From Cladosporium sp. IMV 00045 (taxonomy: Eukaryota > Ascomycota > Dothideomycetes > Cladosporiales > Cladosporiaceae), in NCBI GenBank assembly GCA_001931905.2, contig MSJI02000834.1, positions 41,804-105,803 of the forward strand: 64,000 nt of DNA, read 5' to 3'. A model generated the notes under the pieces. It was given only the letters and a program-made list of their open reading frames with translations. It was not told where the DNA came from and did not search any database. The position numbers and the translations under genes were made by a program. Of this stretch, positions 1-64,000 are shown in pieces. The first letter of the stretch is position 1. Each line of letters begins with the position of its first letter.

Positions 1-1024
1 GCTGGTATATATTGTTGGTCGTAGAGCAGGAGGGAGGGATATGAGGCTTGAGGGTTGGTGTATTGATGTTGATGATGTGAGACGGAGGGCGGAGCGTGAC
101 ATTGCTCCTGGCTAGAGCCTGTGAGGGGTTTGAAGAGGTGTATGAAGGGAATAGAGGAATATGAGAAGCTGTACTACCAGTCGAAGTATTGATTGGGAAG
201 GGAGTCGTTTAGTGGAACGTTCACTAACATTCACATGAAGTGGATTGGTCTAGTCCAGTGCTTGGAGAGCAATCTCGCGCGTGAGAGGACCTTGGCTGCT
301 TGGACGTCAGCAGCTCGAGTCAAGTGGATCTCCCCACGATATCTCCTTTCACCTCGGCTCCGCGTCCCGGCTGGTTCCGTAAGATCCAAATTGCTCGTCT
401 GGCCGGGTGGACGGGAGTGATAGATTGATCGATATCTTGGCCTGTTCACACAGTGGAAGCAGTCTTCACCATCAATTGGCCGTGACAGTGATATCCAGAT
501 ACTTGTAGGGGACAGCCAACTATCGTTCAGAAATCCTCACATATGTAAAAGCAGGCCTCAAAGATTCATCCCGTCTCATCCTTGGGGCTGGGAAAGTCAT
601 GTCGATGAGAAGGATCATGTCTGACTGGAAGGCAACAAATCAATGAGTGTCTCCGGAGACGTAAGTTGAATATGCCCGAGATATTCTCTCAAGAAGACGC
701 GACTAAATGCATGTCGTTGAAGGGACATGCCTCAAAGTAATAGCAATACCTCGCTTCCCTCGGCAGACTTGCCTCTCACGATTCTTACCACAGAAGGCAC
801 GGCTAAGGCGCAAAAGCTTAATCCTTCCGCTCTGCGCGAGTTGCCGCTGGCGGGCGCTAACTGGAATCCATCTGCCAGTGCTGCCCTCTCACAGCTGCCC
901 AAACGCCTCTCTTACACATATTTCGCCTATACCAATAATATCAGTACCGACTGCACCAATTATTACAACTACACTCGTCCATTTCACTTCCCTGGACACA
1001 TCACATGACCACGCGGCCTGACAC
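1..1024. other. left-edge region without a supported gene
   Basis: Only short overlapping open frames occur here, with no recognisable domain or convincing splice structure. The last few hundred bases are the likely promoter and 5' leader of the FN3 protein gene that starts at 1025. A neighbour truncated at the window edge cannot be excluded. Confidence 0.5.
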
Positions 1025-4000
1025 ATGGCCGCGCAGGTCACCACGCCCTCGCAGTTCCAGCGAGCCCTCTTCCACGACTCCCGTCACGCCAACCATAGTC
1101 TCCTCCCGCACACTCTCTGGTCCTCGCGCCTCATGTATTCCGCCCAGGCTCTAGCCTTCCCTCTGGCCTTCTGGTTCAAGCCTGTCTGTGTCGCTTTTGC
1201 CCTGGTATGGCTCACCTACCGTGCCTACCAGGTCTTGAACAAACCATTGGACGAGCTCGCTTCCCTCCTCGGCTTTGACATTCCCTTCACTCCCATCATA
1301 GACTTGGCTGGAGTGAAGGCGGATGGTGCTGTCATCCACTGGTCTCTGCCTGAAAAGCAAAAGCACAGGAACACCCTGAAGTATGAAATCCACGTGAATG
1401 GAACCATCATCGACACGGTATCGCTTCATGAATCCGCCGTTTCCATTACCGGACTCCAACCAGATGCCTTCCACGTCGTCCGCGTCGCGCTTGTCAACAG
1501 TCTGGACTTCAGCTCTAAGAGCGCACCGATCCGTTTTCGCACCAAGCACGCCTCGTCTGGAGACTTTTACCGACTTTCTGGCGAGACTCACGATGCCGAA
1601 CATGAGCTCGCAAACCACGTCCTGCCCCAGGTCAAGCCCTTCCGTGCGCTGAAAGACTTCACGCCCGCCTCACCGAACACCATCGCCCCGCCCATGACCC
1701 GTGAGAACAGCACTGGTGGACTCCATAAGCGTAGCATCACTGGACGACGCCCGTCTCCTTCAACTTTGGGTCTTGACGGCAAGCAGGATGTCGATCAAGA
1801 TCCTTCTCAGGGTTCTGAAGTGGTGCTCGTCCAGCAACTCACGGAAAAACTGAATTCTGTTAGGCACGAAACTGATGAGAGCGATAGGATCGCAAAGGAA
1901 GAGGAGGAGGAAGAATCAAGAATCAAGGATGAGTTGATTAAAGAGCGGGATGCACTGAAAGCCGATGCTCAAGAGAAGGACAAAATGAATCGTAATCTGA
2001 AGCGGGAGGTCAACTTGTTGGAGAGACAAAATACAGCAGCGCAGAACGAGCGGACAAAGCAGGAGAAACTGCTGTTGGCGAAGAAGCAAGAAAGGCAGAA
2101 GCTCAAGGATGATATGGTTCGTTGGGAGCAGGAGACGGAACAGTTTAAGGAAGAGCTGGAAAATCTCAAGCAGCAGAAAGTGGCATATCTGGAGAAGGTG
2201 GCAATCGAGAAGGAAACGCTTCGTCAGCAACAGACTCAAGATGCGGCTGCTCTGAAGGCTCTGGACGACGAAGTCCGCGAGACTAACATTGAGATCAAGA
2301 AGCTTGAACGCGCGGCGAAGAACAACTCTCCCAATGGCGCAGAGCCAGAACCAAGTCTGGTGCAGCAGCTTCAGCAGGATGTCGAGGAAGATAGGAACTT
2401 CTACATGCGTCGTCTTGATTTGCAACATCAGTACGCTGGCGCTGTGCAAAATCTGGAGAGGGCCAAGCACTTCCACTCCCAACAAGCCAAGTACCTGGAG
2501 AACGTCCGAGCGGAAAGAAGACGAACCGAGGAAGCCGCTGCTGCTTCTGCTGCGAGAGAGTTTCCAAGCCCGCCTCCGGCATCTGAACGTGGCATCAGAC
2601 GGGGAGACAGCCAGCGCAGTCGCCATACGAGCAACGACAGCCCGCGCATGGGTAACTTCCCACCGGTCTCTTCATCTTCGCCTTTCGGTAGCGGATTGAC
2701 TTCGACTGCTTTCTCTGCGGCACCCTTCCTCAACATCCATAATGGAATGACCATTCCTGGGCCCACAGAGTCACTGAACATGAGCGAAGAGGAGAAGGAC
2801 CGCCTTACTGGAGGTGCACCCATGAGTCCTGGCGCTGGTGCAGAGTTGCTTCCCGCAGATCTATTTTCCAGCGACGACAGCAGACATGCTGCCGAGAATG
2901 TTCAGCCGCTCCCGGGTCTTGGAGCGCTCCCTGGTCTTGGTGGTATCAGTCTTCCTGGTCTAGGTGCTCAACCAGGTCAGCAAGACTACCCCGGTCCTGG
3001 ACCCGTTTCGCCAGCCTCGCCACCTAGTAGAACGCCCAGTCTCTTCGCCTCACCTCGCCACTCCCAGAACAATCTCCCAACATCGCCAGACAACTACATG
3101 GATTCCGACCGTCGCTCGATTCACTCTACCAGGTCTAACCGCGCAAGTTCTAGTGCAAATGCGGGAAGCAGGTTCAGTAGTATGTTCGGCATTAAACCCC
3201 GTGTTAAGAACTCATCCATGGACGATGGCGCGGGACCGGCTCTGGGTAAAGTCCAGTCCCAGTCCATGCCTCGACAAGATCAAGGCATTCCAGGACTTGA
3301 CTCCGCAGCTAGAAGACGCAACAGCTCGATTTCGGGAACCATGTTCGGTGACGTTCTGGGCGACGCTGAAGGTGGAGCTGAGAACAGCCCAAAACAACCT
3401 ACTTCCCAAACTAAAAAGCTTCCATTCGCCTTGAACAACATGTTTAATAGTGACAAGGGTCATGATGGATGGCCCTCGAATTTCCTTGGCCGCCGCCCAG
3501 CTTCACCTCGTCCAGGATCGACGCACTCTTCTGAGCTCCCACGTCCGAGCTTTGACAGTAGCCGCTGGGGAGTCGACGCCTGGCCTTCTAGTGATGCTGC
3601 CAGCGCAGCTCGTGGCAGTCCACTTTCCTTCGGAGGCGGTGGATGGAACGCCCCTCTCGGCAGCCAGCAGTCCCGCATGTACGGCTCCCGACACCCGTCT
3701 AGAAGACCTTCAGTCCAACACGGAGCCTCCGGTCCGCCCGAGGACATCATGGAAGACGAAGACTCCGACGCCCTAGACTCGGACAGAAAGCCGCACCTAG
3801 CACCGATCGGCACCAAACCCCCTCCGGGCCTGCAGCCAAAGACCAACAAGCAAGAAACCTCAGCAGCAGACGACGCCGATGCCGACGCAAAACTCAACCC
3901 CAATGCCAAAGACTTTAAGAGCTTCTTCTCCTCCATCCGCCTCAGTAGCAAAGACAAAGAAAAGCTCAAAGAAGCCGAAAGTACCGCCACCACCCCCGGC

Positions 4001-4603
4001 GCCAGCAACACGCAGACTCTCCTCCCGAGCGAAATCGACGAGCACTCGCCTCCCCTAAGTCGCAAATCCCGCGACGCCCGCAGCACCACTACCATCGAAT
4101 CGTCCCACGCTCCCGAATCGGTGCGCAACAGCATGGACCTAGCGCGCACGCCGTCCTACTCCAACGCCTCCGAAGCCGCCACATCGAATTCCAACGCCTC
4201 GCCCATGCTCGCCGGCAGCGCGTCGTCTTTCGGCAAGGAGAGTTTCATGAGCAAGCTCACGCGTAAGAGCTCGAGTGGGATGTTCTCCCTGCCGACTTTT
4301 AAGAGGGATAAGTCCCGCTTGCTCGCGCCGGATGCGGTGACGAATGAGGATGAGGAGGAGTTGAGTGCGAGTCAGGGGAGTTTGAGAGGGGAGAAGGAGA
4401 GGGATGCTAGTGGAGGTGGGGGGCAGAGGGGTTCTCGCTCTTGGAGCACGGCTCTTAAGTTGGGTAAGAAGAAGAATGCTGGGAATGCGGCTGCTACTGG
4501 TGGTGGAGCTGGTGCTGGTGAGGCGCCTAGTGTGAGTGGGTTGAGTATTACTAGCTCGGCTGCTACGGCTGATGAGGAGGAGGTCCCTTCAACTCAGCAG
4601 TAG
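1025..4603 (+). CDS. fibronectin type III / coiled-coil membrane-anchored protein
   Basis: Single-exon frame of 1192 aa. A hydrophobic stretch at about residues 40-70 (LAFPLAFWFKPVCVAFALVW) looks like one membrane anchor. Residues about 85-175 have the beta-sandwich pattern of an FN3 domain, for example GAVIHWSLPEK, KYEIHVNG and ITGLQPDAFHVVRVAL. Residues about 265-500 form a long charged coiled coil rich in E, K and Q. The rest is Ser/Pro/Gly-rich and probably disordered, with a short PGLG-type repeat near residues 630-660. The ATG at 1025 is followed at once by a coherent N-terminus, so I keep it. Such FN3/coiled-coil proteins are common in filamentous ascomycetes; their role is not established to my knowledge. 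A membrane-tethered scaffold is inference only. Confidence 0.85.
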   Translation: MAAQVTTPSQFQRALFHDSRHANHSLLPHTLWSSRLMYSAQALAFPLAFWFKPVCVAFALVWLTYRAYQVLNKPLDELASLLGFDIPFTPIIDLAGVKADGAVIHWSLPEKQKHRNTLKYEIHVNGTIIDTVSLHESAVSITGLQPDAFHVVRVALVNSLDFSSKSAPIRFRTKHASSGDFYRLSGETHDAEHELANHVLPQVKPFRALKDFTPASPNTIAPPMTRENSTGGLHKRSITGRRPSPSTLGLDGKQDVDQDPSQGSEVVLVQQLTEKLNSVRHETDESDRIAKEEEEEESRIKDELIKERDALKADAQEKDKMNRNLKREVNLLERQNTAAQNERTKQEKLLLAKKQERQKLKDDMVRWEQETEQFKEELENLKQQKVAYLEKVAIEKETLRQQQTQDAAALKALDDEVRETNIEIKKLERAAKNNSPNGAEPEPSLVQQLQQDVEEDRNFYMRRLDLQHQYAGAVQNLERAKHFHSQQAKYLENVRAERRRTEEAAAASAAREFPSPPPASERGIRRGDSQRSRHTSNDSPRMGNFPPVSSSSPFGSGLTSTAFSAAPFLNIHNGMTIPGPTESLNMSEEEKDRLTGGAPMSPGAGAELLPADLFSSDDSRHAAENVQPLPGLGALPGLGGISLPGLGAQPGQQDYPGPGPVSPASPPSRTPSLFASPRHSQNNLPTSPDNYMDSDRRSIHSTRSNRASSSANAGSRFSSMFGIKPRVKNSSMDDGAGPALGKVQSQSMPRQDQGIPGLDSAARRRNSSISGTMFGDVLGDAEGGAENSPKQPTSQTKKLPFALNNMFNSDKGHDGWPSNFLGRRPASPRPGSTHSSELPRPSFDSSRWGVDAWPSSDAASAARGSPLSFGGGGWNAPLGSQQSRMYGSRHPSRRPSVQHGASGPPEDIMEDEDSDALDSDRKPHLAPIGTKPPPGLQPKTNKQETSAADDADADAKLNPNAKDFKSFFSSIRLSSKDKEKLKEAESTATTPGASNTQTLLPSEIDEHSPPLSRKSRDARSTTTIESSHAPESVRNSMDLARTPSYSNASEAATSNSNASPMLAGSASSFGKESFMSKLTRKSSSGMFSLPTFKRDKSRLLAPDAVTNEDEEELSASQGSLRGEKERDASGGGGQRGSRSWSTALKLGKKKNAGNAAATGGGAGAGEAPSVSGLSITSSAATADEEEVPSTQQ

Positions 4604-5065
4604 TGGGCTTGGTAATTGCAGTGAAAGGAATTGTGAGGAGAAGGAAGAGCAATGGACGGTCGTGCATAGACTTAGAGACTCTAGTCCTCGGCTTTCGAAT
4701 CGTCGATTGCATACTCTACTTGGTATTCTGATAGCGTTCATTGATTTACTCGTCTCTCTTCCCTGGGTTTCACTTTCTTTTCATCTACTTTTTCTTGGAC
4801 ACATATCACCGTTACGATCGCCTTCTGCCCGATCCGCATGAGAGAATTTGCTCGCTGGCTTGCTTTGCTTTGCTTGTTTTGTTCGCTTACTGCCTGGCTA
4901 GCTGGCCGGGTAGGAAAATATAGATCATAGATCATTAGATAACAATAGGAAAAGAGAAAAAGGAAGATGATGCGCCAAGAATGCGCCCCAAAATGCCCGA
5001 TCAAACGCCCCATTCCCAGACAAAAAGAAAAGGTTCCAGTGCTCACCCCAACATCACACCTTCAT

Positions 5066-6299
5066 TCAAGCCGCCTGCCCAGCCTTCTGCATCCCCCCGT
5101 CCCACAACCCTCTACTCGTCTCGTCGATCCGCCTCTGCTGCTCCGCGATCTGCGCCTCGCTCTGGCCCTTGCCGTCCGCAGCGGACACGGAAGCGTCCTG
5201 CATCTCCTTATCGCCATCCTTATCCTCGTCCTGCACGCGCTTCGGATTCGTCGAACTCGCCCCGTCCATCATGCCCAAACCGCCGGAGCGCAACTGGTTG
5301 ATAGCTCGGACCGTATCGATAGCCTTGTGCAGCGTGCGACGCGCGTTGAAGTTCTTCTTGACAGTCGGGAGCAAGTCCTCCTCGCCCCTGTCGGATTCCG
5401 GCCCGGCGATCCATGGGTGCGACAGCGCTTCGTGGCTCGTCATGCGCGCCGTCGGGTCGATGGTCAGGCAGCGCTTGATGAACTGCCGGGCTTGCACGCT
5501 GACGCCGCGCCAGTACTCCAAGGGCGTGAAGCTGTAGTCCGCGACGAGGATGGCTTGCATTTCCTCCAGGTTGCTGTCGCGGTCGAAGGGCGTGTAGCCG
5601 CACAGCAGGAAGTAGGTGATGACGCCGATGGCCCAGACGTCGACGGGCTTGCCGTGCCCGGATTTCTTGAAGATCTCCGGCGCCATGTAGCCCGGCGTGC
5701 CGCAGGTTGTCGTCAGCACGTGGAATTGCTCTTCGTCCATGATGCGGCTGAGGCCGAAGTCGGCGATCAGCAGGTCGGCGTTGTCTTCTGGCGTGCGGAA
5801 GAGGAGGTTTTCGGGTTTGAGGTCGCGGTGCACGATGCCGTGATCGTGCAGGTAGGCGACGGCGGAGAGGGTGGCGCGGATCAGGTCCGCGGCGTCGGAT
5901 TCGAAGTAGCTGCCTTTGCGGCAGATGCGGTCGAAGAGTTCGCCGCCGAGGGCGAGGTCGGTGACGAGGTATACTGTGGGATTGAGTGTGAGTACGAAGT
6001 GGTGAAGGTGGAGGACAGGAAGAGACGTCAAGTCCTCACTCACGATTATTCATAGTCTCGAAGTAATCCACAAGGGTGAGGATGTTCTGATGGCCCATGG
6101 AGACACGCTTAAGCACGGCGATCTCGTTGCGCACCATGTGTTCGCGCCCGGCCATTAGGCGCTTATTGATGACTTTGGCGGCATAGTAGCGGCCGGTGTC
6201 GATGTGCACGCATTCCTTGACGACCGAGTAGGAGCCGGCTCCCAGCGTCTTGCCCGTCTTGTAGCGGCAGGGCTGGACCTGCGCTTGGGGCTGCGACAT
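5066..6299 (-). CDS. calcium/calmodulin-dependent protein kinase (CaMK type I)
   Basis: Two exons on the minus strand, 6299-6044 and 5973-5066, with a 70-nt intron (GTGAGT..CAG), give 387 aa. The join restores FETMNNLYLVTD, a signature of fungal CaM kinases. Visible kinase motifs are the glycine loop GAGSYS, AAKVINK (ATP-binding Lys), HRDLKPEN, ADFGLSR and GYMAPEI. After the kinase domain, the basic amphipathic segment KKNFNARRTLHKAIDTVRAI is the expected autoinhibitory and calmodulin-binding region. It phosphorylates Ser/Thr substrates downstream of Ca2+ signals in the cytosol. Its length fits the fungal CmkA/Cmk1 group. It is convergent with the FN3 gene and about 460 bp separate their stops. 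The identification is firm; which numbered paralogue it is remains open. Confidence 0.93.
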
Positions 6300-6758
6300 G
6301 GTGTGTGTGGGTGTGGAAATGTGTGTGTCTTTCTTGCTCGGTTAGGCAGTAGGAAAGGTGGTATTTCTCTGATCCGGATGGAGGTGGTGCTGGTAGTGTT
6401 GAGGGCGGGGTGTTGTATAGACAGAGACAGGTGGAGGACGGTTAGTAAGAAATACAAGTATACGAGATAAGATGTAAGTGAGGTGTGGTGGAGGGTCAGG
6501 CAATAATAAGCAAGTCAGCCCGCCCGCCCTGAGCTGGCGTCGAGGTCCAGCCGCGCAAAGGGTCCACAAGGCTGGCAGTGCTTGATGGATGCCGCCGCTG
6601 CGGGGTTTCTCGCATGTGAAGATGCTTCGCTTGCGTTATTACACCCTATTATCAGAAGATGTGAGAAAGTGGACTTGCACAAATACGACATAAATACCTA
6701 GAAATAATAATTCATTTGAACATAATCTATCACGACATCTCCAATCCATCTCAAGTCT

Positions 6759-8169
6759 CTACTGAGTATACTCCCTCTGCAAAAGACGCGCAATGGTCTG
6801 CAATTGAATATTGCTCGTACCCTCATAAATCTGTCCAATCTTCGAATCCCTCCAGAACTTCTCCGCCAGACCCTCCCTCACGAATCCCATGCCGCCCATC
6901 CACTCGATCGCCTGCCCGCTGACCTTACCAGCGACTTGGCTGGCGTACAGCTTGGCCATGGCGGCGTCTTTGACGAAATCCTCGCCGGCCTCCTTCTTGC
7001 GCGCGGCGTTGTAGACGAGCGCACGCGCGGCGCTGATTTCGGTGTAGGCTTGCGCGAGCTGGAATTGCATGCCTTGGAATTCACCGACGAGCGAGCCGAA
7101 TTGCTTGCGGTCGTTCCAGACGTAGTTGGCGGCATTGCTGAATGCGCCAAGTGCCAGACCGGTCATCTGCGCGGCGATGCCGATGCGGCCTTCGTTCAGT
7201 AGGCCGATGGCGTATTTGTAGCCCTGACCTTCCTCGCCGAGGAGGTTCTCGCGCGGGACTTCGACGTCGTCGAAGTTGAGGACGCAGGTGGAGGAGGCTT
7301 TGATGCCGAGTTTCTTTTCCTTCTTGGCGATGGAGAGGCCTTTGGTTTCCTTGTCCATGACGAAGGCGGTGATGCCCTTGTAGCCCTTTTCGGGGGCGAG
7401 GTTGGCGAAAACGATGAAGAAGCCAGCTTCCATCGAGTTGGTGATCCACATCTTGCTGCCGTTGATGCGGTAGCCGTCGGCGGTCTTTTCGGCTTTGGTC
7501 TTGAGGGCGAATGCGTCGGAGCCGGAAGCGGGTTCAGACAAGCAGAAGGAACCGACGGTGTTGGTGGCGAGTTTGGGAAGCCACTTCTTGCGTGATTGCT
7601 CGCTGCCGTACTTGAGAATGGCGGTGTTGACGAGGGTGTTGTGCACGTCGACCATGACTGAGACAGAAGGGTCGACTCTGGCAAGTTCTTCGATACCCAC
7701 GATGGCGGCGGTAAAGTTCATGCCGGCACCACCGTATTTCTCAGGGATTTCGATCCCCATGAGACCTTGCTCGAAGGCTTGCTCGACAATAGCTGGGTCC
7801 ATCTCTTCCTTCTCGTCCATCTCGCGGACCTTGGGTAGGATGTCTTCGTTGGCGAACTTTGAGACGGTGTCGGCCATGGCTTGTTCGACTTCGCTGAAGT
7901 GGGTGATAGGAGTTGGGAGCATGGCGGAGAGGTCAAAGGGCTCGCCCTCAGTGGTGATGTTGTCGGTGTCGTAGCTCTTCCTGGCGGTGGTGGAGAGGCA
8001 TCTTGAGCTGTGGATTGGGGTGAGTGTGGGCGGTGATGTTGCTGTCTTGAAGTCTTGCTTACACTGGGACTGATCGTACAAAAGGCACGCGAGCTGCTGA
8101 AGAGCGTAATGTGGTGGAAGAAGTGGCAGCTCTTGCGAGCGGTCTGAGGGTACGGGCGAGTGGCGCCAT
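6759..8169 (-). CDS. short/branched-chain acyl-CoA dehydrogenase, mitochondrial
   Basis: Exons 8169-8063 and 8007-6759 with a 55-nt intron give 451 aa. The start MAPLARTLRPLARAATSS is rich in Arg, Ala and Ser and lacks acids, a typical mitochondrial presequence. It is only reached through the intron, so the longer intronless frame upstream is not used. Domains follow the acyl-CoA dehydrogenase order: alpha-helical N domain, the FAD-contacting beta region (CLSEPASGSDAFAL, MWITN), then the C-terminal helical domain with IYEGTSNIQL, whose Glu is the expected catalytic base. The sequence is closest in style to the short/branched-chain (ACADSB) class, which oxidises 2-methyl-branched acyl-CoAs from isoleucine and short straight-chain ones. 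Substrate class is inferred from family resemblance. Confidence 0.93.
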
Positions 8170-8936
8170 GTTGTATAGTTGGAGAAGTGTGGTGTCACAA
8201 GGGTCGAGGTGTGTATCTATGGGTAAAGCAGGGTAGAAGCGTGACAAGGCGAGAGGGTTTTGAGTGGTGATATTGGAAGAGAGAGCAAACAATAATAAAT
8301 ATCACAAGAGCGAGAAGAGCGCCGCTTCAGCCGTCACAAGCCAGCCAATGCTCTGCTTATACCGAGCAGCTGCGACCGACTGGTTGCTCCTTCCTTTGCC
8401 TCGGCTGCGGAGAGATCTGGGGCAAGTTGAAGGTTCAAGATCGGCCTTTACTCGGAGGATGATGTTTATCACCATCGTTCTTTTCGTGCGAGTTTCCTCC
8501 TGCCTGCGCAATGTTACTATCAACCTTCTTATCCTTGATGTTAAGCTTAAATTGACTGATCATGGTATCATTGCGGATGGCGCGGATGGCACTTTCGATG
8601 ATCTGCATAAGGACGACGGATCCTTCGAAACGTAACTTTCATGAGCCTTCACCACACTTTTCTCTCTATCACTGCGTGAACAACCTTCAAGTTAACCTCA
8701 TGTCTATTACAATGATCGAGAAGGGCATACCACCATTCACATGACACCCTGCCTATCATAGTGAAAGGCTGTATTAGATCACGGTAAGTGAATTGGATCT
8801 TCCTCTGCCCGCCAAGGACAGCAGCTTCACATTAGCTTTCTTTGCCCTCCCTCTGTCCGCCCCGCAGTTAGCAGCAGCAACATCAACAACACCCCTCAGC
8901 CATCCAAACTCAGCAACAAAAAACAAAACCGGAAAA

Positions 8937-10418
8937 ATGCCATTTCCCTTCGCTTTGCCAACCACGAGCTCTACCAATCTCTCGGACTTCCTCTCCAGCA
9001 CCACACACCCGTCATTACCTTTACTGGCCACAACCAAACGCAGCGTCTTCAAGGATGCCCTGAAGAAACACAAACGCCTTGCCCCACGTGACCAGCCTTC
9101 ACATCTACCCGCCGTCCAGGATGCCGCCAACGCCTATATCACTTACCTTCTCGCCCTCAATACGGCCTCAGGATACCGAGATGTCGGCACGGAGGAAGTC
9201 GAAGTAGAAATCCTCAAACCTCTAGAAGTCGAGTGGCGGACGACCCTCTCTGCATCCCTCCCAGGCCGAGAACCACCACGCCCCAAACTCACTGGCCTGC
9301 ACCATGAACTGGCCTTCACCCTCTCCTCCCTGGCATACACCTACACGCTCCTCGCCCGCTCCCAACTCCGCATCCTCTACGGCACCAACGTCCTCTCCCC
9401 CGACCAAAGAACCAGCACCATCACCACAGCAATGAAACACCTCCTCACAGCCCACAGCATCCACACCTTCATCCTCACGCTCCCCACCATCTCCGCCTCT
9501 TCCAAAGACTCCCCGCCCGATATCCAACCCTCAACAATGACAGGCCTCGCCTCACTCGCCTTCGCCGAAGCAACCCTCGTCGTCCTCCTCAAAGACGACG
9601 CCCACGCCGCCGCCGTCGCCGACGACCGCAACGACAACAACACAGACTGGATGTACAAAGCACCATCCATCCCCAAAGGCCGCGCGCAACTGTACGCCCG
9701 CATCTCCCTCGCAGCCGCCGAGCACGCCACGCAAGCCCACGGTCTGCTCGCCCGCTGCCCCGCCGGCAAACTGGACGAAGGCTTAACAACCTACGCCAAC
9801 GACCTCCGCCGCACCGCCAAAGCAAAAGCAATCCGCTTCCTAGCCATCAACGCCGATCTCTCTGGAAACACAGGCGAAGCGCTCGCCTGGCTGAACGCCG
9901 CGAAGCACGAGCTTGGCCTTCCCTCCTCTTCCTCCGTCTCCTCTTCAGACCGCAAAGGTCTCCGCGGCCTAAAGCAAAGCTGGGCCGAACGGCGCGAAGA
10001 CCGACGCGTCGAAAAGGGCGGCGCGGAGTGGGGACTCGATGCTGGGCGGTTGGAGGAGGCGCGCGTCGTGGAAATGCTGGACGTTAAGTGGGAGAGGGAG
10101 AACAGCGCTGTGAACGTGCAGATCGTGCCGGACTTTGAGCCTTTGCTTGCGCAAATTCCCACGGGGAGGGATTGTTTGACTGCCCTCACTTGGGCGCCGG
10201 AGAGGCTTGATGCGGTTGAGCTTGCGCAGTTGAGGGCGCCGGTTGAGAAAGCTGAGGGGGTTTTTGGTGGGGATGAGGAGGATAGTGGGAGTGAGAGTGG
10301 TGGTCCTGCTGTTGGTGGGTATGCGAGTCCTGGTGCTGCGGAGCCGGTGGGTGCGTTTCCGGGTACGGCGGCTGAGTATGGGGTTGGGAGGAGTGGGACG
10401 AGTAGTAGTTACTATTAG
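8937..10418 (+). CDS. palC: pH-response regulator PalC (BRO1 domain)
   Basis: 493 aa, single exon. I chose the ATG at 8937 (MPFPFALPTTSSTNLSDFL) because this matches the usual PalC start; 48 extra in-frame codons upstream look like leader. The N-terminal two thirds is a helical BRO1 domain. The C-terminus is Gly/Ser-rich and low in complexity. PalC links the plasma-membrane pH sensor complex to ESCRT-III and so to proteolytic activation of the PacC transcription factor under alkaline conditions. Base use shifts near 10000 from C-rich to G-rich wobble. The gene is divergent from the acyl-CoA dehydrogenase, about 770 bp away. A GCCAAG hexamer matching the PacC core occurs near 8810, but a hexamer alone is weak evidence. 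Confidence 0.85.
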   Translation: MPFPFALPTTSSTNLSDFLSSTTHPSLPLLATTKRSVFKDALKKHKRLAPRDQPSHLPAVQDAANAYITYLLALNTASGYRDVGTEEVEVEILKPLEVEWRTTLSASLPGREPPRPKLTGLHHELAFTLSSLAYTYTLLARSQLRILYGTNVLSPDQRTSTITTAMKHLLTAHSIHTFILTLPTISASSKDSPPDIQPSTMTGLASLAFAEATLVVLLKDDAHAAAVADDRNDNNTDWMYKAPSIPKGRAQLYARISLAAAEHATQAHGLLARCPAGKLDEGLTTYANDLRRTAKAKAIRFLAINADLSGNTGEALAWLNAAKHELGLPSSSSVSSSDRKGLRGLKQSWAERREDRRVEKGGAEWGLDAGRLEEARVVEMLDVKWERENSAVNVQIVPDFEPLLAQIPTGRDCLTALTWAPERLDAVELAQLRAPVEKAEGVFGGDEEDSGSESGGPAVGGYASPGAAEPVGAFPGTAAEYGVGRSGTSSSYY

Positions 10419-10759
10419 AAGGTGTGTGAGAGGAAGTAAAGGCATCGAATTCGATCTTGATCTTCTTCGTCCCGTCCAATCCTGAGCCTGTCTTTGGTTA
10501 CTGGTAGTTCCTCAATACCACGATCTGACGAGAGAGCAAAGATGGAAAACAGACATTCAGTCGCTTCTCGAAGCAATCTCATAGCTGGCTACTTTCTAAC
10601 TCACAATCGAACCTTACGAAGTGCTCAACGTCCCATCTGATGAATATGATAGAAACTGTACATTATACTGGTATAGTACAAGATTCATTTCGCCACGCTA
10701 TACGTATCTACACATATACACATACATATATACATCCACACACGAATTCACAGTCCATT

Positions 10760-12001
10760 CTACAACTTAACAACCTCCCACCCCCTCAAATCCAACTTCC
10801 CAAGCACCCCACCCAGCCTCCCCTGCGTCTCGATCCCACCAACCCACTCCTTCCTCCCCGCCCAAGCACTCACAAACCCCTCGGGTCCAGAAACGAACAA
10901 CAAATCCTTCCCCTCCTCCGCCTCACTCTCGGGCGAGAACGCCCCCCTCACAAGCGTCGTCGCATCCACAGGCCGGATGAAACTCCCCTCCTCATCCACG
11001 AAGTAATCAACCGCAACTCGTCCTCCGCCCGCGCGTTTCAGCGCTTCCAAGCGCCGCACGATATCGCTCTTCGCCCGCCCTTCCACGGCTGTCGTTTGCG
11101 CCGAGTCGTCTTTCGCTGGCGTGCTGAAGGGGCTGAACCAGCCTGCTACCGTCTCGCCCCATGAACTGCTGGGCAGCACGGTATCGCTCTTCCCGCCCTC
11201 GCAGTCTTCCTTTCGCCTGTTCGCCCAGAGAATGTGCACATCCGCCCCCTTCGCTTGCGCCTGAGCTGCTTCAGCAGCTTGCAGAGCAGGCGCAATTCCC
11301 GTACCGCCCGCGAGAAAAATTATTTTGCGCGCGCGCGTTGCGGGCGGGAGGCTGTATTCTGCGGTCGGGCCGCGGAGCTCGATTTCCGCTCCTGGTTGGA
11401 GGCGGTGCAGGTACGAGGAGACTTCGCCGTTGCGTTCGCGCCGGATGAGGAAGCGGAGTTCTTCGGGCGGTTGGGAGGGTGAGGGGGGGAGGAGGGTGTA
11501 GGCGCGCGCGATTTGGAGTTGGGGTTGTTTGAAGAGGATGCTGCGGATTGTGAGGGGGGAGGTCGATGGTGAGTCTGGGGTCGGGGCGGCGTTCAGATCG
11601 ATGCCTTTGCTGCTCGCTGAGAGGGGGCGGAGGGTGAAGATCGAGCAGGTGGAGGAGATGTCTTCGCGCCCTGCGAGGCGGTATTTCACGAAGCCGTCTT
11701 CGCCTACTTCATTTCCGCTTCCTGCTGTGCCGTCCTGAGCCTTTTTCTTGTGCTTGTAGGTGCTGTAGCCGAAAGCTACCACGAGACCGATGGAGACTCC
11801 GAGGATTTTGGAGAAGCGGCTGAGACGAGCGTCGTTGCCTTTGCTGTCTTTGGGGGAGGGCGGTTCGTAGTGGGGGATTTGTTGGTTGCGAAGGCGGGTC
11901 GTTTGGACGAAACTGCGGGCGGTTGTTCGGGTTGCGGTTCGTTGGCACTGTTGAGAGCTTCGCGTCGCGAGCGTTTGCGCGCGGGCGATGTTGGGTCGCA
12001 T
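10760..12001 (-). CDS. Cyc2-like mitochondrial FAD oxidoreductase
   Basis: Single exon, 413 aa. The N-terminus (MRPNIARAQTLATRSSQQ) is Arg/Thr/Ser-rich, a probable mitochondrial presequence. One transmembrane segment follows at about residues 66-82 (ILGVSIGLVVAFGYS). The remainder is a ferredoxin-reductase-type FAD/NAD fold: ARAYTLLPP near the FAD-binding beta barrel, AEIELRGP, FLAGGTGIAPALQAA for the nucleotide-binding loop, and a C-terminal FVSGPEGFV motif. In yeast, Cyc2 is an inner-membrane flavoprotein that supports haem attachment to cytochrome c. Membership of the FNR-like fold is secure. Assignment to Cyc2 rests on the presequence, membrane anchor and size. It is convergent with palC (about 340 bp apart). 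Confidence 0.8.
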   Translation of the reverse strand: MRPNIARAQTLATRSSQQCQRTATRTTARSFVQTTRLRNQQIPHYEPPSPKDSKGNDARLSRFSKILGVSIGLVVAFGYSTYKHKKKAQDGTAGSGNEVGEDGFVKYRLAGREDISSTCSIFTLRPLSASSKGIDLNAAPTPDSPSTSPLTIRSILFKQPQLQIARAYTLLPPSPSQPPEELRFLIRRERNGEVSSYLHRLQPGAEIELRGPTAEYSLPPATRARKIIFLAGGTGIAPALQAAEAAQAQAKGADVHILWANRRKEDCEGGKSDTVLPSSSWGETVAGWFSPFSTPAKDDSAQTTAVEGRAKSDIVRRLEALKRAGGGRVAVDYFVDEEGSFIRPVDATTLVRGAFSPESEAEEGKDLLFVSGPEGFVSAWAGRKEWVGGIETQGRLGGVLGKLDLRGWEVVKL

Positions 12002-12581
12002 TGTGGCAACAAGGTGAAGTGTTTAGAAGTGTGTGTAGAAGTTGTTTGAGGCTCTGCTTAACACTTGGGATGTTCAATTGGAATTTAAGGTTTTAAGCTT
12101 CACGTCGCTTCCGAATCCCTGGGAATTAAGTAGGGACTGACGTCGGCAGGGCTTGAGTACATGCTGCTATGTGTCCATGTACTCAAAATACCCTACACGT
12201 AGGCACATTGGAGGGAGAAGGCATACATACATATATGTGTCGAGAAAGGAAAACAATAGAGGACGAGCTGGCTCTGCTCGTCGGTTGGCAGCACCGTTCG
12301 CATCGGAAAGAACATCATTTGGTGGCATTCAAAGGCCGATGAGAAATGCTTGCGCCGTTGGGAGTTATTGATGAGCAGAGGGATGTTGCTTGCCTTCTAC
12401 CCACTGCACTTATGAAAGATGAAGACACGAAACTAAGCCATGACAAGTGAAATCGATATGGCCTCCCGAAAACGCAGATACGACTTTCAAAACTGGCAGC
12501 CGATCCACCCACAACACGTTTCAGAACGGAGCACTGTGCTCGGAGCTACCAAGTGGCTGGTCTATCCATCATCCCCCCCCC

Positions 12582-14591
12582 TCACTCGTTGCTCTCGTCT
12601 TCATCCTCTTCCGTGTCACTCTCGCTTACCTCTTCGCCATCCTCTTCATCTTCAGCCTCACCCGCCTGAGCATTCTTAGGTGGTAGTGAAGATCTGTGCT
12701 GCCAAACCAGCATGAACTGTAGGCAAAGTTCCTCCAGAGATCTGTCACGGACTTTGCCGAAAGGCTGCACTTCCAAGTTGTGTTCGACAGTCATTACCTT
12801 TCCAAGATTGACACGAGACATTGGATCCAGCACATTTCGCGGCATATCTGGGTACATCCTGATTGAGATCGGCCTCATACCTTCTTCTCCTCGACGGGAT
12901 GGTAGCTCGGCGGGATCTAGAGTTGGGACTGATCTACCAGTGTATATGATGCAGTGCTCAGACTTCCGCACCCCACGCTTTGCCACACCCTTCCCGGCGT
13001 ACGAGGTGATTGTGAGGACATTGCAATACCCAGTACCCTCTCTGATCACTACAAATGTGCGGACTTCGGAATACACATGCTTTCCGAATTCATTGTGTTC
13101 CCAAGTACTATGCAATGAGCCTGTTAGACTGGCTGGACCATCGACCGAGGCAGGCTCGGACCACAGCACTCGGAACACTCTTCCCAGTCGATAGAATTTT
13201 TGAGGGCGCGAGGAGAATGATAGGGAGAGATCCAGAGTCCTACTCTCTGAATTGGTATTCGTGTAGAATATTTCCCCCATTTTCGGTTGCTTTAGCCAAT
13301 TCGAAAACGAGTCCGACTCCGTCTTTGCTTTTGGTCTCGATGGCATTTCTGCCCTTTTAAAACTCCTGCGGAAATTCTGGACAAGCCCATCTTGACGCTC
13401 TACCTGATCCGTGAACGAGTTCAAACGTTTCGCAAGCGAGTCATTGCCCAGAAGCTGGCCAAACCGGCCTTTGGAGATTCTGCGAAAGTCCGGTGTTTCG
13501 GCTGCGGTCCTCCTTTGCGACCCGCCATAATCATCGTACCGGATTTTCCCAGAGTATATAATTGATAGGAACTTGATAGCGGCGTTGGGCGTCATCGAAT
13601 TCCAGACCGAGACTGGCAGGGACAACATGCGGATATAAGAGTCAGACTCAAAAGTCGCAACAGGTTTGACAATCTCGAGAAAACTGATCGCTGCTATGTT
13701 TGGAGGGGCATGATCGCGGAACCATGCCACCCAGGCGTCTCCGGAACACTGTTCGCCAAATTCCGTCAGGGTGACCGAAATCAAGATCCTACATCGAGAC
13801 TGCAATTGGCGCAGATCTTCTTTGAGCGTGATTGCTTGATGTGGGTCGCTTGGTGATTGTGCCAAAGGGTCCCGAAGAGGTGCCAGTAGGATACATGTAT
13901 CGCCTTTCCTGACACCATCGAAAAACGGTGGCGACTTCAATTGGCGGATAGATGGATTTTCCAAGAGCCTGGCGTGAATAGAGAAAACTGAGCATGGCTG
14001 CGCATCAAGGTCTTTTAGCTCATGTATAAAAGCTTTGGTCAAAGTGTTCTGATTCGAGGCTTTCTCATTCCAGCTGGCAAGCAGCCAATGCCGCTGCCCT
14101 TTGTGTTTTCGAGTTGCGTGTCGGACAGGATTTGATGCGTAGCAACAGTCAAGAATGAAAAGAATATCTCCTTTTGCATTCATCACTTTCTCCTGGAGAT
14201 CAGACCAATCTACCCAAGGTGATGATGGCGCAGATGCATGAAGTGGTTGAATTTTCCATGCTTTCCAGATGGAGTGCTGTGTCATTTTGTCAATTTCGCC
14301 GTGACCGCCATAGTAGATAATGAGAAGCCCGTTGTCGTTTCTGCAATGCTGGCTTTTCGTTTTCGAGAGAACCTCTTCCACATCGAATTCAGGCTCACCG
14401 CTGGAGGGGATCTTGAAATGAACGGTGGAGAATCGATATGCGTCCTCGAAGATGGCCTGGAGTTGTGTGATTTCTTGTTCAGTCCCAAGGTCATCGTCCA
14501 CCAAACTGAACATCAAGACGTGCACGCTTGAGTATTTTTGCGCCGGTCGTGGAAAAGTGAGCTTCGATAATCCTTCTGCGACTGCTTTCAC
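12582..14591 (-). CDS. caspase-like protease (C14 fold) fused to DUF6590
   Basis: 669-codon open frame; the true N-terminus is unresolved. Residues about 20-235 form a caspase-like domain. The catalytic His lies in IIYYGGHGE (H97) and the nucleophile in ILFILDCCYAS (C150), so both residues are present. Residues about 466-625 match DUF6590 (FYRLGRVFRVLW, SYAGKGVAKRGVRKSEH, LDPMSRVNLGKVMTVEHN). A long acidic tail ends the protein. I see no NB-ARC/NACHT, WD40 or TPR. The frame at 14591 opens with GTG, there is no ATG near it, and the in-frame coding-like sequence continues upstream to a TAG at 14670-14672 that could instead be a splice acceptor. A short 5' exon is therefore likely. It is divergent from the gasdermin-like gene that follows, which suggests the gasdermin is its substrate (inference). 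Confidence 0.8.
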   Translation of the reverse strand: MKAVAEGLSKLTFPRPAQKYSSVHVLMFSLVDDDLGTEQEITQLQAIFEDAYRFSTVHFKIPSSGEPEFDVEEVLSKTKSQHCRNDNGLLIIYYGGHGEIDKMTQHSIWKAWKIQPLHASAPSSPWVDWSDLQEKVMNAKGDILFILDCCYASNPVRHATRKHKGQRHWLLASWNEKASNQNTLTKAFIHELKDLDAQPCSVFSIHARLLENPSIRQLKSPPFFDGVRKGDTCILLAPLRDPLAQSPSDPHQAITLKEDLRQLQSRCRILISVTLTEFGEQCSGDAWVAWFRDHAPPNIAAISFLEIVKPVATFESDSYIRMLSLPVSVWNSMTPNAAIKFLSIIYSGKIRYDDYGGSQRRTAAETPDFRRISKGRFGQLLGNDSLAKRLNSFTDQVERQDGLVQNFRRSFKRAEMPSRPKAKTESDSFSNWLKQPKMGEIFYTNTNSESRTLDLSLSFSSRPQKFYRLGRVFRVLWSEPASVDGPASLTGSLHSTWEHNEFGKHVYSEVRTFVVIREGTGYCNVLTITSYAGKGVAKRGVRKSEHCIIYTGRSVPTLDPAELPSRRGEEGMRPISIRMYPDMPRNVLDPMSRVNLGKVMTVEHNLEVQPFGKVRDRSLEELCLQFMLVWQHRSSLPPKNAQAGEAEDEEDGEEVSESDTEEDEDESNE

Positions 14592-14914
14592 AAACTCCGA
14601 GATATTCTGAAAATGCTCGGTCGTGTTACCGCTGGGATATTGAGAAGCGATGGGATGATGTTTGCAAGGCTAAGCACAGTACGAGTCCAAACCGGATGAT
14701 AGACTGTGAGCCATGCCGAGATCTGTCATGGAATAAGAACGCTGTCGCCTAGCAAGCTGCCGTGCCATATTTGTTTTCTTTAACTCCTGTCCATTGCAAG
14801 CAGCCTCGTGCGTGGATAGAGAAAGTGAAAGATAGCAACGTCGATGTAGCTATCGGTGCTTTTGTGGCCATTGCTTACTGTATTCTCAGCTCGGGCTGCG
14901 AACACGCCACTCAT
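14592..14914. promoter_or_regulatory. shared divergent 5' region of the caspase-like and gasdermin-like genes
   Basis: Only about 320 bp separate the supported coding parts of the two genes, so both promoters and 5' leaders must lie here or overlap neighbouring exons. On the plus strand, TTACTGTATTCTCAG ending near 14890 resembles a branch site plus acceptor, so the gasdermin leader may be spliced. On the minus strand a possible acceptor ends at 14670. Co-regulation is inferred from the arrangement only. Confidence 0.4.
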
Positions 14915-15909
14915 ATGCACCTTCGCTTATGCAGATGCGCGCTGCAGCAGTTCGCCGATGTGGAACCCAAGAGTCTTGAGACTGAAGGGTGGAAAGCGCC
15001 ATCAAGATTGGTAACGACAGTAAATGAAGCCGGAATCGAGTGGCCCATTAAGCTGTCCGAGAGCGTACAGGAGAGGAAAATTGAAGCCAACCTGAAAGCG
15101 AAGTAAGTCTGGTCAGGCCTTTTGGCTGCAGCATCGTGATTAATGCAGTCAGTGTTCCAAACACTTCCCTATCTGGCGGCTTCACCATAAGTTTCGGAAC
15201 CAAAAGGGGCGCAGGAGCTGTGCTCATCACCGCGGGAGACGTAAGAGTAGCCAGTTGAGGAGGGATCTGGACGCTTATAACTGGGTGACAGAGCCGCAGA
15301 ACATGCGGAAGCTGCTTGGCGATTGGGAAGAGATCTTCAAGGAGAAGCGAACTCTCTGGATGATCACCAGGACTTACACTGCGAAGAGCTGTGCTCTTTC
15401 GGTACTTCATTCCCCGGAATCGTCGGTCACGGTTGGCGTACAGGCCAACGTGGTAGATGTGCTTCAGGCGAGCCCTACATTGCAGTGGTGGGAGCAGGGA
15501 ACTGACAAGACTTGGATCAAGTACAAAGACGTAAGGTTGCCGCATTTATCATTTCCAGATTACCAGACTGATGTCCAAAGGACTCTGGCGTCGTATTGTT
15601 CATGAGCGGAATTGCTTTCCGTACAGGCTTCTTCCGCAGATCTGAGGTGGGTGCTTGATGCTGACATGCCGCGTGCATTTGCTGACTCTGAAGCTTTTCG
15701 CTGAGCACAAACGGCTCAAACAAGACCTTACCCGCGATGCCTCGGCCTCGGGTCTCCAGTACGCGATGATTGATGAGCAAGATGCGCTGACCGCGGTGGT
15801 TATCCCTGAGTACGTAGGGCGAAAGAGCGAGGAACTTGAAGCGGAGCTCGAAAGCAGATTCTCCGGTGATCAGTCGGGTAGTGATGATGAGTCTGACGCA
15901 TATGGTTGA
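14915..15909 (+). CDS. fungal gasdermin-like pore-forming cell-death protein
   Basis: Five exons by splice signals and phase: 14915-15102, 15153-15240, 15300-15530, 15581-15646 and 15694-15909. Introns of 50, 59, 50 and 47 nt give 262 aa, close to fungal HET-Q1/RCD-1-type gasdermins. Visible family features are the Gly-rich beta hairpin at residues 71-87 (GGFTISFGTKRGAGAVL), the LWMITRTYTAKSCAL strand at 111-125, SSVTVGVQA at 133-141, and VVLFMSGIAFRTG at 173-185. A short Ser/Asp/Glu-rich tail (about 234-262) follows the last strand. Known relatives are membrane-pore formers freed by proteolytic removal of a short C-terminal piece, causing regulated cell death. The start ATG (14915) is the least certain boundary. 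The 59-nt second intron was chosen because the nearer acceptor breaks the frame. Confidence 0.75.
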
Positions 15910-16700
15910 TGGTTCGCTGAGGTGAGTAAATGGGAATGCATGGTTAAGGGTTGACTGATCAGATTGGATGAACAAGCAGAGGAAGAGGAAGCTCGATGGC
16001 ATGGATGTTTAAAATGTTGACTGGGCCGACTTCGGAGGAAACAATAATATTTCTATTACTCCTTCTTGTTCTTCACAACCCTATACCGGTCATGAAAGAC
16101 AGCAAAGCTTCGTAGTTAAGGGCCTAAACAGATGGAAAGAAGCAGTTGTTTGCTCTTTTACAAGTCCTTGTGAGGAGCAATGCATTCTTTTGGTACAGGA
16201 AAAATCCTCATTACAAGGTTTCAATCACCCCAGAAAGATGTGAGTAACGGATGACTGTCGACGGATTCGAATGATCTTTACTTAACACAGCAGCAGAGAA
16301 GATAAAGTGACTGAAAGAAGACGAATGATGACAAAAAACCAAAGTCAAACCCCCAAACCACCCAACCACCCAATCGGGTATAAACCCAAGCCGCCCACCC
16401 TCGTCCGTAGCTTATCCCGTTGAGGCAATCAGTATCATGAAGATAAGTCGAAATCGTCAAGAAACAGTGTAAATGAGAAAAGCGCCCGAAACCCGAGAAA
16501 ATCCAAACATCAAAGGGTGCCCCCAATGCCACGATGAAAGGCATCCTGTCCCATGCCATCCTATCCCATTCCCGACCCATCCCGAACCTACTTCGTCCTT
16601 AATTCCCAAGTTTTTCCTTCTTGGCTTTCCCTTATTCCCCCAAAGAAACCGCCGAAAGGCCCGCCCGAAAGCGATCTCCAGAACTCAATAATCAAAAACA
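15910..16700. other. intergenic region, gasdermin-like gene to phosphodiesterase gene
   Basis: About 790 bp between two convergent genes. Only short, unconvincing frames occur. It should hold both 3' ends. Pyrimidine-rich stretches lie around 16560-16720. I see no gene or repeat. Confidence 0.4.
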
Positions 16701-18671
16701 TTAAAACCAATACCCCTCCCCACCCTTCGAAATGACAAACTCACACCCCAACCCCTTCCCATCCTCCTGCAGCGCGCGCTCGTAATTATTGAGTTCCTCC
16801 TCAATTACCTCGCTCACATGCGGCCCGTCCTTGAGAGTATCCTTAACGTGTATGACCACGACTTTCAAGCCCTTCAAAGGCGGCTCCCAGGGTTCTTCGT
16901 TGACGGGCGTCTCCTGCGCGAGATTGGATCGGTTGCCTACGTCGAATGTGCTCGCTTTGGTGAAGCCGTTGGGGCCGAAGTGCGGGCGGTTTTGCGCGTG
17001 GTAGTGCGGATGGGAGGTGGACATGGGAGACATTGGGACGTCGGGGCTGGCGTCTGATGTTGGGTAGGCGGGATTAGAAGGGGATGGTGGACCTGCAAAG
17101 GCCTGCATCGGTGGTGAATCGGGCATGCTGTGGTCGGGTTCGCTGCGGCGGCGGTGGTTCTGGCTCACCGTTCGGCCGGCGAGGCTGCGGCTGCGTTTTC
17201 GCTCGCTTTCGCCTACGGCGTGGCGTGCGACTTCGCCGCTGGATATGCCGGAGCGTTTGCGCTTCTTGATGTTCCTGTCTTCTGCTTCGAGTTGGAAGCG
17301 TGCTTCTCGAACTAAAGAGGCAAGAGCGCAGAGTTCGGTAATTAAGTGGCGGGGAGCGAGGTGGCCGAACAGGTATTCGTCTGAGTGGCTGTCGTCGTAG
17401 GAGCATTCGATGAGAATGCCCGTCAGGCATCCGCTGGCAATCTTCCTGGATGCCTCTGCCCAGATCAAGTGGGTGCGAGGCGAGAGTGATAGCGAATCCG
17501 GTTCCACATCCCCGAAAATGAGGATTTCTCTGCCTGTTTCACTATCCCGGATGAAGTACGCTGTACTGTCCACTACGCAAGACCCTTCCTGTGGATGCAT
17601 GTGCGGAGACGGTTGATTATTGTGGAAGCTCGCCCTGGGCGTTGGCCCTGGAGTACCGGGTGTAGAGTATTGCGACATAGAACGCGCCAAATTTTGGCCT
17701 GTCAGATCGGCGGAACCTCCATGATTAGTATCTGCAATGTTTGGAATGCTGCCACGGTGTTGGTGTGCCGGAGGAGATTTGGTGCATACACCGTGGCTGA
17801 CTTTGAACGCCTTCGCGCCCAAGCCATCACAGACGTCGATGTATCCACGTCCTTCGCCCTCGCCCACCATTGGATCACCACCTTCCTTTAATCGTTGAAA
17901 GGTCACGAATCCCACACCGCCGTCTTCATCGCTGAGGTTTGGCCAAATGACGTCGTTGAAGATATGCCGCTTGACGGCGTCAACAGTGCCGGGCAAAGCG
18001 GCAAGAGTCTTTGGCTTGGAAGTTGCGTGGAAGGCAGCCGTGTTTATCGCGAATCCTGATATGTGGTCCAGATGCGGATGTGTGATGAGGTAAGTTGAGA
18101 TGTAAGTCTGTAGCAGATGCAGCGCGTTCGCCCTGGCAGAAGCATGCGGTAGTCTCATCCCAGCGAATGGCCCATGCGACATGTACATGGGCTCCGGTTT
18201 TGGCGTTTCTTCGGCATCGGAGCTCTCGGTATCTCCCTCCATGTCTTGTGTAGGAGACAACGATGTCCTCGCGAGATCTTGGCTCAAACCAGGCGTCTGA
18301 GCCCCCTTTGCAGCCTCATGTCTTTCCTCTGCGTCTGCCTGCTGCTTGGTGAGAGCAAAGTCTCTCTCGACGATTCTAGTGATCGGCGCCAAATGGCTGC
18401 CGGCGTCCACTGCAAGTATGCTACTTTTCGCCCATTCTGTTGCAGCGCTTCGTACCAAGAAGGCAGTGACACTCTCCTCGCTAGGTCCGCCGCTCGCGCC
18501 TAGGCATATCACTTGCAGCGCCGGTTTGCGACCAGCACGACTGCCTCTCCCTCTCTTGCCGCTGTTGCTGTTGCCGCCGCCGAACGAAGCGGTTCGGGCG
18601 CCGTCCAGATTGCGCCGCGACGCTGACTCTCCGCCAGAAGAGGTGAGTCCATGCTCTTCAGTGTTGTTCAT
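16701..18671 (-). CDS. class II low-affinity 3',5'-cyclic-nucleotide phosphodiesterase (PDE1 type)
   Basis: Single exon. From the ATG at 18671 (MNNTEEHGLTSSGG) it encodes 656 aa; 41 further in-frame codons upstream are Arg/Cys-rich and look non-coding. The core has a metallo-beta-lactamase-like fold: LQVICLGASGGPSEE at the start, the metal-binding signature ITHPHLDHISG, KVSHGVCTK, and FIRDSETGREILIFGDVEPDS. The segment LIECSYDDSHSDEYLFGHL is typical of the class II family. It hydrolyses cAMP and so damps PKA signalling. Compared with yeast Pde1 the protein is long: low-complexity inserts rich in Ser, Pro and His interrupt the fold (for example about residues 300-350 and 450-560). Confidence 0.9.
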   Translation of the reverse strand: MNNTEEHGLTSSGGESASRRNLDGARTASFGGGNSNSGKRGRGSRAGRKPALQVICLGASGGPSEESVTAFLVRSAATEWAKSSILAVDAGSHLAPITRIVERDFALTKQQADAEERHEAAKGAQTPGLSQDLARTSLSPTQDMEGDTESSDAEETPKPEPMYMSHGPFAGMRLPHASARANALHLLQTYISTYLITHPHLDHISGFAINTAAFHATSKPKTLAALPGTVDAVKRHIFNDVIWPNLSDEDGGVGFVTFQRLKEGGDPMVGEGEGRGYIDVCDGLGAKAFKVSHGVCTKSPPAHQHRGSIPNIADTNHGGSADLTGQNLARSMSQYSTPGTPGPTPRASFHNNQPSPHMHPQEGSCVVDSTAYFIRDSETGREILIFGDVEPDSLSLSPRTHLIWAEASRKIASGCLTGILIECSYDDSHSDEYLFGHLAPRHLITELCALASLVREARFQLEAEDRNIKKRKRSGISSGEVARHAVGESERKRSRSLAGRTVSQNHRRRSEPDHSMPDSPPMQAFAGPPSPSNPAYPTSDASPDVPMSPMSTSHPHYHAQNRPHFGPNGFTKASTFDVGNRSNLAQETPVNEEPWEPPLKGLKVVVIHVKDTLKDGPHVSEVIEEELNNYERALQEDGKGLGCEFVISKGGEGYWF

Positions 18672-20323
18672 GAGGCGCGGCCGCCAACGGCAATGGGCGT
18701 GTAGGTAGCCGTCACGCGATCTCGGCCGTGTGCAGCAGCGGCTGGCTTGGCGACGGGGGGAAAGAAAATCTTCGCTGGTTTGCGAACCAAACACGTGTCT
18801 TCGCGTGGATATGGTGGTATTGGCGACTGAATTAGTAGATTTCGAGGTTACCGGACTGGTGGGATGGTGATGTTTAGGTCAGCGAGGATCTATCAGCTCT
18901 CGCTCAGCCTCGTGTGGACTCGACTGGACTCGACCTTTCTCCACAGATGCGGGGATGATCCACTATTGTACCTTATCGCACCAGCCTATCAACGGCCCTT
19001 GGTCCGAGCGCATTCCAGACCGTTGGGTTGGCTTATGTAGACGTCACCACGCCTCCTTCTTTGTTCTCCTCTAGCATAAGCATTCCGTTTTCAGCCACTT
19101 GAATACATGAATATCTGTTGACGTGATGATGGTGGAGCCCTTGTGATTCTTGACGTAAAGGGTACTGATCGAAACAATAAGAGATTGGTGTCTCCTAGCA
19201 GGTCGGTCAGTGCTGTCAGCCAGCAAGACCAGTATCGGAGGAAATCGATGCAAAGCACGCACATGTATTGCCATACTTGTATCTTTGGACATCAGGCATC
19301 GAAGGTGCCGCATCGATCAATGAGGCAGTAACTGTTAGCAGAATGCCCATCGCTGCTTGCCATCTGTAAGTGTAAAATGTCGAGGACAATGGCATAGAGT
19401 GCTTTCATTGACAAGCATCAAGCAATCAGGTGAATACACATCCAAAGACACAATTTACATTTGAAGAAGTTGTACATACTGGCTACTCGTTGCATGCTAT
19501 AAATCAGTCGTAACTCTTCATAATCTACTAGGACAATGATCACACAAGGGCAGCGCATCGATAAGTTCTGGTTCATCTTCAACACACACGTGGTCCGGCA
19601 ACAAAGGTTTGTGATCAGTCAATGAAATTAACTCATCTTCGCCTAAGCTAATTACTTCTATTACGATTGTCAGTGCTGATAGCCAGTGCTAAGTCTCCAT
19701 CCACCCGAAGAAACAGTGTCGAGAAATAACTTTGACGACGCTGACATCTGTCTAGTGCCCAAATACTAGAATGCCACGAAGGATTCCCTCATATGCAAAC
19801 ACAGTGCACAGTCGATACTCATTAAAATGCATGCTTTGGTGCAGAATGATTGCTCTGGCACCCGTGAATTTGTTCGGCCGTCGAGAGTGAGACGCGATCT
19901 CACTAAGAATGCGATGCGATATCAACAAAGGTGACGTGATAGGAGGTACGTGACAGCTCTTGGATGCGGCAATCCGCGGCTTCTGCTGATGCCTGATCGA
20001 GCAATCTACCTGTCCATCCAGATGTTCAGGAACCCCACCGTAGATGTGATGTTTCATACCCCATTCCTTAGATGATCAGTGAACGCAGCAGATATTGCCT
20101 GCCTATTAACCGAAAGCGCTAGCGCTGCACGTAACGCGCACTTCAATCTACAACTCACAATTTGTAACGGTGTCTTTCAAAGCGAGCTTCTACTTCCTCT
20201 CACACTCTCCCCTCTACATCCATCTCAACGCCGCTGAGCAAGCACTTTGTTGTGTTGACACCTCATCCCTAGCCAACTCCAACAACGCGCATCAGAATCC
20301 ACATCAAGATCACACTGCTATCA
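18672..20323. other. gene-poor stretch
   Basis: About 1.6 kb with stops in all frames at short spacing. No open frame over about 110 codons and no recognisable motif. The left part is the probable promoter of the phosphodiesterase gene. The right part (about 20100-20320) has the pyrimidine-rich look of a fungal 5' leader for the next gene. Confidence 0.4.
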
Positions 20324-20378
20324 TGCCGCCGCAAGAACTCAAGGTCGTCATAGAGGTGGCTTTCCCCCGGATCCTCAG

Positions 20379-22469
20379 GTGTTACATCGCGACCTCGAGC
20401 GCAAATATCACGACGTCGGCATAGAGGTAGACAACCTTTGGCACAAGTTCACCAAGAAGCAACGCGAAAAAGTAGTCAAACAGGCTTGCGTCGGTAGCCA
20501 GCCACCTAAAACACGCCACGATCGCACTAATCCAGAGTTTTGCGCTCTCATCCCGGAGTACAACGTGCGGGACATGAGCTCCAAGCCAAGTCACTTTCTG
20601 AACATCTTCAAGTTTCGAGCGTTGACAGCACTACGCGATCAGCTTGACAACGGTGCTGATGGAGCACCTGGGGACCGAGAGACGATAGAGAAGGTGGTGA
20701 ACGGGACAATAAACCCGAATGAACAGCAAGCCCCCGACGGAGCAAAGATCGCTTTTCTCGATGGAAAGTTGTACGGACGGACTCTCGAGCATTACGACGC
20801 GACCATGCTGTTTGCAGGCCTACCGCCTGTCTACGCCGATCGCTACATCACATCGTGTGGAGTCGGTAATTCAATTCTACTCCGACAAGCAACGCTCTTG
20901 CGACTACTCAATGATGTCGTAGAAAAAACACTTGGCCTAGCATCCGAAACGATCGCTCAGAAGGCCCCCGAGACGAGTGTCAACAAAGCACTGTCTGCTG
21001 CGCTTTGTAATCTCAAAGTTGAAGCCAAGAGCTCTGTCCCAGAGTTGTGTGAGCAAGCGACGGAGTCGAAGGCCGCACTGGAAGACTACCTGCATCTTCT
21101 GAGATCTGAGCCGGTCTTACTCCACCAAGGTGTCAACACCACGTTTTCAAGTCGCGCAGAACTCGTCTCTGGCGATCGAGGCCGAATCGTTCCGGCGTTC
21201 ACTCACCGCGATATCCATGCAGCCTTCTTCGACACCATGACCACCGCCGTCAAATGCGTCGCGATCTGGGACTACATCATTCGTCTCCTCCAGCTATTTG
21301 AAGACGCACCCAACAAGATCAAACGAAATCTCATCAAGCAAGAGCTGTCGAACGCGTGTCACTCCGAGTATCGTCGGAGTCAAGCTAGCTTCAAGCACAG
21401 GATTGCACCGACCCCACGCATAGCGAGCAAGCGTTTCAGGCGCGTCATCAACAATTCCACGGGTCAGTCGAAGATCGTTATGAAGGGTCAGCCTGAGGAT
21501 TGTACTGTTTCCAACCCCCACCTCCACTACATCCTTCGACTCTGTCACCCGGACACTGCCCCTGACGCTGCCCTGGAATGGATACAGAAGCTGGACGAGC
21601 ATCACGCTCTATACCTAGAAGATCAGCAAAAACTCAGCGACCCGGAAATGGCTGCGCTCGGAGAATTGGTCATCATCGTCACGTTCATATACAATATGTC
21701 TACTACGATTCCCATGGTACCAGCTTCAAGCAAGTCTGGGCTTCTATTCACCGCTCGATCCAAGGAGATGGAAGCCAAGTTGAGCAAACTGAAAGCGCAG
21801 GCCGACTTTGGAGACTCCCTATCCAAGACAGACGACTTTCTCGAACCGCAGACAGCTAGCGATGCTCTTAACGCACTGGATGACTTCATTCTCAAAGAAA
21901 CGGAAGCAGCAACGCTGGGATCTCTCTATGACGGCACCGTGCAAGACTCCTTGCGAGATCTAGAAGAGATGTACACACAGGCGAAAGGTAAAAAGGACAA
22001 AGCCGACAAGGAAACGACATATGTCCCGCTGCCGACAGATCCACCATCCTCGGTCGATCTGCAGCCGACTCCTCAAAAAACAAAAGAAAAGACACGCCCG
22101 GCGAACTCGCCCGTCCAAACCATCGCTGCTCCTCCAGAAATCCCCCCGCCTGCCCCAATCGAGCCACCGCAGCGGTTCACAGTCAAAGCATCCACATCAT
22201 CCTTTTTCGCCAATCTCTTCTGTAAATCCAAAGCACGCGGTTCCGCGGCATGGGCAGATTTTGAATCGGCAATGGCCGACTTGGGCTTCTCTATGACGCC
22301 TCGTTGGGGCTCAATGTACCATTTCACCCCGCCGACTTCAATGAACAGCACACCGATCACATTGCACAGGCCGCATGCGTCTGAGGTCGAGGGGTACCAG
22401 CTGCTCTATTTGGCGGGTAGGCTGGGTAGGAAGTATGATTGGAATGCTGAGACATTTGTTGTCGCTTGA
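20379..22469 (+). CDS. fungal protein of unknown function (LHRDLERKYHDVG family)
   Basis: 696-codon frame that opens with GTG at 20379. A better start is probably the ATG at 20324 (MPPQELK), reached by a very short intron ending CTCAG at 20378, but such an intron would be only about 35 nt, so the start is unresolved. The N-terminus (HRDLERKYHDVGIEVDNLWHKF, with FCALIPEYNVRDM after) is a pattern I associate with a recurrent family of uncharacterised proteins in Dothideomycetes. The middle is helical without clear motifs. Residues about 540-610 are Pro/Lys-rich. No signal peptide, membrane segment or catalytic motif is visible. Function unknown. Confidence 0.7.
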   Translation: MLHRDLERKYHDVGIEVDNLWHKFTKKQREKVVKQACVGSQPPKTRHDRTNPEFCALIPEYNVRDMSSKPSHFLNIFKFRALTALRDQLDNGADGAPGDRETIEKVVNGTINPNEQQAPDGAKIAFLDGKLYGRTLEHYDATMLFAGLPPVYADRYITSCGVGNSILLRQATLLRLLNDVVEKTLGLASETIAQKAPETSVNKALSAALCNLKVEAKSSVPELCEQATESKAALEDYLHLLRSEPVLLHQGVNTTFSSRAELVSGDRGRIVPAFTHRDIHAAFFDTMTTAVKCVAIWDYIIRLLQLFEDAPNKIKRNLIKQELSNACHSEYRRSQASFKHRIAPTPRIASKRFRRVINNSTGQSKIVMKGQPEDCTVSNPHLHYILRLCHPDTAPDAALEWIQKLDEHHALYLEDQQKLSDPEMAALGELVIIVTFIYNMSTTIPMVPASSKSGLLFTARSKEMEAKLSKLKAQADFGDSLSKTDDFLEPQTASDALNALDDFILKETEAATLGSLYDGTVQDSLRDLEEMYTQAKGKKDKADKETTYVPLPTDPPSSVDLQPTPQKTKEKTRPANSPVQTIAAPPEIPPPAPIEPPQRFTVKASTSSFFANLFCKSKARGSAAWADFESAMADLGFSMTPRWGSMYHFTPPTSMNSTPITLHRPHASEVEGYQLLYLAGRLGRKYDWNAETFVVA

Positions 22470-24283
22470 TTGGGATGTTGAATGCTTGGTTGAAGTGGGA
22501 CGACGTCGACATTGTCAACTACGCTTGTTATGGTGGATCGCGAAATGACTAAAAAGTGGAACAAGTTGAGGAGAGCCAGTGAATTTTGCTTGTTTTCCAT
22601 GCAATGCTTTTACAGGAATTAACTTCAATGAACAGAACCTAGAATGGAAAGTGTCCTTTCTTCAGCAGTTTTCGGGTTTGATTTGTGTATGGCATCATAA
22701 TTTTCCCCGTTCAAACAATGACTTAACGTAGTAGGTCGCAAGAGACTTATGACCGGGTGGAGCCACGTGGGTAACTGGGATCAATCATAGATTTTACGAA
22801 GTCCAACGATGTTCAGTATCAAGCCTGAAAGATACCAATAGTTTTTCCTTGAACGCTGCTGTAAATGAACAAGCCTACATGTGTGGTCGTGAGGGCCTAA
22901 GACATGAAGTCTGCAGCCCCGAAGCCCTGTAGTTACCACCAACCCTACTGCATGCCCTAACCCTAGCACCCAAGCTGAAGGATGTTATTTCAACTTCACT
23001 TGCTCCTCGAACATGGTCCAAAGCATTCAGACTTTACTTGAGAGGTTATCGAACATCAACTTCAGTTGTCTTGATATCCTCCGACGACTACGAACACGAG
23101 CGGCAATCACGGGCCGCTTCATCCTTTCGTAGAGCCGCGCCGAGGTCTCCACTCTCTCACGGCTCCTGACAGCAATCCCTCCGCTTTTTACCTAGGAGGG
23201 CGCATTTCATCAATTTGGGAAATGGATGAATCTCTCTGGTCTAGCAGCACGCTTCGCATTCGCAATCGACTTGCCACAATACGAGCAATACGACACGGCA
23301 GTCCCCTGCCTTATGGATCACCAAATGGCGCTCTTCGCTCATTGACGAACGCCCGGACAGATTCAATGTATCTATCACAGAGTTCTTTGACGCCCCATCG
23401 AACGCTTGGTGGAGAGATACGGAAGAGCATCGACTTGGTTGCAATCTAAGTCCAGGGAGGTGGGTGGCTGTCTAGCCAGCCTGATGAAACGCCAAGGCCG
23501 TCAGAACCGCGCAAGCGACGTTCTTGTTGCTAATGCACAAAGTTTGGCAGTGCGACACGTTCAGCGCCCAAGGCTGCACGAACTCATTGATTGGGGATGC
23601 TACAGGTGTGAGCTCCTGGCTCCTGGTGCTGTAACATTGATTTCCCTTGCAGGAGGCCGTAGCAGTCAATCGAAAGCTCCCTCCAAGATCCTCAAAGTCT
23701 GCCTCTCGCATCAAAGATATACGAGCTCGATTCGCCGAGTATTCGGTCAAGCAAGCGACCCACCACGCAGACACACTGGCGTCAACAACCCATGTCTGGG
23801 GTGATTAGGAGACGAGACGCCACAAGCGAGCCGACTGTCGCAAACTCCTGCCAAACACCCTCGCTCGGACACGCCTGAACCCATTTCGAGAATCTGTCAA
23901 ATATATCTCTGACAATAACACATGGTGTCTTCCACTTTGCTCGCTTGGTCCATTCGACAAGGCGCCTAGTCAGTCCAAGCGAGTGGAGTTCACGCTGATT
24001 TCCGACTATCTGACTTTGTGGCCAAGAAAGAAATCGACATGGGCAGGGAAGAAGTCAGTCTTAGCGCTCGTTCAATTGTTGAGTATCGTATGGTATAAGA
24101 TGGGAGCTTACCAGCAGCATGTAAGTTGGATTCTTCAAACACATTCAATATATTTCCTCCAGCAACCTTCTTTCATTACCCACTCATTCATTCGTTATTC
24201 ATCTTCGTTGATCGAAGATTATCTCACTATCCTTTCGCACACATTACCAATCAACCAAACCACCTCAAAACAAACCTTTCAAA
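22470..24283. other. gene-poor stretch upstream of the LPMO gene
   Basis: About 1.8 kb without a supportable gene. Frames up to 132 codons at 23406-23804 overlap one another and show no domain. Two telomere-like CCCTAA units occur at about 22954-22966, too few to mean anything alone. The last 200 bp has CT-rich and CAA-rich sequence typical of a fungal 5' leader. Confidence 0.4.
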
Positions 24284-25389
24284 ATGAAGACCACCGCTTC
24301 CGTCATCGCTCTCGCCGCCGCCGTGCGCGCTCACTACACCTTCGACAGGCTCGAGGTGAACGGCGAAGAGATTGGCACTGGCTACATCCGCGAGCACACC
24401 CGTGGCTACATGCCCACCAAGGGTCAGGAGATCCTCGAGAACGACTTCCGCTGCCAGCCCGGTGGTGAGAGCGGCGCCGACACCGATGTCTACACCGTCG
24501 GGCCGGGTGATTCTGTTGCCTTCAATGGTGCCTTTGGCATGAACTCTATTGAGCACCCTGGTATGTCACTCCTATACTCTCATAAATGACGTCACTGACT
24601 AAAGATAATGCAGGCCCTGCCCAGGTCTACATGTCCCTTTCCGACGACGTCAAGTCCGACGACGGCTCCGGCGAATGGTTCAAAATCCAGGACACTCTCT
24701 TCTGCTCCGACCCCGGCAACGAGGGCGCTCTGACCGACGCCTGGTGCACCTGGGGCGAGCCCGGTATCTCCTTCACCATCCCGGAAACCATCCCTGACGG
24801 CGAGTACCTCGTCCGTGTCGAGCACGTCGCGATTCACGGAGCCCAAGGCTCTCCGGATGGCGCTGAATATTATTACGCTTGCGGTCAGTTGAAGGTTGAA
24901 GGCTCTACTGTCGACTCCCTTCCCGATATGGAGACTATCAGCATCCCCGGGGGCGTTCAGCCTGACGACGAGGCTGTTATGTTCAACATCTGGACTGACG
25001 TCTCTGAGTACCCTTACACTGTCGGCCCGGCTCTTATCCCTGGTGGTTCCACATGGGGCTCGGCAGATGGGTCCAGCGATACCACTGTTGTCAATGGCGG
25101 CGGCGAGTCATCCTCGCCTTCTTCGGGGTCTGGTTCGTCCAACTCTAGCTCTTCCGAATCTTCCAACTCCAACTCTCAGTCTTCTTCTGATGAGGAGAGC
25201 GTCTCCACCGAGAACAGCAACGAGCAGCAGCAGGGCAACTCCTGGGGTGCACCTTCCAACAGCGACAACAGCCAGCAGGGTCAACAACAGGACAACTCTT
25301 GGGGCTCTGACTCCAACAGCGGCGCTCCCGTGCAGTCCAACCAGCAGGACTGCGAGGTCCAGTACATTCGCCGCTCTTTCAGGGCTTAG
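24284..25389 (+). CDS. secreted AA9-type lytic polysaccharide monooxygenase
   Basis: Exons 24284-24560 and 24614-25389 (53-nt intron, GTATGT..CAG) encode 350 aa. The signal peptide MKTTASVIALAAAVRA is followed directly by HYTFDRLEVNG, so the mature protein begins with the His that forms the copper histidine brace. The second brace His is in SIEHPGPAQVYM, formed across the splice junction, and the axial Tyr region is EYYYACGQLKV. LVRVEHVAIHGA is also typical. The enzyme oxidatively cleaves cellulose or hemicellulose outside the cell. After about residue 230 comes a tail of roughly 110 residues rich in Ser, Asn and Gln, with no CBM1 cysteine pattern; the terminus (CEVQYIRRSFRA) is unusual. AA9 is the best fit; exact substrate cannot be told. 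Confidence 0.88.
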
Positions 25390-25882
25390 ACGTTGCAACA
25401 ACTGGACAGTCTGATCATTTCGTGTACTTCAGGGTTGGATGCATTGAGTTGATGAGCAATGGGCTTTTGTGTGGATGGATGAGGTCCAGGTCGCCCTTTT
25501 GGTTCGTTGCTGCGCTCGTTCGGCATGATTCGAGTTCAAGAGAGATTTGTTGTCAAAGTCGGGCTTAGTTGAGATATTTGTGTATCTCGTATCATTCAAT
25601 GGAGAAGCAATTCATTGGGCGATATCGTGTCATTTGGAAAGATCAAACAGTGATACTACTCTTTTGTGGCCTGTTACGCCCCAGATCAGCGACAACTTGA
25701 TAATATAGGCCCTCGCTATTCTGAAGAAATATAGTGCTCATCTCTCAAACAAATTTGACGTGGACTGTCTCTGCATAAAAGCAGTATTTCGGTTAATGCA
25801 ATCTCATAAATGTGTTTCAAGGCTTGTCTTCCATCCCAGATGCTGCACATAATGCAACAGATGCCAATCTCAGTCATGCCTG

Positions 25883-28002
25883 CTATGTTTTCTTTCCCCT
25901 AATCCCGTCCGATATTTGCTTATGGCGCTTGCGTAATTGTTGCTCAGATGTGTCGCTGGCACCATGCGGCCGTTTTGCGAGTGGCTGCGCCTCTTTGCTG
26001 CGATCTGGCAAAGTCTTTTCTTCGGATGATTCGTGTGTCGCCTGCTCTGGCATCTTCCGCTGGATGAGATCTAGGCATCGGATTGCTGTCAGTGTGTCGG
26101 GATGCTGCAAGCCCAAAGTTTTCTGGAATTCCTCGAGCGCCTGTGTATATAGCTTCTGCTTCCGGCCAGCGTCTCTGGGCATCGTAAGTAAAACCAAGAT
26201 TGCTCATGTACCTGCACATGTTTGGGTGCCCCATTCCATACACCTCTTTCGCCAGGGCCAATCCTTCCAACTGGAGAGCTTCTGCCTCAACCCATTTTCC
26301 TTGTTCGGCAAAAATCCATGCCGACAAATGCATGCTGTGTATTGTATCTGGATGCTTTGTTCCGAATACCGCCTGGCTGATCCGCAAAGCTTTTGCGTGA
26401 AACTCATCTGCCTCTTTCCATCGTTTTTGATAACTGAGCGTTGCTGCTAAATTTCCCAAGCTGCGGGATGTTGCTGGGAACTCTTCTCCGAATTTCGCTT
26501 GCGATATCTCGTAGACTCTCTTGAAGAGCACTTCTGCTTCTTCCAGCCTGCCACTATCCCGAAGAATGAGTCCCAGATTGTTCATTAATGAGAGTGTGAC
26601 CGGATCTTCCGCTCCCAATAGGCCTTCATTGATCTCGAGCGCCATTCTTTGAAACCTTTCTGCTTCTTGATACTGTCTTTGGTGCCAGAACGTTCGCGCC
26701 ATCATTTCGATACTCATTGCTGTAAGATCATTGTTTCGTCCCAATTGTGTTATTCTCACATCCCTCGACGCACGCGCCATCTCCAAAGCTTCGATGTGAC
26801 GTCGTCGCTCGTTCAGATACAAAGCAGAATTATGCATGATTGAAGCCAATTCCAGAAGCGCATTGTTGCTTGCCGGTCGATATTGTGTGGCCATCTTGGC
26901 ATGAGGGGACAGTCTTTGGCCAGCTTGTAGGGATTGTGCGTATCTGTAGTCGAACTTCAGAAACGATTTGTCCAAGCAGCGGATTAACATGTCACGTACA
27001 TCTTCGAACACGTTCTGTGCGTTCAACCAAATATGAATTGCTTCTTGGACCAGCCTGTGCATTTCCCATGTCTGCTCGGTCTCTGTTTCTGAAATCAAAG
27101 AGAAGCTGAGAAGTACTGCAATGTCTTCTCTGAAACAAAAAGCACCATCAGATGAATCATTCGAGAAGTCGTGGTTTGCAGCGCGTGCAAGCAGCAGTGA
27201 TTCTGGAATCGCGACCCGATCGCAGAAATTCATCAGTGCCAGCAGATCTGCGGCAGACTTTCGACCGTCGAGAAGATGTTCGAACGAAATTTGCCAGGTC
27301 AAAGCGATAGAGTTTCTGGAGTCTCTATCCCTGTTCAGGTCTGGATGACTTTGTTGTAGAAGGCTCGAGCGGGTCTGGCGACTTCGCTGGATCTGTTCGT
27401 GGTATTTGCCGGTAGAGTAATGCTTGCCCATCCTCCGGATGTATGCCACCCCCTGCGAAATGGCCAATGGAATGCAGTCCAGTGCTCTTGCCAATGTTCT
27501 ATTGTCTGGGCTCGATCGTTCAAGCGTCCTTTCAAGAAGTTCCTCTGCCTCTGCTTCGTTCATGACTCCAACGTGAATCATTTCCGTATCTTGGACCAGC
27601 TTCAAAGCCTCATCCTTGGTTCGCGATGTGATCAGCAAGGAGCCGTGATCGTGCGAGGGGAAGTAGTCGATTCGTCTTTTTGATGACTGGACCTTGTCTG
27701 ATGCTGTCGGGGTCGCTTCGAGAAAAGCGGCATCGTCGACATTGGCTAGGATCACCAACCATGTCTTGCGAGTGTCCCGCAATCTCAGCATTGGATTCAG
27801 AGACCTTCCCTTCTTCGCAATTCTGGCGTGCATCGCTCAGTAGGTCATCGATTGCAGGGATCTTCTCGGACAGCTCTTTGAGCTTTGGAGGCAGGCCTTG
27901 GGCATCTTTCACGACATTTCCGATGTTGATGATCGTCGATGTAATGCCGATGCAGGCGTCGATGAGCTGGACGACAGCGATGGCCTCAGCACCGGTCGCC
28001 AT
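25883..28002 (-). pseudogene. decayed STAND/NLR-like gene: SesA, NB-ARC remnant, TPR
   Basis: The minus-strand start at 28002 gives a SesA-type effector domain (VVQLIDACIGITSTIINIGNVV, LSEKIPAIDDLLSDARQNC). Near 27785-27830 the reading switches frame straight to the Walker B region (KTWLVILANVDDAAF), then GSLLITSRT and IPLAISQGVAYI of an NB-ARC core. The P-loop and everything between are missing, and the first Asp of kinase-2 is Ala. At least six kinesin-light-chain-type TPRs follow (for example NNLGLILRDSGRLEEAEVLFKR, under 20 kept here as NLGLILRDSGRLEEAE). At about 26148-26158 the last TPR continues in another frame (LYTQALEEFQKTLGLQHPDT) to a stop at 25883. Intact relatives are allorecognition or immune receptors. 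Two lesions plus a lost P-loop argue for a non-functional gene, unless the assembly is wrong. Confidence 0.78.
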
Positions 28003-28693
28003 TTCGAGCTATGGGTAAGAGATTGGCAGCGGTTGTGGGAGGAAATTGGGTGTAAACTATCCAGTTTCTGACCAGAGCTGAGGAGCTGGCACATTATGAG
28101 GTAGGCGTGTGGGAGCCTTGCGAGGCTGACTGCATCAGCTTCCTGTGCAGTTTGGGGCAGTAACCACGCCACCGGCCTTAATTGGATCACGCGGCGCCTC
28201 TGGCCCGCATGCTGGGGGCAGGCCAAAGGTATTTCCAGAATCCAGAAGGCTGAACACACAATTGCGTTTGGGATTCCCGGATCGCAGAGGGTTCAAGAGA
28301 TTTTGGTGTCATGTCGATGGTTTTGGTAGTGTCCTTTTTTCTCGTTCGGTCGATGTTATCATTTTAGAATCTGTTTATTCATGGCCAGCACACAAGCAGA
28401 TAGCCCTCCCAAAGGCGACTGCGTGGGCGAGACAGAGGTTCGACCAGTAGACAAAAATGGTGTCAATTGAGAAACTCCAGCTTCTGTCGGGTAAACGAGC
28501 GAATGTGCGATCATAATATTTGTTGTTTGTATCGTGAAGTGAGGTCTTAATAGCGCAGAGGTAAATATCGTTCGAGGTCGTCGGCTGGCTCTCGGCCAGT
28601 CTCGGGGTAACCTGACTTCCATCTCCCGACTTCATTCGACTACAATGCGCCGACAGCCTTCCACCATTGAACTACACAAGAGCCACAGCAGCG

Positions 28694-29177
28694 ATGACAA
28701 CACAAACAGCGCCTGATGGCACTCCTCTCAATCCTCACCGGAAGCCCATTCCCCTGTCCGCCAGCCAAGAATCACAAGTACGCGAGCTTTACTACAAGCG
28801 CGTGCGAAACAAGTGCGCCGATGAAGTGAGAGGTAAGTCTTGAGAAGCGCTGCAAGCTATCATTGAGTGAAGTGGAGAGTTAATGTATCTTCGAAGAATT
28901 TGCCGCTTGCTGTACCAACAAGACATTCACTGCGACCTTCGCATGTCGGCCACAACAAAAGGCGATGAACGCCTGCATGAACCAATACGCTACTCGGGAG
29001 GAGCAGGATGCGGCGCGAGAGGAGTGGTTTGCGACTATGGATGCGAGACGGGAGGAGAGAATTGCCAAGGAGAAGAAGCGCGTGGAGGATGAAAAGTTCT
29101 GGAAGGATTGGTGGGACAAGGAGAAGAAGACGAGTGAGCTGCCGGCTCAAAGGGCGAAGGAGGAAGGAAAGAAATGA
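28694..29177 (+). CDS. cmc1: COX assembly mitochondrial protein Cmc1 (twin CX9C)
   Basis: Exons 28694-28832 and 28897-29177 (64-nt intron) give 139 aa. The join creates the first CX9C motif, CADEVREFAAC; the second is CRPQQKAMNAC. Twin CX9C proteins are imported into the mitochondrial intermembrane space by Mia40 and held there by two disulfides. Cmc1 binds copper and helps assemble cytochrome c oxidase, chiefly Cox1. The C-terminal third is a charged helix with WKDWWDKEKK. The single-exon frames in this region miss the N-terminus. It is divergent from the broken STAND gene. Confidence 0.88.
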
Positions 29178-30169
29178 GACTGAAATGGCGATCATTGGAA
29201 AAATGGAAGCCCATTGGTATTTCCAAACTATGTCCAGATGCCTGCGATACGCGCATGCGTGTTGGGTTTTGTGGGCATTACGAACAGACTCCGGGACATC
29301 CCCTCGGATACAGGATGGCGGAGGAAATGGGGCCTTGCGAATGGCAGAGCACTTTTAGTTGCAGCTTGATGCTTAAATCGGGCTTTGCTAAGCATCTCAC
29401 CAGTCACCGTCACCGAAGAGCTGGCTAAACTGTCATCCGCCCAAGCAAAGTCGAAGCGAGGCGAGGAATAATCGCTGGTCAGGCAAACATTTCTGGTTGT
29501 AGCCGGCTTCGCTTCTTCGACTTCTTCACGAAGAAAGCACCGGCGAATCGCTTCCCAGGAGCGAATGCTGCACATTCTTCAGTATGTATAATATCCAACT
29601 TTACAGGTCATGATGGCAACTCATCTCAACACTTTCCACATAACTTTGTATCGCCTCTTTCTTTGGTTCGACTAGTAGACTCCCAGGTTGTAGACGCATG
29701 CGAGATCCAGCGAAAGGACATACCAGCTTTTCCGAACGATACGTGCGTTGTTTTGGTTATGTCTCTGCGCGTTGACTTTGATCTAGCTGCCTTCGTCTGC
29801 TTTGCACTTATGCGTCTTGAGAAGGAACGGAGAGCTGGTTCTATGACTTCCGTATATTGCTGTCGTCGAAAGGCAACTATCTCATGCTACGATTGCAAGA
29901 TTGCCATGTTCCATGTCGGGGATGAGTACAGTATCTCCCTTCTTCTTTGACCTCTGACCGAAAGCCAGTATCCTCTTCCTCAAGCTTTGCCCAATCTCTT
30001 CATGTGAGAGACAGACATCAATTCTGAAAACAAGCAGGTCACGAGCCGCGAGTGCTCAATCACGAGTCTTGGCAATTCAGATAGCCTGCCCCCAACCTCT
30101 CCCCAGACACCACGCCCTCTCATGCACTTACCTTCGCCACCCATCCACCCAACAACAAGGTCGCCCAGC
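29178..30169. other. intergenic region before the MYND gene
   Basis: About 1 kb with only short frames, the longest 95 codons at 29663-29950, which shows a few Cys pairs but no family I recognise. The final 100 bp is CA/CT-rich, as expected for a fungal 5' leader. Confidence 0.35.
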
Positions 30170-30844
30170 ATGGCCCCTCCCACCACCTGCGCGAACTGCC
30201 AGTCCGTCCACGACTCTCTCAAGACTTGCGGTAGCTGCAAAGCCCTCAAGTACTGCAACCGCGACTGCCAAAAGGCGCACTGGAAGAGACACAAAGAGAA
30301 CTGCACGCGTCTCGCTCAAGGACAGCACCACACCTACATCTCCAGCGAGGAACTCACGCAGTACAACCTTCCGCACTCGCTGTTCATGTTGGATCTGGAA
30401 CAGCGCATACGCGACAACTTCGCCCCCCACGATATCCCGCAGCAGATGACGTTCCAGCTGCTCATCGACACGTTCCGCACGCGCCAGGAAGCTGAATTCG
30501 TCTTCGCAAAGGTGAAATTGGCCGACTCCGTTTACGATAACGCGCGGACGTCTGAGGTCGCCTTTCGCACTTTCATGAGCAAAGTCAGCGCTGTTCAGGG
30601 TCTCCTTCCGCCGTGGTGGTCGGCAGAGAAGATCGAAGAGTGTATCGCCTATTCTCGCACCACACCCCTCTTCTCTCTCGCTCTCGCCCTGACCCAGGCT
30701 CATGTTAACGCGATCTGGCGTGATGAGAGGATGTACCTCAAGCTCATGATGCTGGGGAGAGTCATCTATGGTTATTGCTCAGGTGGCGGGCGATTGGATC
30801 GTTTGATGACCTACTATATTGGAGTTTGCTGGCCTCATTGTTAG
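30170..30844 (+). CDS. MYND-type zinc finger protein
   Basis: 224 aa from the ATG at 30170 (MAPPTTCANCQSVHDSL). The first 45 residues form a complete MYND finger: CANC, CGSC, YCNRDCQKAHW and HKENC supply the Cys and His ligands of two zinc ions. The rest is helical with no SET domain or other catalytic motif. MYND fingers bind short proline-rich peptides, so a protein-interaction role is likely. Small MYND proteins of this kind are numerous in Pezizomycotina and mostly uncharacterised. The frame upstream of 30170 is leader. The last 15 residues may be altered by an unseen 3' intron. Confidence 0.8.
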   Translation: MAPPTTCANCQSVHDSLKTCGSCKALKYCNRDCQKAHWKRHKENCTRLAQGQHHTYISSEELTQYNLPHSLFMLDLEQRIRDNFAPHDIPQQMTFQLLIDTFRTRQEAEFVFAKVKLADSVYDNARTSEVAFRTFMSKVSAVQGLLPPWWSAEKIEECIAYSRTTPLFSLALALTQAHVNAIWRDERMYLKLMMLGRVIYGYCSGGGRLDRLMTYYIGVCWPHC

Positions 30845-31526
30845 TTCTCTGGGAGAAATGGTTATGGTTTGGAGGTCATTATGAGAGAACGACCATGGTT
30901 TGGCCATCATGAGAAGGGGCGCGAATCGAGATAAATGAGCACAAGGGGTTTTGAACCGCGTTTTGTAATTAAGCCTGTCTTTTTGAGCAAACAGTGCTCG
31001 TCAAAATCATCTGTCAATGATCATTTGCCACGTCAAATTTCGCTCTCTCAAGAATCGTTGATGACGATGATTGAATACAACTGCTCGCGTGTTTGAAGCC
31101 CCCGTTTTCTCTCAATGGTATGCTGACTTCGCTGCGAATCTGTCGGAGTATACAGGTGCATGTAGATAACATGAACGGATGATTGTGAGTGATGACGGTG
31201 AACTTTCCAACTTCTTGTCAACGCGCCCAATTTGAATGCAATAGCCGCGCCGAGAATGTTGTCGATCAGATCAATAGAACTTGACACGTCCGAGTCATCA
31301 ATCTTCGGAAGCACCGGCAGTTGGGAACGAATGTCGTGTATAGGAAAGTGTGGGTCGATGATTAAGGTTACATAAAAGTCTCAATCCACGCTGCCTCGGC
31401 ATTGACTTCACTTCTTCAAGTCTCAGTCACGAATCAAGAACTCTAGGATCTCGACTATCGAGAACAATACAGATACAATCGGAATCATCGACAAAGAAAT
31501 CAAATACCACCGGAAATACACCAACA
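30845..31526. other. intergenic region, MYND gene to NAT gene
   Basis: About 680 bp with no supportable gene. The right end, rich in CAA and AAT around 31430-31520, looks like the 5' leader of the NAT gene. Confidence 0.35.
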
Positions 31527-32504
31527 ATGGCGCGCCCAACCTATACTCCCTCCCAAATAACCGCCATATACGACCGCATCTCCCTCCCTCCCCAGCACCG
31601 CCACTTACCGGGCAACAATACCAACACCCTCACCCATTCTTTGGAAACCGGCCTCCCCCTCCTCACCGCCCTCCAAAAACACCACATAACCAGCATCCCC
31701 TTCGAAAACCTCGCCCTGCACTACTCCCCCACCAAAACCATCCACCCAGACCCCACCCTCCTCTTCGACAAAATCATCACCCAATCCGCCGGCCGCGGCG
31801 GCTACTGCATGGAAAACAACCTGTTCTTCGCCACATTGTTACGCTCTCTCGGATTCCAGGTAATGAGCACCGGCGCGCGAGTCAATGCCGCAACACCTGC
31901 AGATGCCGAGAAAGGCGTGACGCAGAAGTTCACCGGCTGGAGCCACATGATTAACATCGTCACATTCGAGTGTGGGAGGCGGTTCATGGTCGACGTGGGC
32001 TTTGGGGCGGGACAGGCGACGCATCCCGTCGAGCTCGTGGATTGCGTGGCGAGTTTGAACATCGCGCCGACGCAAAGCGTGAGAGTGCGGTGGGGGGGTT
32101 TGGAGGAGTACGAGAACCCTGACTCGAAGCTGTGGGTTTTCGAGAAGCAAGATGAGCCTGAAGGGAGGTGGAGTGCGAATTACTGTTTTCCGGATTGTTT
32201 GGAGTTCCTGCCGCAGGATTTTGAGGTGGCGAATCATTTCACTTCGACGGCGAGGACGAGTTTTTTCACGTATAAGATTATGGTGGTGAAGTTTTTGATG
32301 GACGAGGGGGCTAGTGGGGAGGTTGTCGGGACGGTGGTTATGGTGGGGAATAAGGCGCATAGGAGGGTGAAGGGGGTGAAGGAGGAGTTGGGGACTTTTG
32401 AGACGGAGGAAGAGAGGGTGGAGGCTTTGGACAAGTGGTTTGGGATTAGGTTGGATGAGGTGCAGAGGGGGGCGATTGGGGGGATGGTTAGTGCTCTTGG
32501 CTGA
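31527..32504 (+). CDS. arylamine N-acetyltransferase
   Basis: Single exon, 325 aa. The catalytic triad is visible: Cys94 in AGRGGYCMENN, His140 in GWSHMINIV and Asp156 in FMVDVGFG. The enzyme transfers acetyl or another acyl group from acyl-CoA to arylamines. In fungi, NAT enzymes detoxify plant benzoxazinone-derived aminophenols and anilines, and some prefer malonyl-CoA. Length is slightly above that of bacterial enzymes (about 280 aa) and normal for fungi. Third-position bases change from C-rich to G-rich within the gene near 32000, as also in palC and the UCH gene. The start ATG sits in a clear CCAACAATGG context. Confidence 0.92.
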   Translation: MARPTYTPSQITAIYDRISLPPQHRHLPGNNTNTLTHSLETGLPLLTALQKHHITSIPFENLALHYSPTKTIHPDPTLLFDKIITQSAGRGGYCMENNLFFATLLRSLGFQVMSTGARVNAATPADAEKGVTQKFTGWSHMINIVTFECGRRFMVDVGFGAGQATHPVELVDCVASLNIAPTQSVRVRWGGLEEYENPDSKLWVFEKQDEPEGRWSANYCFPDCLEFLPQDFEVANHFTSTARTSFFTYKIMVVKFLMDEGASGEVVGTVVMVGNKAHRRVKGVKEELGTFETEEERVEALDKWFGIRLDEVQRGAIGGMVSALG

Positions 32505-33032
32505 GGGTGGGAGGTGGGTGGGTTTGTATGCCTAGGTCGATAAAGGGATGTTGACTTGTATATATGGGTGATGGGGAGTTAGACGGAGAGAGGCAACTAC
32601 TTTTTGCATGGTCTCTGGGCTAGATGTATTTGTAGCAGTCTGATACGTCTTCAACAGCAAAGAGGGTTGACCACCTGGGCTGTGGCCATGGTCTGGAGAG
32701 CACCCTTCCAGACATGGCTCGATGACTGGACAGATCACTCACAGGAATTTTCAAGACGATGTGATGTGTAAATCTGTTACGAGTACACGAATTACGAAAA
32801 TACTAAAGCAGCATCAAACCCCCATGATGCGCAGTTCATCATCAAGAAACTCCAAAAGCAGCACGAAAAGGTATCTAAAGCAGGACAAGAGGGACTCTCG
32901 TCCTTTGCAGTCGCGTCTGTATATAACGCGTGTTGGTGTACGGAGAATGAGACGGGCGAGTGGAGCGAATACCACCGCGCGTCTGCATCGAGTCAAAGGG
33001 GCAAAAACCACGGTCTGTGGCCTCTGACTTCT
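32505..33032. other. intergenic region between convergent NAT and PEX11 genes
   Basis: About 530 bp holding the two 3' ends. Short frames only, none convincing. Confidence 0.35.
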
Positions 33033-33876
33033 CTAAGCAGTCTTCTGCCACGCGCCGTAGAGGCCGATCAAGCTGCTGAGGGTGCCGGCAAGACCGACAA
33101 TGCCGTCGTCGAGGTTGAGGAGACCGAGACCGCTGCTGGGAACGGTGATATCGCACAGGTCGGAGATGAGCTGGAGCTGAGCAGCGCTTCTGTCCCTGTT
33201 TCGCGTGTGTCAGTATTCCTTTCCATGAGCTGTAAATTGGCACTCCCAGTACATACTTGGCCAGCTTCTTCACCTCCACAGCCTTCTCGGCATCCGCGCT
33301 ATCCTCCTGCTTCTTCGCAGCCACGCGCAGGTTGTACAGCGCGTACACGCCCGCAACAACATTGCAAGTCAAGCCAACCAGCCAAGCGCGGTAAGCCTCC
33401 TTCTGCAGACGCGCAGCGCCCGCAAACTTGCGAATGCCCGCGACGTCCGGGTATGTGAGGTTGTCAAGGAGCATGTAGAAAGCGTAGCCCAGCTGGCGAC
33501 CGACGGCCAGGTACTTGACGAGGGGGTCGGCGGTCTTCGCGTCGGACGCGACGGCGGCGAGCTTGAAGTGCTCGATGAACTTTGTCAGGCGCATGGCCTT
33601 GCGCACGCTGCCGAAGTTTTTCTTGAGCCCATTGAAGACTTCGACGGTCTGTTGGCTGTGGTTCGTGCGGAGGAGGTACCAGGCCAGGAAGCGCGAGAAA
33701 TATTGGATCGTGCGGAGGGTCTTGTCGCGGCCGACTGGTGAGAGAGAGAGGGATGTCAGACTTGTGTGCAGGAAGGAGGATTACCGTGGGTATATTGGGG
33801 TTCACTTACGAGTCGTGGCTACGAACTTTTGGTAGTGGGCGACTGCCGGGTGGTATACGAGGGCGTCGGCGACCAT
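33033..33876 (-). CDS. PEX11: peroxisomal membrane protein PEX11
   Basis: Three exons: 33876-33810, 33734-33257 and 33195-33033. Introns of 75 and 61 nt give 235 aa. Joins produce KFVATTLGRDKTLRTIQYF and EVKKLAKDRSAAQLQLISDL, both in keeping with the PEX11 family. The N-terminal amphipathic region remodels the peroxisomal membrane. The C-terminus GLAGTLSSLIGLYGAW is the expected final membrane segment. PEX11 drives elongation and division of peroxisomes. The long frame running past the second donor site to 32875 is intron read-through and is not used. A second PEX11-like gene lies at 56784-57780. Confidence 0.9.
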
Positions 33877-34604
33877 GATGAATGTGATTTGGAGGGTTTG
33901 CTGGTGGGAACAAGAAGTGTAGGTGGTAAGAGAGAAGTAATGGGTGGAGAAGGATCAAGCCAGATGGATGCTTGGCTGATGTTTGTGAATAGAAGAAGAT
34001 AAAGGTATGGAGAAGATGAAGATGGGGATACAACCGAGACGTGAGATGTCGCAACGGTCACAATCGCCGACGAGTACTGTATTCGGCCGAGGGGAATGAG
34101 AACAGGGAGCAGTAGGGAAAGGCTAGCGACTAGGAGCAAGTGACTACTGCTGAAAGGGATCAGCTGGGCAGCCCCCACCACTAAATAATCGATTGGGGCG
34201 ACCGCGAAGTGACTTATCACACGTGCCAGACCGAGCAGCAAGGAGAGCAAGTACAGAGAGAGAGACCCTCTTTTTACGCTCGCCATACCAGACTCTAGAG
34301 ACGCAAGAGGAGACGGGTCCGAGATAACCGAGGCTCTCGTGGCCATCTCTTCGTTTTCTCCCGTTCGAATCGATAAATGCCCGTCCGTTCGGAACGTCAG
34401 ATCGGCAGCGGCACGTCACAAACTCAAACTGCCTCGCCTGTTTGCGCATTTGCTTGCATGTGCTCGACGGCTTGCACACCTCACTTACCACCAACCTTCG
34501 CTTGTCCATACACCTCCTAATTTCCCTTTCCTACCTCGGCTTCGCTCGGCCCATTTTAGCATTGCTTCCACGAGCAATGCGCCAGAGCTTTACCTAAATC
34601 GAAA

Positions 34605-35701
34605 ATGTCCAAAGCCGAAGCAAAATCAAAAGACGTCCAGCATGGCCCAATCTCGTATCCATTGTGGTTCGGCGGCAGTGCTAGCTGCTTTGCCGCCTGC
34701 ACCACACATCCTCTCGATCTGAGTAAGTCGCATGCAATTGGGAAGTGTTGTGAGGATGTAGCTAATTTTGTTAACAGTCAAGGTATACACATTCGTCGAA
34801 CAATTCCCTCGCTCTCCCGCACAGCCGCTTACAATGTCAAGGTCAGACTGCAAACGCAACCCCATGATGGAGCGCGCAAGAACATGATGCAGATGGTCGC
34901 CCATGTCGTCAAAGGAGATGGTTTCACAGGTTTATATCGCGGAGTAAGACACCTCACCAATTTCTCGAGAGAGCGTTAATCCCTCCCACGAAAAGTTCAT
35001 CCAATGCTGACTACACCTCACAGCTCTCTGCGTCCCTCCTCCGCCAGATCACATACAGCACCACCCGTTTCGGCGTCTACGAGGAACTCAAGGAAACCTT
35101 CACAACCGCAAAGTCGCAACCCTCATTACCGGCATTGATCGCCATGGCCTCCACCTCCGGTTTCCTGGGCGGCATCGCAGGCAACCCCGCCGACATCCTC
35201 AACGTCCGCATGCAAAACGACGCCTCCCTCCCGCCCGAGCAGCGCAGAAACTACAAGCACGCCGTCGACGGTCTCGCGCGCATGGTCAAAGACGAAGGCG
35301 TGCGCAGCCTCTTCCGCGGCGTGTGGCCCAACAGCATCCGCGCCGTTCTCATGACCGCCTCGCAACTGGCCAGCTATGACGTTTTCAAGAAAGAACTCCT
35401 GCAACGCACCAACCTCGGCGACAACCTGACCACCCACTTCACCGCGTCCATCATGGCTGGCTTCGTCGCCACCACCGTCTGCTCCCCCGTCGATGTCATC
35501 AAGACTCGCGTCATGAGCGCCCACACGCAGGAGAGCATCGTTGCGCTCGTCACTCAAATCACCGCCAAGGAAGGTCTGGGCTGGGTCTTCAAGGGCTGGG
35601 TTCCCAGTTTCATCCGTCTGGGCCCGCACACGGTCGCGACGTTCATGTTCCTCGAGCAGCATAAGAAGCTTTACCGCAAGTTCAAGGGGTATGAAGATTA
35701 G
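34605..35701 (+). CDS. mitochondrial dicarboxylate-type carrier (SLC25, DIC1-like)
   Basis: Best model is four exons: 34605-34722, a 5-nt microexon 34778-34782, 34842-34943 and 35024-35701. Introns of 55, 59 and 80 nt give 300 aa, the usual carrier length. Three repeats are seen, with signature starts THPLDLIKVRLQ, GNPADILNVRMQ and CSPVDVIKTRVM, each followed by the matching glycine-rich motif. The set matches fungal dicarboxylate (malate/succinate-phosphate) carriers. Without the microexon the first signature would read PLDLTA and lose its conserved Lys. The carrier sits in the inner mitochondrial membrane. Carrier class is firm; substrate is by resemblance. Confidence 0.88.
34778..34782 (+). 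other. inferred 5-nt microexon in the carrier gene
   Basis: TCAAG is flanked by an acceptor (TTAACAG) and a donor (GTATAC). Joined to the A at 34722 and GTC at 34842 it supplies Ile-Lys of the first PxDxxK carrier motif in the right phase. Confidence 0.7.
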
Positions 35702-36247
35702 GTGAGGACTGAGGTTAGGTGAAGTGCATTGGCTTGGGTTGAGCTCTTTTTTTCTTTTTCTTATCATTCGAGCATGGCCATGTGGCTATTTGCCAGCATC
35801 CGAAGGCGTTTTCTCCTTTTTTTGTTTCTTTTTTTCTTACTCAGCACCGAATTGGGATAGAGGGTCAAGAGACGGCGAATTAACGCCAATCACGCGCAAG
35901 CGCATTCATAGTGTAGTCTAGGCACATATGCATACGAATTCAACATTGGAAGTTCTGCATGTACTGTATATAACTTGAATAAGATGCGACTGTTCTTCGC
36001 CTTTCACATGTGTGCAGATCACATGCTCTTGCAGAGATCTGCGCCGGAGCCGGGGAGCTTTTTTCTTAATTCCGTCTCCCGACCGTTTGGAGACGGTTGC
36101 GTGCCGACGTCATTCGGCAGAGACAGCTCTCAGCTGCCGTGAGAGCTGCCCCTCCATCTGGTGTCGTGAGGCGACTGTTGACAACGCAGGTACATGCACC
36201 AATAAACCCTTCAACACCAAAACACCAACCAAAAAACAACACCAACA

Positions 36248-37109
36248 ATGTCCTCAACCGCCCCAAATGAAGCCTCAACAGGCATCCCCCCGTCAGAAAA
36301 GAAACACTTCGTCCCTCTCGGTACGTCCACCCGCCCACCATCTCACCACCCCCAACCAAACAACAAACCTAACCCACCCCCTCCCAGAAAACAACCCCCA
36401 AGTAATGACCACCCTGGTGCAAACGCTCGGCCTCTCTCCCTCCCTCGCCTTCCATGACGTCTTCAGCATCGACGACCCGGACCTCCTCTCCTTCGTGCCC
36501 CGCCCCGCCCACGCCCTCCTGCTCGTCTTCCCCGTCTCGAAATCCTACGAGTCCTCCCGCGCGCAGGAAGACGCTGACAGACATGACTGCTTCGCTTTGA
36601 ACACCAACGAGTCTTCCACAGCCGATGACAATGTCATATGGTACAAGCAAACAATCGGCAACGCCTGCGGCCTCATCGGCCTACTGCACAGCGTGAGCAA
36701 CGGCGCTGCGAGATCGCAGATTCTGCCCGGCTCGGATCTGGACAGTTTCGTGCGCGATGCCTCTTCCCTCCCGCCCCGCGAGCGCGCAGCGCTCATCGAA
36801 TCCTCGTCCGCGCTGGAACAGGCGCACGCCACTGCGGCTGCGGGAGGCGACACAGCGGCGCCGGAGGCGGGGGAGGATGTCGATTTGCATTATGTCGCTT
36901 TTGTTAAGAGTGAGGACTCGGGGGAGCTTTGGGAGTTGGATGGGAGGCGGAAGGGGCCTATTAGGAGGGGGAAGTTGGGGTGGGAGGAGGATGTGTTGTC
37001 TGAGAGGGCTTTGGAGTGGGGGATGAGGAGGTTTATCAAGAGGGAGGAGGAGAGTGGGGAGGGGGAGGTGAGGTTTGGGTTGGTGGTGCTTGCTGAGGCG
37101 TTGGATTGA
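36248..37109 (+). CDS. ubiquitin C-terminal hydrolase (UCH, peptidase C12; Yuh1-like)
   Basis: Exons 36248-36320 and 36388-37109 with a 67-nt intron give 264 aa. The catalytic residues of family C12 are visible: Cys118 in QTIGNACGLIGLLHS, His192 in DLHYVAFV and Asp209 in WELDGRRKGP. The join gives PLENNPQVM, the usual N-terminal substrate-contacting segment. Small UCH enzymes remove short peptides and adducts from ubiquitin and, in yeast, process the Nedd8 homologue. A CSN subunit gene is present in the same window at 62-63.5 kb, but no link is implied by distance. Wobble bases switch from C to G in the last third. Confidence 0.92.
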
Positions 37110-40100
37110 TTGTGAGTTGATTGAGGGATGGGTTGGCGGTGGGGGAGACTGAGACGGTTGGGTCTGGTTATGAGATGAATGCATTTGTGACGAACGAATG
37201 AAGATTGAGCATCATCAAGACATGGATGGAAATAAAAGGATACATTTCTCACTTCACAACTCTACTATTGCAACATCCAGTCGGATGAATCTCGCCGCTC
37301 TCACTGGCGTTGTGGTTGATCAGGTATCAACTTGAATGACAACACCCAGTGTCCACCAAGATCCACGAGATCCCTAAACCGAGTCCTCGGCATTCGAAAC
37401 ATCATGCACCAAAAAGGTGTAATTAGCCTTACATTGCATTCGAAGCACTTCAACACCAGGACTCGCTTTACCGAACTCTCCTTCGGCATCGTGAAACTCT
37501 CCAATTAACACTAGAGCAATCGAAAACCCTCTTGTTCAAACTCTTTATTCACCTCATCATGCACAATAACAAAGCCCCAAACAGCAGCCGCCGAGCGCGA
37601 CGGAGTCTGTGGAGTCAATTTGTCCCAAGATCTGGCAGAAGCGTTCGCTGCACTCTCCGTAGGTGTTGTATCGCTGGGATAGATCAGGAATAGTCCTGGA
37701 GGAATTGAGTTCGACTACTCCAAATGCCGGCAGAAGCACTGGAGGCCTAATAACGGTGCGAAGCCATGCGGAGTTCCCGGCGGGACTTCATGCTTTTACT
37801 TGCAGCGAAGGTCGACATTTGGTCGTTGTGGTGCACTAGATGCTCGTATTGGTGCTCTTTACGAGACCAGAATGTATAGGTAGAACGGCTTGGTTTATGC
37901 GTTGAGTGAGCCGTCTCGTATCTGATCGCATCGGTGGGTTCGTGTGTGCATTGGCGTCTTCTCGTTCGACGAAACACATGTACTGCTTGTTGCGTTTCCA
38001 CAATGGATGATGCTCTCATTGATGCTCTTTAAGAGACTGGATAATGTGTAAGTATATCAGACGGCAGGGCTTGGTTTATGGATTGAGTGATGCGTCTCTT
38101 ATCTGATCGGTCGGTGGATTTGTGCGTGCTTTGGCATCTTCGCGTTCATTGAAATACTGCCTGTTGCGTTTCCACGATGGATGACGGTGTCGGTTTATTG
38201 CCTCTGCGTGCGATTGCAGCTTAATTCTCACCGCTCGATGCCAAAATCTCTCAAATCCAATTTAGACAGGCTCATACTCTTACGCAACGCTTTGTACACT
38301 CCATTTCTCTTGGGCGCCTTGCTGGGGCGGACATCGAGTATGATTCAGATGAGCAAGAGATCCAATTCTTTCACTTGTCTACCGATTGCCTCGCGTTCGC
38401 GTTCACTATGTCACCAGCGGCTTAGGTCCACGAAGGAATCTGGACTGAGAGGACGTGTATGACGGCTCTTGAGTTTGGTGCAATGATGATACACCAAGCT
38501 TTCTCATTCTGGTGTGCTTTTCGTTTCGAATATGCGGTCGTGAATGAACCTTAATGCGATTGAGTATGAGCCTTTGTTCCAGACGCTGTTTGGCACCGTG
38601 ACAGCACTGAACATGTCAGGAATACTGGCGGGCGGGCGAGTGCGTGGCTGAGGATCAGTGTCGACGAGGTATTGGGTATTTGGGCTGCTGCGATCAGCGA
38701 GGAAAGCCTGGAAGGCGGTGCTAGGTGAGTTGACGGAAGTCGCGGTACGAAGGGGGTTTGTGTTACGTTAACGACAACTTAGGGCTGGACGCAGGTGGTG
38801 TGAAATGGTTTCCTGAGGGACGCTGTGCAGAGATGCTCTGTCTTCGAAGGTAACGTTAACAAACCCTTATGGATTAATGGGAGAAGATCCATCTCTTGCT
38901 AAGAAGACCATCTTCTACCCAAGCCTCTGAGGCCTCATGTCGAATCTCGATTCTGGCGGTTTTTTCGATGGTGCAGCGGCCTCTCCCGCCATTCGATCCT
39001 CGATTCGATACTTTTTTGTCGTTGGGTCGAAAGTTGTTTGGGATGATCCAATGAGATTCAAGTATTGATCATCGTATCACACGACGGACATGACTTTGAC
39101 CCACTCTAGTCCCTGTTAGAGGTATTCCAACCGCGATACGTTCCGCCTCCTCGCATACGTTAATATGAACGATTGCAAAATCGCAAGTCGCATCCAACGA
39201 TCATGTCATATTCCAGACTTCGCAAAACGCTTGTCTTGCTGTAGGGTTCGAGACCTCTTCGACGCCTTACTGGCTGTGATCGACCCTCGATCCAGGCGTA
39301 TAAAGTAAGTTCAGTCCGCCTCCTGTGTGATTGCCTCCGTAGGGTCGCTGAAGCCAATTTACTGTTGTTCAGCTGAGTGGAGTTATGCACAATTAGCTTT
39401 CGATGGCCGTTTCCGCGAAATTACTTATACCATGCTGCACAAATACGGCTTGTGGACAATCAGCAGAATTAGACAACGAGACCACGGTGCCAGCACTTGG
39501 AGTGCCGTTGGAATGCCGTCAAATAACGGGCGTTTTGCCGGGCCCATTCTTGGGTGGGTCCGCAGCGTTTGCAACATTCGCAGAGCAGCCACTTATGCGG
39601 TCAGCTCGTCCCCTTGTAGCTGCTGAACCTCTCATAGATTGATGGTAGGATTTGCCCGAGTAGTGCCAAGTACCCTCAGACGCAAGGCGATGGTGGCGCT
39701 CAACAGAAGCGGTTCGACTTTCTCGATCCAATCCCAAAACCTGATCTTGAGAGTAGTTCCCCAAATCGAACACATTGCCGCGCTGAGCGCGGGTGTGCAA
39801 ACTTGATTCAAAAATCCCCGGAGGTGTATTCCGTGTCTCGCGATGCCGCGTTGTCTTTATGAACGAGCTGAGTCATGTTACCGGCATCGTTCGTCTCCCC
39901 GTCTCGTGTGTGAAATGGTGTGAAGATCCCGGCTATGGTGCATATCCAAGTCGAACTTTCTTTCTGATCGAACGGCGTCAAGCGTCAGGGGTCCGTCTGT
40001 GAAGAAAAGTGACTTCAAGATCTTGCCCTTGCCTCCAGAAAAAGCTGTGGACAAGATTAATGGTTGGTCGCTCGAGTCAAACGTCAGTCGGCAATGGCCC

Positions 40101-40650
40101 AAACGGCATTCCTGCTAGTTACCGTCTCCACTTCTAGTACCTTATCTTCTCGCGCAATTCCTTTCGAAACCCAACTCCTCGCATGCAACATCCCTTCCGG
40201 CTGGCAACCAGCATACACGCCTCTGCGCCCTTGGCAAGGATTCGCAGCCTGGCATGGTCAAGCCCTGCGTGGCCCTTTGATAGGGTTGAACGACTCCCTG
40301 ACACGACATCTTAAGCAAGCCTGATACGCATTTAACAAGCCGGCAATCGATAGGTCTCATTTATTTTTCTCGCCATGTGCCCTCTCCGTCTTTCAGACTT
40401 CCCCGCACCGTCGATGATGCTGCTACTTATGCAAGACCAGACTTGACTCGGCTCCTGTGTTCGTCGTTGAGACTTCTGGAACCTGTCACCGATCCTGCCT
40501 TGCTTTCAGCGCCACACACATTCTTCGGTCAGCTCGACTGCGCGCGAGTCGGCCTTACCATCTGAATCTCAATCTCTATCCTTCCAACACCACAACTTCC
40601 ATCGCCTCCCATCACTCCACTTCACACCTCCACAAGGCAAGTCTGAAGAC
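37110..40650. other. 3.5-kb gene-free region
   Basis: The longest stretch here without a gene I can support. Open frames are under 140 codons and show no domains. It contains the tandem duplication at about 37853-38187. Small frames at 39327-39642 and 40094-40324 have no homology I recognise. It may hold non-coding transcripts, decayed mobile DNA or a gene broken up by introns that I cannot rebuild. Confidence 0.5.
37853..38187. repeat. diverged tandem duplication, period about 181 bp
   Basis: Two successive units share blocks in the same order: GCTCTTTA.GAGAC, GGCTTGGTTTATG, TTGAGTGA..CGTCTC, TATCTGATCG, GGTGG.TT.GTG.GTG, TTGGC.TCTTC.CGTTC, and TGTTGCGTTTCCAC.ATGGATGA. GGCTTGG starts at 37887 in the first unit and 38068 in the second. 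Units differ by point changes and a few indels, so the duplication is not recent. Confidence 0.8.
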
Positions 40651-41271
40651 ATGCCAAGATCCACAGCATCGGGAGCGACGATCTTCGACACGCTGCAAGA
40701 GCGCAGTGCAATCGTCGACGTCCCTCCAAACTCAATGCGCATCCTCAGACCCGACGACAGAGCGCCAGCGATCGGCGCGCGCGACTTCGACGGCGGTGGC
40801 GCGTGTCTCCTGCTGCTCGGCACCACCGCCAAGTCGTCAGCCATTGCCGTGGCCCACATTGCTGCCGGCTCTCACCTCGGCACTGCCTCCGAGAACTCTA
40901 TCGAGGCGGAATCGGAGCGCGGCGAGTCACCCGCGTCCCCGGCGGAGGTGCATTATATGGAAATGGTCAGGAGGACCGTCGGCGGGTTTTTGAAGGAGCC
41001 CGATCTCTTTCAGATGCCGCTTGCTTGGGCGATTTTTCCGCCTCATGAGGATGTGGTGATGCTCAGGCGGTTGCAGCAGAGGATGCAGACCGTTTTTCGG
41101 CATTTGAACGTGGAGTTGAAGGTGCTGTCTTGTGAGAAACGATCTGATGTGGTTGCGGTACGGCATGGTAGTGAGGCGACGGAGGTGTACATTGGAGATA
41201 AGCTGGTACATCCTCGAGTGCATTCTGGATCTTTGGCGCTGGTGCTGGACGGGTTGGGTGTACGGCAATGA
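40651..41271 (+). CDS. hypothetical protein, unrecognised
   Basis: 206 aa, single exon, ATG at 40651. There is no signal peptide or membrane segment. The first half is beta-rich with GGGACLLLLGTTAKSSAIAVAHIAAG. The second half has HYMEMVRRTVGGFL and a helix LRRLQQRMQTVFRHLNVELKVL, then DVVAVRHGSEATEVYIGDKLV. Codon use and composition are like neighbouring real genes, which supports coding. The small-residue strand followed by a ...AHI... turn faintly recalls CheD-type deamidase folds, but I see no conserved Cys-His pair and do not assign it. Function unknown. Confidence 0.6.
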   Translation: MPRSTASGATIFDTLQERSAIVDVPPNSMRILRPDDRAPAIGARDFDGGGACLLLLGTTAKSSAIAVAHIAAGSHLGTASENSIEAESERGESPASPAEVHYMEMVRRTVGGFLKEPDLFQMPLAWAIFPPHEDVVMLRRLQQRMQTVFRHLNVELKVLSCEKRSDVVAVRHGSEATEVYIGDKLVHPRVHSGSLALVLDGLGVRQ

Positions 41272-41657
41272 CATCTTTTTCGGCACAAACACAACGAAGG
41301 CGATAAGCTCGAATGGAGAGATGGATGTAATAAGGGAGGCGGTAATTTTCGGAAATGGCTACATTGGCATTCGAGGACGGTCTTCTAGACGAGACATTTT
41401 CTGATGTCTAGGGACAAGGTGGTATACACAAAACCCGCCTCGAATGCTAGTCAGAAGGTCAGAAGGCATTATGTCACGAATACATTGAGTTGAGCATCAC
41501 GATCACGACAATGAGCGAAAAATTTGAACTCGGTTGGACGAGGTCTTGTCACGAATGAAACGCTAAACTTTCATACTCCGGTCCATATTCACTTTTCATC
41601 AAAAAAGCCAAGAGACATCTCACCTCTTTTCGCAATCTCCAAAATCATGACCAACAC

Positions 41658-42892
41658 CTATTTCCACTCAACACCCCACGTCAGCTTTCCTCTACGGAAA
41701 GGTACAACCTCAATACCCGACTCAGGCGAAGTCAAAAGGTCCTGCACAACACTACCCTCAGTCGGCTTGCGCAGCACGATCGTCTCCTTATGAGAGTCCT
41801 CAAGCTGGTAGAAAGACCTGCCAAAGTCGCTGAGGAAGTTCTGCAACTTCTCCTTCGTCACGTCTTCTTCGTGGAGCACTTCCTTCTCGACGCCCATCTG
41901 CAGCGCGTCCAGCACGAAGCCGACTGCGTGCGGTTGCGTGAACACGCCAGCGGCCACTTTGTCGCCGCGCTTGGAAATTGCTGGGTGAGGCGCGGAGTCC
42001 GTGCCGAGGAAGAATTTGGGGTTGCCGCTCACGGCGGTTCTCAGGAGGGCGCGGCGGTCGGAGGGCAGTTTGGCCACGGGCTTGCAGAAGCAGTGGGGGT
42101 CGCCGGCCCAGTCGTCCACGGTCAGGCAGAGGTGGTGCGCGGTCAGGGTGGCGGCGACGGAGGGACCGCAGGATTTCACGGTCTCGATGGCCGCTTCGGT
42201 CGTACAGTGCTCGAGAATGATGCGCAGCTTGGGGAAGCGCCTGTGCAGTTCCAGAAGGGTGGGGAGGAAGGTCTCCTCGGCGTTTAAGACGGTCACGTCC
42301 GAGTTTGCGGTGGGAGGGGCTTCGCCGTGAAGGTTGAGGACCATGTTCTGGCGCTCCATTTCCTCGAAGACCGGGTAGAAGGCCTCGTAGGAGACGACGC
42401 CGGCGGATGAGTTGGTGGTCACACCGGCTGGGTAGGACTTGATGCCGGTCACGCCGGCTTTCTTTGCCTCGATGACGATCTCCGGGGTGATGTGAGGGTG
42501 GAGGTAGAGAGACATGAGGAAAGTGACATTCGGCTCGAGTTCTTGCAGACGCTTCTTGTAGTCAAGGGCATGCTGAGGTGTGGTGATTGGCGGGACCAGG
42601 TTGGGCTGGTAGTAGCGGTGTTAGTTAGCTAGAGGCGAGAGCAACAGTATCTCATGTCTGCAACTTCCATACCATGACAAAGACGGTGTTGACGCCACCC
42701 TTGCGAATGGTCGGTCTGCCATCACCGGTCAGCGTATATGCACAGTATTGAGCACATCGAGTCAAGATTTCCATACACGACAAGTTCAGTCATCGGACCA
42801 TCACGCAGGTGAACGTGCATGTCCGCCGCAGCGGGCAGCTCAACGCCATCGAGTTTAGAGAGGGCCATCTTGTTTTCCTTTGACAAGTCCAT
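41658..42892 (-). CDS. URA4: dihydroorotase (pyrimidine biosynthesis)
   Basis: Three exons: 42892-42777, 42715-42673 and 42605-41658. Introns of 61 and 67 nt give 368 aa, very close to yeast Ura4 (364). Metal-binding motifs are present: DMHVHLRDG (His26, His28), GVTGIKSYPAG (Lys that is carboxylated), ILEHCTTEAA and THHLCLT (His ligands), and FLGTDSAPH (catalytic Asp). The splice joins give ELVVPTIRKGG and VFVMPNLVPP, both family-typical. The enzyme closes N-carbamoyl-aspartate to dihydroorotate in the cytosol, step three of UMP synthesis. It is a monofunctional type II-like enzyme, separate from the CAD-like carbamoyl-phosphate synthase/ATCase. It is convergent with the unknown gene at 40.7 kb. 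Confidence 0.94.
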
Positions 42893-44045
42893 GGGTGCGT
42901 CTTTTCACGATAAGTCTATGTGAGGTCCTCGTTTGAGTTGGAATCGTTCCTTTGAGCAAAGGCTTGGCGCAACTTTCTTTTCAGGCACCTTTGCTTCGGC
43001 CTGATGGATTGATGGCAACGAATCTTCGTGGACAATACCAGAAGGACGGTGTTGTCCTATGCTATGAGATCCATATTGTTCCTGCAAGCCAATCTAATTG
43101 TAAGCACCTCAAATGAGGCGGTCATGCATGCGCCACTGACGAGCAGCTGAAGATCGAGGCACCAAGAAGACCCTTGACCATACAAAACAGCCAGACCGAG
43201 GTCGGCGTATCGAGCGACGGTGAATATTTTGGTCTCTATAGTCGACCGTTGAAGGTTAGGTCAATGGCTTGATGGCATTGAGATCTGCTCTCCAAGTGCA
43301 AAACATCGAGTGGTCGAACGATACGCCAGCGCACCCTCAAACCTCGCTTGCTACACGGGTCGCAACTTGTCGAGCTTTATTCAAATTGCTTTAGCATTCT
43401 GAACAAGCCTTACAAGTCGTATTGAATAAGTTTCAAGTGTTTCCTGTGAGCCTTGACTCCGAACTTGAGCGGGAACTTTTGCAGTTTCGAGGTTTTTGGT
43501 CGTGATACGAGATCCTGGCGCGGCATGAGAGACGAACGAGGCCACTGAACGAAGCCACTTTGTTTTTCAAGTATGGAGTCCGAGAACATCTGTTCTTCCA
43601 GTATCAATATTGATGTCTACATGTATATGTAAACGATAGGGCAAGCTACAAATGTCCATTGCCACCTGCAGCGGGTAATGATGACATGCTCGTGGCTTCG
43701 ATTAGGTAACCGATCAAGAAATACTGCAGATACACCCATGGCTATACGTCCGGCAAACAAGACGGAAGACAGCGGCTTTGTCGGCGGCATATCTGTTCGA
43801 TATTCACAAGGCGTAAAAAAACACGCCTTGACATGTCACCAAAATGTCGACAGGGCGCGGGCGAACTTGAACCCTATTCGGTAATATTCTCCACGGCATG
43901 CCTAGCGCCTTTCGCCCATCGATAACCGACCGATAAACCTGGGGCGGTCCCGCGCAGTGCGAGAGCTCACTCACATTGAACGCCTCGACTCACCTTTCCT
44001 TTCCTCTCTCATCCTCACCACCTTTCTCCTCTCACACCCGCAATC
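42893..44045. other. intergenic region between divergent URA4 and SHMT genes
   Basis: About 1.15 kb, the shared upstream region of two divergent genes. No supportable frame. The CT-rich stretch at about 43990-44040 is a typical fungal leader for the SHMT gene. Confidence 0.4.
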
Positions 44046-45763
44046 ATGTCGTCCTTCAGGACCACCGCGAGGGCTGGCAGCTTGCTCGCCTCTCGTCGCC
44101 CCGTCATCGCCAAATCCCTCCAGTTCGCTCCGAGATGGATGTCCGTCGACGCGCAGAACAAGCTGCTGGCTGCAGACCTTAAGAAGGCCGACCCTGCTGT
44201 CTTTGACATTGTCGAGAAGGTGCGTGGAAGATGTTGCAGGTTCATGGGAATTGTTGCTGACATTTTCGCAGGAGAAAAGGAGGCAAAAGCACTTCATTAA
44301 CCTGATTCCTTCGGAGAACTTCACCAGCCAAGCAGTGCTTGACGCACTGGGAAGTGTTATGCAGAGTGGGTTCTGCGATGCTAGCCAGTATCCAGAATGC
44401 GTTGACTGACTCTGCGATATAGATAAGTACTCAGAAGGATACCCCGGCGCAAGATACTATGGTGGTAACGAGCACATCGACGAGGCCGAGCGCCTGTGCC
44501 AGCAAAGAGCTTTGGATACTTTTGGCTTGGACCCGGAGAAGTGGGGTGTGAACGTACAAGGTCAGTGGTCATTGAGAGTATTTGGTACCCGTGGCAGTGC
44601 CGTTAACGTCTTAAACAGCACTTTCCGGTTCGCCTGCGAACCTCTACGCTTACTCCGCCCTTCTCAACGCACACGACCGAATCATGGGCCTTGATCTGCC
44701 TCACGGCGGTCACTTGTCCCACGGCTACCAAACCCCCTCAAAGAAGATTAGCGCCATCAGCAAATACTTCGAGACCCTCCCCTACCGACTCGACGAGAAG
44801 ACTGGTCTGATCGACTACGACAAGTTGGAAGAGCTGGCAATGCTTTACAGGCCCAAGATCATCATCGCTGGTACGAGTGCGTACAGCAGATTGATTGACT
44901 ACAAGAGATTCAAGAGCATCACGGACAAGATTGGCTGCTACCTACTGAGTGACATGGCACACATTTCTGGTCTGGTCGCTGGTGGCGTTGTTCCCTCACC
45001 TTTCGAGTACTCCGATGTCGTCACCACAACCACCCACAAGAGTTTGCGTGGACCCAGAGGTGCGATGATCTTCTTCCGCAAGGGTGTGCGCAGCGCGGAC
45101 AAGAAGGGTAACGAGATTATGTACGACCTCGAGAGCCCGATCAACTCCTCTGTTTTCCCCGGCCACCAGGGAGGCCCTCACAACCACACCATCACCGCCT
45201 TGGCTGTTGCTCTGCACCAGGCTCAGCAGCCCGAGTTCAAGGAGTACCAGCGCACCGTCCTTGACAACGCGCAAGCTTTCGCCAAAAGGCTGGGTAACAG
45301 CAAGGAGGAGGGCGGTCTTGGCTACAACATCGTCTCCGGCGGCACTGACAACCACCTGGTCCTTGTCGACCTGAAGTCCAAGGGCATCGATGGCGCCCGT
45401 GTGGAGCGTATCCTTGAACTCGTCGGTGTTGCTGCCAACAAGAACACCGTTCCCGGCGACAAGAGCGCCATGAAGCCCGGTGGACTCCGTTTCGGTACCC
45501 CCGCCATGACCACCCGTGGCTTCCAGGCATCCGACTTTGCGCGCGTCGCCGACATCATCAACCGCGCTGTCAACATCACCAAGACCCTTGACGCGAAGGC
45601 TATTGAGGCGGCAGAGAAGAGTGGCCGCAAGAACCCTACCAGCGTCAACGCCTTCAAGGAGTACGTCAAGGAGGGCGAGGAGGTTGTTGAGATCGTTGAG
45701 CTCAGAAGAGAGGTCGAGGACTGGGTTGGTACCTTCTCCCTTCCCTGGGATGAGGCCCAATGA
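44046..45763 (+). CDS. serine hydroxymethyltransferase, mitochondrial
   Basis: Four exons: 44046-44219, 44272-44365, 44423-44560 and 44619-45763. Introns of 52, 57 and 58 nt give 516 aa. The N-terminus [19 protein letters not shown] is a mitochondrial presequence. Joins restore [33 protein letters not shown] and [16 protein letters not shown]. The PLP-binding Lys is in [15 protein letters not shown]. The enzyme interconverts serine plus tetrahydrofolate with glycine plus 5,10-methylene-tetrahydrofolate, feeding one-carbon units to the folate pool. The presequence marks the mitochondrial rather than the cytosolic form. Confidence 0.95.
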
Positions 45764-46460
45764 GTGCGCTGAAGTTCAGCGATTATTCGCTGAATGGATA
45801 CATCGCATCAACAATTGAAAAGGGTCGCCAGCTAGGATCGAGGCCTCCGCAAGACCTTGTTTACGCATTGTACAGACTTGATTTTCCAGCGGCCGAAGAT
45901 AGGCCAAAAGATTCAGTTTGCTTGGACATGAATCGAATATTAAGCGACTCAACGTCGCAACACCAGCTACCGAGAAGAACAGCTTGGGAGCCGAGTAGGA
46001 GTAGACGAGACAACGGACTGACGATAGATTCATTCACCATCGAAATGCAAAGCAAACTGTAATACTTCATTTTGCCGCAACGTCTTTTTCACCATCACTT
46101 TCTAGACGTAACATGACGCTCAAACTTCCCAACTCGCACATTGCCGAAAGTCAGGTTAATTCTGGAATCTAGTATAGCCGAACCAATCCACCAATCCAAA
46201 ACATCGCCAGACCGGATCCATGCTCGGATCCGGCGACATGCTTGCTTTTCAACGTCGGACGAACGCGCTCCGCACACTACAAGCGCACTAACACTGTAGC
46301 ACGTTTCGGCAACCCATCTATACCAAACAACCAAGCTCCACTCTCGGTACGAATCTTATTGGAGACAAGCAAAGCCATATAAGTCTTGTTCAGTTGCCAT
46401 GTGTTCCAACAACTATTCCTTTCGATACAGCAACATCGAACAACCGTCCAATCGATCAAA
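45764..46460. other. intergenic region, SHMT gene to esterase gene
   Basis: About 700 bp. Small frames near 45760-46062 overlap the SHMT stop and are not supported. An imperfect TCCGGATC-type palindrome lies around 46215-46235. The last 60 bp is the esterase leader. Confidence 0.35.
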
Positions 46461-47568
46461 ATGAAGTCCTCTCTCATTGCTTTCGCTCTCGCCTTCGCAG
46501 GCAGCGCTTTGGGCGCTTCTCTCGAGCAAGTCACCAATTTTGGCGAGAATGCCTCGAACGTTGGTCACCTGCTCCTACTCCAGACCAGATACTGAAAACC
46601 CTATCAACTAACCCTATCCCCAGACCAAAATGTACATCTACGTCCCGGACACCCTCGCCGACCAACCACCCATCATCGTCGCAATCCACTACTGCACCGG
46701 CACTGCTAACGCTTACTACACCGGCTCGCCTTACGCTAAACTCGCCGACCAGCATGGTTTTATTGTGATCTATCCCGAGTCGCCTTATGAGGGTGGCTGC
46801 TGGGATGTTTCTTCCCAGTCGGCTTTGACGCATAATGGCGGTGGCGATAGCAACAGTATTGCTAACATGGTGGAGTACACTTTGGAGAAGTACTCGGGTG
46901 ATGCTGAGAAGGTGTTCGTCACGGGCAGTAGCTCGGGCGCCATGATGACCGTAAGCTTCCCTCACAATAACTCATCAACCCAAACCGCTCATCAATGCTA
47001 ACCCCCCCCCCCAGAACGTCATGGCCGCTACCTACCCAGGCCTCTTCCGCGCCGCGGCCGTCTACTCCGGCGTCCCAGCCGGCTGCTTTCTCTCCACCGC
47101 CGACCAGGTCAATGGCTGGAACTCCACCTGCGCGCAAGGCAACAGCGTCGCCTCCGCAGAGCAATGGGCCAACGTCGTCAAAGCCATGTACCCGGACTTT
47201 GATGGCTCGTACCCGCGCATGCAAATCTACCACGGTGGCGCGGACGATACCCTCCTCCCGCAGAACTACGAGGAGACTGTTAAGCAGTGGACGGGCGTTT
47301 TTGGGTTTGATCCTGAGGCGCCGGAGGAGAGTCAGGAGGGCGTGCCCCAGAGTGGGTATACCACTGAGACTTGGGGCGTGGGTGAGGAGAACCCGCTGGG
47401 AACGGTGCAGGGGATTTATGTCCCGACTGCTGGGCATACGGTGCCGATTGATGGGTGAGTTTTCGATTTGAAACACAGCTTGATGTTCATGTTTAGGTTT
47501 TCAGTTGGATGTGTTTGCTGACTCGTCCTCGCAGTGACCAAGATATGAAGTGGTTTGGCCTTGTCTAG
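46461..47568 (+). CDS. secreted acetylxylan esterase (CE1, PHB-depolymerase-like)
   Basis: Four exons: 46461-46559, 46624-46950, 47015-47454 and 47535-47568. Introns of 64, 64 and 80 nt give 299 aa. A signal peptide MKSSLIAFALAFAGSALG is followed by the family start (ASLEQVTNFG). The catalytic triad is visible: Ser in VTGSSSGAMMT, Asp in HGGADDTLLP and His in AGHTVPIDG. IVAIHYCTGTA supplies the oxyanion region. The last exon is only 34 nt and adds DQDMKWFGLV. CE1 enzymes remove acetyl groups from xylan, or feruloyl groups in some members. No CBM1 is attached. It fits with the LPMO gene as part of a plant-wall-degrading repertoire, though the two are 21 kb apart. Confidence 0.9.
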
Positions 47569-47679
47569 ACGATAGGCCATGCATCTTAAGCCTTTCGAAG
47601 CGAAGCGCTTAGACTATGTGCGATCATCGTCATAGATGTACACAGTCTCGTAGTTGAGGCTTCGAAACGCCGTAGATTC

Positions 47680-48752
47680 TCACGAAGCCGCAGTTGCATT
47701 TCCCGAGCTTCCAAATGCTCCACCGCCTACATCTCCTAGACTCCCAGACACAAATACCACTAGCACGGCAGAGTAGGTGGCCGTGGCTACGAAGATGTTG
47801 TCGCGGCTAACTCCAGTTGATAAGCCCAGGCCTGTGGCGAATAGTATGATGAACGTGATCGCAATTCCCAGCCTTGCGCTTGAACTGCTGGTGAAGTTCA
47901 GGGCCAAGATTGGGCCAACTATCAATACGGCGGCGATGAATATACTAAGCGCTGATAGCACTCGAACTAGATGTCGTTCTTGGAAGTATTGGATTTTGTC
48001 GGGCTCGTGAGATGATGGTGCCTGTTTTGGTGAGCGTGTGCTATTCTATATTGGATGACCTGATACTCACTGTAGATGGAAAAGGCCAGTGACTGCGTAA
48101 TGTCTGTGACAGAATATCTTTGTCTGCTGGCGGCTTTAATGCCACCAGGTCTTCAGCACCCTCGAGCTTAGTTCGTTCGTCTAAGGCCACATCTTTCAGG
48201 GCATATCGATGCGCTTCTAACATACGTCGGTCGGGTGATTCAAGTTTCATCGCCTCTTGCGAAAGGATGAGTGCTTTATCTGTGACCTCAATCTTATCAG
48301 CATTTCATTTCTGTGAGTATCGAAATCACTTGCCAATCTTGAAAATAGGGAACACGAATCCCCTTCGGAGGTGATAATGTTTGATGCCATGTGGAGACCA
48401 CGTGGAGATTTAGCTCATTCCTGAGAAACCTACGGTATTTCTTCAGCTTCACCTCAATCTCTTCTGCCAGTCGCAGTCGCCTCATCTCTTCCCTTCCATC
48501 TCGCATATGTTGACTCTGTGCATTTGCTTTCATGGCTTTCCATGATCTCATGGAGAGATGCAGATCTGGGTCGGGACTCGATGCTGCCTTTGCATCGAGT
48601 GCATCAAGCTCGTCTTGCATTGCGAGAAGCTCCCCTTGGAGATGTAACAAATTCCTGGCTGTCAACCTGTCGAAACGTCGGAAGATGTAGGTCTCCTTAT
48701 CGGGATCTTGCGCTATTGACCTGGCTACGGAAGCGTAGCCGTTGGACTCCAT
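47680..48752 (-). CDS. DUF6594 membrane protein
   Basis: Exons 48752-48434, 48279-48071 and 48021-47680 give 289 aa. The first intron (154 nt) is long for this genome; the second is 49 nt. The N-terminal part begins with YIFRRFDRLTARNLLHLQGEL and includes LKKYHKALILSQEAMKLESPD across the first splice, both typical of the fungal DUF6594 family. Three C-terminal transmembrane helices follow (LSALSIFIAAVLIVGPILAL, LGIAITFIILFATGLGL, FVATATYSAVLVVFVSG). The family is greatly expanded in filamentous ascomycetes and has no established function. The terminal GGGAFGSSGNATAAS is a flexible tail. Confidence 0.82.
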
Positions 48753-49149
48753 CTGGCCATCTGGATGTCGAAATAGGCGACAGTACTAGGTGAACCCGCG
48801 TGGCCGGCAGAGCTGATTAAAAATATGACCTCGCTACCTAAAGCCAGTAAAATCAAGCCACGCAGTTAATGGGGCTGCAAGGCGGGCTGTGTGGCCTCTT
48901 TATTTGGGCGCAGCCTCGTCAAGCGCTCACATACATCCTGCGTGATCGCCGTCGCTCGAGGGGTCACCCTCTTCTCTACGCTCATACCTTCACAGACTCA
49001 AGCCAACCTCTCCCATCTCGTATTCTGATCAAGGACACTGGCCATCAATACCTTCATTCAAAGAAGTATCGCATCGCTCGCCCCTGCATCACCTGTCTGA
49101 CCTGGTAAAAACGCAACAACTGTGGATTGTGTGGGTGCTTTGGCACGAG

Positions 49150-51566
49150 ATGGAGCCTGTGAGCATGGCGCAAAAAGTTGACTTTGACGCCATAGATCAG
49201 TTCACACCCCTCCAGAAAAGAATCCTTCCATACGTCGAGGCTATTTTCTCGACGCTGACCATGAAGAATCAGCACTCCAATGACGAGACCGAAGCCAATT
49301 CTCTCAGAGGCATACCCATCACGATATTTGCACAGCTGGATAAGCTACATAAGGCAAAGGCCTCTCTGATTACGGCGCAGTCTAACAGTGCTCGGATCAC
49401 GCCTTCCCCAGCATCGCACGTAAGTTCATCCAAGTCGAACACAAGCGCCGGAATGCTCACAGTGACAAGGAAGAACAGAACGCCGTCAAGCCAGAGCTCC
49501 AAGCAGAGGGCGACTGCAATGTTCTCAAACACAGATCCGTCTTCTCCCGCAAGCGACTGGGAAACGAAATCTCGGAATCGAAGCGTCCTGCCTCACGTTC
49601 CGATGAATTTGAATCTGAACTGTTAAAGAGAGCTCGCAAAGCATACGATGAAAAGTTGGCCGCGCGTATAGCTCTCTTAGAGCGCGACACGCGTTGGCGA
49701 GAGAAGCTGGAACATATCAAAGCCGAATTTCACCCTCGCGACGAAGCTGACAACATGAGCTCCCATGCAGTACGATCAGCAAAGCCAGAATTGGAAATCG
49801 AGCAAGATTACGTTTTCTCCCTCAAGCGCCTGGCAAGCAAGATTTCAGAATTGAGAACACATGCCGAGTTTCCCGCCATGGACAGCGTTGAAGGCTTGGA
49901 GAAACCTCGGAATGTAGATTTGGACACTGTGGCTGCGGCTTGGGCCTTCGACGAACGCTTAGCAAATGGGCGAAATATGCGAGCGTATTGCGAAGCCCAG
50001 CTTGACCCTCACAGACGGGCTAACAATGGGATGTCCCACGCCAGTCATGAGACAGAGTTATCCATTCCTGTGACCTTGACTCACGAGATAAATTCTCAAC
50101 ATTCCGTTCCCCTCGGCCAGTCACGACAGCCATGGGCAAATGCCACTTTCGTTTATGAACCTGAGATCTTAGGTTTCTTGGACGGCCAATTTATCACGGA
50201 ATTTCCGGACAATGCATCCGCTCGCAACCTTGTCTCCCACGAATTTGCGAAGCGTAACCGCCTGAATGTCAACAGCTCTGCAAAAGGAAAGCTCCAAACG
50301 GCTGCTGGATCGAAAGTCAACACTCTAGGAACCGTGACCGTCCCCTTCCAATTTTCTGGAGAGCTTGACATACACATGCAAGAGTTTCATGTACTTCCCA
50401 GATGTCTCTACGATGTCATTCTGGGCAGTCCGTTTCTTCGCATGACAAAGACTTTCACCCATTTTGCTCACCGGATTGTAAAAAAGCTGCGCAGTGTATC
50501 CTCAAAGTTTCGGGTGTGTTTCACCGGATCGCCTCAACAGATGCTGGCTGGCTGGGCAGATGGAGAATCGACGCTCGCGTTGCCGGACACCGGCTCGGAC
50601 GTTTGTCTAATGTCCCTGGGATATGCCAAAGCGAGAGGCTATCGCATCGATACCGACCACAAACATCGCAAGAGGTTGGAGTTCATCGATGGCAGCACAG
50701 CCGAAGCACTGGGACGTGTCGAAGCATTTCAGTGGGAGTTTGACCTTTCCGGCTCACACGTTCATTACCCTGACGTGTATGTTCTAAATGGCTTGCAGAC
50801 TGATCTCCTTCTGAGCTACGACTTCCTCATGGAGTCTAATGCATTCAGCGCACACGAGCAACTGTTCGTTGACACTGAACAGCATGAAGAATCATTGGAC
50901 GGGTGGTTAGTCAGTGCCATCAAGTTGGTCAGAGAATCAAAACTGTGGAACTTTGGCCAGAAGGTTGCGCAAAAGGTCGGGTGGGGACTTCCCGGCTATA
51001 CTTCTGAAGGTATGATATGCGTCTAACTGAAGAGTAAGATACACTTTGCTAATATTTCGACAGAGCTGAGCGATCTGCAGAAATGGCAGACCCGAAAACG
51101 CCAAGCTTCTGCCATGTATGAGGAGAAGTGCACGGCGGCACTTGCACTTCCTGAGCCTCACAGAAGCCAGGCATTAGCTTCAGCTCGAGATGAGTGGGCC
51201 AAGTTCTGGAACTCGTGGCCTGGGTGCGGAAGCGGCAGTCGTTGCACCGCAAAAACGCCTTGTAGGAATGGTGGATGCAACTTTCAGCCGCTCATACCGC
51301 CTCTGTTGGGCAATATCAGTCCACAAAGTGCTCATCCACTCCATGGTCCAAATATCTTCCATGTGCCAGCCGGATCCACGCTTGGATTAGCGCCCAGGTC
51401 GATGGGGGTTGTGCGGACGTCCGGTCCCAGCCCTCTTCCTCCAGATCCCGTTATCTTGGGCAATAGGAGCGCGCTTGTCATTACTCCTTCACCACCGGCT
51501 CTTGGAGACGATTTGACCAACGTTGCCATGGCCGGTCAAACGATCACTGATGGTCAGCCAGTATAG
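49150..51566 (+). CDS. retroelement-derived protein with two retropepsin-like domains
   Basis: Exons 49150-49419, 49470-51009 and 51064-51566. Introns of 50 and 54 nt give 770 aa from the first ATG; a second ATG at 49165 is possible. A charged helical region comes first (about 90-200). Then come two aspartic-protease-like units. The first (ILGFLDGQFITEFPDNASA... DVILGSPFLRM) has DNA in place of the catalytic DTG. The second (GESTLALPDTGSDVCLMS... TDLLLSYDFLM) keeps DTG. Similar retropepsin-like proteins without reverse transcriptase are known in fungi and are viewed as domesticated gag-pol fragments. I see no integrase, RT or LTR here. The C-terminal 160 residues contain CGSGSRCTAKTPCRNGGC, a Cys-rich patch. 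Confidence 0.75.
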
Positions 51567-52193
51567 CGACACCAGAGTTGGCGGTCGCCGCAGCACAACG
51601 ACCGCATGGGCTTTGTCTGCTGCCAGTCTGTCAATGGCCTGTCAGTATCATTGATATCCCCTCCCGCTTCGTCTTAGGGGGGAGTCAACAGACCGTCTTC
51701 GCCTTGCTGATACACGGAACGTGATTGGAGTGGATAAGGATTTCCCTTCTTCGCGATCGAGCTCGTTGATTTTCGTCCTGTTCTCTGGTAAACGTGAGGA
51801 TCCATGTTGTCCGCTAGATTTGGTACACTGTAATGAACACTTTAGGTATTTGACGTCGATCGAGCCTTTGCATCCCGAACCAAAGACTACAGTGCCCTAC
51901 TGCTTGTAGGAGAGCCGTCTTCGAAAGTCAATGTTCAAGATTCGAGTACATAGGATTCGGGGCTGAACATAAGCGGGAAGTTTGGTTGCGATAGCTGTGA
52001 AGTACCATGCACGGCAGGTAAGCATTGCTGGAAGCAAATGTAAGCATTTGCAGCTATGCCGCAGTACAACATTGTTGACCCCGCCAAGCTCAGCTCTATA
52101 AAGGTGTGCTCACGTTTCCGGTCTTTGCTTCGAACAATTTCGCGAAACCATTCAGCTGACTGAGACAGAACTCAGTTCCAACGACTAGCCATC
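51567..52193. other. intergenic region before the VOC gene
   Basis: About 630 bp without a gene. A TATAAA-like stretch (CTCTATAAAGG) lies at about 52093, roughly 100 bp before the next start codon, and may be its TATA element. Confidence 0.4.
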
Positions 52194-52775
52194 ATGACAG
52201 ACTTCAATGACAAAGGGAGCAAGGTCCTCTCCCCATCAGTCCTCGCTCATGTCGTCTTACGCACGGCCAGCCTGCAACGCATGCAAGACTTCTACACCAC
52301 CTTCCTCGGCGGCCGAGTGACCCACAGCAACGAAATGCTATCATTCATCACCTACGACGACGAGCACCACCGTATCGCTCTCGTCGGTATACCCACCACG
52401 GCGCCAAAGGTACGCAGCAGCTGCGGTCTCGAGCACGTCGCTTTCACATTCCCAGACCTCTCATCCCTGCTGCTTGCCTACCGCCAGCGGAAGGCTCGTG
52501 GTATTGAGCCGGCTTGGTGCGTCAATCACGGCGTGTCTACGAGCCTCTACTACAATGATCCCGACGGCAATATGCTGGAGACGCAGGTTGATAATTTCGC
52601 CACGGCTGAGGAGGCGAATGAGTACATGCACAGCCCTGCTTTTGCGGAGAATCCGATTGGTGTTGACTTTGATCCGGAGGAGTTGATTGAGAGGATCGAG
52701 GCTGGTGAGGATGATGCTAGTTTGAAGAAGAGGGGGGATATTGGGCCGAGGGGTATTCCCGATTTTATCACGTAG
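52194..52775 (+). CDS. VOC-superfamily protein (glyoxalase / extradiol dioxygenase-like)
   Basis: 193 aa, single exon. Two beta-alpha-beta-beta-beta modules are visible. Likely metal ligands are His in VLAHVVLRTA, His in GLEHVAFTF and Glu in NMLETQVDNF, the usual 2-His-1-carboxylate pattern of extradiol dioxygenases. YYNDPDGN is a standard VOC turn. Such fungal proteins are often labelled biphenyl-2,3-diol 1,2-dioxygenase-like. The true substrate cannot be told. About 60 residues at the C-terminus are charged and end in GPRGIPDFIT. The gene stops 145 bp before the stop of the convergent gene that follows. Confidence 0.85.
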   Translation: MTDFNDKGSKVLSPSVLAHVVLRTASLQRMQDFYTTFLGGRVTHSNEMLSFITYDDEHHRIALVGIPTTAPKVRSSCGLEHVAFTFPDLSSLLLAYRQRKARGIEPAWCVNHGVSTSLYYNDPDGNMLETQVDNFATAEEANEYMHSPAFAENPIGVDFDPEELIERIEAGEDDASLKKRGDIGPRGIPDFIT

Positions 52776-52920
52776 TTGCTGCTCTGGTTCGATCGGGTCA
52801 TTGTGCTGCCGAAGGTACTCAAAGGTAATGATCACGGCCGTTGTATGGCGGGCAAAACGAGACAAATTCAAACTTGCTCCCACGTTCATGGGGAAAGATT
52901 CAATGAATTCTATCCGACGA

Positions 52921-54945
52921 TCACAGTATCCACACATTTCTGGGATGATCAAAGCATGAAGAAGGCACAGGTTCTCCCATCGCCATACCCGTTGTTGACA
53001 TCGACCATGCAAGTCTTTTGAGAAACATGAGGAACCAAGCCATCGTCGTGTGCTGGAGAGATGTGCGGGGAGTCTTTCGCCCTCTAGTGACATAACCCTC
53101 GAAGCTACTTTCTCCGTCATGCCAGTAGACGAGATCCTCGAAGTATGCATCGTGAAGTTGATCCATGAAAATTTCCTCGTGCAAGGCGGCGCCTCTCGCG
53201 ACCACGACTGGGGAACCCACCGCACGCCTGAGGTATTGTATACCCATGAAGCAATGTGAGGCCACTAGACATGTGTATTCTGTCCGTTGTAGCTCCTCGC
53301 GGAACCATTCGCTGATATCGTTGAACACTCTCTGGGACAATGACATAGACTTTATGTCCAGATGCGCGCCGTTCTCTGCGTGTTCAGACGTGATTCTTTC
53401 GATGTCAATTGCTACTTGCAATAGATCATCCACTGCTGAGGTCACTAGAGACTCATTGCGGGCAGAACTTGAGGAAAAACTTTGGAGTTGGTTCCGTATT
53501 TGCTTAAGAGAATGTCGCCAATTGCGTGGCGAGCCAAAGGGGGAAGTTCCCAACGATCCCATGCTTGAAGTCCAGCCAGGGAAGTAATGCGATCTGGCTG
53601 ATGATACCTCGGGCAATGGCAAGTATTCACAAAGCAAGACAGCCGCTTCGTTTGCTATCATTGTCAGGGCAGTCTGAAAATGATTCGGGTGTGTGGTGTC
53701 CGACCCGGGTGCATGAAGTAGACTTTGAATGCTACCCGTCATTAGTCGTTTTTGAGCGACTGAACCGGTAGAATTGATCCGCTCCATGATAGCCTCAAAG
53801 ACATCAACGTGGCCTCTATCGGAGGTGCAGTAGATGTCATCCCCAACAAGCTCCCTTGAGACAGGTATTATACTGCACATCAGCTTGTCCGTGGCCCGAT
53901 TTGGAATTAGTTGCGGGTAGGTGTGGCTTTGCCCATGCCATCCGTCTTTGGTGAAAGCTGCAACAAGATCCATGTCATCTTGACGGGTGCAAATTAGACC
54001 GTCCCCTTGTCCATGAGCCATGAAGGAGCCTTTACTGAGATCAATTCTCCACTTCATCCCCAGGCGGAAACCGAGAATGATGAGCTCGCCGAGGGTTGTC
54101 TTGGCCATTGGTCTGATTGCGTCCTTCGGCATAACATCCCAGGTCCATTCCAGAGAGGAAATCGCAAGTTCCGTTCGTATTCTATCGGTTGAGACATTGT
54201 TGCCATTTGACGCAGCCTCCGGCGACAAGCCTTGTGCTGAGGAAGCTTGTGCGGTTCGATTTACCGTCGACTCGATTGTTTGCGGACTGCCTTTTGGGAG
54301 TGGATGCGTTGATGATTTTTGCGTCATGACGGCCGGCAGTGATTCTTTTGTCTCGGTGTCTTTATTGGCAAGATCGTAGAGAGCTCGGACTAACAGCAGC
54401 CACGAAACTTTGTTCTCAGTGGAGAATGCGCTGGCAGAGCGCTGGTGCTGTGACTCCAGATCCAGCCTGTCGTGAGCACCGTCCTCGAGGCTTAACGTCT
54501 CTTCCAGTACTTTTTTGCACTGGCTGAAGGCCAATTCTCTCGATGACCGATTGGTGGGTCTCCAAATAAAAGGATGAGTGCTACTTTTAGTTGGTTTTGC
54601 GTGGCGTAGGCTCGAAACACCGTCTCCTCGTATGGCCACACCATCAGGCAGGCGCCGAGAATATAAGATTTTGGGAGTGATGAATTGCGTTTCGAATCTC
54701 AGCTCGTGCCAGCGCCATCTTCGCCATGTCATTCGAGACCAGGGTCCGATGCTCGGTTCTCCGCATCTCTTGTAGCCCTCTGCGGTCTCGAATAGCCCTT
54801 TGAACAACGTCAAGCCTGCTAACAGAAACGAGGCTAGCGACACGGCGAGGGCTGCGGTGGATATCGTGACTGCAGAAGGTCCGGCGGCAGGAGAGGTCGG
54901 GACGGGACTTATGGAGGCGGTGATGGTAGCTGCGGTAGTCGCCAT
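52921..54945 (-). CDS. fungal protein of unknown function with N-terminal membrane segment
   Basis: 674 aa, single exon from the ATG at 54945 (MATTAATITASISPVPTS). One hydrophobic segment lies at about residues 30-48 (AALAVSLASFLLAGLTLF). It is followed by a conserved-looking Trp/Arg-rich stretch, WSRMTWRRWRWHELRFETQF, a pattern I associate with uncharacterised proteins common in Dothideomycetes. There is no signal peptide beyond the anchor and no catalytic motif I can name. The central part (about 140-260) is Ser/Thr-rich. Orientation suggests a short luminal or extracellular N-terminus with a cytosolic body, which is inference. Confidence 0.75.
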   Translation of the reverse strand: MATTAATITASISPVPTSPAAGPSAVTISTAALAVSLASFLLAGLTLFKGLFETAEGYKRCGEPSIGPWSRMTWRRWRWHELRFETQFITPKILYSRRLPDGVAIRGDGVSSLRHAKPTKSSTHPFIWRPTNRSSRELAFSQCKKVLEETLSLEDGAHDRLDLESQHQRSASAFSTENKVSWLLLVRALYDLANKDTETKESLPAVMTQKSSTHPLPKGSPQTIESTVNRTAQASSAQGLSPEAASNGNNVSTDRIRTELAISSLEWTWDVMPKDAIRPMAKTTLGELIILGFRLGMKWRIDLSKGSFMAHGQGDGLICTRQDDMDLVAAFTKDGWHGQSHTYPQLIPNRATDKLMCSIIPVSRELVGDDIYCTSDRGHVDVFEAIMERINSTGSVAQKRLMTGSIQSLLHAPGSDTTHPNHFQTALTMIANEAAVLLCEYLPLPEVSSARSHYFPGWTSSMGSLGTSPFGSPRNWRHSLKQIRNQLQSFSSSSARNESLVTSAVDDLLQVAIDIERITSEHAENGAHLDIKSMSLSQRVFNDISEWFREELQRTEYTCLVASHCFMGIQYLRRAVGSPVVVARGAALHEEIFMDQLHDAYFEDLVYWHDGESSFEGYVTRGRKTPRTSLQHTTMAWFLMFLKRLAWSMSTTGMAMGEPVPSSCFDHPRNVWIL

Positions 54946-55651
54946 TGCTCGTGATCTGCCCTGTTGACATTCACGTGTTGGTCAAGACGAGAGGTATCCG
55001 GAGAACAAGAAGTTGAAAGCGCAGGCTGGGCCCCGTTAGCCTGACAAATGTGAGCTCTTATGCTCTTTGCGTTACACTGCAGCAGCTGCAAGGCTGCCAA
55101 GGACGACAGACGAGCCATGTTTAGAGATGATAGGATCTATTGGTCCATCTGCAGCTGTTTAGCCTGCGAGTGAGCAGCCACAGCAGCATTTGTGGCCTGA
55201 CCAAATTGCTGCAAGAAGTGCTGGGTCTTTTCACCGTGGCGTTTGAACCCGATCATCTTCTCCATTCTGCAGCCTCACCATATTGCTGCTAGGGATGACA
55301 ATCGAGTTGCACCAAAGTTCAGTAAGGAAAGATCCCGATAACCTGGCTCATTGGACAGGTTCTCGTCAACACAAAGTCTTGATGATATCTCAATGGCTTG
55401 ACAAAACAAGTAGAGTGCAGAAGTGAAGTACGGTGCGGCGTTTGACCACGATCATCATCTCCACACGTCAACGACGACCCGCGGGGAGCGAAAAGCCCCG
55501 CGATCGGGGACTCGCGGGATGGCGAATGTCAAGTCATACTATCTACCTTGATAAATAAATAACATTAACAACCCTGGAGCAAACCGACTCCTCCAACAAT
55601 CAAACCACAAAACACCATCCATCCTCGAATCCCAACTCAAACACAACAATC
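54946..55651. other. upstream region shared by the unknown membrane gene and the QPRTase gene
   Basis: About 700 bp between divergent genes, no supportable frame. It contains a perfect 7-bp inverted repeat, CGCGGGG (55480-55486) and CCCCGCG (55496-55502), with further CGGGG/CGCGGG copies to 55517. AT-rich leader sequence follows at 55535-55570. Confidence 0.5.
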
Positions 55652-56575
55652 ATGCCCGTAACCCAAGGCGCCCCCGCGCACGGCAATCCAGCGCACCTGC
55701 TCCCCCCCTCCTGGCGCAAAAACATCACCCTCTGGCTAGAAGAAGACACGCCCAGCTTCGACTACGGCGGCTTCGTCGTGGGCGACGAGTTCGCCGAAGC
55801 GCGCCTCCTGGCCAAATCACAAGGAATCGTGGCGGGCGTGCCGTTCTTCGATGAAGTCTTCAAACAGCTCGATTGCACCGTCGAATGGCAGGTGAAGGAA
55901 GGCGAGGAGGTCGGTGTGAAAGAGGCCAAGCAGCTCTGCGCTGTTGTGCGTGGGCCGGTTAGGAATTTACTACTGGGAGAGCGCGTGGCGCTCAATCTTC
56001 TCGCGAGGTGTTCGGGGATTGCGACGAAGAGTCATGAGATGCTTTCGCTGCTCCGCAATGCTGGATATAAGAACACACTCGCCGGCACGAGGAAGACGAC
56101 GCCTGGGTTCCGCCTCGTGGAAAAGTACGGCATGTTGGTCGGCGGGTGTGATCCGCATAGGCAGGATCTCAGCGCCATGACGATGCTCAAGGACAACCAC
56201 ATTTGGGCGTGCGGCGGTTCGATCCCGTCCGCTGTCGCGGCGGCGAAAGCCTCGGGTGGGTTTGCTATCAAGGTCGAAGTGGAGTGTCAGAGCGAAGAGG
56301 AGGCGAACACGGCCATCGAGGCGGGCGCGGATGTGGTCATGCTGGACAATTTCACGGGCGATGGCGTCAAGGTCGCTTCGAAGAATTTGAAGGACAAATG
56401 GGGACGAGGAAACCAGGCCAAGGCTCTGATTGAGGTTTCCGGCGGTCTTACGGCGGAGAATGTGCAGGATTATGTCTGCGATGATATAGATGTTATCAGC
56501 TCGTCGAGCATACATCAGGGCACCAAGCATGTGGATTTCTCATTGAAGGTCGTGCCCAGGAACAAGATGGGTTGA
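55652..56575 (+). CDS. BNA6: quinolinate phosphoribosyltransferase (NAD de novo synthesis)
   Basis: 307 aa, single exon. The family signatures are present: [17 protein letters not shown], the phosphoribosyl-binding loop, then [35 protein letters not shown], and [14 protein letters not shown] near the C-terminus. The N-terminal domain ([16 protein letters not shown]) and the alpha/beta barrel have normal length (yeast Bna6 is 295 aa). The enzyme condenses quinolinate with PRPP and releases CO2 to form nicotinate mononucleotide, the last step linking tryptophan breakdown to NAD. The ATG sits in ACAATCATGCC. Confidence 0.94.
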
Positions 56576-56783
56576 AGAGAAATTGTCGATGAGAGGACAA
56601 CACGCATTATGTGATTACGAGTACCTGTACAGCTAAGATAAATGAAGACCATTCGACACTCGCCTACTCTGATTGTGCCTGACTGAAAATTGCACTTCTT
56701 CCTTTCCAAGATCAAGTGCAACGAGAAAATATCCCAGTCGCTAACCATCTTCTAACCGCCAAACTCATCCGTCGACCAACTAC

Positions 56784-57780
56784 CTAAGCAGTAGCCTCCC
56801 ACATCTTCACAAACTTGCCCAAACCCGCCACACCCCCGGACAGACCCATAATCCCCAAATTGAACCCAGGCACGCCATTCTCAAACGCAAAATTCACCGC
56901 CATGGGAAACCAACTGAGCGACGCCACCGCGTCCGCCCAGAACTTCGCATCGGCCTTCTGATCCTCTTCCAACACTCCCACAGCCTCCTTCTCCCCCTCC
57001 GCCCTCCTCGCCCTCTTCTGCCTCTCCAACTGCGCTTCGCGACCCAGTCGTACGAAATCGCACATCACGCCCGCGAACCACGCGCGGTAGGACCAGAGGT
57101 AGATCGAGGCTGTTTTGCCAGAGCGGTTGAACGGTGCCGTCAGACGGGGGGAGAGCACCTTATGATCGGTCAGGAGGGCGATGTTCTCCATCGCTTGGAA
57201 GATGAGGTAGAGCGTGCATTGCGTGAGAGCCGTGGCGTGCAGGATCTTGTCCTGTCCTGGTTTGGGGCCTTGCAGGAGTTGGCGCAGCCAGGCGTAGAGT
57301 GGTGGGACGCCGAGCAGGCGGAGAGTCGTGCGCGTGCTGGAGAGGAGGGTGGCGAGGGCGGCGAGAGGGGAGGGGCCGGGGCTGGCTGTTGTGGGATGGC
57401 CGGCTTTTCCGAGGCGTTGGAGGAGGCGGTTTTGGAGAGGGAGTGTTCTGGATTCCAGGTATACTAGCAGGTAGAGGGTGTAGTTGAAGGTCGACAGGAA
57501 AGTGCTGGGTCCACCGGGAGCAGCGAGGAGTCTGTTTTGGGGCAGGACGTGTTAGGAGGGTTTTTTGCGATCATCTCTACTATTTCACCTCTGTCACTTG
57601 GATTTTCTACACATACTTGCTCAATCGCAGCAGGATCCTGTCCGGCTGCTTCGCGATCTCAAGGAGCCTCGCCGGCGCCCTCTTCTCGACCTCTTTCGCG
57701 ACGCTGCCATCGCTGGCCGGAGGAATGGAGTCAGCCCGGTTCTCCACGGGCGCGCCAGGCTCGACGGTTGGATCGGACAT
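56784..57780 (-). CDS. PEX11-family peroxisomal membrane protein (Pex11C/Gim5-like)
   Basis: Exons 57780-57617 and 57531-56784 with an 85-nt intron give 303 aa. The frame between 57530 and 57191 is open but has no ATG, so a single-exon reading misses most of the protein. Family features are RLLEIAKQPDRILLRLSK and STFNYTLYLLVYLE at the N-terminus, AMENIALLTDHKVL in the middle, YLWSYRAWFAGVMCDFVRL, and a C-terminal FNLGIMGLSGGVAGLGKF. It probably regulates peroxisome number with the PEX11 at 33 kb, to which it is only distantly similar. Its stop faces the QPRTase gene about 200 bp away. Confidence 0.82.
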
Positions 57781-59403
57781 GGTGGGCAGGTAAATAAGGA
57801 AGATATATGTTTCGTTGATCTGTGCAGAATTGACAAAATTGTCCTGATCGAGAAGGACAGACCGGGCTTTGTGGAGTTGAGGACTTTCTATATCTTCGAC
57901 GTAAAAGGGAAACACTTCCAAAGCTGGCGAGCTATCGATCTCTCTATCAGCTCTGATGCTTGCTCGTTCAACCGAGGCAGGCGCCATGCGGCCTCGGTCG
58001 ACGGAGAGTTTTGTCGGCTCGTCATTCAAGGCGGGGCGATGCCACGTGCCAGTGCACGTGCCGAGCCTTGCTACAGTGAATCCTTTCGTGCTTCGTTCTC
58101 AATACTCGTTCATCTCGATGATATATGCCCAATGCCATCCTCATCGCGTCCTGAGAGAAGGATTCGCGGAAAAGACATGCTTGGTGCGTCTGATTCAATC
58201 CAGGACTTGGACCATTAGCAAAAAAATGCCGGACCAGCGGACAAGCAATCGATCAGGAGAGACTTGCCATCGAATGAGGCATCAGCAGCAATATCAGGAG
58301 TGTTTATTTCGCCGACAATTGGATCGGCCGGCAAAATACGACAGGAGCCAGACTTTGATTGGGGTTATCACGCCGGACACTCACTGTGACTTATTAGTCG
58401 GTTGAAATAAAGCCTGGCGAACTTGACAGCTCTTTCAAAAGCTTTCGGCGTCTTTACCGACTCACGACTCAATGGGGTCTCCTACAGACGGCGATTGAGG
58501 GAGCTACTTCAAATGACACGCGAGTGACGGTGAAGAGGTTGAGAAAATATCCTGAGGCCTTACCTCAGACAAGAGGAAAGAGCGAACGTCCCTCCCTATC
58601 TCACATGGACGATCTGAGAGTTGTAGATCGCTTCAAGGGTATACACACCCAATCGTGGTATGTCAGCGCGAATCATGGAGGGCCAACGGATGCTTTCGCA
58701 AGTTGTTCAAGTGGTAAGCATCTGGAGGAGCTTTTTGAGGACATGAGAAAGGGCGGTGAGGATTCGGCGTTGTTGGTGGCGGCAAGGTCGATACTGTCCC
58801 ACGGAGGTTGATCCGGCTATGGTCAGGAGGTTGAAGAGCGCTGTAGAATGCCATCGATTTGAGAGTACGACTCTCCTTGGTACATATGTGGAAGACGCGG
58901 ATTGTGTCTGATTGAATGAGGGAAGACGTGGTCCTTTGTTTATTGTAACTTCTTCGCCGACTCATCATCAGATCCAGGAGACTTCAATATGATCCGAACG
59001 AGAGCTCGCATGTCGAGCGTCACTGCTTTGATGTTTGCTGGAGTGTTGAGGTTCCACCGCAGCTTCCCTTGTTCGAGCAAAAGGCCAGAGCGCGGCGCCT
59101 CCCGCATCGTGGGTATATCATCAGACCATGCTGCTGCTTCCACTAGGTAGTTCATCTCTCCTTCCCTAGTCCTTCAATCCTCCAATTAACAAGCAGGTTA
59201 GTTGTCACTTCACGCCATCTGCGCTGTCCTTGTTATCATCTTGCTCGACTTGATCGAGCCTCACGGCATCCTCTTTGCGTCGACTTCGTGACCGATTGCA
59301 GTACCAACTGGGACCATCCAAACAAACGAGCAAGCCAATATTCTTGTCTGCATTAAATCTTTTACCATTCGACTCCGAAGACTTGGCTGCAGACAGTGAA
59401 GTC
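57781..59403. other. gene-poor stretch
   Basis: About 1.6 kb. Frames at 57956-58405, 58524-58811 and 58940-59155 (minus, 71 codons from an ATG at 59155) are unrecognised and mutually inconsistent. The left end is the promoter of the PEX11-like gene. I see no repeat or RNA gene. Confidence 0.4.
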
Positions 59404-60072
59404 ATGGCATCCTCATCGGCAGCGGATGATTCAAAACCGCTCGTCTGCCTCCTCACTCTCGACAAACCGGACTTCTTCAACGATCTATACAAGGACTTTG
59501 TTCGTCTCCTTCAAAGCAAAGCCCGCGTCCAACAGATTAAGACGCCAGAAGACGCCAGAGCCGCCTACACCAGCCGTCCGCCGCCAGCAGCCATTCTCTC
59601 CGCCGACGAATCTCTCACAGCTAGTACCCGCATTTCCCTCCTTGACGAAGCGCTCAGCTATGTCCGTGCCGGCGGTATCCTCTTATTCATGGGTCTGTTC
59701 TCGTCTTTCACACGTCCGTCCGACATCAACACTCTCTTCGCACGCCTTGGTCTGCCCTGGAGCTCGGGCGACTACCACCGTACTACGTTCAAGATCAACC
59801 TCGACATGAAGCACTTCGACACCGACGGTTTGGCCAGAAGCTACAGTCAGAAGGCGCTCCACCTGGCCAACGTCGCGCACGCCGACGCCATCTACCTTCC
59901 TTCAGACGGCTCTCACGTCGAGTCGATGGTATTTGGGCCAGCGCCGATTGATGACAAGAAACAAACGCCTGCTGCTCTCGCCAAAGTCGGTGATGGCAAG
60001 ATAGGGTACATCGGTGATGTCAACAATGAGAACGAGACAATGCCTTTGGTGCTGGCGATGTGTGGGATTTGA
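59404..60072 (+). CDS. conserved fungal protein of unknown function
   Basis: 222 aa from the ATG at 59404 (MASSSAADDSKPLVCLL). The sequence suggests an alpha/beta fold: a strand PLVCLLTLDKP, PPPAAILSADE, then YVRAGGILLFMGLFSSFTRP, SSGDYHRTTFKINLD, SYSQKALHLANVAHADAIYLP and KIGYIGDVNNENETMPLVLAMCG. This layout recalls the class I glutamine-amidotransferase-like or ThuA-like fold, in which a surface is formed around a nucleophile elbow, but no canonical Cys-His-Glu triad is evident. Proteins of this pattern are widespread in filamentous fungi and uncharacterised. The frame upstream to 59275 is leader. Confidence 0.75.
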   Translation: MASSSAADDSKPLVCLLTLDKPDFFNDLYKDFVRLLQSKARVQQIKTPEDARAAYTSRPPPAAILSADESLTASTRISLLDEALSYVRAGGILLFMGLFSSFTRPSDINTLFARLGLPWSSGDYHRTTFKINLDMKHFDTDGLARSYSQKALHLANVAHADAIYLPSDGSHVESMVFGPAPIDDKKQTPAALAKVGDGKIGYIGDVNNENETMPLVLAMCGI

Positions 60073-60722
60073 GCTTGTCGAAGGCTTGAGAGGTTGACAT
60101 TTTTGGGTGCATGGGTTGACTTTGATCTGAAGATTGGTGTCATGTAATGGCAAAGGGAGGAGAACACAGTGGTAGAAACAGAACACACCTCGACATCGGG
60201 ACGCACCGAAAAGAGTACTTGACACAATACATAATGGAGCTTGAATTTAGTCACACCCCAATCATCCAAATCTTGCCCTTTCCGCAGGTCTATCCTAACG
60301 AGCACACCCTGACACCGATCTGGCCCATGACAGCTTTATCAGGTATCACTTAGTATTAGACCTGACTATCTCTTGGACGACTGAAGAGACCCAAGACTGG
60401 GACATGGCCGGCAAGTCGTCCTTTGATTTGGGCTGAGAAAACTCGATCGATCTCAATTTCACGTCGTACTCAACCCTTCCTGGACCGGACACGCCTCGCC
60501 AGTGAAAAGAAACATCGATCGCCATGTTTCTTATTGCATACCATGTTATGATGGCACAATTCTATTCCCTACATCTTGTTCATGCATCCATCCGGGTTAG
60601 CAAATTATTGGCAGCGGGGAACCTCGGCGAGGGTATCCGAAGTATTGAGGCTCCTATACAGAACAAACATAACATGTAGTTCAAACTACTAACTACAGAC
60701 AGATTGTTACCACTGATGGATC
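60073..60722. other. intergenic region before the aldolase gene
   Basis: About 650 bp with no open frame worth reporting. Probably the 3' end of the previous gene and promoter of the next. Confidence 0.35.
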
Positions 60723-61695
60723 ATGTCGTTCCCATCCGCAATAACAAGCCTAGTGCGCAACCCGCAGCTACGCCTACTCAACGCTCTTCGAGCCGGATCG
60801 AAACCAATCATGACATTCATGGGATTGGCTTCGTTCCGTGCAGCGCAGGTCGTTGCTCAAACTGGATTAGATGTCAGTGTTACGCTTCTCTTGATTCAGG
60901 GCTCGACCATTGACGAATCAAAGGGCATCATCATCGACTGCGAACACGGCCACATCAGCGACGATGCCATGCACAGTTGCACAGCCGCCATTGCCGCCAT
61001 GGGAGTTTCACCTCTCGTTCGTCTTCGCATGACACATTCTGATCTTATCAAACGAGCTTTGGATACTGGTGCGCAGTTAGTCTAGCCCACTTCACCTTGA
61101 TCAACCAGAGCTGACTAGCCGCCCTTCAGCGGAATCATAGTCCCTCAAGTCAACACGGCAGAAGAGGCCCAAAGTATCGTTTCCCACGCCAAATTCCCTC
61201 CGCAAGGACTGAGAGGGCAAGGCTCGCCTTTTGCTGGCATTGCTCACGATGTCGATATTCCCACCTATGTCAAGACGGCGAATGAGACTTTGATTACTTG
61301 TCTGCAGATTGAGACGAAAGCTGGGTTGGAGAATGTGGACGCTATTTGTGCTGTGCCTGGTATTGGTAAGTATCAACCGTCTCAGACTTTCCGGAAGGTC
61401 TTGAATCGATGGTCGTACTAAGATGATTCAAGACATGCTATTCATCGGCCCGAACGATCTCGCCCTTTCGATCTTGGGATACGTCCCGGCGAGGGGCGAT
61501 GAGCCTGAATTTATCCAGGCCGTAGACAAAATTTTAGCAGCGGCAAGGAAGCATGGCAAGTGGGTTGCGCGATTGTCGAATGATGGAGCTTCGTGCAAGA
61601 AGCATCTGGAGGTTTTCGATACTGTCGCGATGAGCTATGATGTGCGCGCCATTCAGCAGTGGTATAGAGCTGAGTTGCAGCGCGCGCGGTCATAG
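60723..61695 (+). CDS. HpcH/HpaI-family aldolase/citrate lyase
   Basis: Four exons: 60723-60872, 60924-61075, 61130-61365 and 61433-61695. Introns of 51, 54 and 67 nt give 266 aa, normal for class II pyruvate aldolases. The first intron keeps the frame open but is removed because GLDGIIIDCEHGHI matches the family while the 17 intronic codons do not. Metal and substrate motifs are IIDCEHG, VRLRMTH, GIIVPQVNTAEEA, CLQIETKAGLENV (metal Glu) and FIGPNDLALSI (metal Asp). These enzymes split 2-keto-3-deoxy sugar acids or 4-hydroxy-2-oxoacids to pyruvate plus an aldehyde. The precise substrate is unknown. Confidence 0.88.
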
Positions 61696-62010
61696 ATCGA
61701 TCAGCAATCTCGTCCATCGGGTCTTGGAAGTGCATCACTCAGGTAGATGGAGCTCTCAAAGATCTCAGAAGTCATTCGTCAACATCATGGTTCTCATTGC
61801 AGCCATATGCTTGCGCCACGCAAGCGTGGCGATCTATGCTATTGCCTATTGTCCAGCCATGCGTCACTTCTGGTGACAGGCTCATGCGTGTAATATTTTT
61901 CATGCCCATGCCTTGGGTCTCTGTCAGACCATCCCAATTCCCCAAACGCCACGCTTTACAGCAAGCCGAAAAATTAAAGTTAGTCCCACATAGCTTTTTC
62001 AATGAAAGCT
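61696..62010. other. short 3' intergenic region
   Basis: About 315 bp between two convergent genes. It contains GCGCCACGCAAGCGTGGCGAT at about 61812-61832, an imperfect hairpin (GCCACGC/GCGTGGC) that could act at a 3' end. Confidence 0.4.
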
Positions 62011-63480
62011 TCATCCTGTGACCCTGCCGCGACCCGAGCTGCCCCAGGCCTCGGACATGTTAGACTTCTTCTCAGGCACCACCTCGAGGCCTGCCAGAGC
62101 GATGTTGACCCTGTTCAGTCTGAGCAGCAACGTCCTCTCGATCTCGTCTGCCGCAGCGCTGGCATCCGCATGAGTCTTGGTGCGCGTATCTGTACTGGGT
62201 GCGACGAGCGTGCCGTTCACGACATCAAGGCGGAAAGGCAGTCCGGGAGTTTGGATAAGATTTGTGATTTCTCTCTCAAGTGCGGCTTCGGGCGTCGCAG
62301 CTGTGGATGTGGGTGGCGGAGGGAACGTCTCGGCCAGGGAAGAAAGCGAGATTTGCGAGTATGAGGAGAGGTGGGAGGTGATGCTCTTCTCGCGGATGCG
62401 CGCGAACAGCACGTCAACGTGGGAGCCGCGGCTAGAACCAACGCCGTTGCCGAGGAAGATATCGAGGTTCCAGTCTGAGTAGTAACGCTGCAGTGTCTCG
62501 AGACATGCACGGTACTTGGCGGTCGTGAAGAGGGAGATGGCTTTGCGCATGTGAGGCTCGAGCTCGAGGAAGGCACGGAATGAGCCACCGAGCACGCGCG
62601 TGGAGAGCTGCTCGCGAGAGAGGGTAGCAAGGGCAGTCAGACCGCCATAGATCGCAATATCATTGGCGCTGGCAACAGCGTGTGTGAAGTCGAAGCCGTG
62701 GACAGCTCCGTTCGTAGTCAGATCAAAAGGTACAGCAAGGAAGTTGTCGGCGGCGTCGGTGTAATTGTTGTTGCTCATGTAGGCGACACCAGCAGCGGCA
62801 TGAGAGATAGGTGAGAGTTTTGCCATCTCTTCGTCCTTAACACCAGAACTGCGCAAGCGACTCGCGCTGGAGAGGACGGCGTTGTAGTGAAGAGTCGCAG
62901 TGGATCCTAATTGCTGAGCGGCAACTGCTTGGAGTATGGCAGTAAGCTGCAAGCGGAGAGTCATGCTGGCGACATGAGTGGGAGTGGTGCAGAAGTCGCG
63001 CATCTTTCCAAAAGCAGTGTAGGCAGCATTGAGACCAATTGTGTTGGCACTCTGCGGCTGTTCGCCTTCGGCCACAGGCTGCGGTGGAGGACCGCCAGTC
63101 AACAGCAAGTGAGTGGCGAGGTCTTCCTGCCCCATGCGGATGCTCTCTCTGATGAGGTTGTTCTTATATCCCTTCAGCTCCTGCTCCAACCTGGTGCTCT
63201 CACGCTTGTTTGCATCCTCTGTCTTGTTCATCCATTCTGTGTCCTGTGAAGCGAGCTCCTTGAGGTCCAGCATTGAGGCGAGTTCAACGAGTCGGCGGTA
63301 GAGAGAAACATCTTTGCCATTCTTTGCGGAAGCGATGGCTAGACTGAGAGCGTGCTGGGAAAGAGGTGGACATGTTACAGCAACATGGGCGAGGCGATAC
63401 GGCAGTAGTGGGCCAGTGTAGTTGCTGCTCCAGGCTTCGAGATCGAAAGTAGGCGCTGGAAGGCCTGCGGAGTATGCCAT
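62011..63480 (-). CDS. csn1: COP9 signalosome subunit 1 (RPN7/PCI domain)
   Basis: 489 aa, single exon, ATG at 63480 (MAYSAGLPAPTFDLEAW). The central part is the helical RPN7 repeat region (NNLIRESIRMGQEDLATHLL, MRDFCTTPTHVASMTLRLQL, GGLTALATLSREQLSTRVLG). A PCI domain follows at about residues 330-430, including RACLETLQRYYSDWNLD, DVLFARIREKSITSHLSSYS and the winged-helix end (PFRLDVVNGTLVAPSTD). The C-terminus after about residue 465 is Gly/Ser/Arg-rich. The COP9 signalosome removes Nedd8 from cullins and in fungi governs development and secondary metabolism. Subunit 1 organises the PCI ring. Distinction from RPN7 is by N-terminus and length and is fairly secure. Confidence 0.9.
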   Translation of the reverse strand: MAYSAGLPAPTFDLEAWSSNYTGPLLPYRLAHVAVTCPPLSQHALSLAIASAKNGKDVSLYRRLVELASMLDLKELASQDTEWMNKTEDANKRESTRLEQELKGYKNNLIRESIRMGQEDLATHLLLTGGPPPQPVAEGEQPQSANTIGLNAAYTAFGKMRDFCTTPTHVASMTLRLQLTAILQAVAAQQLGSTATLHYNAVLSSASRLRSSGVKDEEMAKLSPISHAAAGVAYMSNNNYTDAADNFLAVPFDLTTNGAVHGFDFTHAVASANDIAIYGGLTALATLSREQLSTRVLGGSFRAFLELEPHMRKAISLFTTAKYRACLETLQRYYSDWNLDIFLGNGVGSSRGSHVDVLFARIREKSITSHLSSYSQISLSSLAETFPPPPTSTAATPEAALEREITNLIQTPGLPFRLDVVNGTLVAPSTDTRTKTHADASAAADEIERTLLLRLNRVNIALAGLEVVPEKKSNMSEAWGSSGRGRVTG

Positions 63481-64000
63481 GTTGGCGGTGATGATGATTG
63501 TGATTGTGTTGTAGTCCAGAAAGAGGTGTTTCGTTGACTATCCAGCGCGAGGATTCGAGTCGTTGCCTGCAATTGCTGCCTGCTATTGCTGCCTCGATGT
63601 AAGTGAAGCTCGACGATGTTTAGAGAGATGACGCTCTGGAAGCGCGGAAGGCGAGCCGCGGTACCGGAGTGAAGCCGGGCGCTCCAGCCAGGTCTTGGCG
63701 CTGCAGAGAAGATACAAATATTTGCTTCTCGACGCGCTCTCTGAGTTTTCTTTTCTTCACGCGACTTTGTGAGTACCCAATCAGACCCCCTACTGTGCAA
63801 TACAGCATTCTAACAGCCTCCTCTCAGACTTCATAGAATCATTTCTATAGTAAACGTCCATAACTGTGTTCTCTACATGAGCCACAGACTCCAACCTGGC
63901 TGATGAGCCGATGCCCCGAGCCCAAGAGTGATGCCGACGTGCGCAGCTTGCTGTGTGGCGATGATCTCAGCCCAGTTCGGTGTCTGGCTTCGGCCGGCCG
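63481..64000. other. right-edge region, csn1 upstream
   Basis: About 520 bp. It should include the csn1 promoter and leader. Short minus-strand frames at 63375-63808 are unsupported. Nothing else seen before the window ends. Confidence 0.4.

What the first reader, a model, noticed from the sequence alone, without database searches (positions are those of the whole stretch)
12582..15909. Divergent caspase-like protease and gasdermin-like gene pair
A caspase-like protease with intact His-Cys dyad (H97, C150) is transcribed away from a five-exon gene encoding a 262-aa gasdermin-like protein, with about 320 bp between them. Fungal gasdermins of the HET-Q1/RCD-1 group are known to be activated by proteases encoded next door (the published HET-Q1/HET-Q2 pair uses a subtilisin-like protease). 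The arrangement here predicts a caspase-gasdermin cell-death module. The gasdermin is invisible to single-frame ORF scans because every exon is short.
Basis: partly seen in the sequence, partly recalled or inferred. Interest (0 to 1): 0.92.

Follow-up and report, generated by a model that had tools for sequence, protein, structure and literature searches.

The report
Broken fungal caspase-gasdermin cell-death pair
Two back-to-back fungal genes look like a built-in suicide switch (a cutting enzyme and the pore protein it probably releases), but in this doubled genome both copies of the pair carry breaking mutations, and the two enzyme genes differ far more than most of their neighbours, as at loci by which fungi tell self from non-self.

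Summary
The five-exon, 262-aa reading reproduces exactly. Its six named relatives (Cladosporium, Elasticomyces, Cryoendolithus) are 317-332 aa. The model of one of them has gasdermins as its best structural matches (Foldseek ranks 1-13, VIA-align ranks 1-21). Three of the six have a consecutively numbered gene related to the window's caspase-like protease.

In this 49.9-Mb, two-subgenome fungus (probably Hortaea werneckii, inferred) the window copy is broken: 288 bp holding the real gasdermin start are missing, 'intron 2' is conserved coding sequence hiding a one-base frame break, and the caspase-DUF6590 gene has an early TAG. The homeologous copy on contig C850 has different breaks.

The protease alleles are hyperdivergent: synonymous difference 0.65-0.78, against 0.14-0.37 in 15 clear window ORFs. 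Divergence decays through the gasdermin. An AU test rejects the two alleles as sisters in two segments (p 0.005 and 0.002). Two other ORFs in the window are also unusually divergent.

Best reading: an ancient, balanced caspase-gasdermin allorecognition-type locus, decayed in both halves of a hybrid. Pairing, divergence and breaks are shown, the fold through a relative; cleavage, allorecognition and the cause of decay are inferred.

The parts
12582..14768 (-). Caspase-DUF6590 gene (ATG 14768 to stop 12582), with an early stop
   Evidence: Frame from ATG 14768 conserved with relatives and C850; Pfam
14670..14672 (-). TAG in the conserved N-terminal segment of the protease (C850 has a sense codon)
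14103..14486 (-). Caspase-like domain (weak PF00656, 20.8 bits against a cut-off of 21.4)
   Evidence: residues 36-163 of the 669-aa ORF
14301..14303 (-). Codon of catalytic His (H97 of the ORF)
14142..14144 (-). Codon of catalytic Cys (C150 of the ORF); Asp two residues before
12726..13202 (-). DUF6590 domain (PF20233, 4e-43)
   Evidence: residues 464-622
14769..14951 (.).
   Evidence: in C850 the starts lie at 104369 and 104683
14951..14952 (.). Junction where 288 bp of C850 (true gasdermin start and about 50 codons) are missing
14952..15909 (+). Remnant of the gasdermin-like gene, from about residue 51 of the Cladosporium relative to the stop
15241..15299 (+).
15733..15735 (+). Codon of the conserved linker Arg (R264 in P0001), proposed cleavage site; 57 acid-rich residues follow
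   Evidence: the cleavage itself is inferred
12301..14700 (.). Block of low homeolog identity (48-72% in 300-bp bins)

Best explanation
This is one homeologous copy of a two-gene, pyroptosis-like death module: a caspase-fold protease fused to a sensor-like C-terminal domain (DUF6590), divergently paired with a gasdermin. Proposed mechanism: the C-terminal domain senses a trigger; the protease, whose Asp two residues before the catalytic Cys suggests Arg/Lys specificity, cuts the gasdermin in its linker at a conserved Arg (R264 of the Cladosporium relative); loss of the 52-66-residue acid-rich tail frees the pore domain to open the plasma membrane. The protease alleles of the two subgenomes are old, separately descended lineages, as at balanced fungal incompatibility loci. 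In this strain both copies carry different breaking mutations, so the module is probably dead here. Shown: family, pairing, hyperdivergence, breaks in the assembly; fold through a relative. Inferred: cleavage, site, sensing, allorecognition role, cause of the decay.
Confidence: 0.65

Rival explanations
1. The window genes are intact and working: 'intron 2' is really spliced, a short N-terminus suffices, and the remaining breaks are assembly errors.
For: The 59-nt stretch has a good donor and an acceptor and keeps the frame; no reads were examined.
Against: The true start and about 50 codons are absent. The spliced-out block is coding in all 11 relatives, with seven invariant columns among the six full-length ones. 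P0029, from another dataset, ends exactly at the C850 stop, though it may come from the same species or reads. Most clear genes of the two contigs are open in both copies.
Confidence: 0.1
2. The hyperdivergence comes from introgression or replacement of one protease copy from a distant lineage, or from fast evolution, not from long-kept balanced alleles.
For: Only one genome was examined, and a single replacement would give the same two trees. Other fast genes occur in the window: 25944-27833, and 52921-54945 with pS 0.58.
Against: Synonymous sites are near saturation, so fast protein evolution alone does not explain it. The gradual decay through the gasdermin exons (0.69 to 0.15) fits long linkage better than one recent clean replacement.
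Confidence: 0.3
3. The decay is ordinary loss of a dispensable defence module after diploidisation or during long clonal life, unrelated to making the hybrid viable.
For: Fungal death modules turn over quickly (PMC10197012 passages). Other ORFs also show breaks. The timing of the breaks is unknown.
Against: Both partners are broken in both subgenomes by different mutations. This is weak evidence, since relaxed selection predicts the same.
Confidence: 0.55
4. The neighbouring protease does not cut the gasdermin; the two are co-located immune genes and the gasdermin is triggered otherwise, as RCD-1 is by its partner allele.
For: RCD-1 is activated without cleavage (PMC12881547 passages). Three of six named gasdermin relatives have no consecutive protease in the list.
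Against: Pairing is kept across genera while the protease's C-terminal domain is swapped. A linker Arg is conserved in 7 of 7 aligned rows.
Confidence: 0.15

Closest known systems
HET-Q1/HET-Q2 of Podospora anserina (Clave 2022; original not held, known here through reviews)
   Same: Fungal gasdermin with a short C-terminal tail and a protease gene at the same locus
   Different: Serine S8 protease, cut after F238; here a caspase-like protease with DUF6590, and a conserved linker Arg
CHAT protease-gasdermin clusters of fungi (reviews)
   Same: Two-gene cluster with a caspase-clan cysteine protease
   Different: No CHAT domain was listed here; the weak match is Peptidase_C14, and the extra domain is DUF6590 or a Tle1-like lipase rather than TPR/NLR parts
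RCD-1 of Neurospora crassa (8JYZ, 8JYY)
   Same: Among the best structural matches of the relative's model
   Different: No sequence match; no protease needed for RCD-1
hetB and other het genes of Aspergillus fumigatus (PMC11138114, passages)
   Same: A caspase-related protease as an incompatibility gene (hetB); trans-species alleles and a narrow divergence footprint at het loci of that study
   Different: hetB is a CHAT protease present in one allele only, with no gasdermin shown; those loci were mapped genetically, this one was not

Membership tests
Gasdermin family | Gasdermin pore-forming fold | tested here: met
   For the intact relative P0001, not for the window copy; medium-confidence model
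Gasdermin family | Detectable sequence match to a gasdermin profile or solved gasdermin | tested here: inconclusive
   No such hit at E up to 10
Fungal gasdermin with protease partner (HET-Q1/Q2-like cluster) | Adjacent protease gene | tested here: met
   Window and C850; 3 of 6 named relatives by locus tag
Fungal gasdermin with protease partner (HET-Q1/Q2-like cluster) | Activation by proteolysis, membrane pores, cell death | not testable with these tools
   Needs expression; proposed below
Caspase family C14 | His-Cys dyad in GHG and DxC motifs | tested here: met
   Window H97/C150; loose patterns D-x-C in 24 of 24 and GGH in 22 of 24 listed proteins holding the region; strict patterns 23 and 16 of 26
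Caspase family C14 | PF00656 over the curated cut-off | tested here: inconclusive
   Window 20.8 against 21.4; of 10 proteins, three over, five under, two unmatched; P0021 over
CHAT protease | CHAT profile match | tested here: not met
   Not among families at E up to 10 for the window ORF or up to 1 for ten listed proteins
Heterokaryon-incompatibility locus | Hyperdivergent alleles not sister to each other | tested here: met
   two alleles of one genome only
Heterokaryon-incompatibility locus | Cell death when unlike alleles meet in one cell | not testable with these tools
   Needs strains and crosses

The most novel reading that the evidence does not exclude
A caspase-gasdermin incompatibility locus had to be silenced for a natural hybrid to live: the two parents carried old, mutually dangerous alleles, and the stable diploid survives because both proteases and both gasdermins were broken, each by its own mutation. 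Double-broken death modules would then mark, and help explain, stable fungal hybrids.
Probability: 0.25. Interest if true: 0.88.

Novelty: new variant of a known kind. Interest (0 to 1): 0.7.

Why it matters
Fungal gasdermin clusters are described with serine or CHAT proteases (reviews). A caspase-type protease whose C-terminal domain differs between relatives (DUF6590 or Tle1-like lipase next to gasdermins; HET or, below cut-off, kinase-like DUF7580 in remote ones) suggests a plug-in sensor design and a close parallel to animal pyroptosis. A hyperdivergent protease beside an ordinary gasdermin 3' half points to the protease as the recognising partner. The double decay in a two-subgenome strain makes a question testable from existing genomes: do stable fungal hybrids arise only after incompatibility modules are lost? 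PMC9535773 raises a role of incompatibility loci in forming H. werneckii hybrids (passages).

Tried and rejected

A lost N-terminal exon elsewhere in the window was looked for with P0001: chance hits only. Sequencing noise as the cause of the breaks was weighed with both contigs: 13 of 15 clear window ORFs have no stop in C850, and 11 of 13 clear C850 ORFs have none in the window; so noise is unlikely but not excluded. In one search, 9 of 15 ORFs were single-frame and stop-free in C850; the other six are the protease, 23983-24468, 25812-26450, 25944-27833, 30122-30844 and 32875-33606, some of them overlapping or unproven frames. Breaks are therefore not unique to this pair.

Rows dropped: P0034 as too short for the caspase tree; P0033, P0036 and P0037 as long branches before the AU test; P0033 again as too short. 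I had seen a first tree before naming the pair for the AU tests. Comparison ORFs: 15 of 31 rows (at least 200 codons, pN/pS at most 0.25). The search with a C114 paralog gave only 4 unnamed proteins, used to deepen the AF2 alignment. The species name is inferred; no tool named G000. Searches of print: 'gasdermin' with 'Hortaea' 0 papers; 'DUF6590' 0 papers; 'gasdermin', 'metacaspase', 'fungal', 'peptidase c14' 1 paper, listing only; five het/hybrid/pseudogene terms 4 papers, listing only.

Full report
What was claimed and what is there. The exon model reproduces exactly: 262 aa with four GT-AG introns. The protease ORF 12582-14591 carries H97 and C150. Pfam adds DUF6590 at 4e-43 in its C-terminal part and puts Peptidase_C14 just under its cut-off (20.8 against 21.4 bits).

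Relatives correct the gasdermin model. The search with the spliced protein gave 11 proteins: six named fungal proteins of 317-332 aa (Cladosporium, Elasticomyces, Cryoendolithus) and five short pieces from metagenome-type sources. The alignment shows two gaps in the window's reading. One is the N-terminus (about 50 residues, fewer in P0005). The other is a 20-residue block present in all 11 relatives, with seven columns invariant among the six full-length ones. By frame the window still encodes that block, one base out of step.

A homeologous locus explains the first gap. The window lies in a 49.87-Mb, 954-contig genome. Contig C850 is collinear with window 2-35175 at about 86-91% identity outside the pair and carries the same two genes. 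The alignment shows 288 bp of C850 missing from the window at 14951/14952. They include the gasdermin start (C850 104369; the protease starts at 104683, so 313 bp lie between). P0001's N-terminus has only chance matches in the window.

Both copies are broken, differently. Window: the 288-bp loss, a one-base break near 15242, and TAG at 14672-14670 in a protease segment that relatives conserve. C850: a one-base break early in the gasdermin near 104186, a frame break after the caspase domain, and stops in and after DUF6590. P0029, from another dataset that may be the same species, ends exactly at the first of those stops. As a control, 13 of 15 clear window ORFs have no stop in C850 and 11 of 13 clear C850 ORFs have none in the window. 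Random error is thus an unlikely cause, but reads were not available, and some other fast-diverging ORFs also show breaks.

Is the pairing real? Consecutive locus tags join gasdermin and protease relatives in three of six named cases: Q7P37_002411/002410, LTR17_024298/024299, and LTR56_021632/021631. For the last, listed contig lengths differ, so it rests on tag numbers alone. For the other three gasdermins no consecutive protease is in the list. The caspase part is joined to DUF6590 (P0012, P0013), to a Tle1-like lipase (P0030-P0034), and in remote relatives to a HET domain (P0037) or, below cut-off, to DUF7580 (P0036). In P0013, P0030, P0031 and P0034 the caspase part is seen by alignment, not by Pfam.

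Allelic history. In 300-bp bins, identity is 48-72% over 12301-14700, 79-82% over 14701-15600, 90% at 15601-15900, and 85-97% in the full flanking bins except three (69% at 10501-10800, 80% at 12001-12300, 81% at 16501-16800). Synonymous difference is 0.78 and 0.65 for the two protease segments, against 0.14-0.37 for the 15 clear ORFs. In the gasdermin it falls exon by exon: 0.69, 0.51, 0.39, 0.38, 0.15 (exons 1+2 against 5, Fisher p 3e-6 on rounded counts). The first protease segment has pN 0.21 against pS 0.78, so it was long under constraint. Trees of two separate segments reject WINDOW and C850 as sisters (p 0.00514, 21 rows; p 0.0023, 24 rows), although I had seen a first tree before naming the pair. 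C850 groups with P0016 and, in the second segment, with the 99%-identical P0029 and within a set that holds Cladosporium fusiforme. For the gasdermin's central segment the two copies are each other's nearest rows, with moderate support (83/85). That is the pattern of old alleles kept at one gene, as reported for het genes of Aspergillus fumigatus (PMC11138114, passages). It is seen here from one genome. The protease is not the only divergent gene: 25944-27833 and 52921-54945 also stand out.

Organism. Subgenome identities of 88.3-91.9%, sizes near 50 Mb and stable hybrid diploids are reported for Hortaea werneckii (PMC5952469 abstract and Results; PMC9535773 and PMC7601665 passages). The window fits, but no tool named the genome.

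Mechanism. About 80% of fungal gasdermin genes lie near a protease gene, 17-19% of them near CHAT-type proteases (passages of PMC12881547, PMC10989679, PMC10197012). Here the linker holds an Arg in 7 of 7 aligned rows, followed by 52-66 acid-rich residues; it lies in the low-confidence stretch of the model, and other basic residues are near. Asp two residues before the catalytic Cys is, from recall, the S1 feature of Arg/Lys-cutting metacaspases and paracaspases; PMC13304501 states the Arg/Lys preference of metacaspases (passage). I therefore predict cleavage there. What DUF6590 does is unknown; no paper of the library holds the word.

Verdict. The stronger finding is the divergent protease alleles and the double decay in a two-subgenome fungus. 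Whether the decay was needed for the hybrid or simply followed disuse is open; I give the first 0.25.

Noticed in passing
window 25944-27833 (-): NLR-like ORF of 629 aa (DUF7779 and TPR repeats) that is also unusually divergent from its C850 counterpart (60-64% in pieces), which has frame breaks.
   Followed up: partly
window 52921-54945 (-): 674-aa ORF without a Pfam match, 56% identical to its C850 counterpart over 471 codons, synonymous difference 0.58, open in that stretch.
   Followed up: no
L026 3124-4056 (-) and 1591-2172 (+), contig C114: A distant paralog of the gasdermin-like family (about 21% identity to P0001) close to a protein-kinase-like ORF.
   Followed up: partly
Proteins P0030-P0034 (Elasticomyces, Rachicladosporium, one unnamed): Relatives of the window's protease carrying a Tle1-like phospholipase domain; P0031 and P0032 have tags next to gasdermin relatives.
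   Followed up: partly
Protein P0022: Caspase-like relative with a Velvet domain at its C-terminus; perhaps a merged gene model.
   Followed up: no
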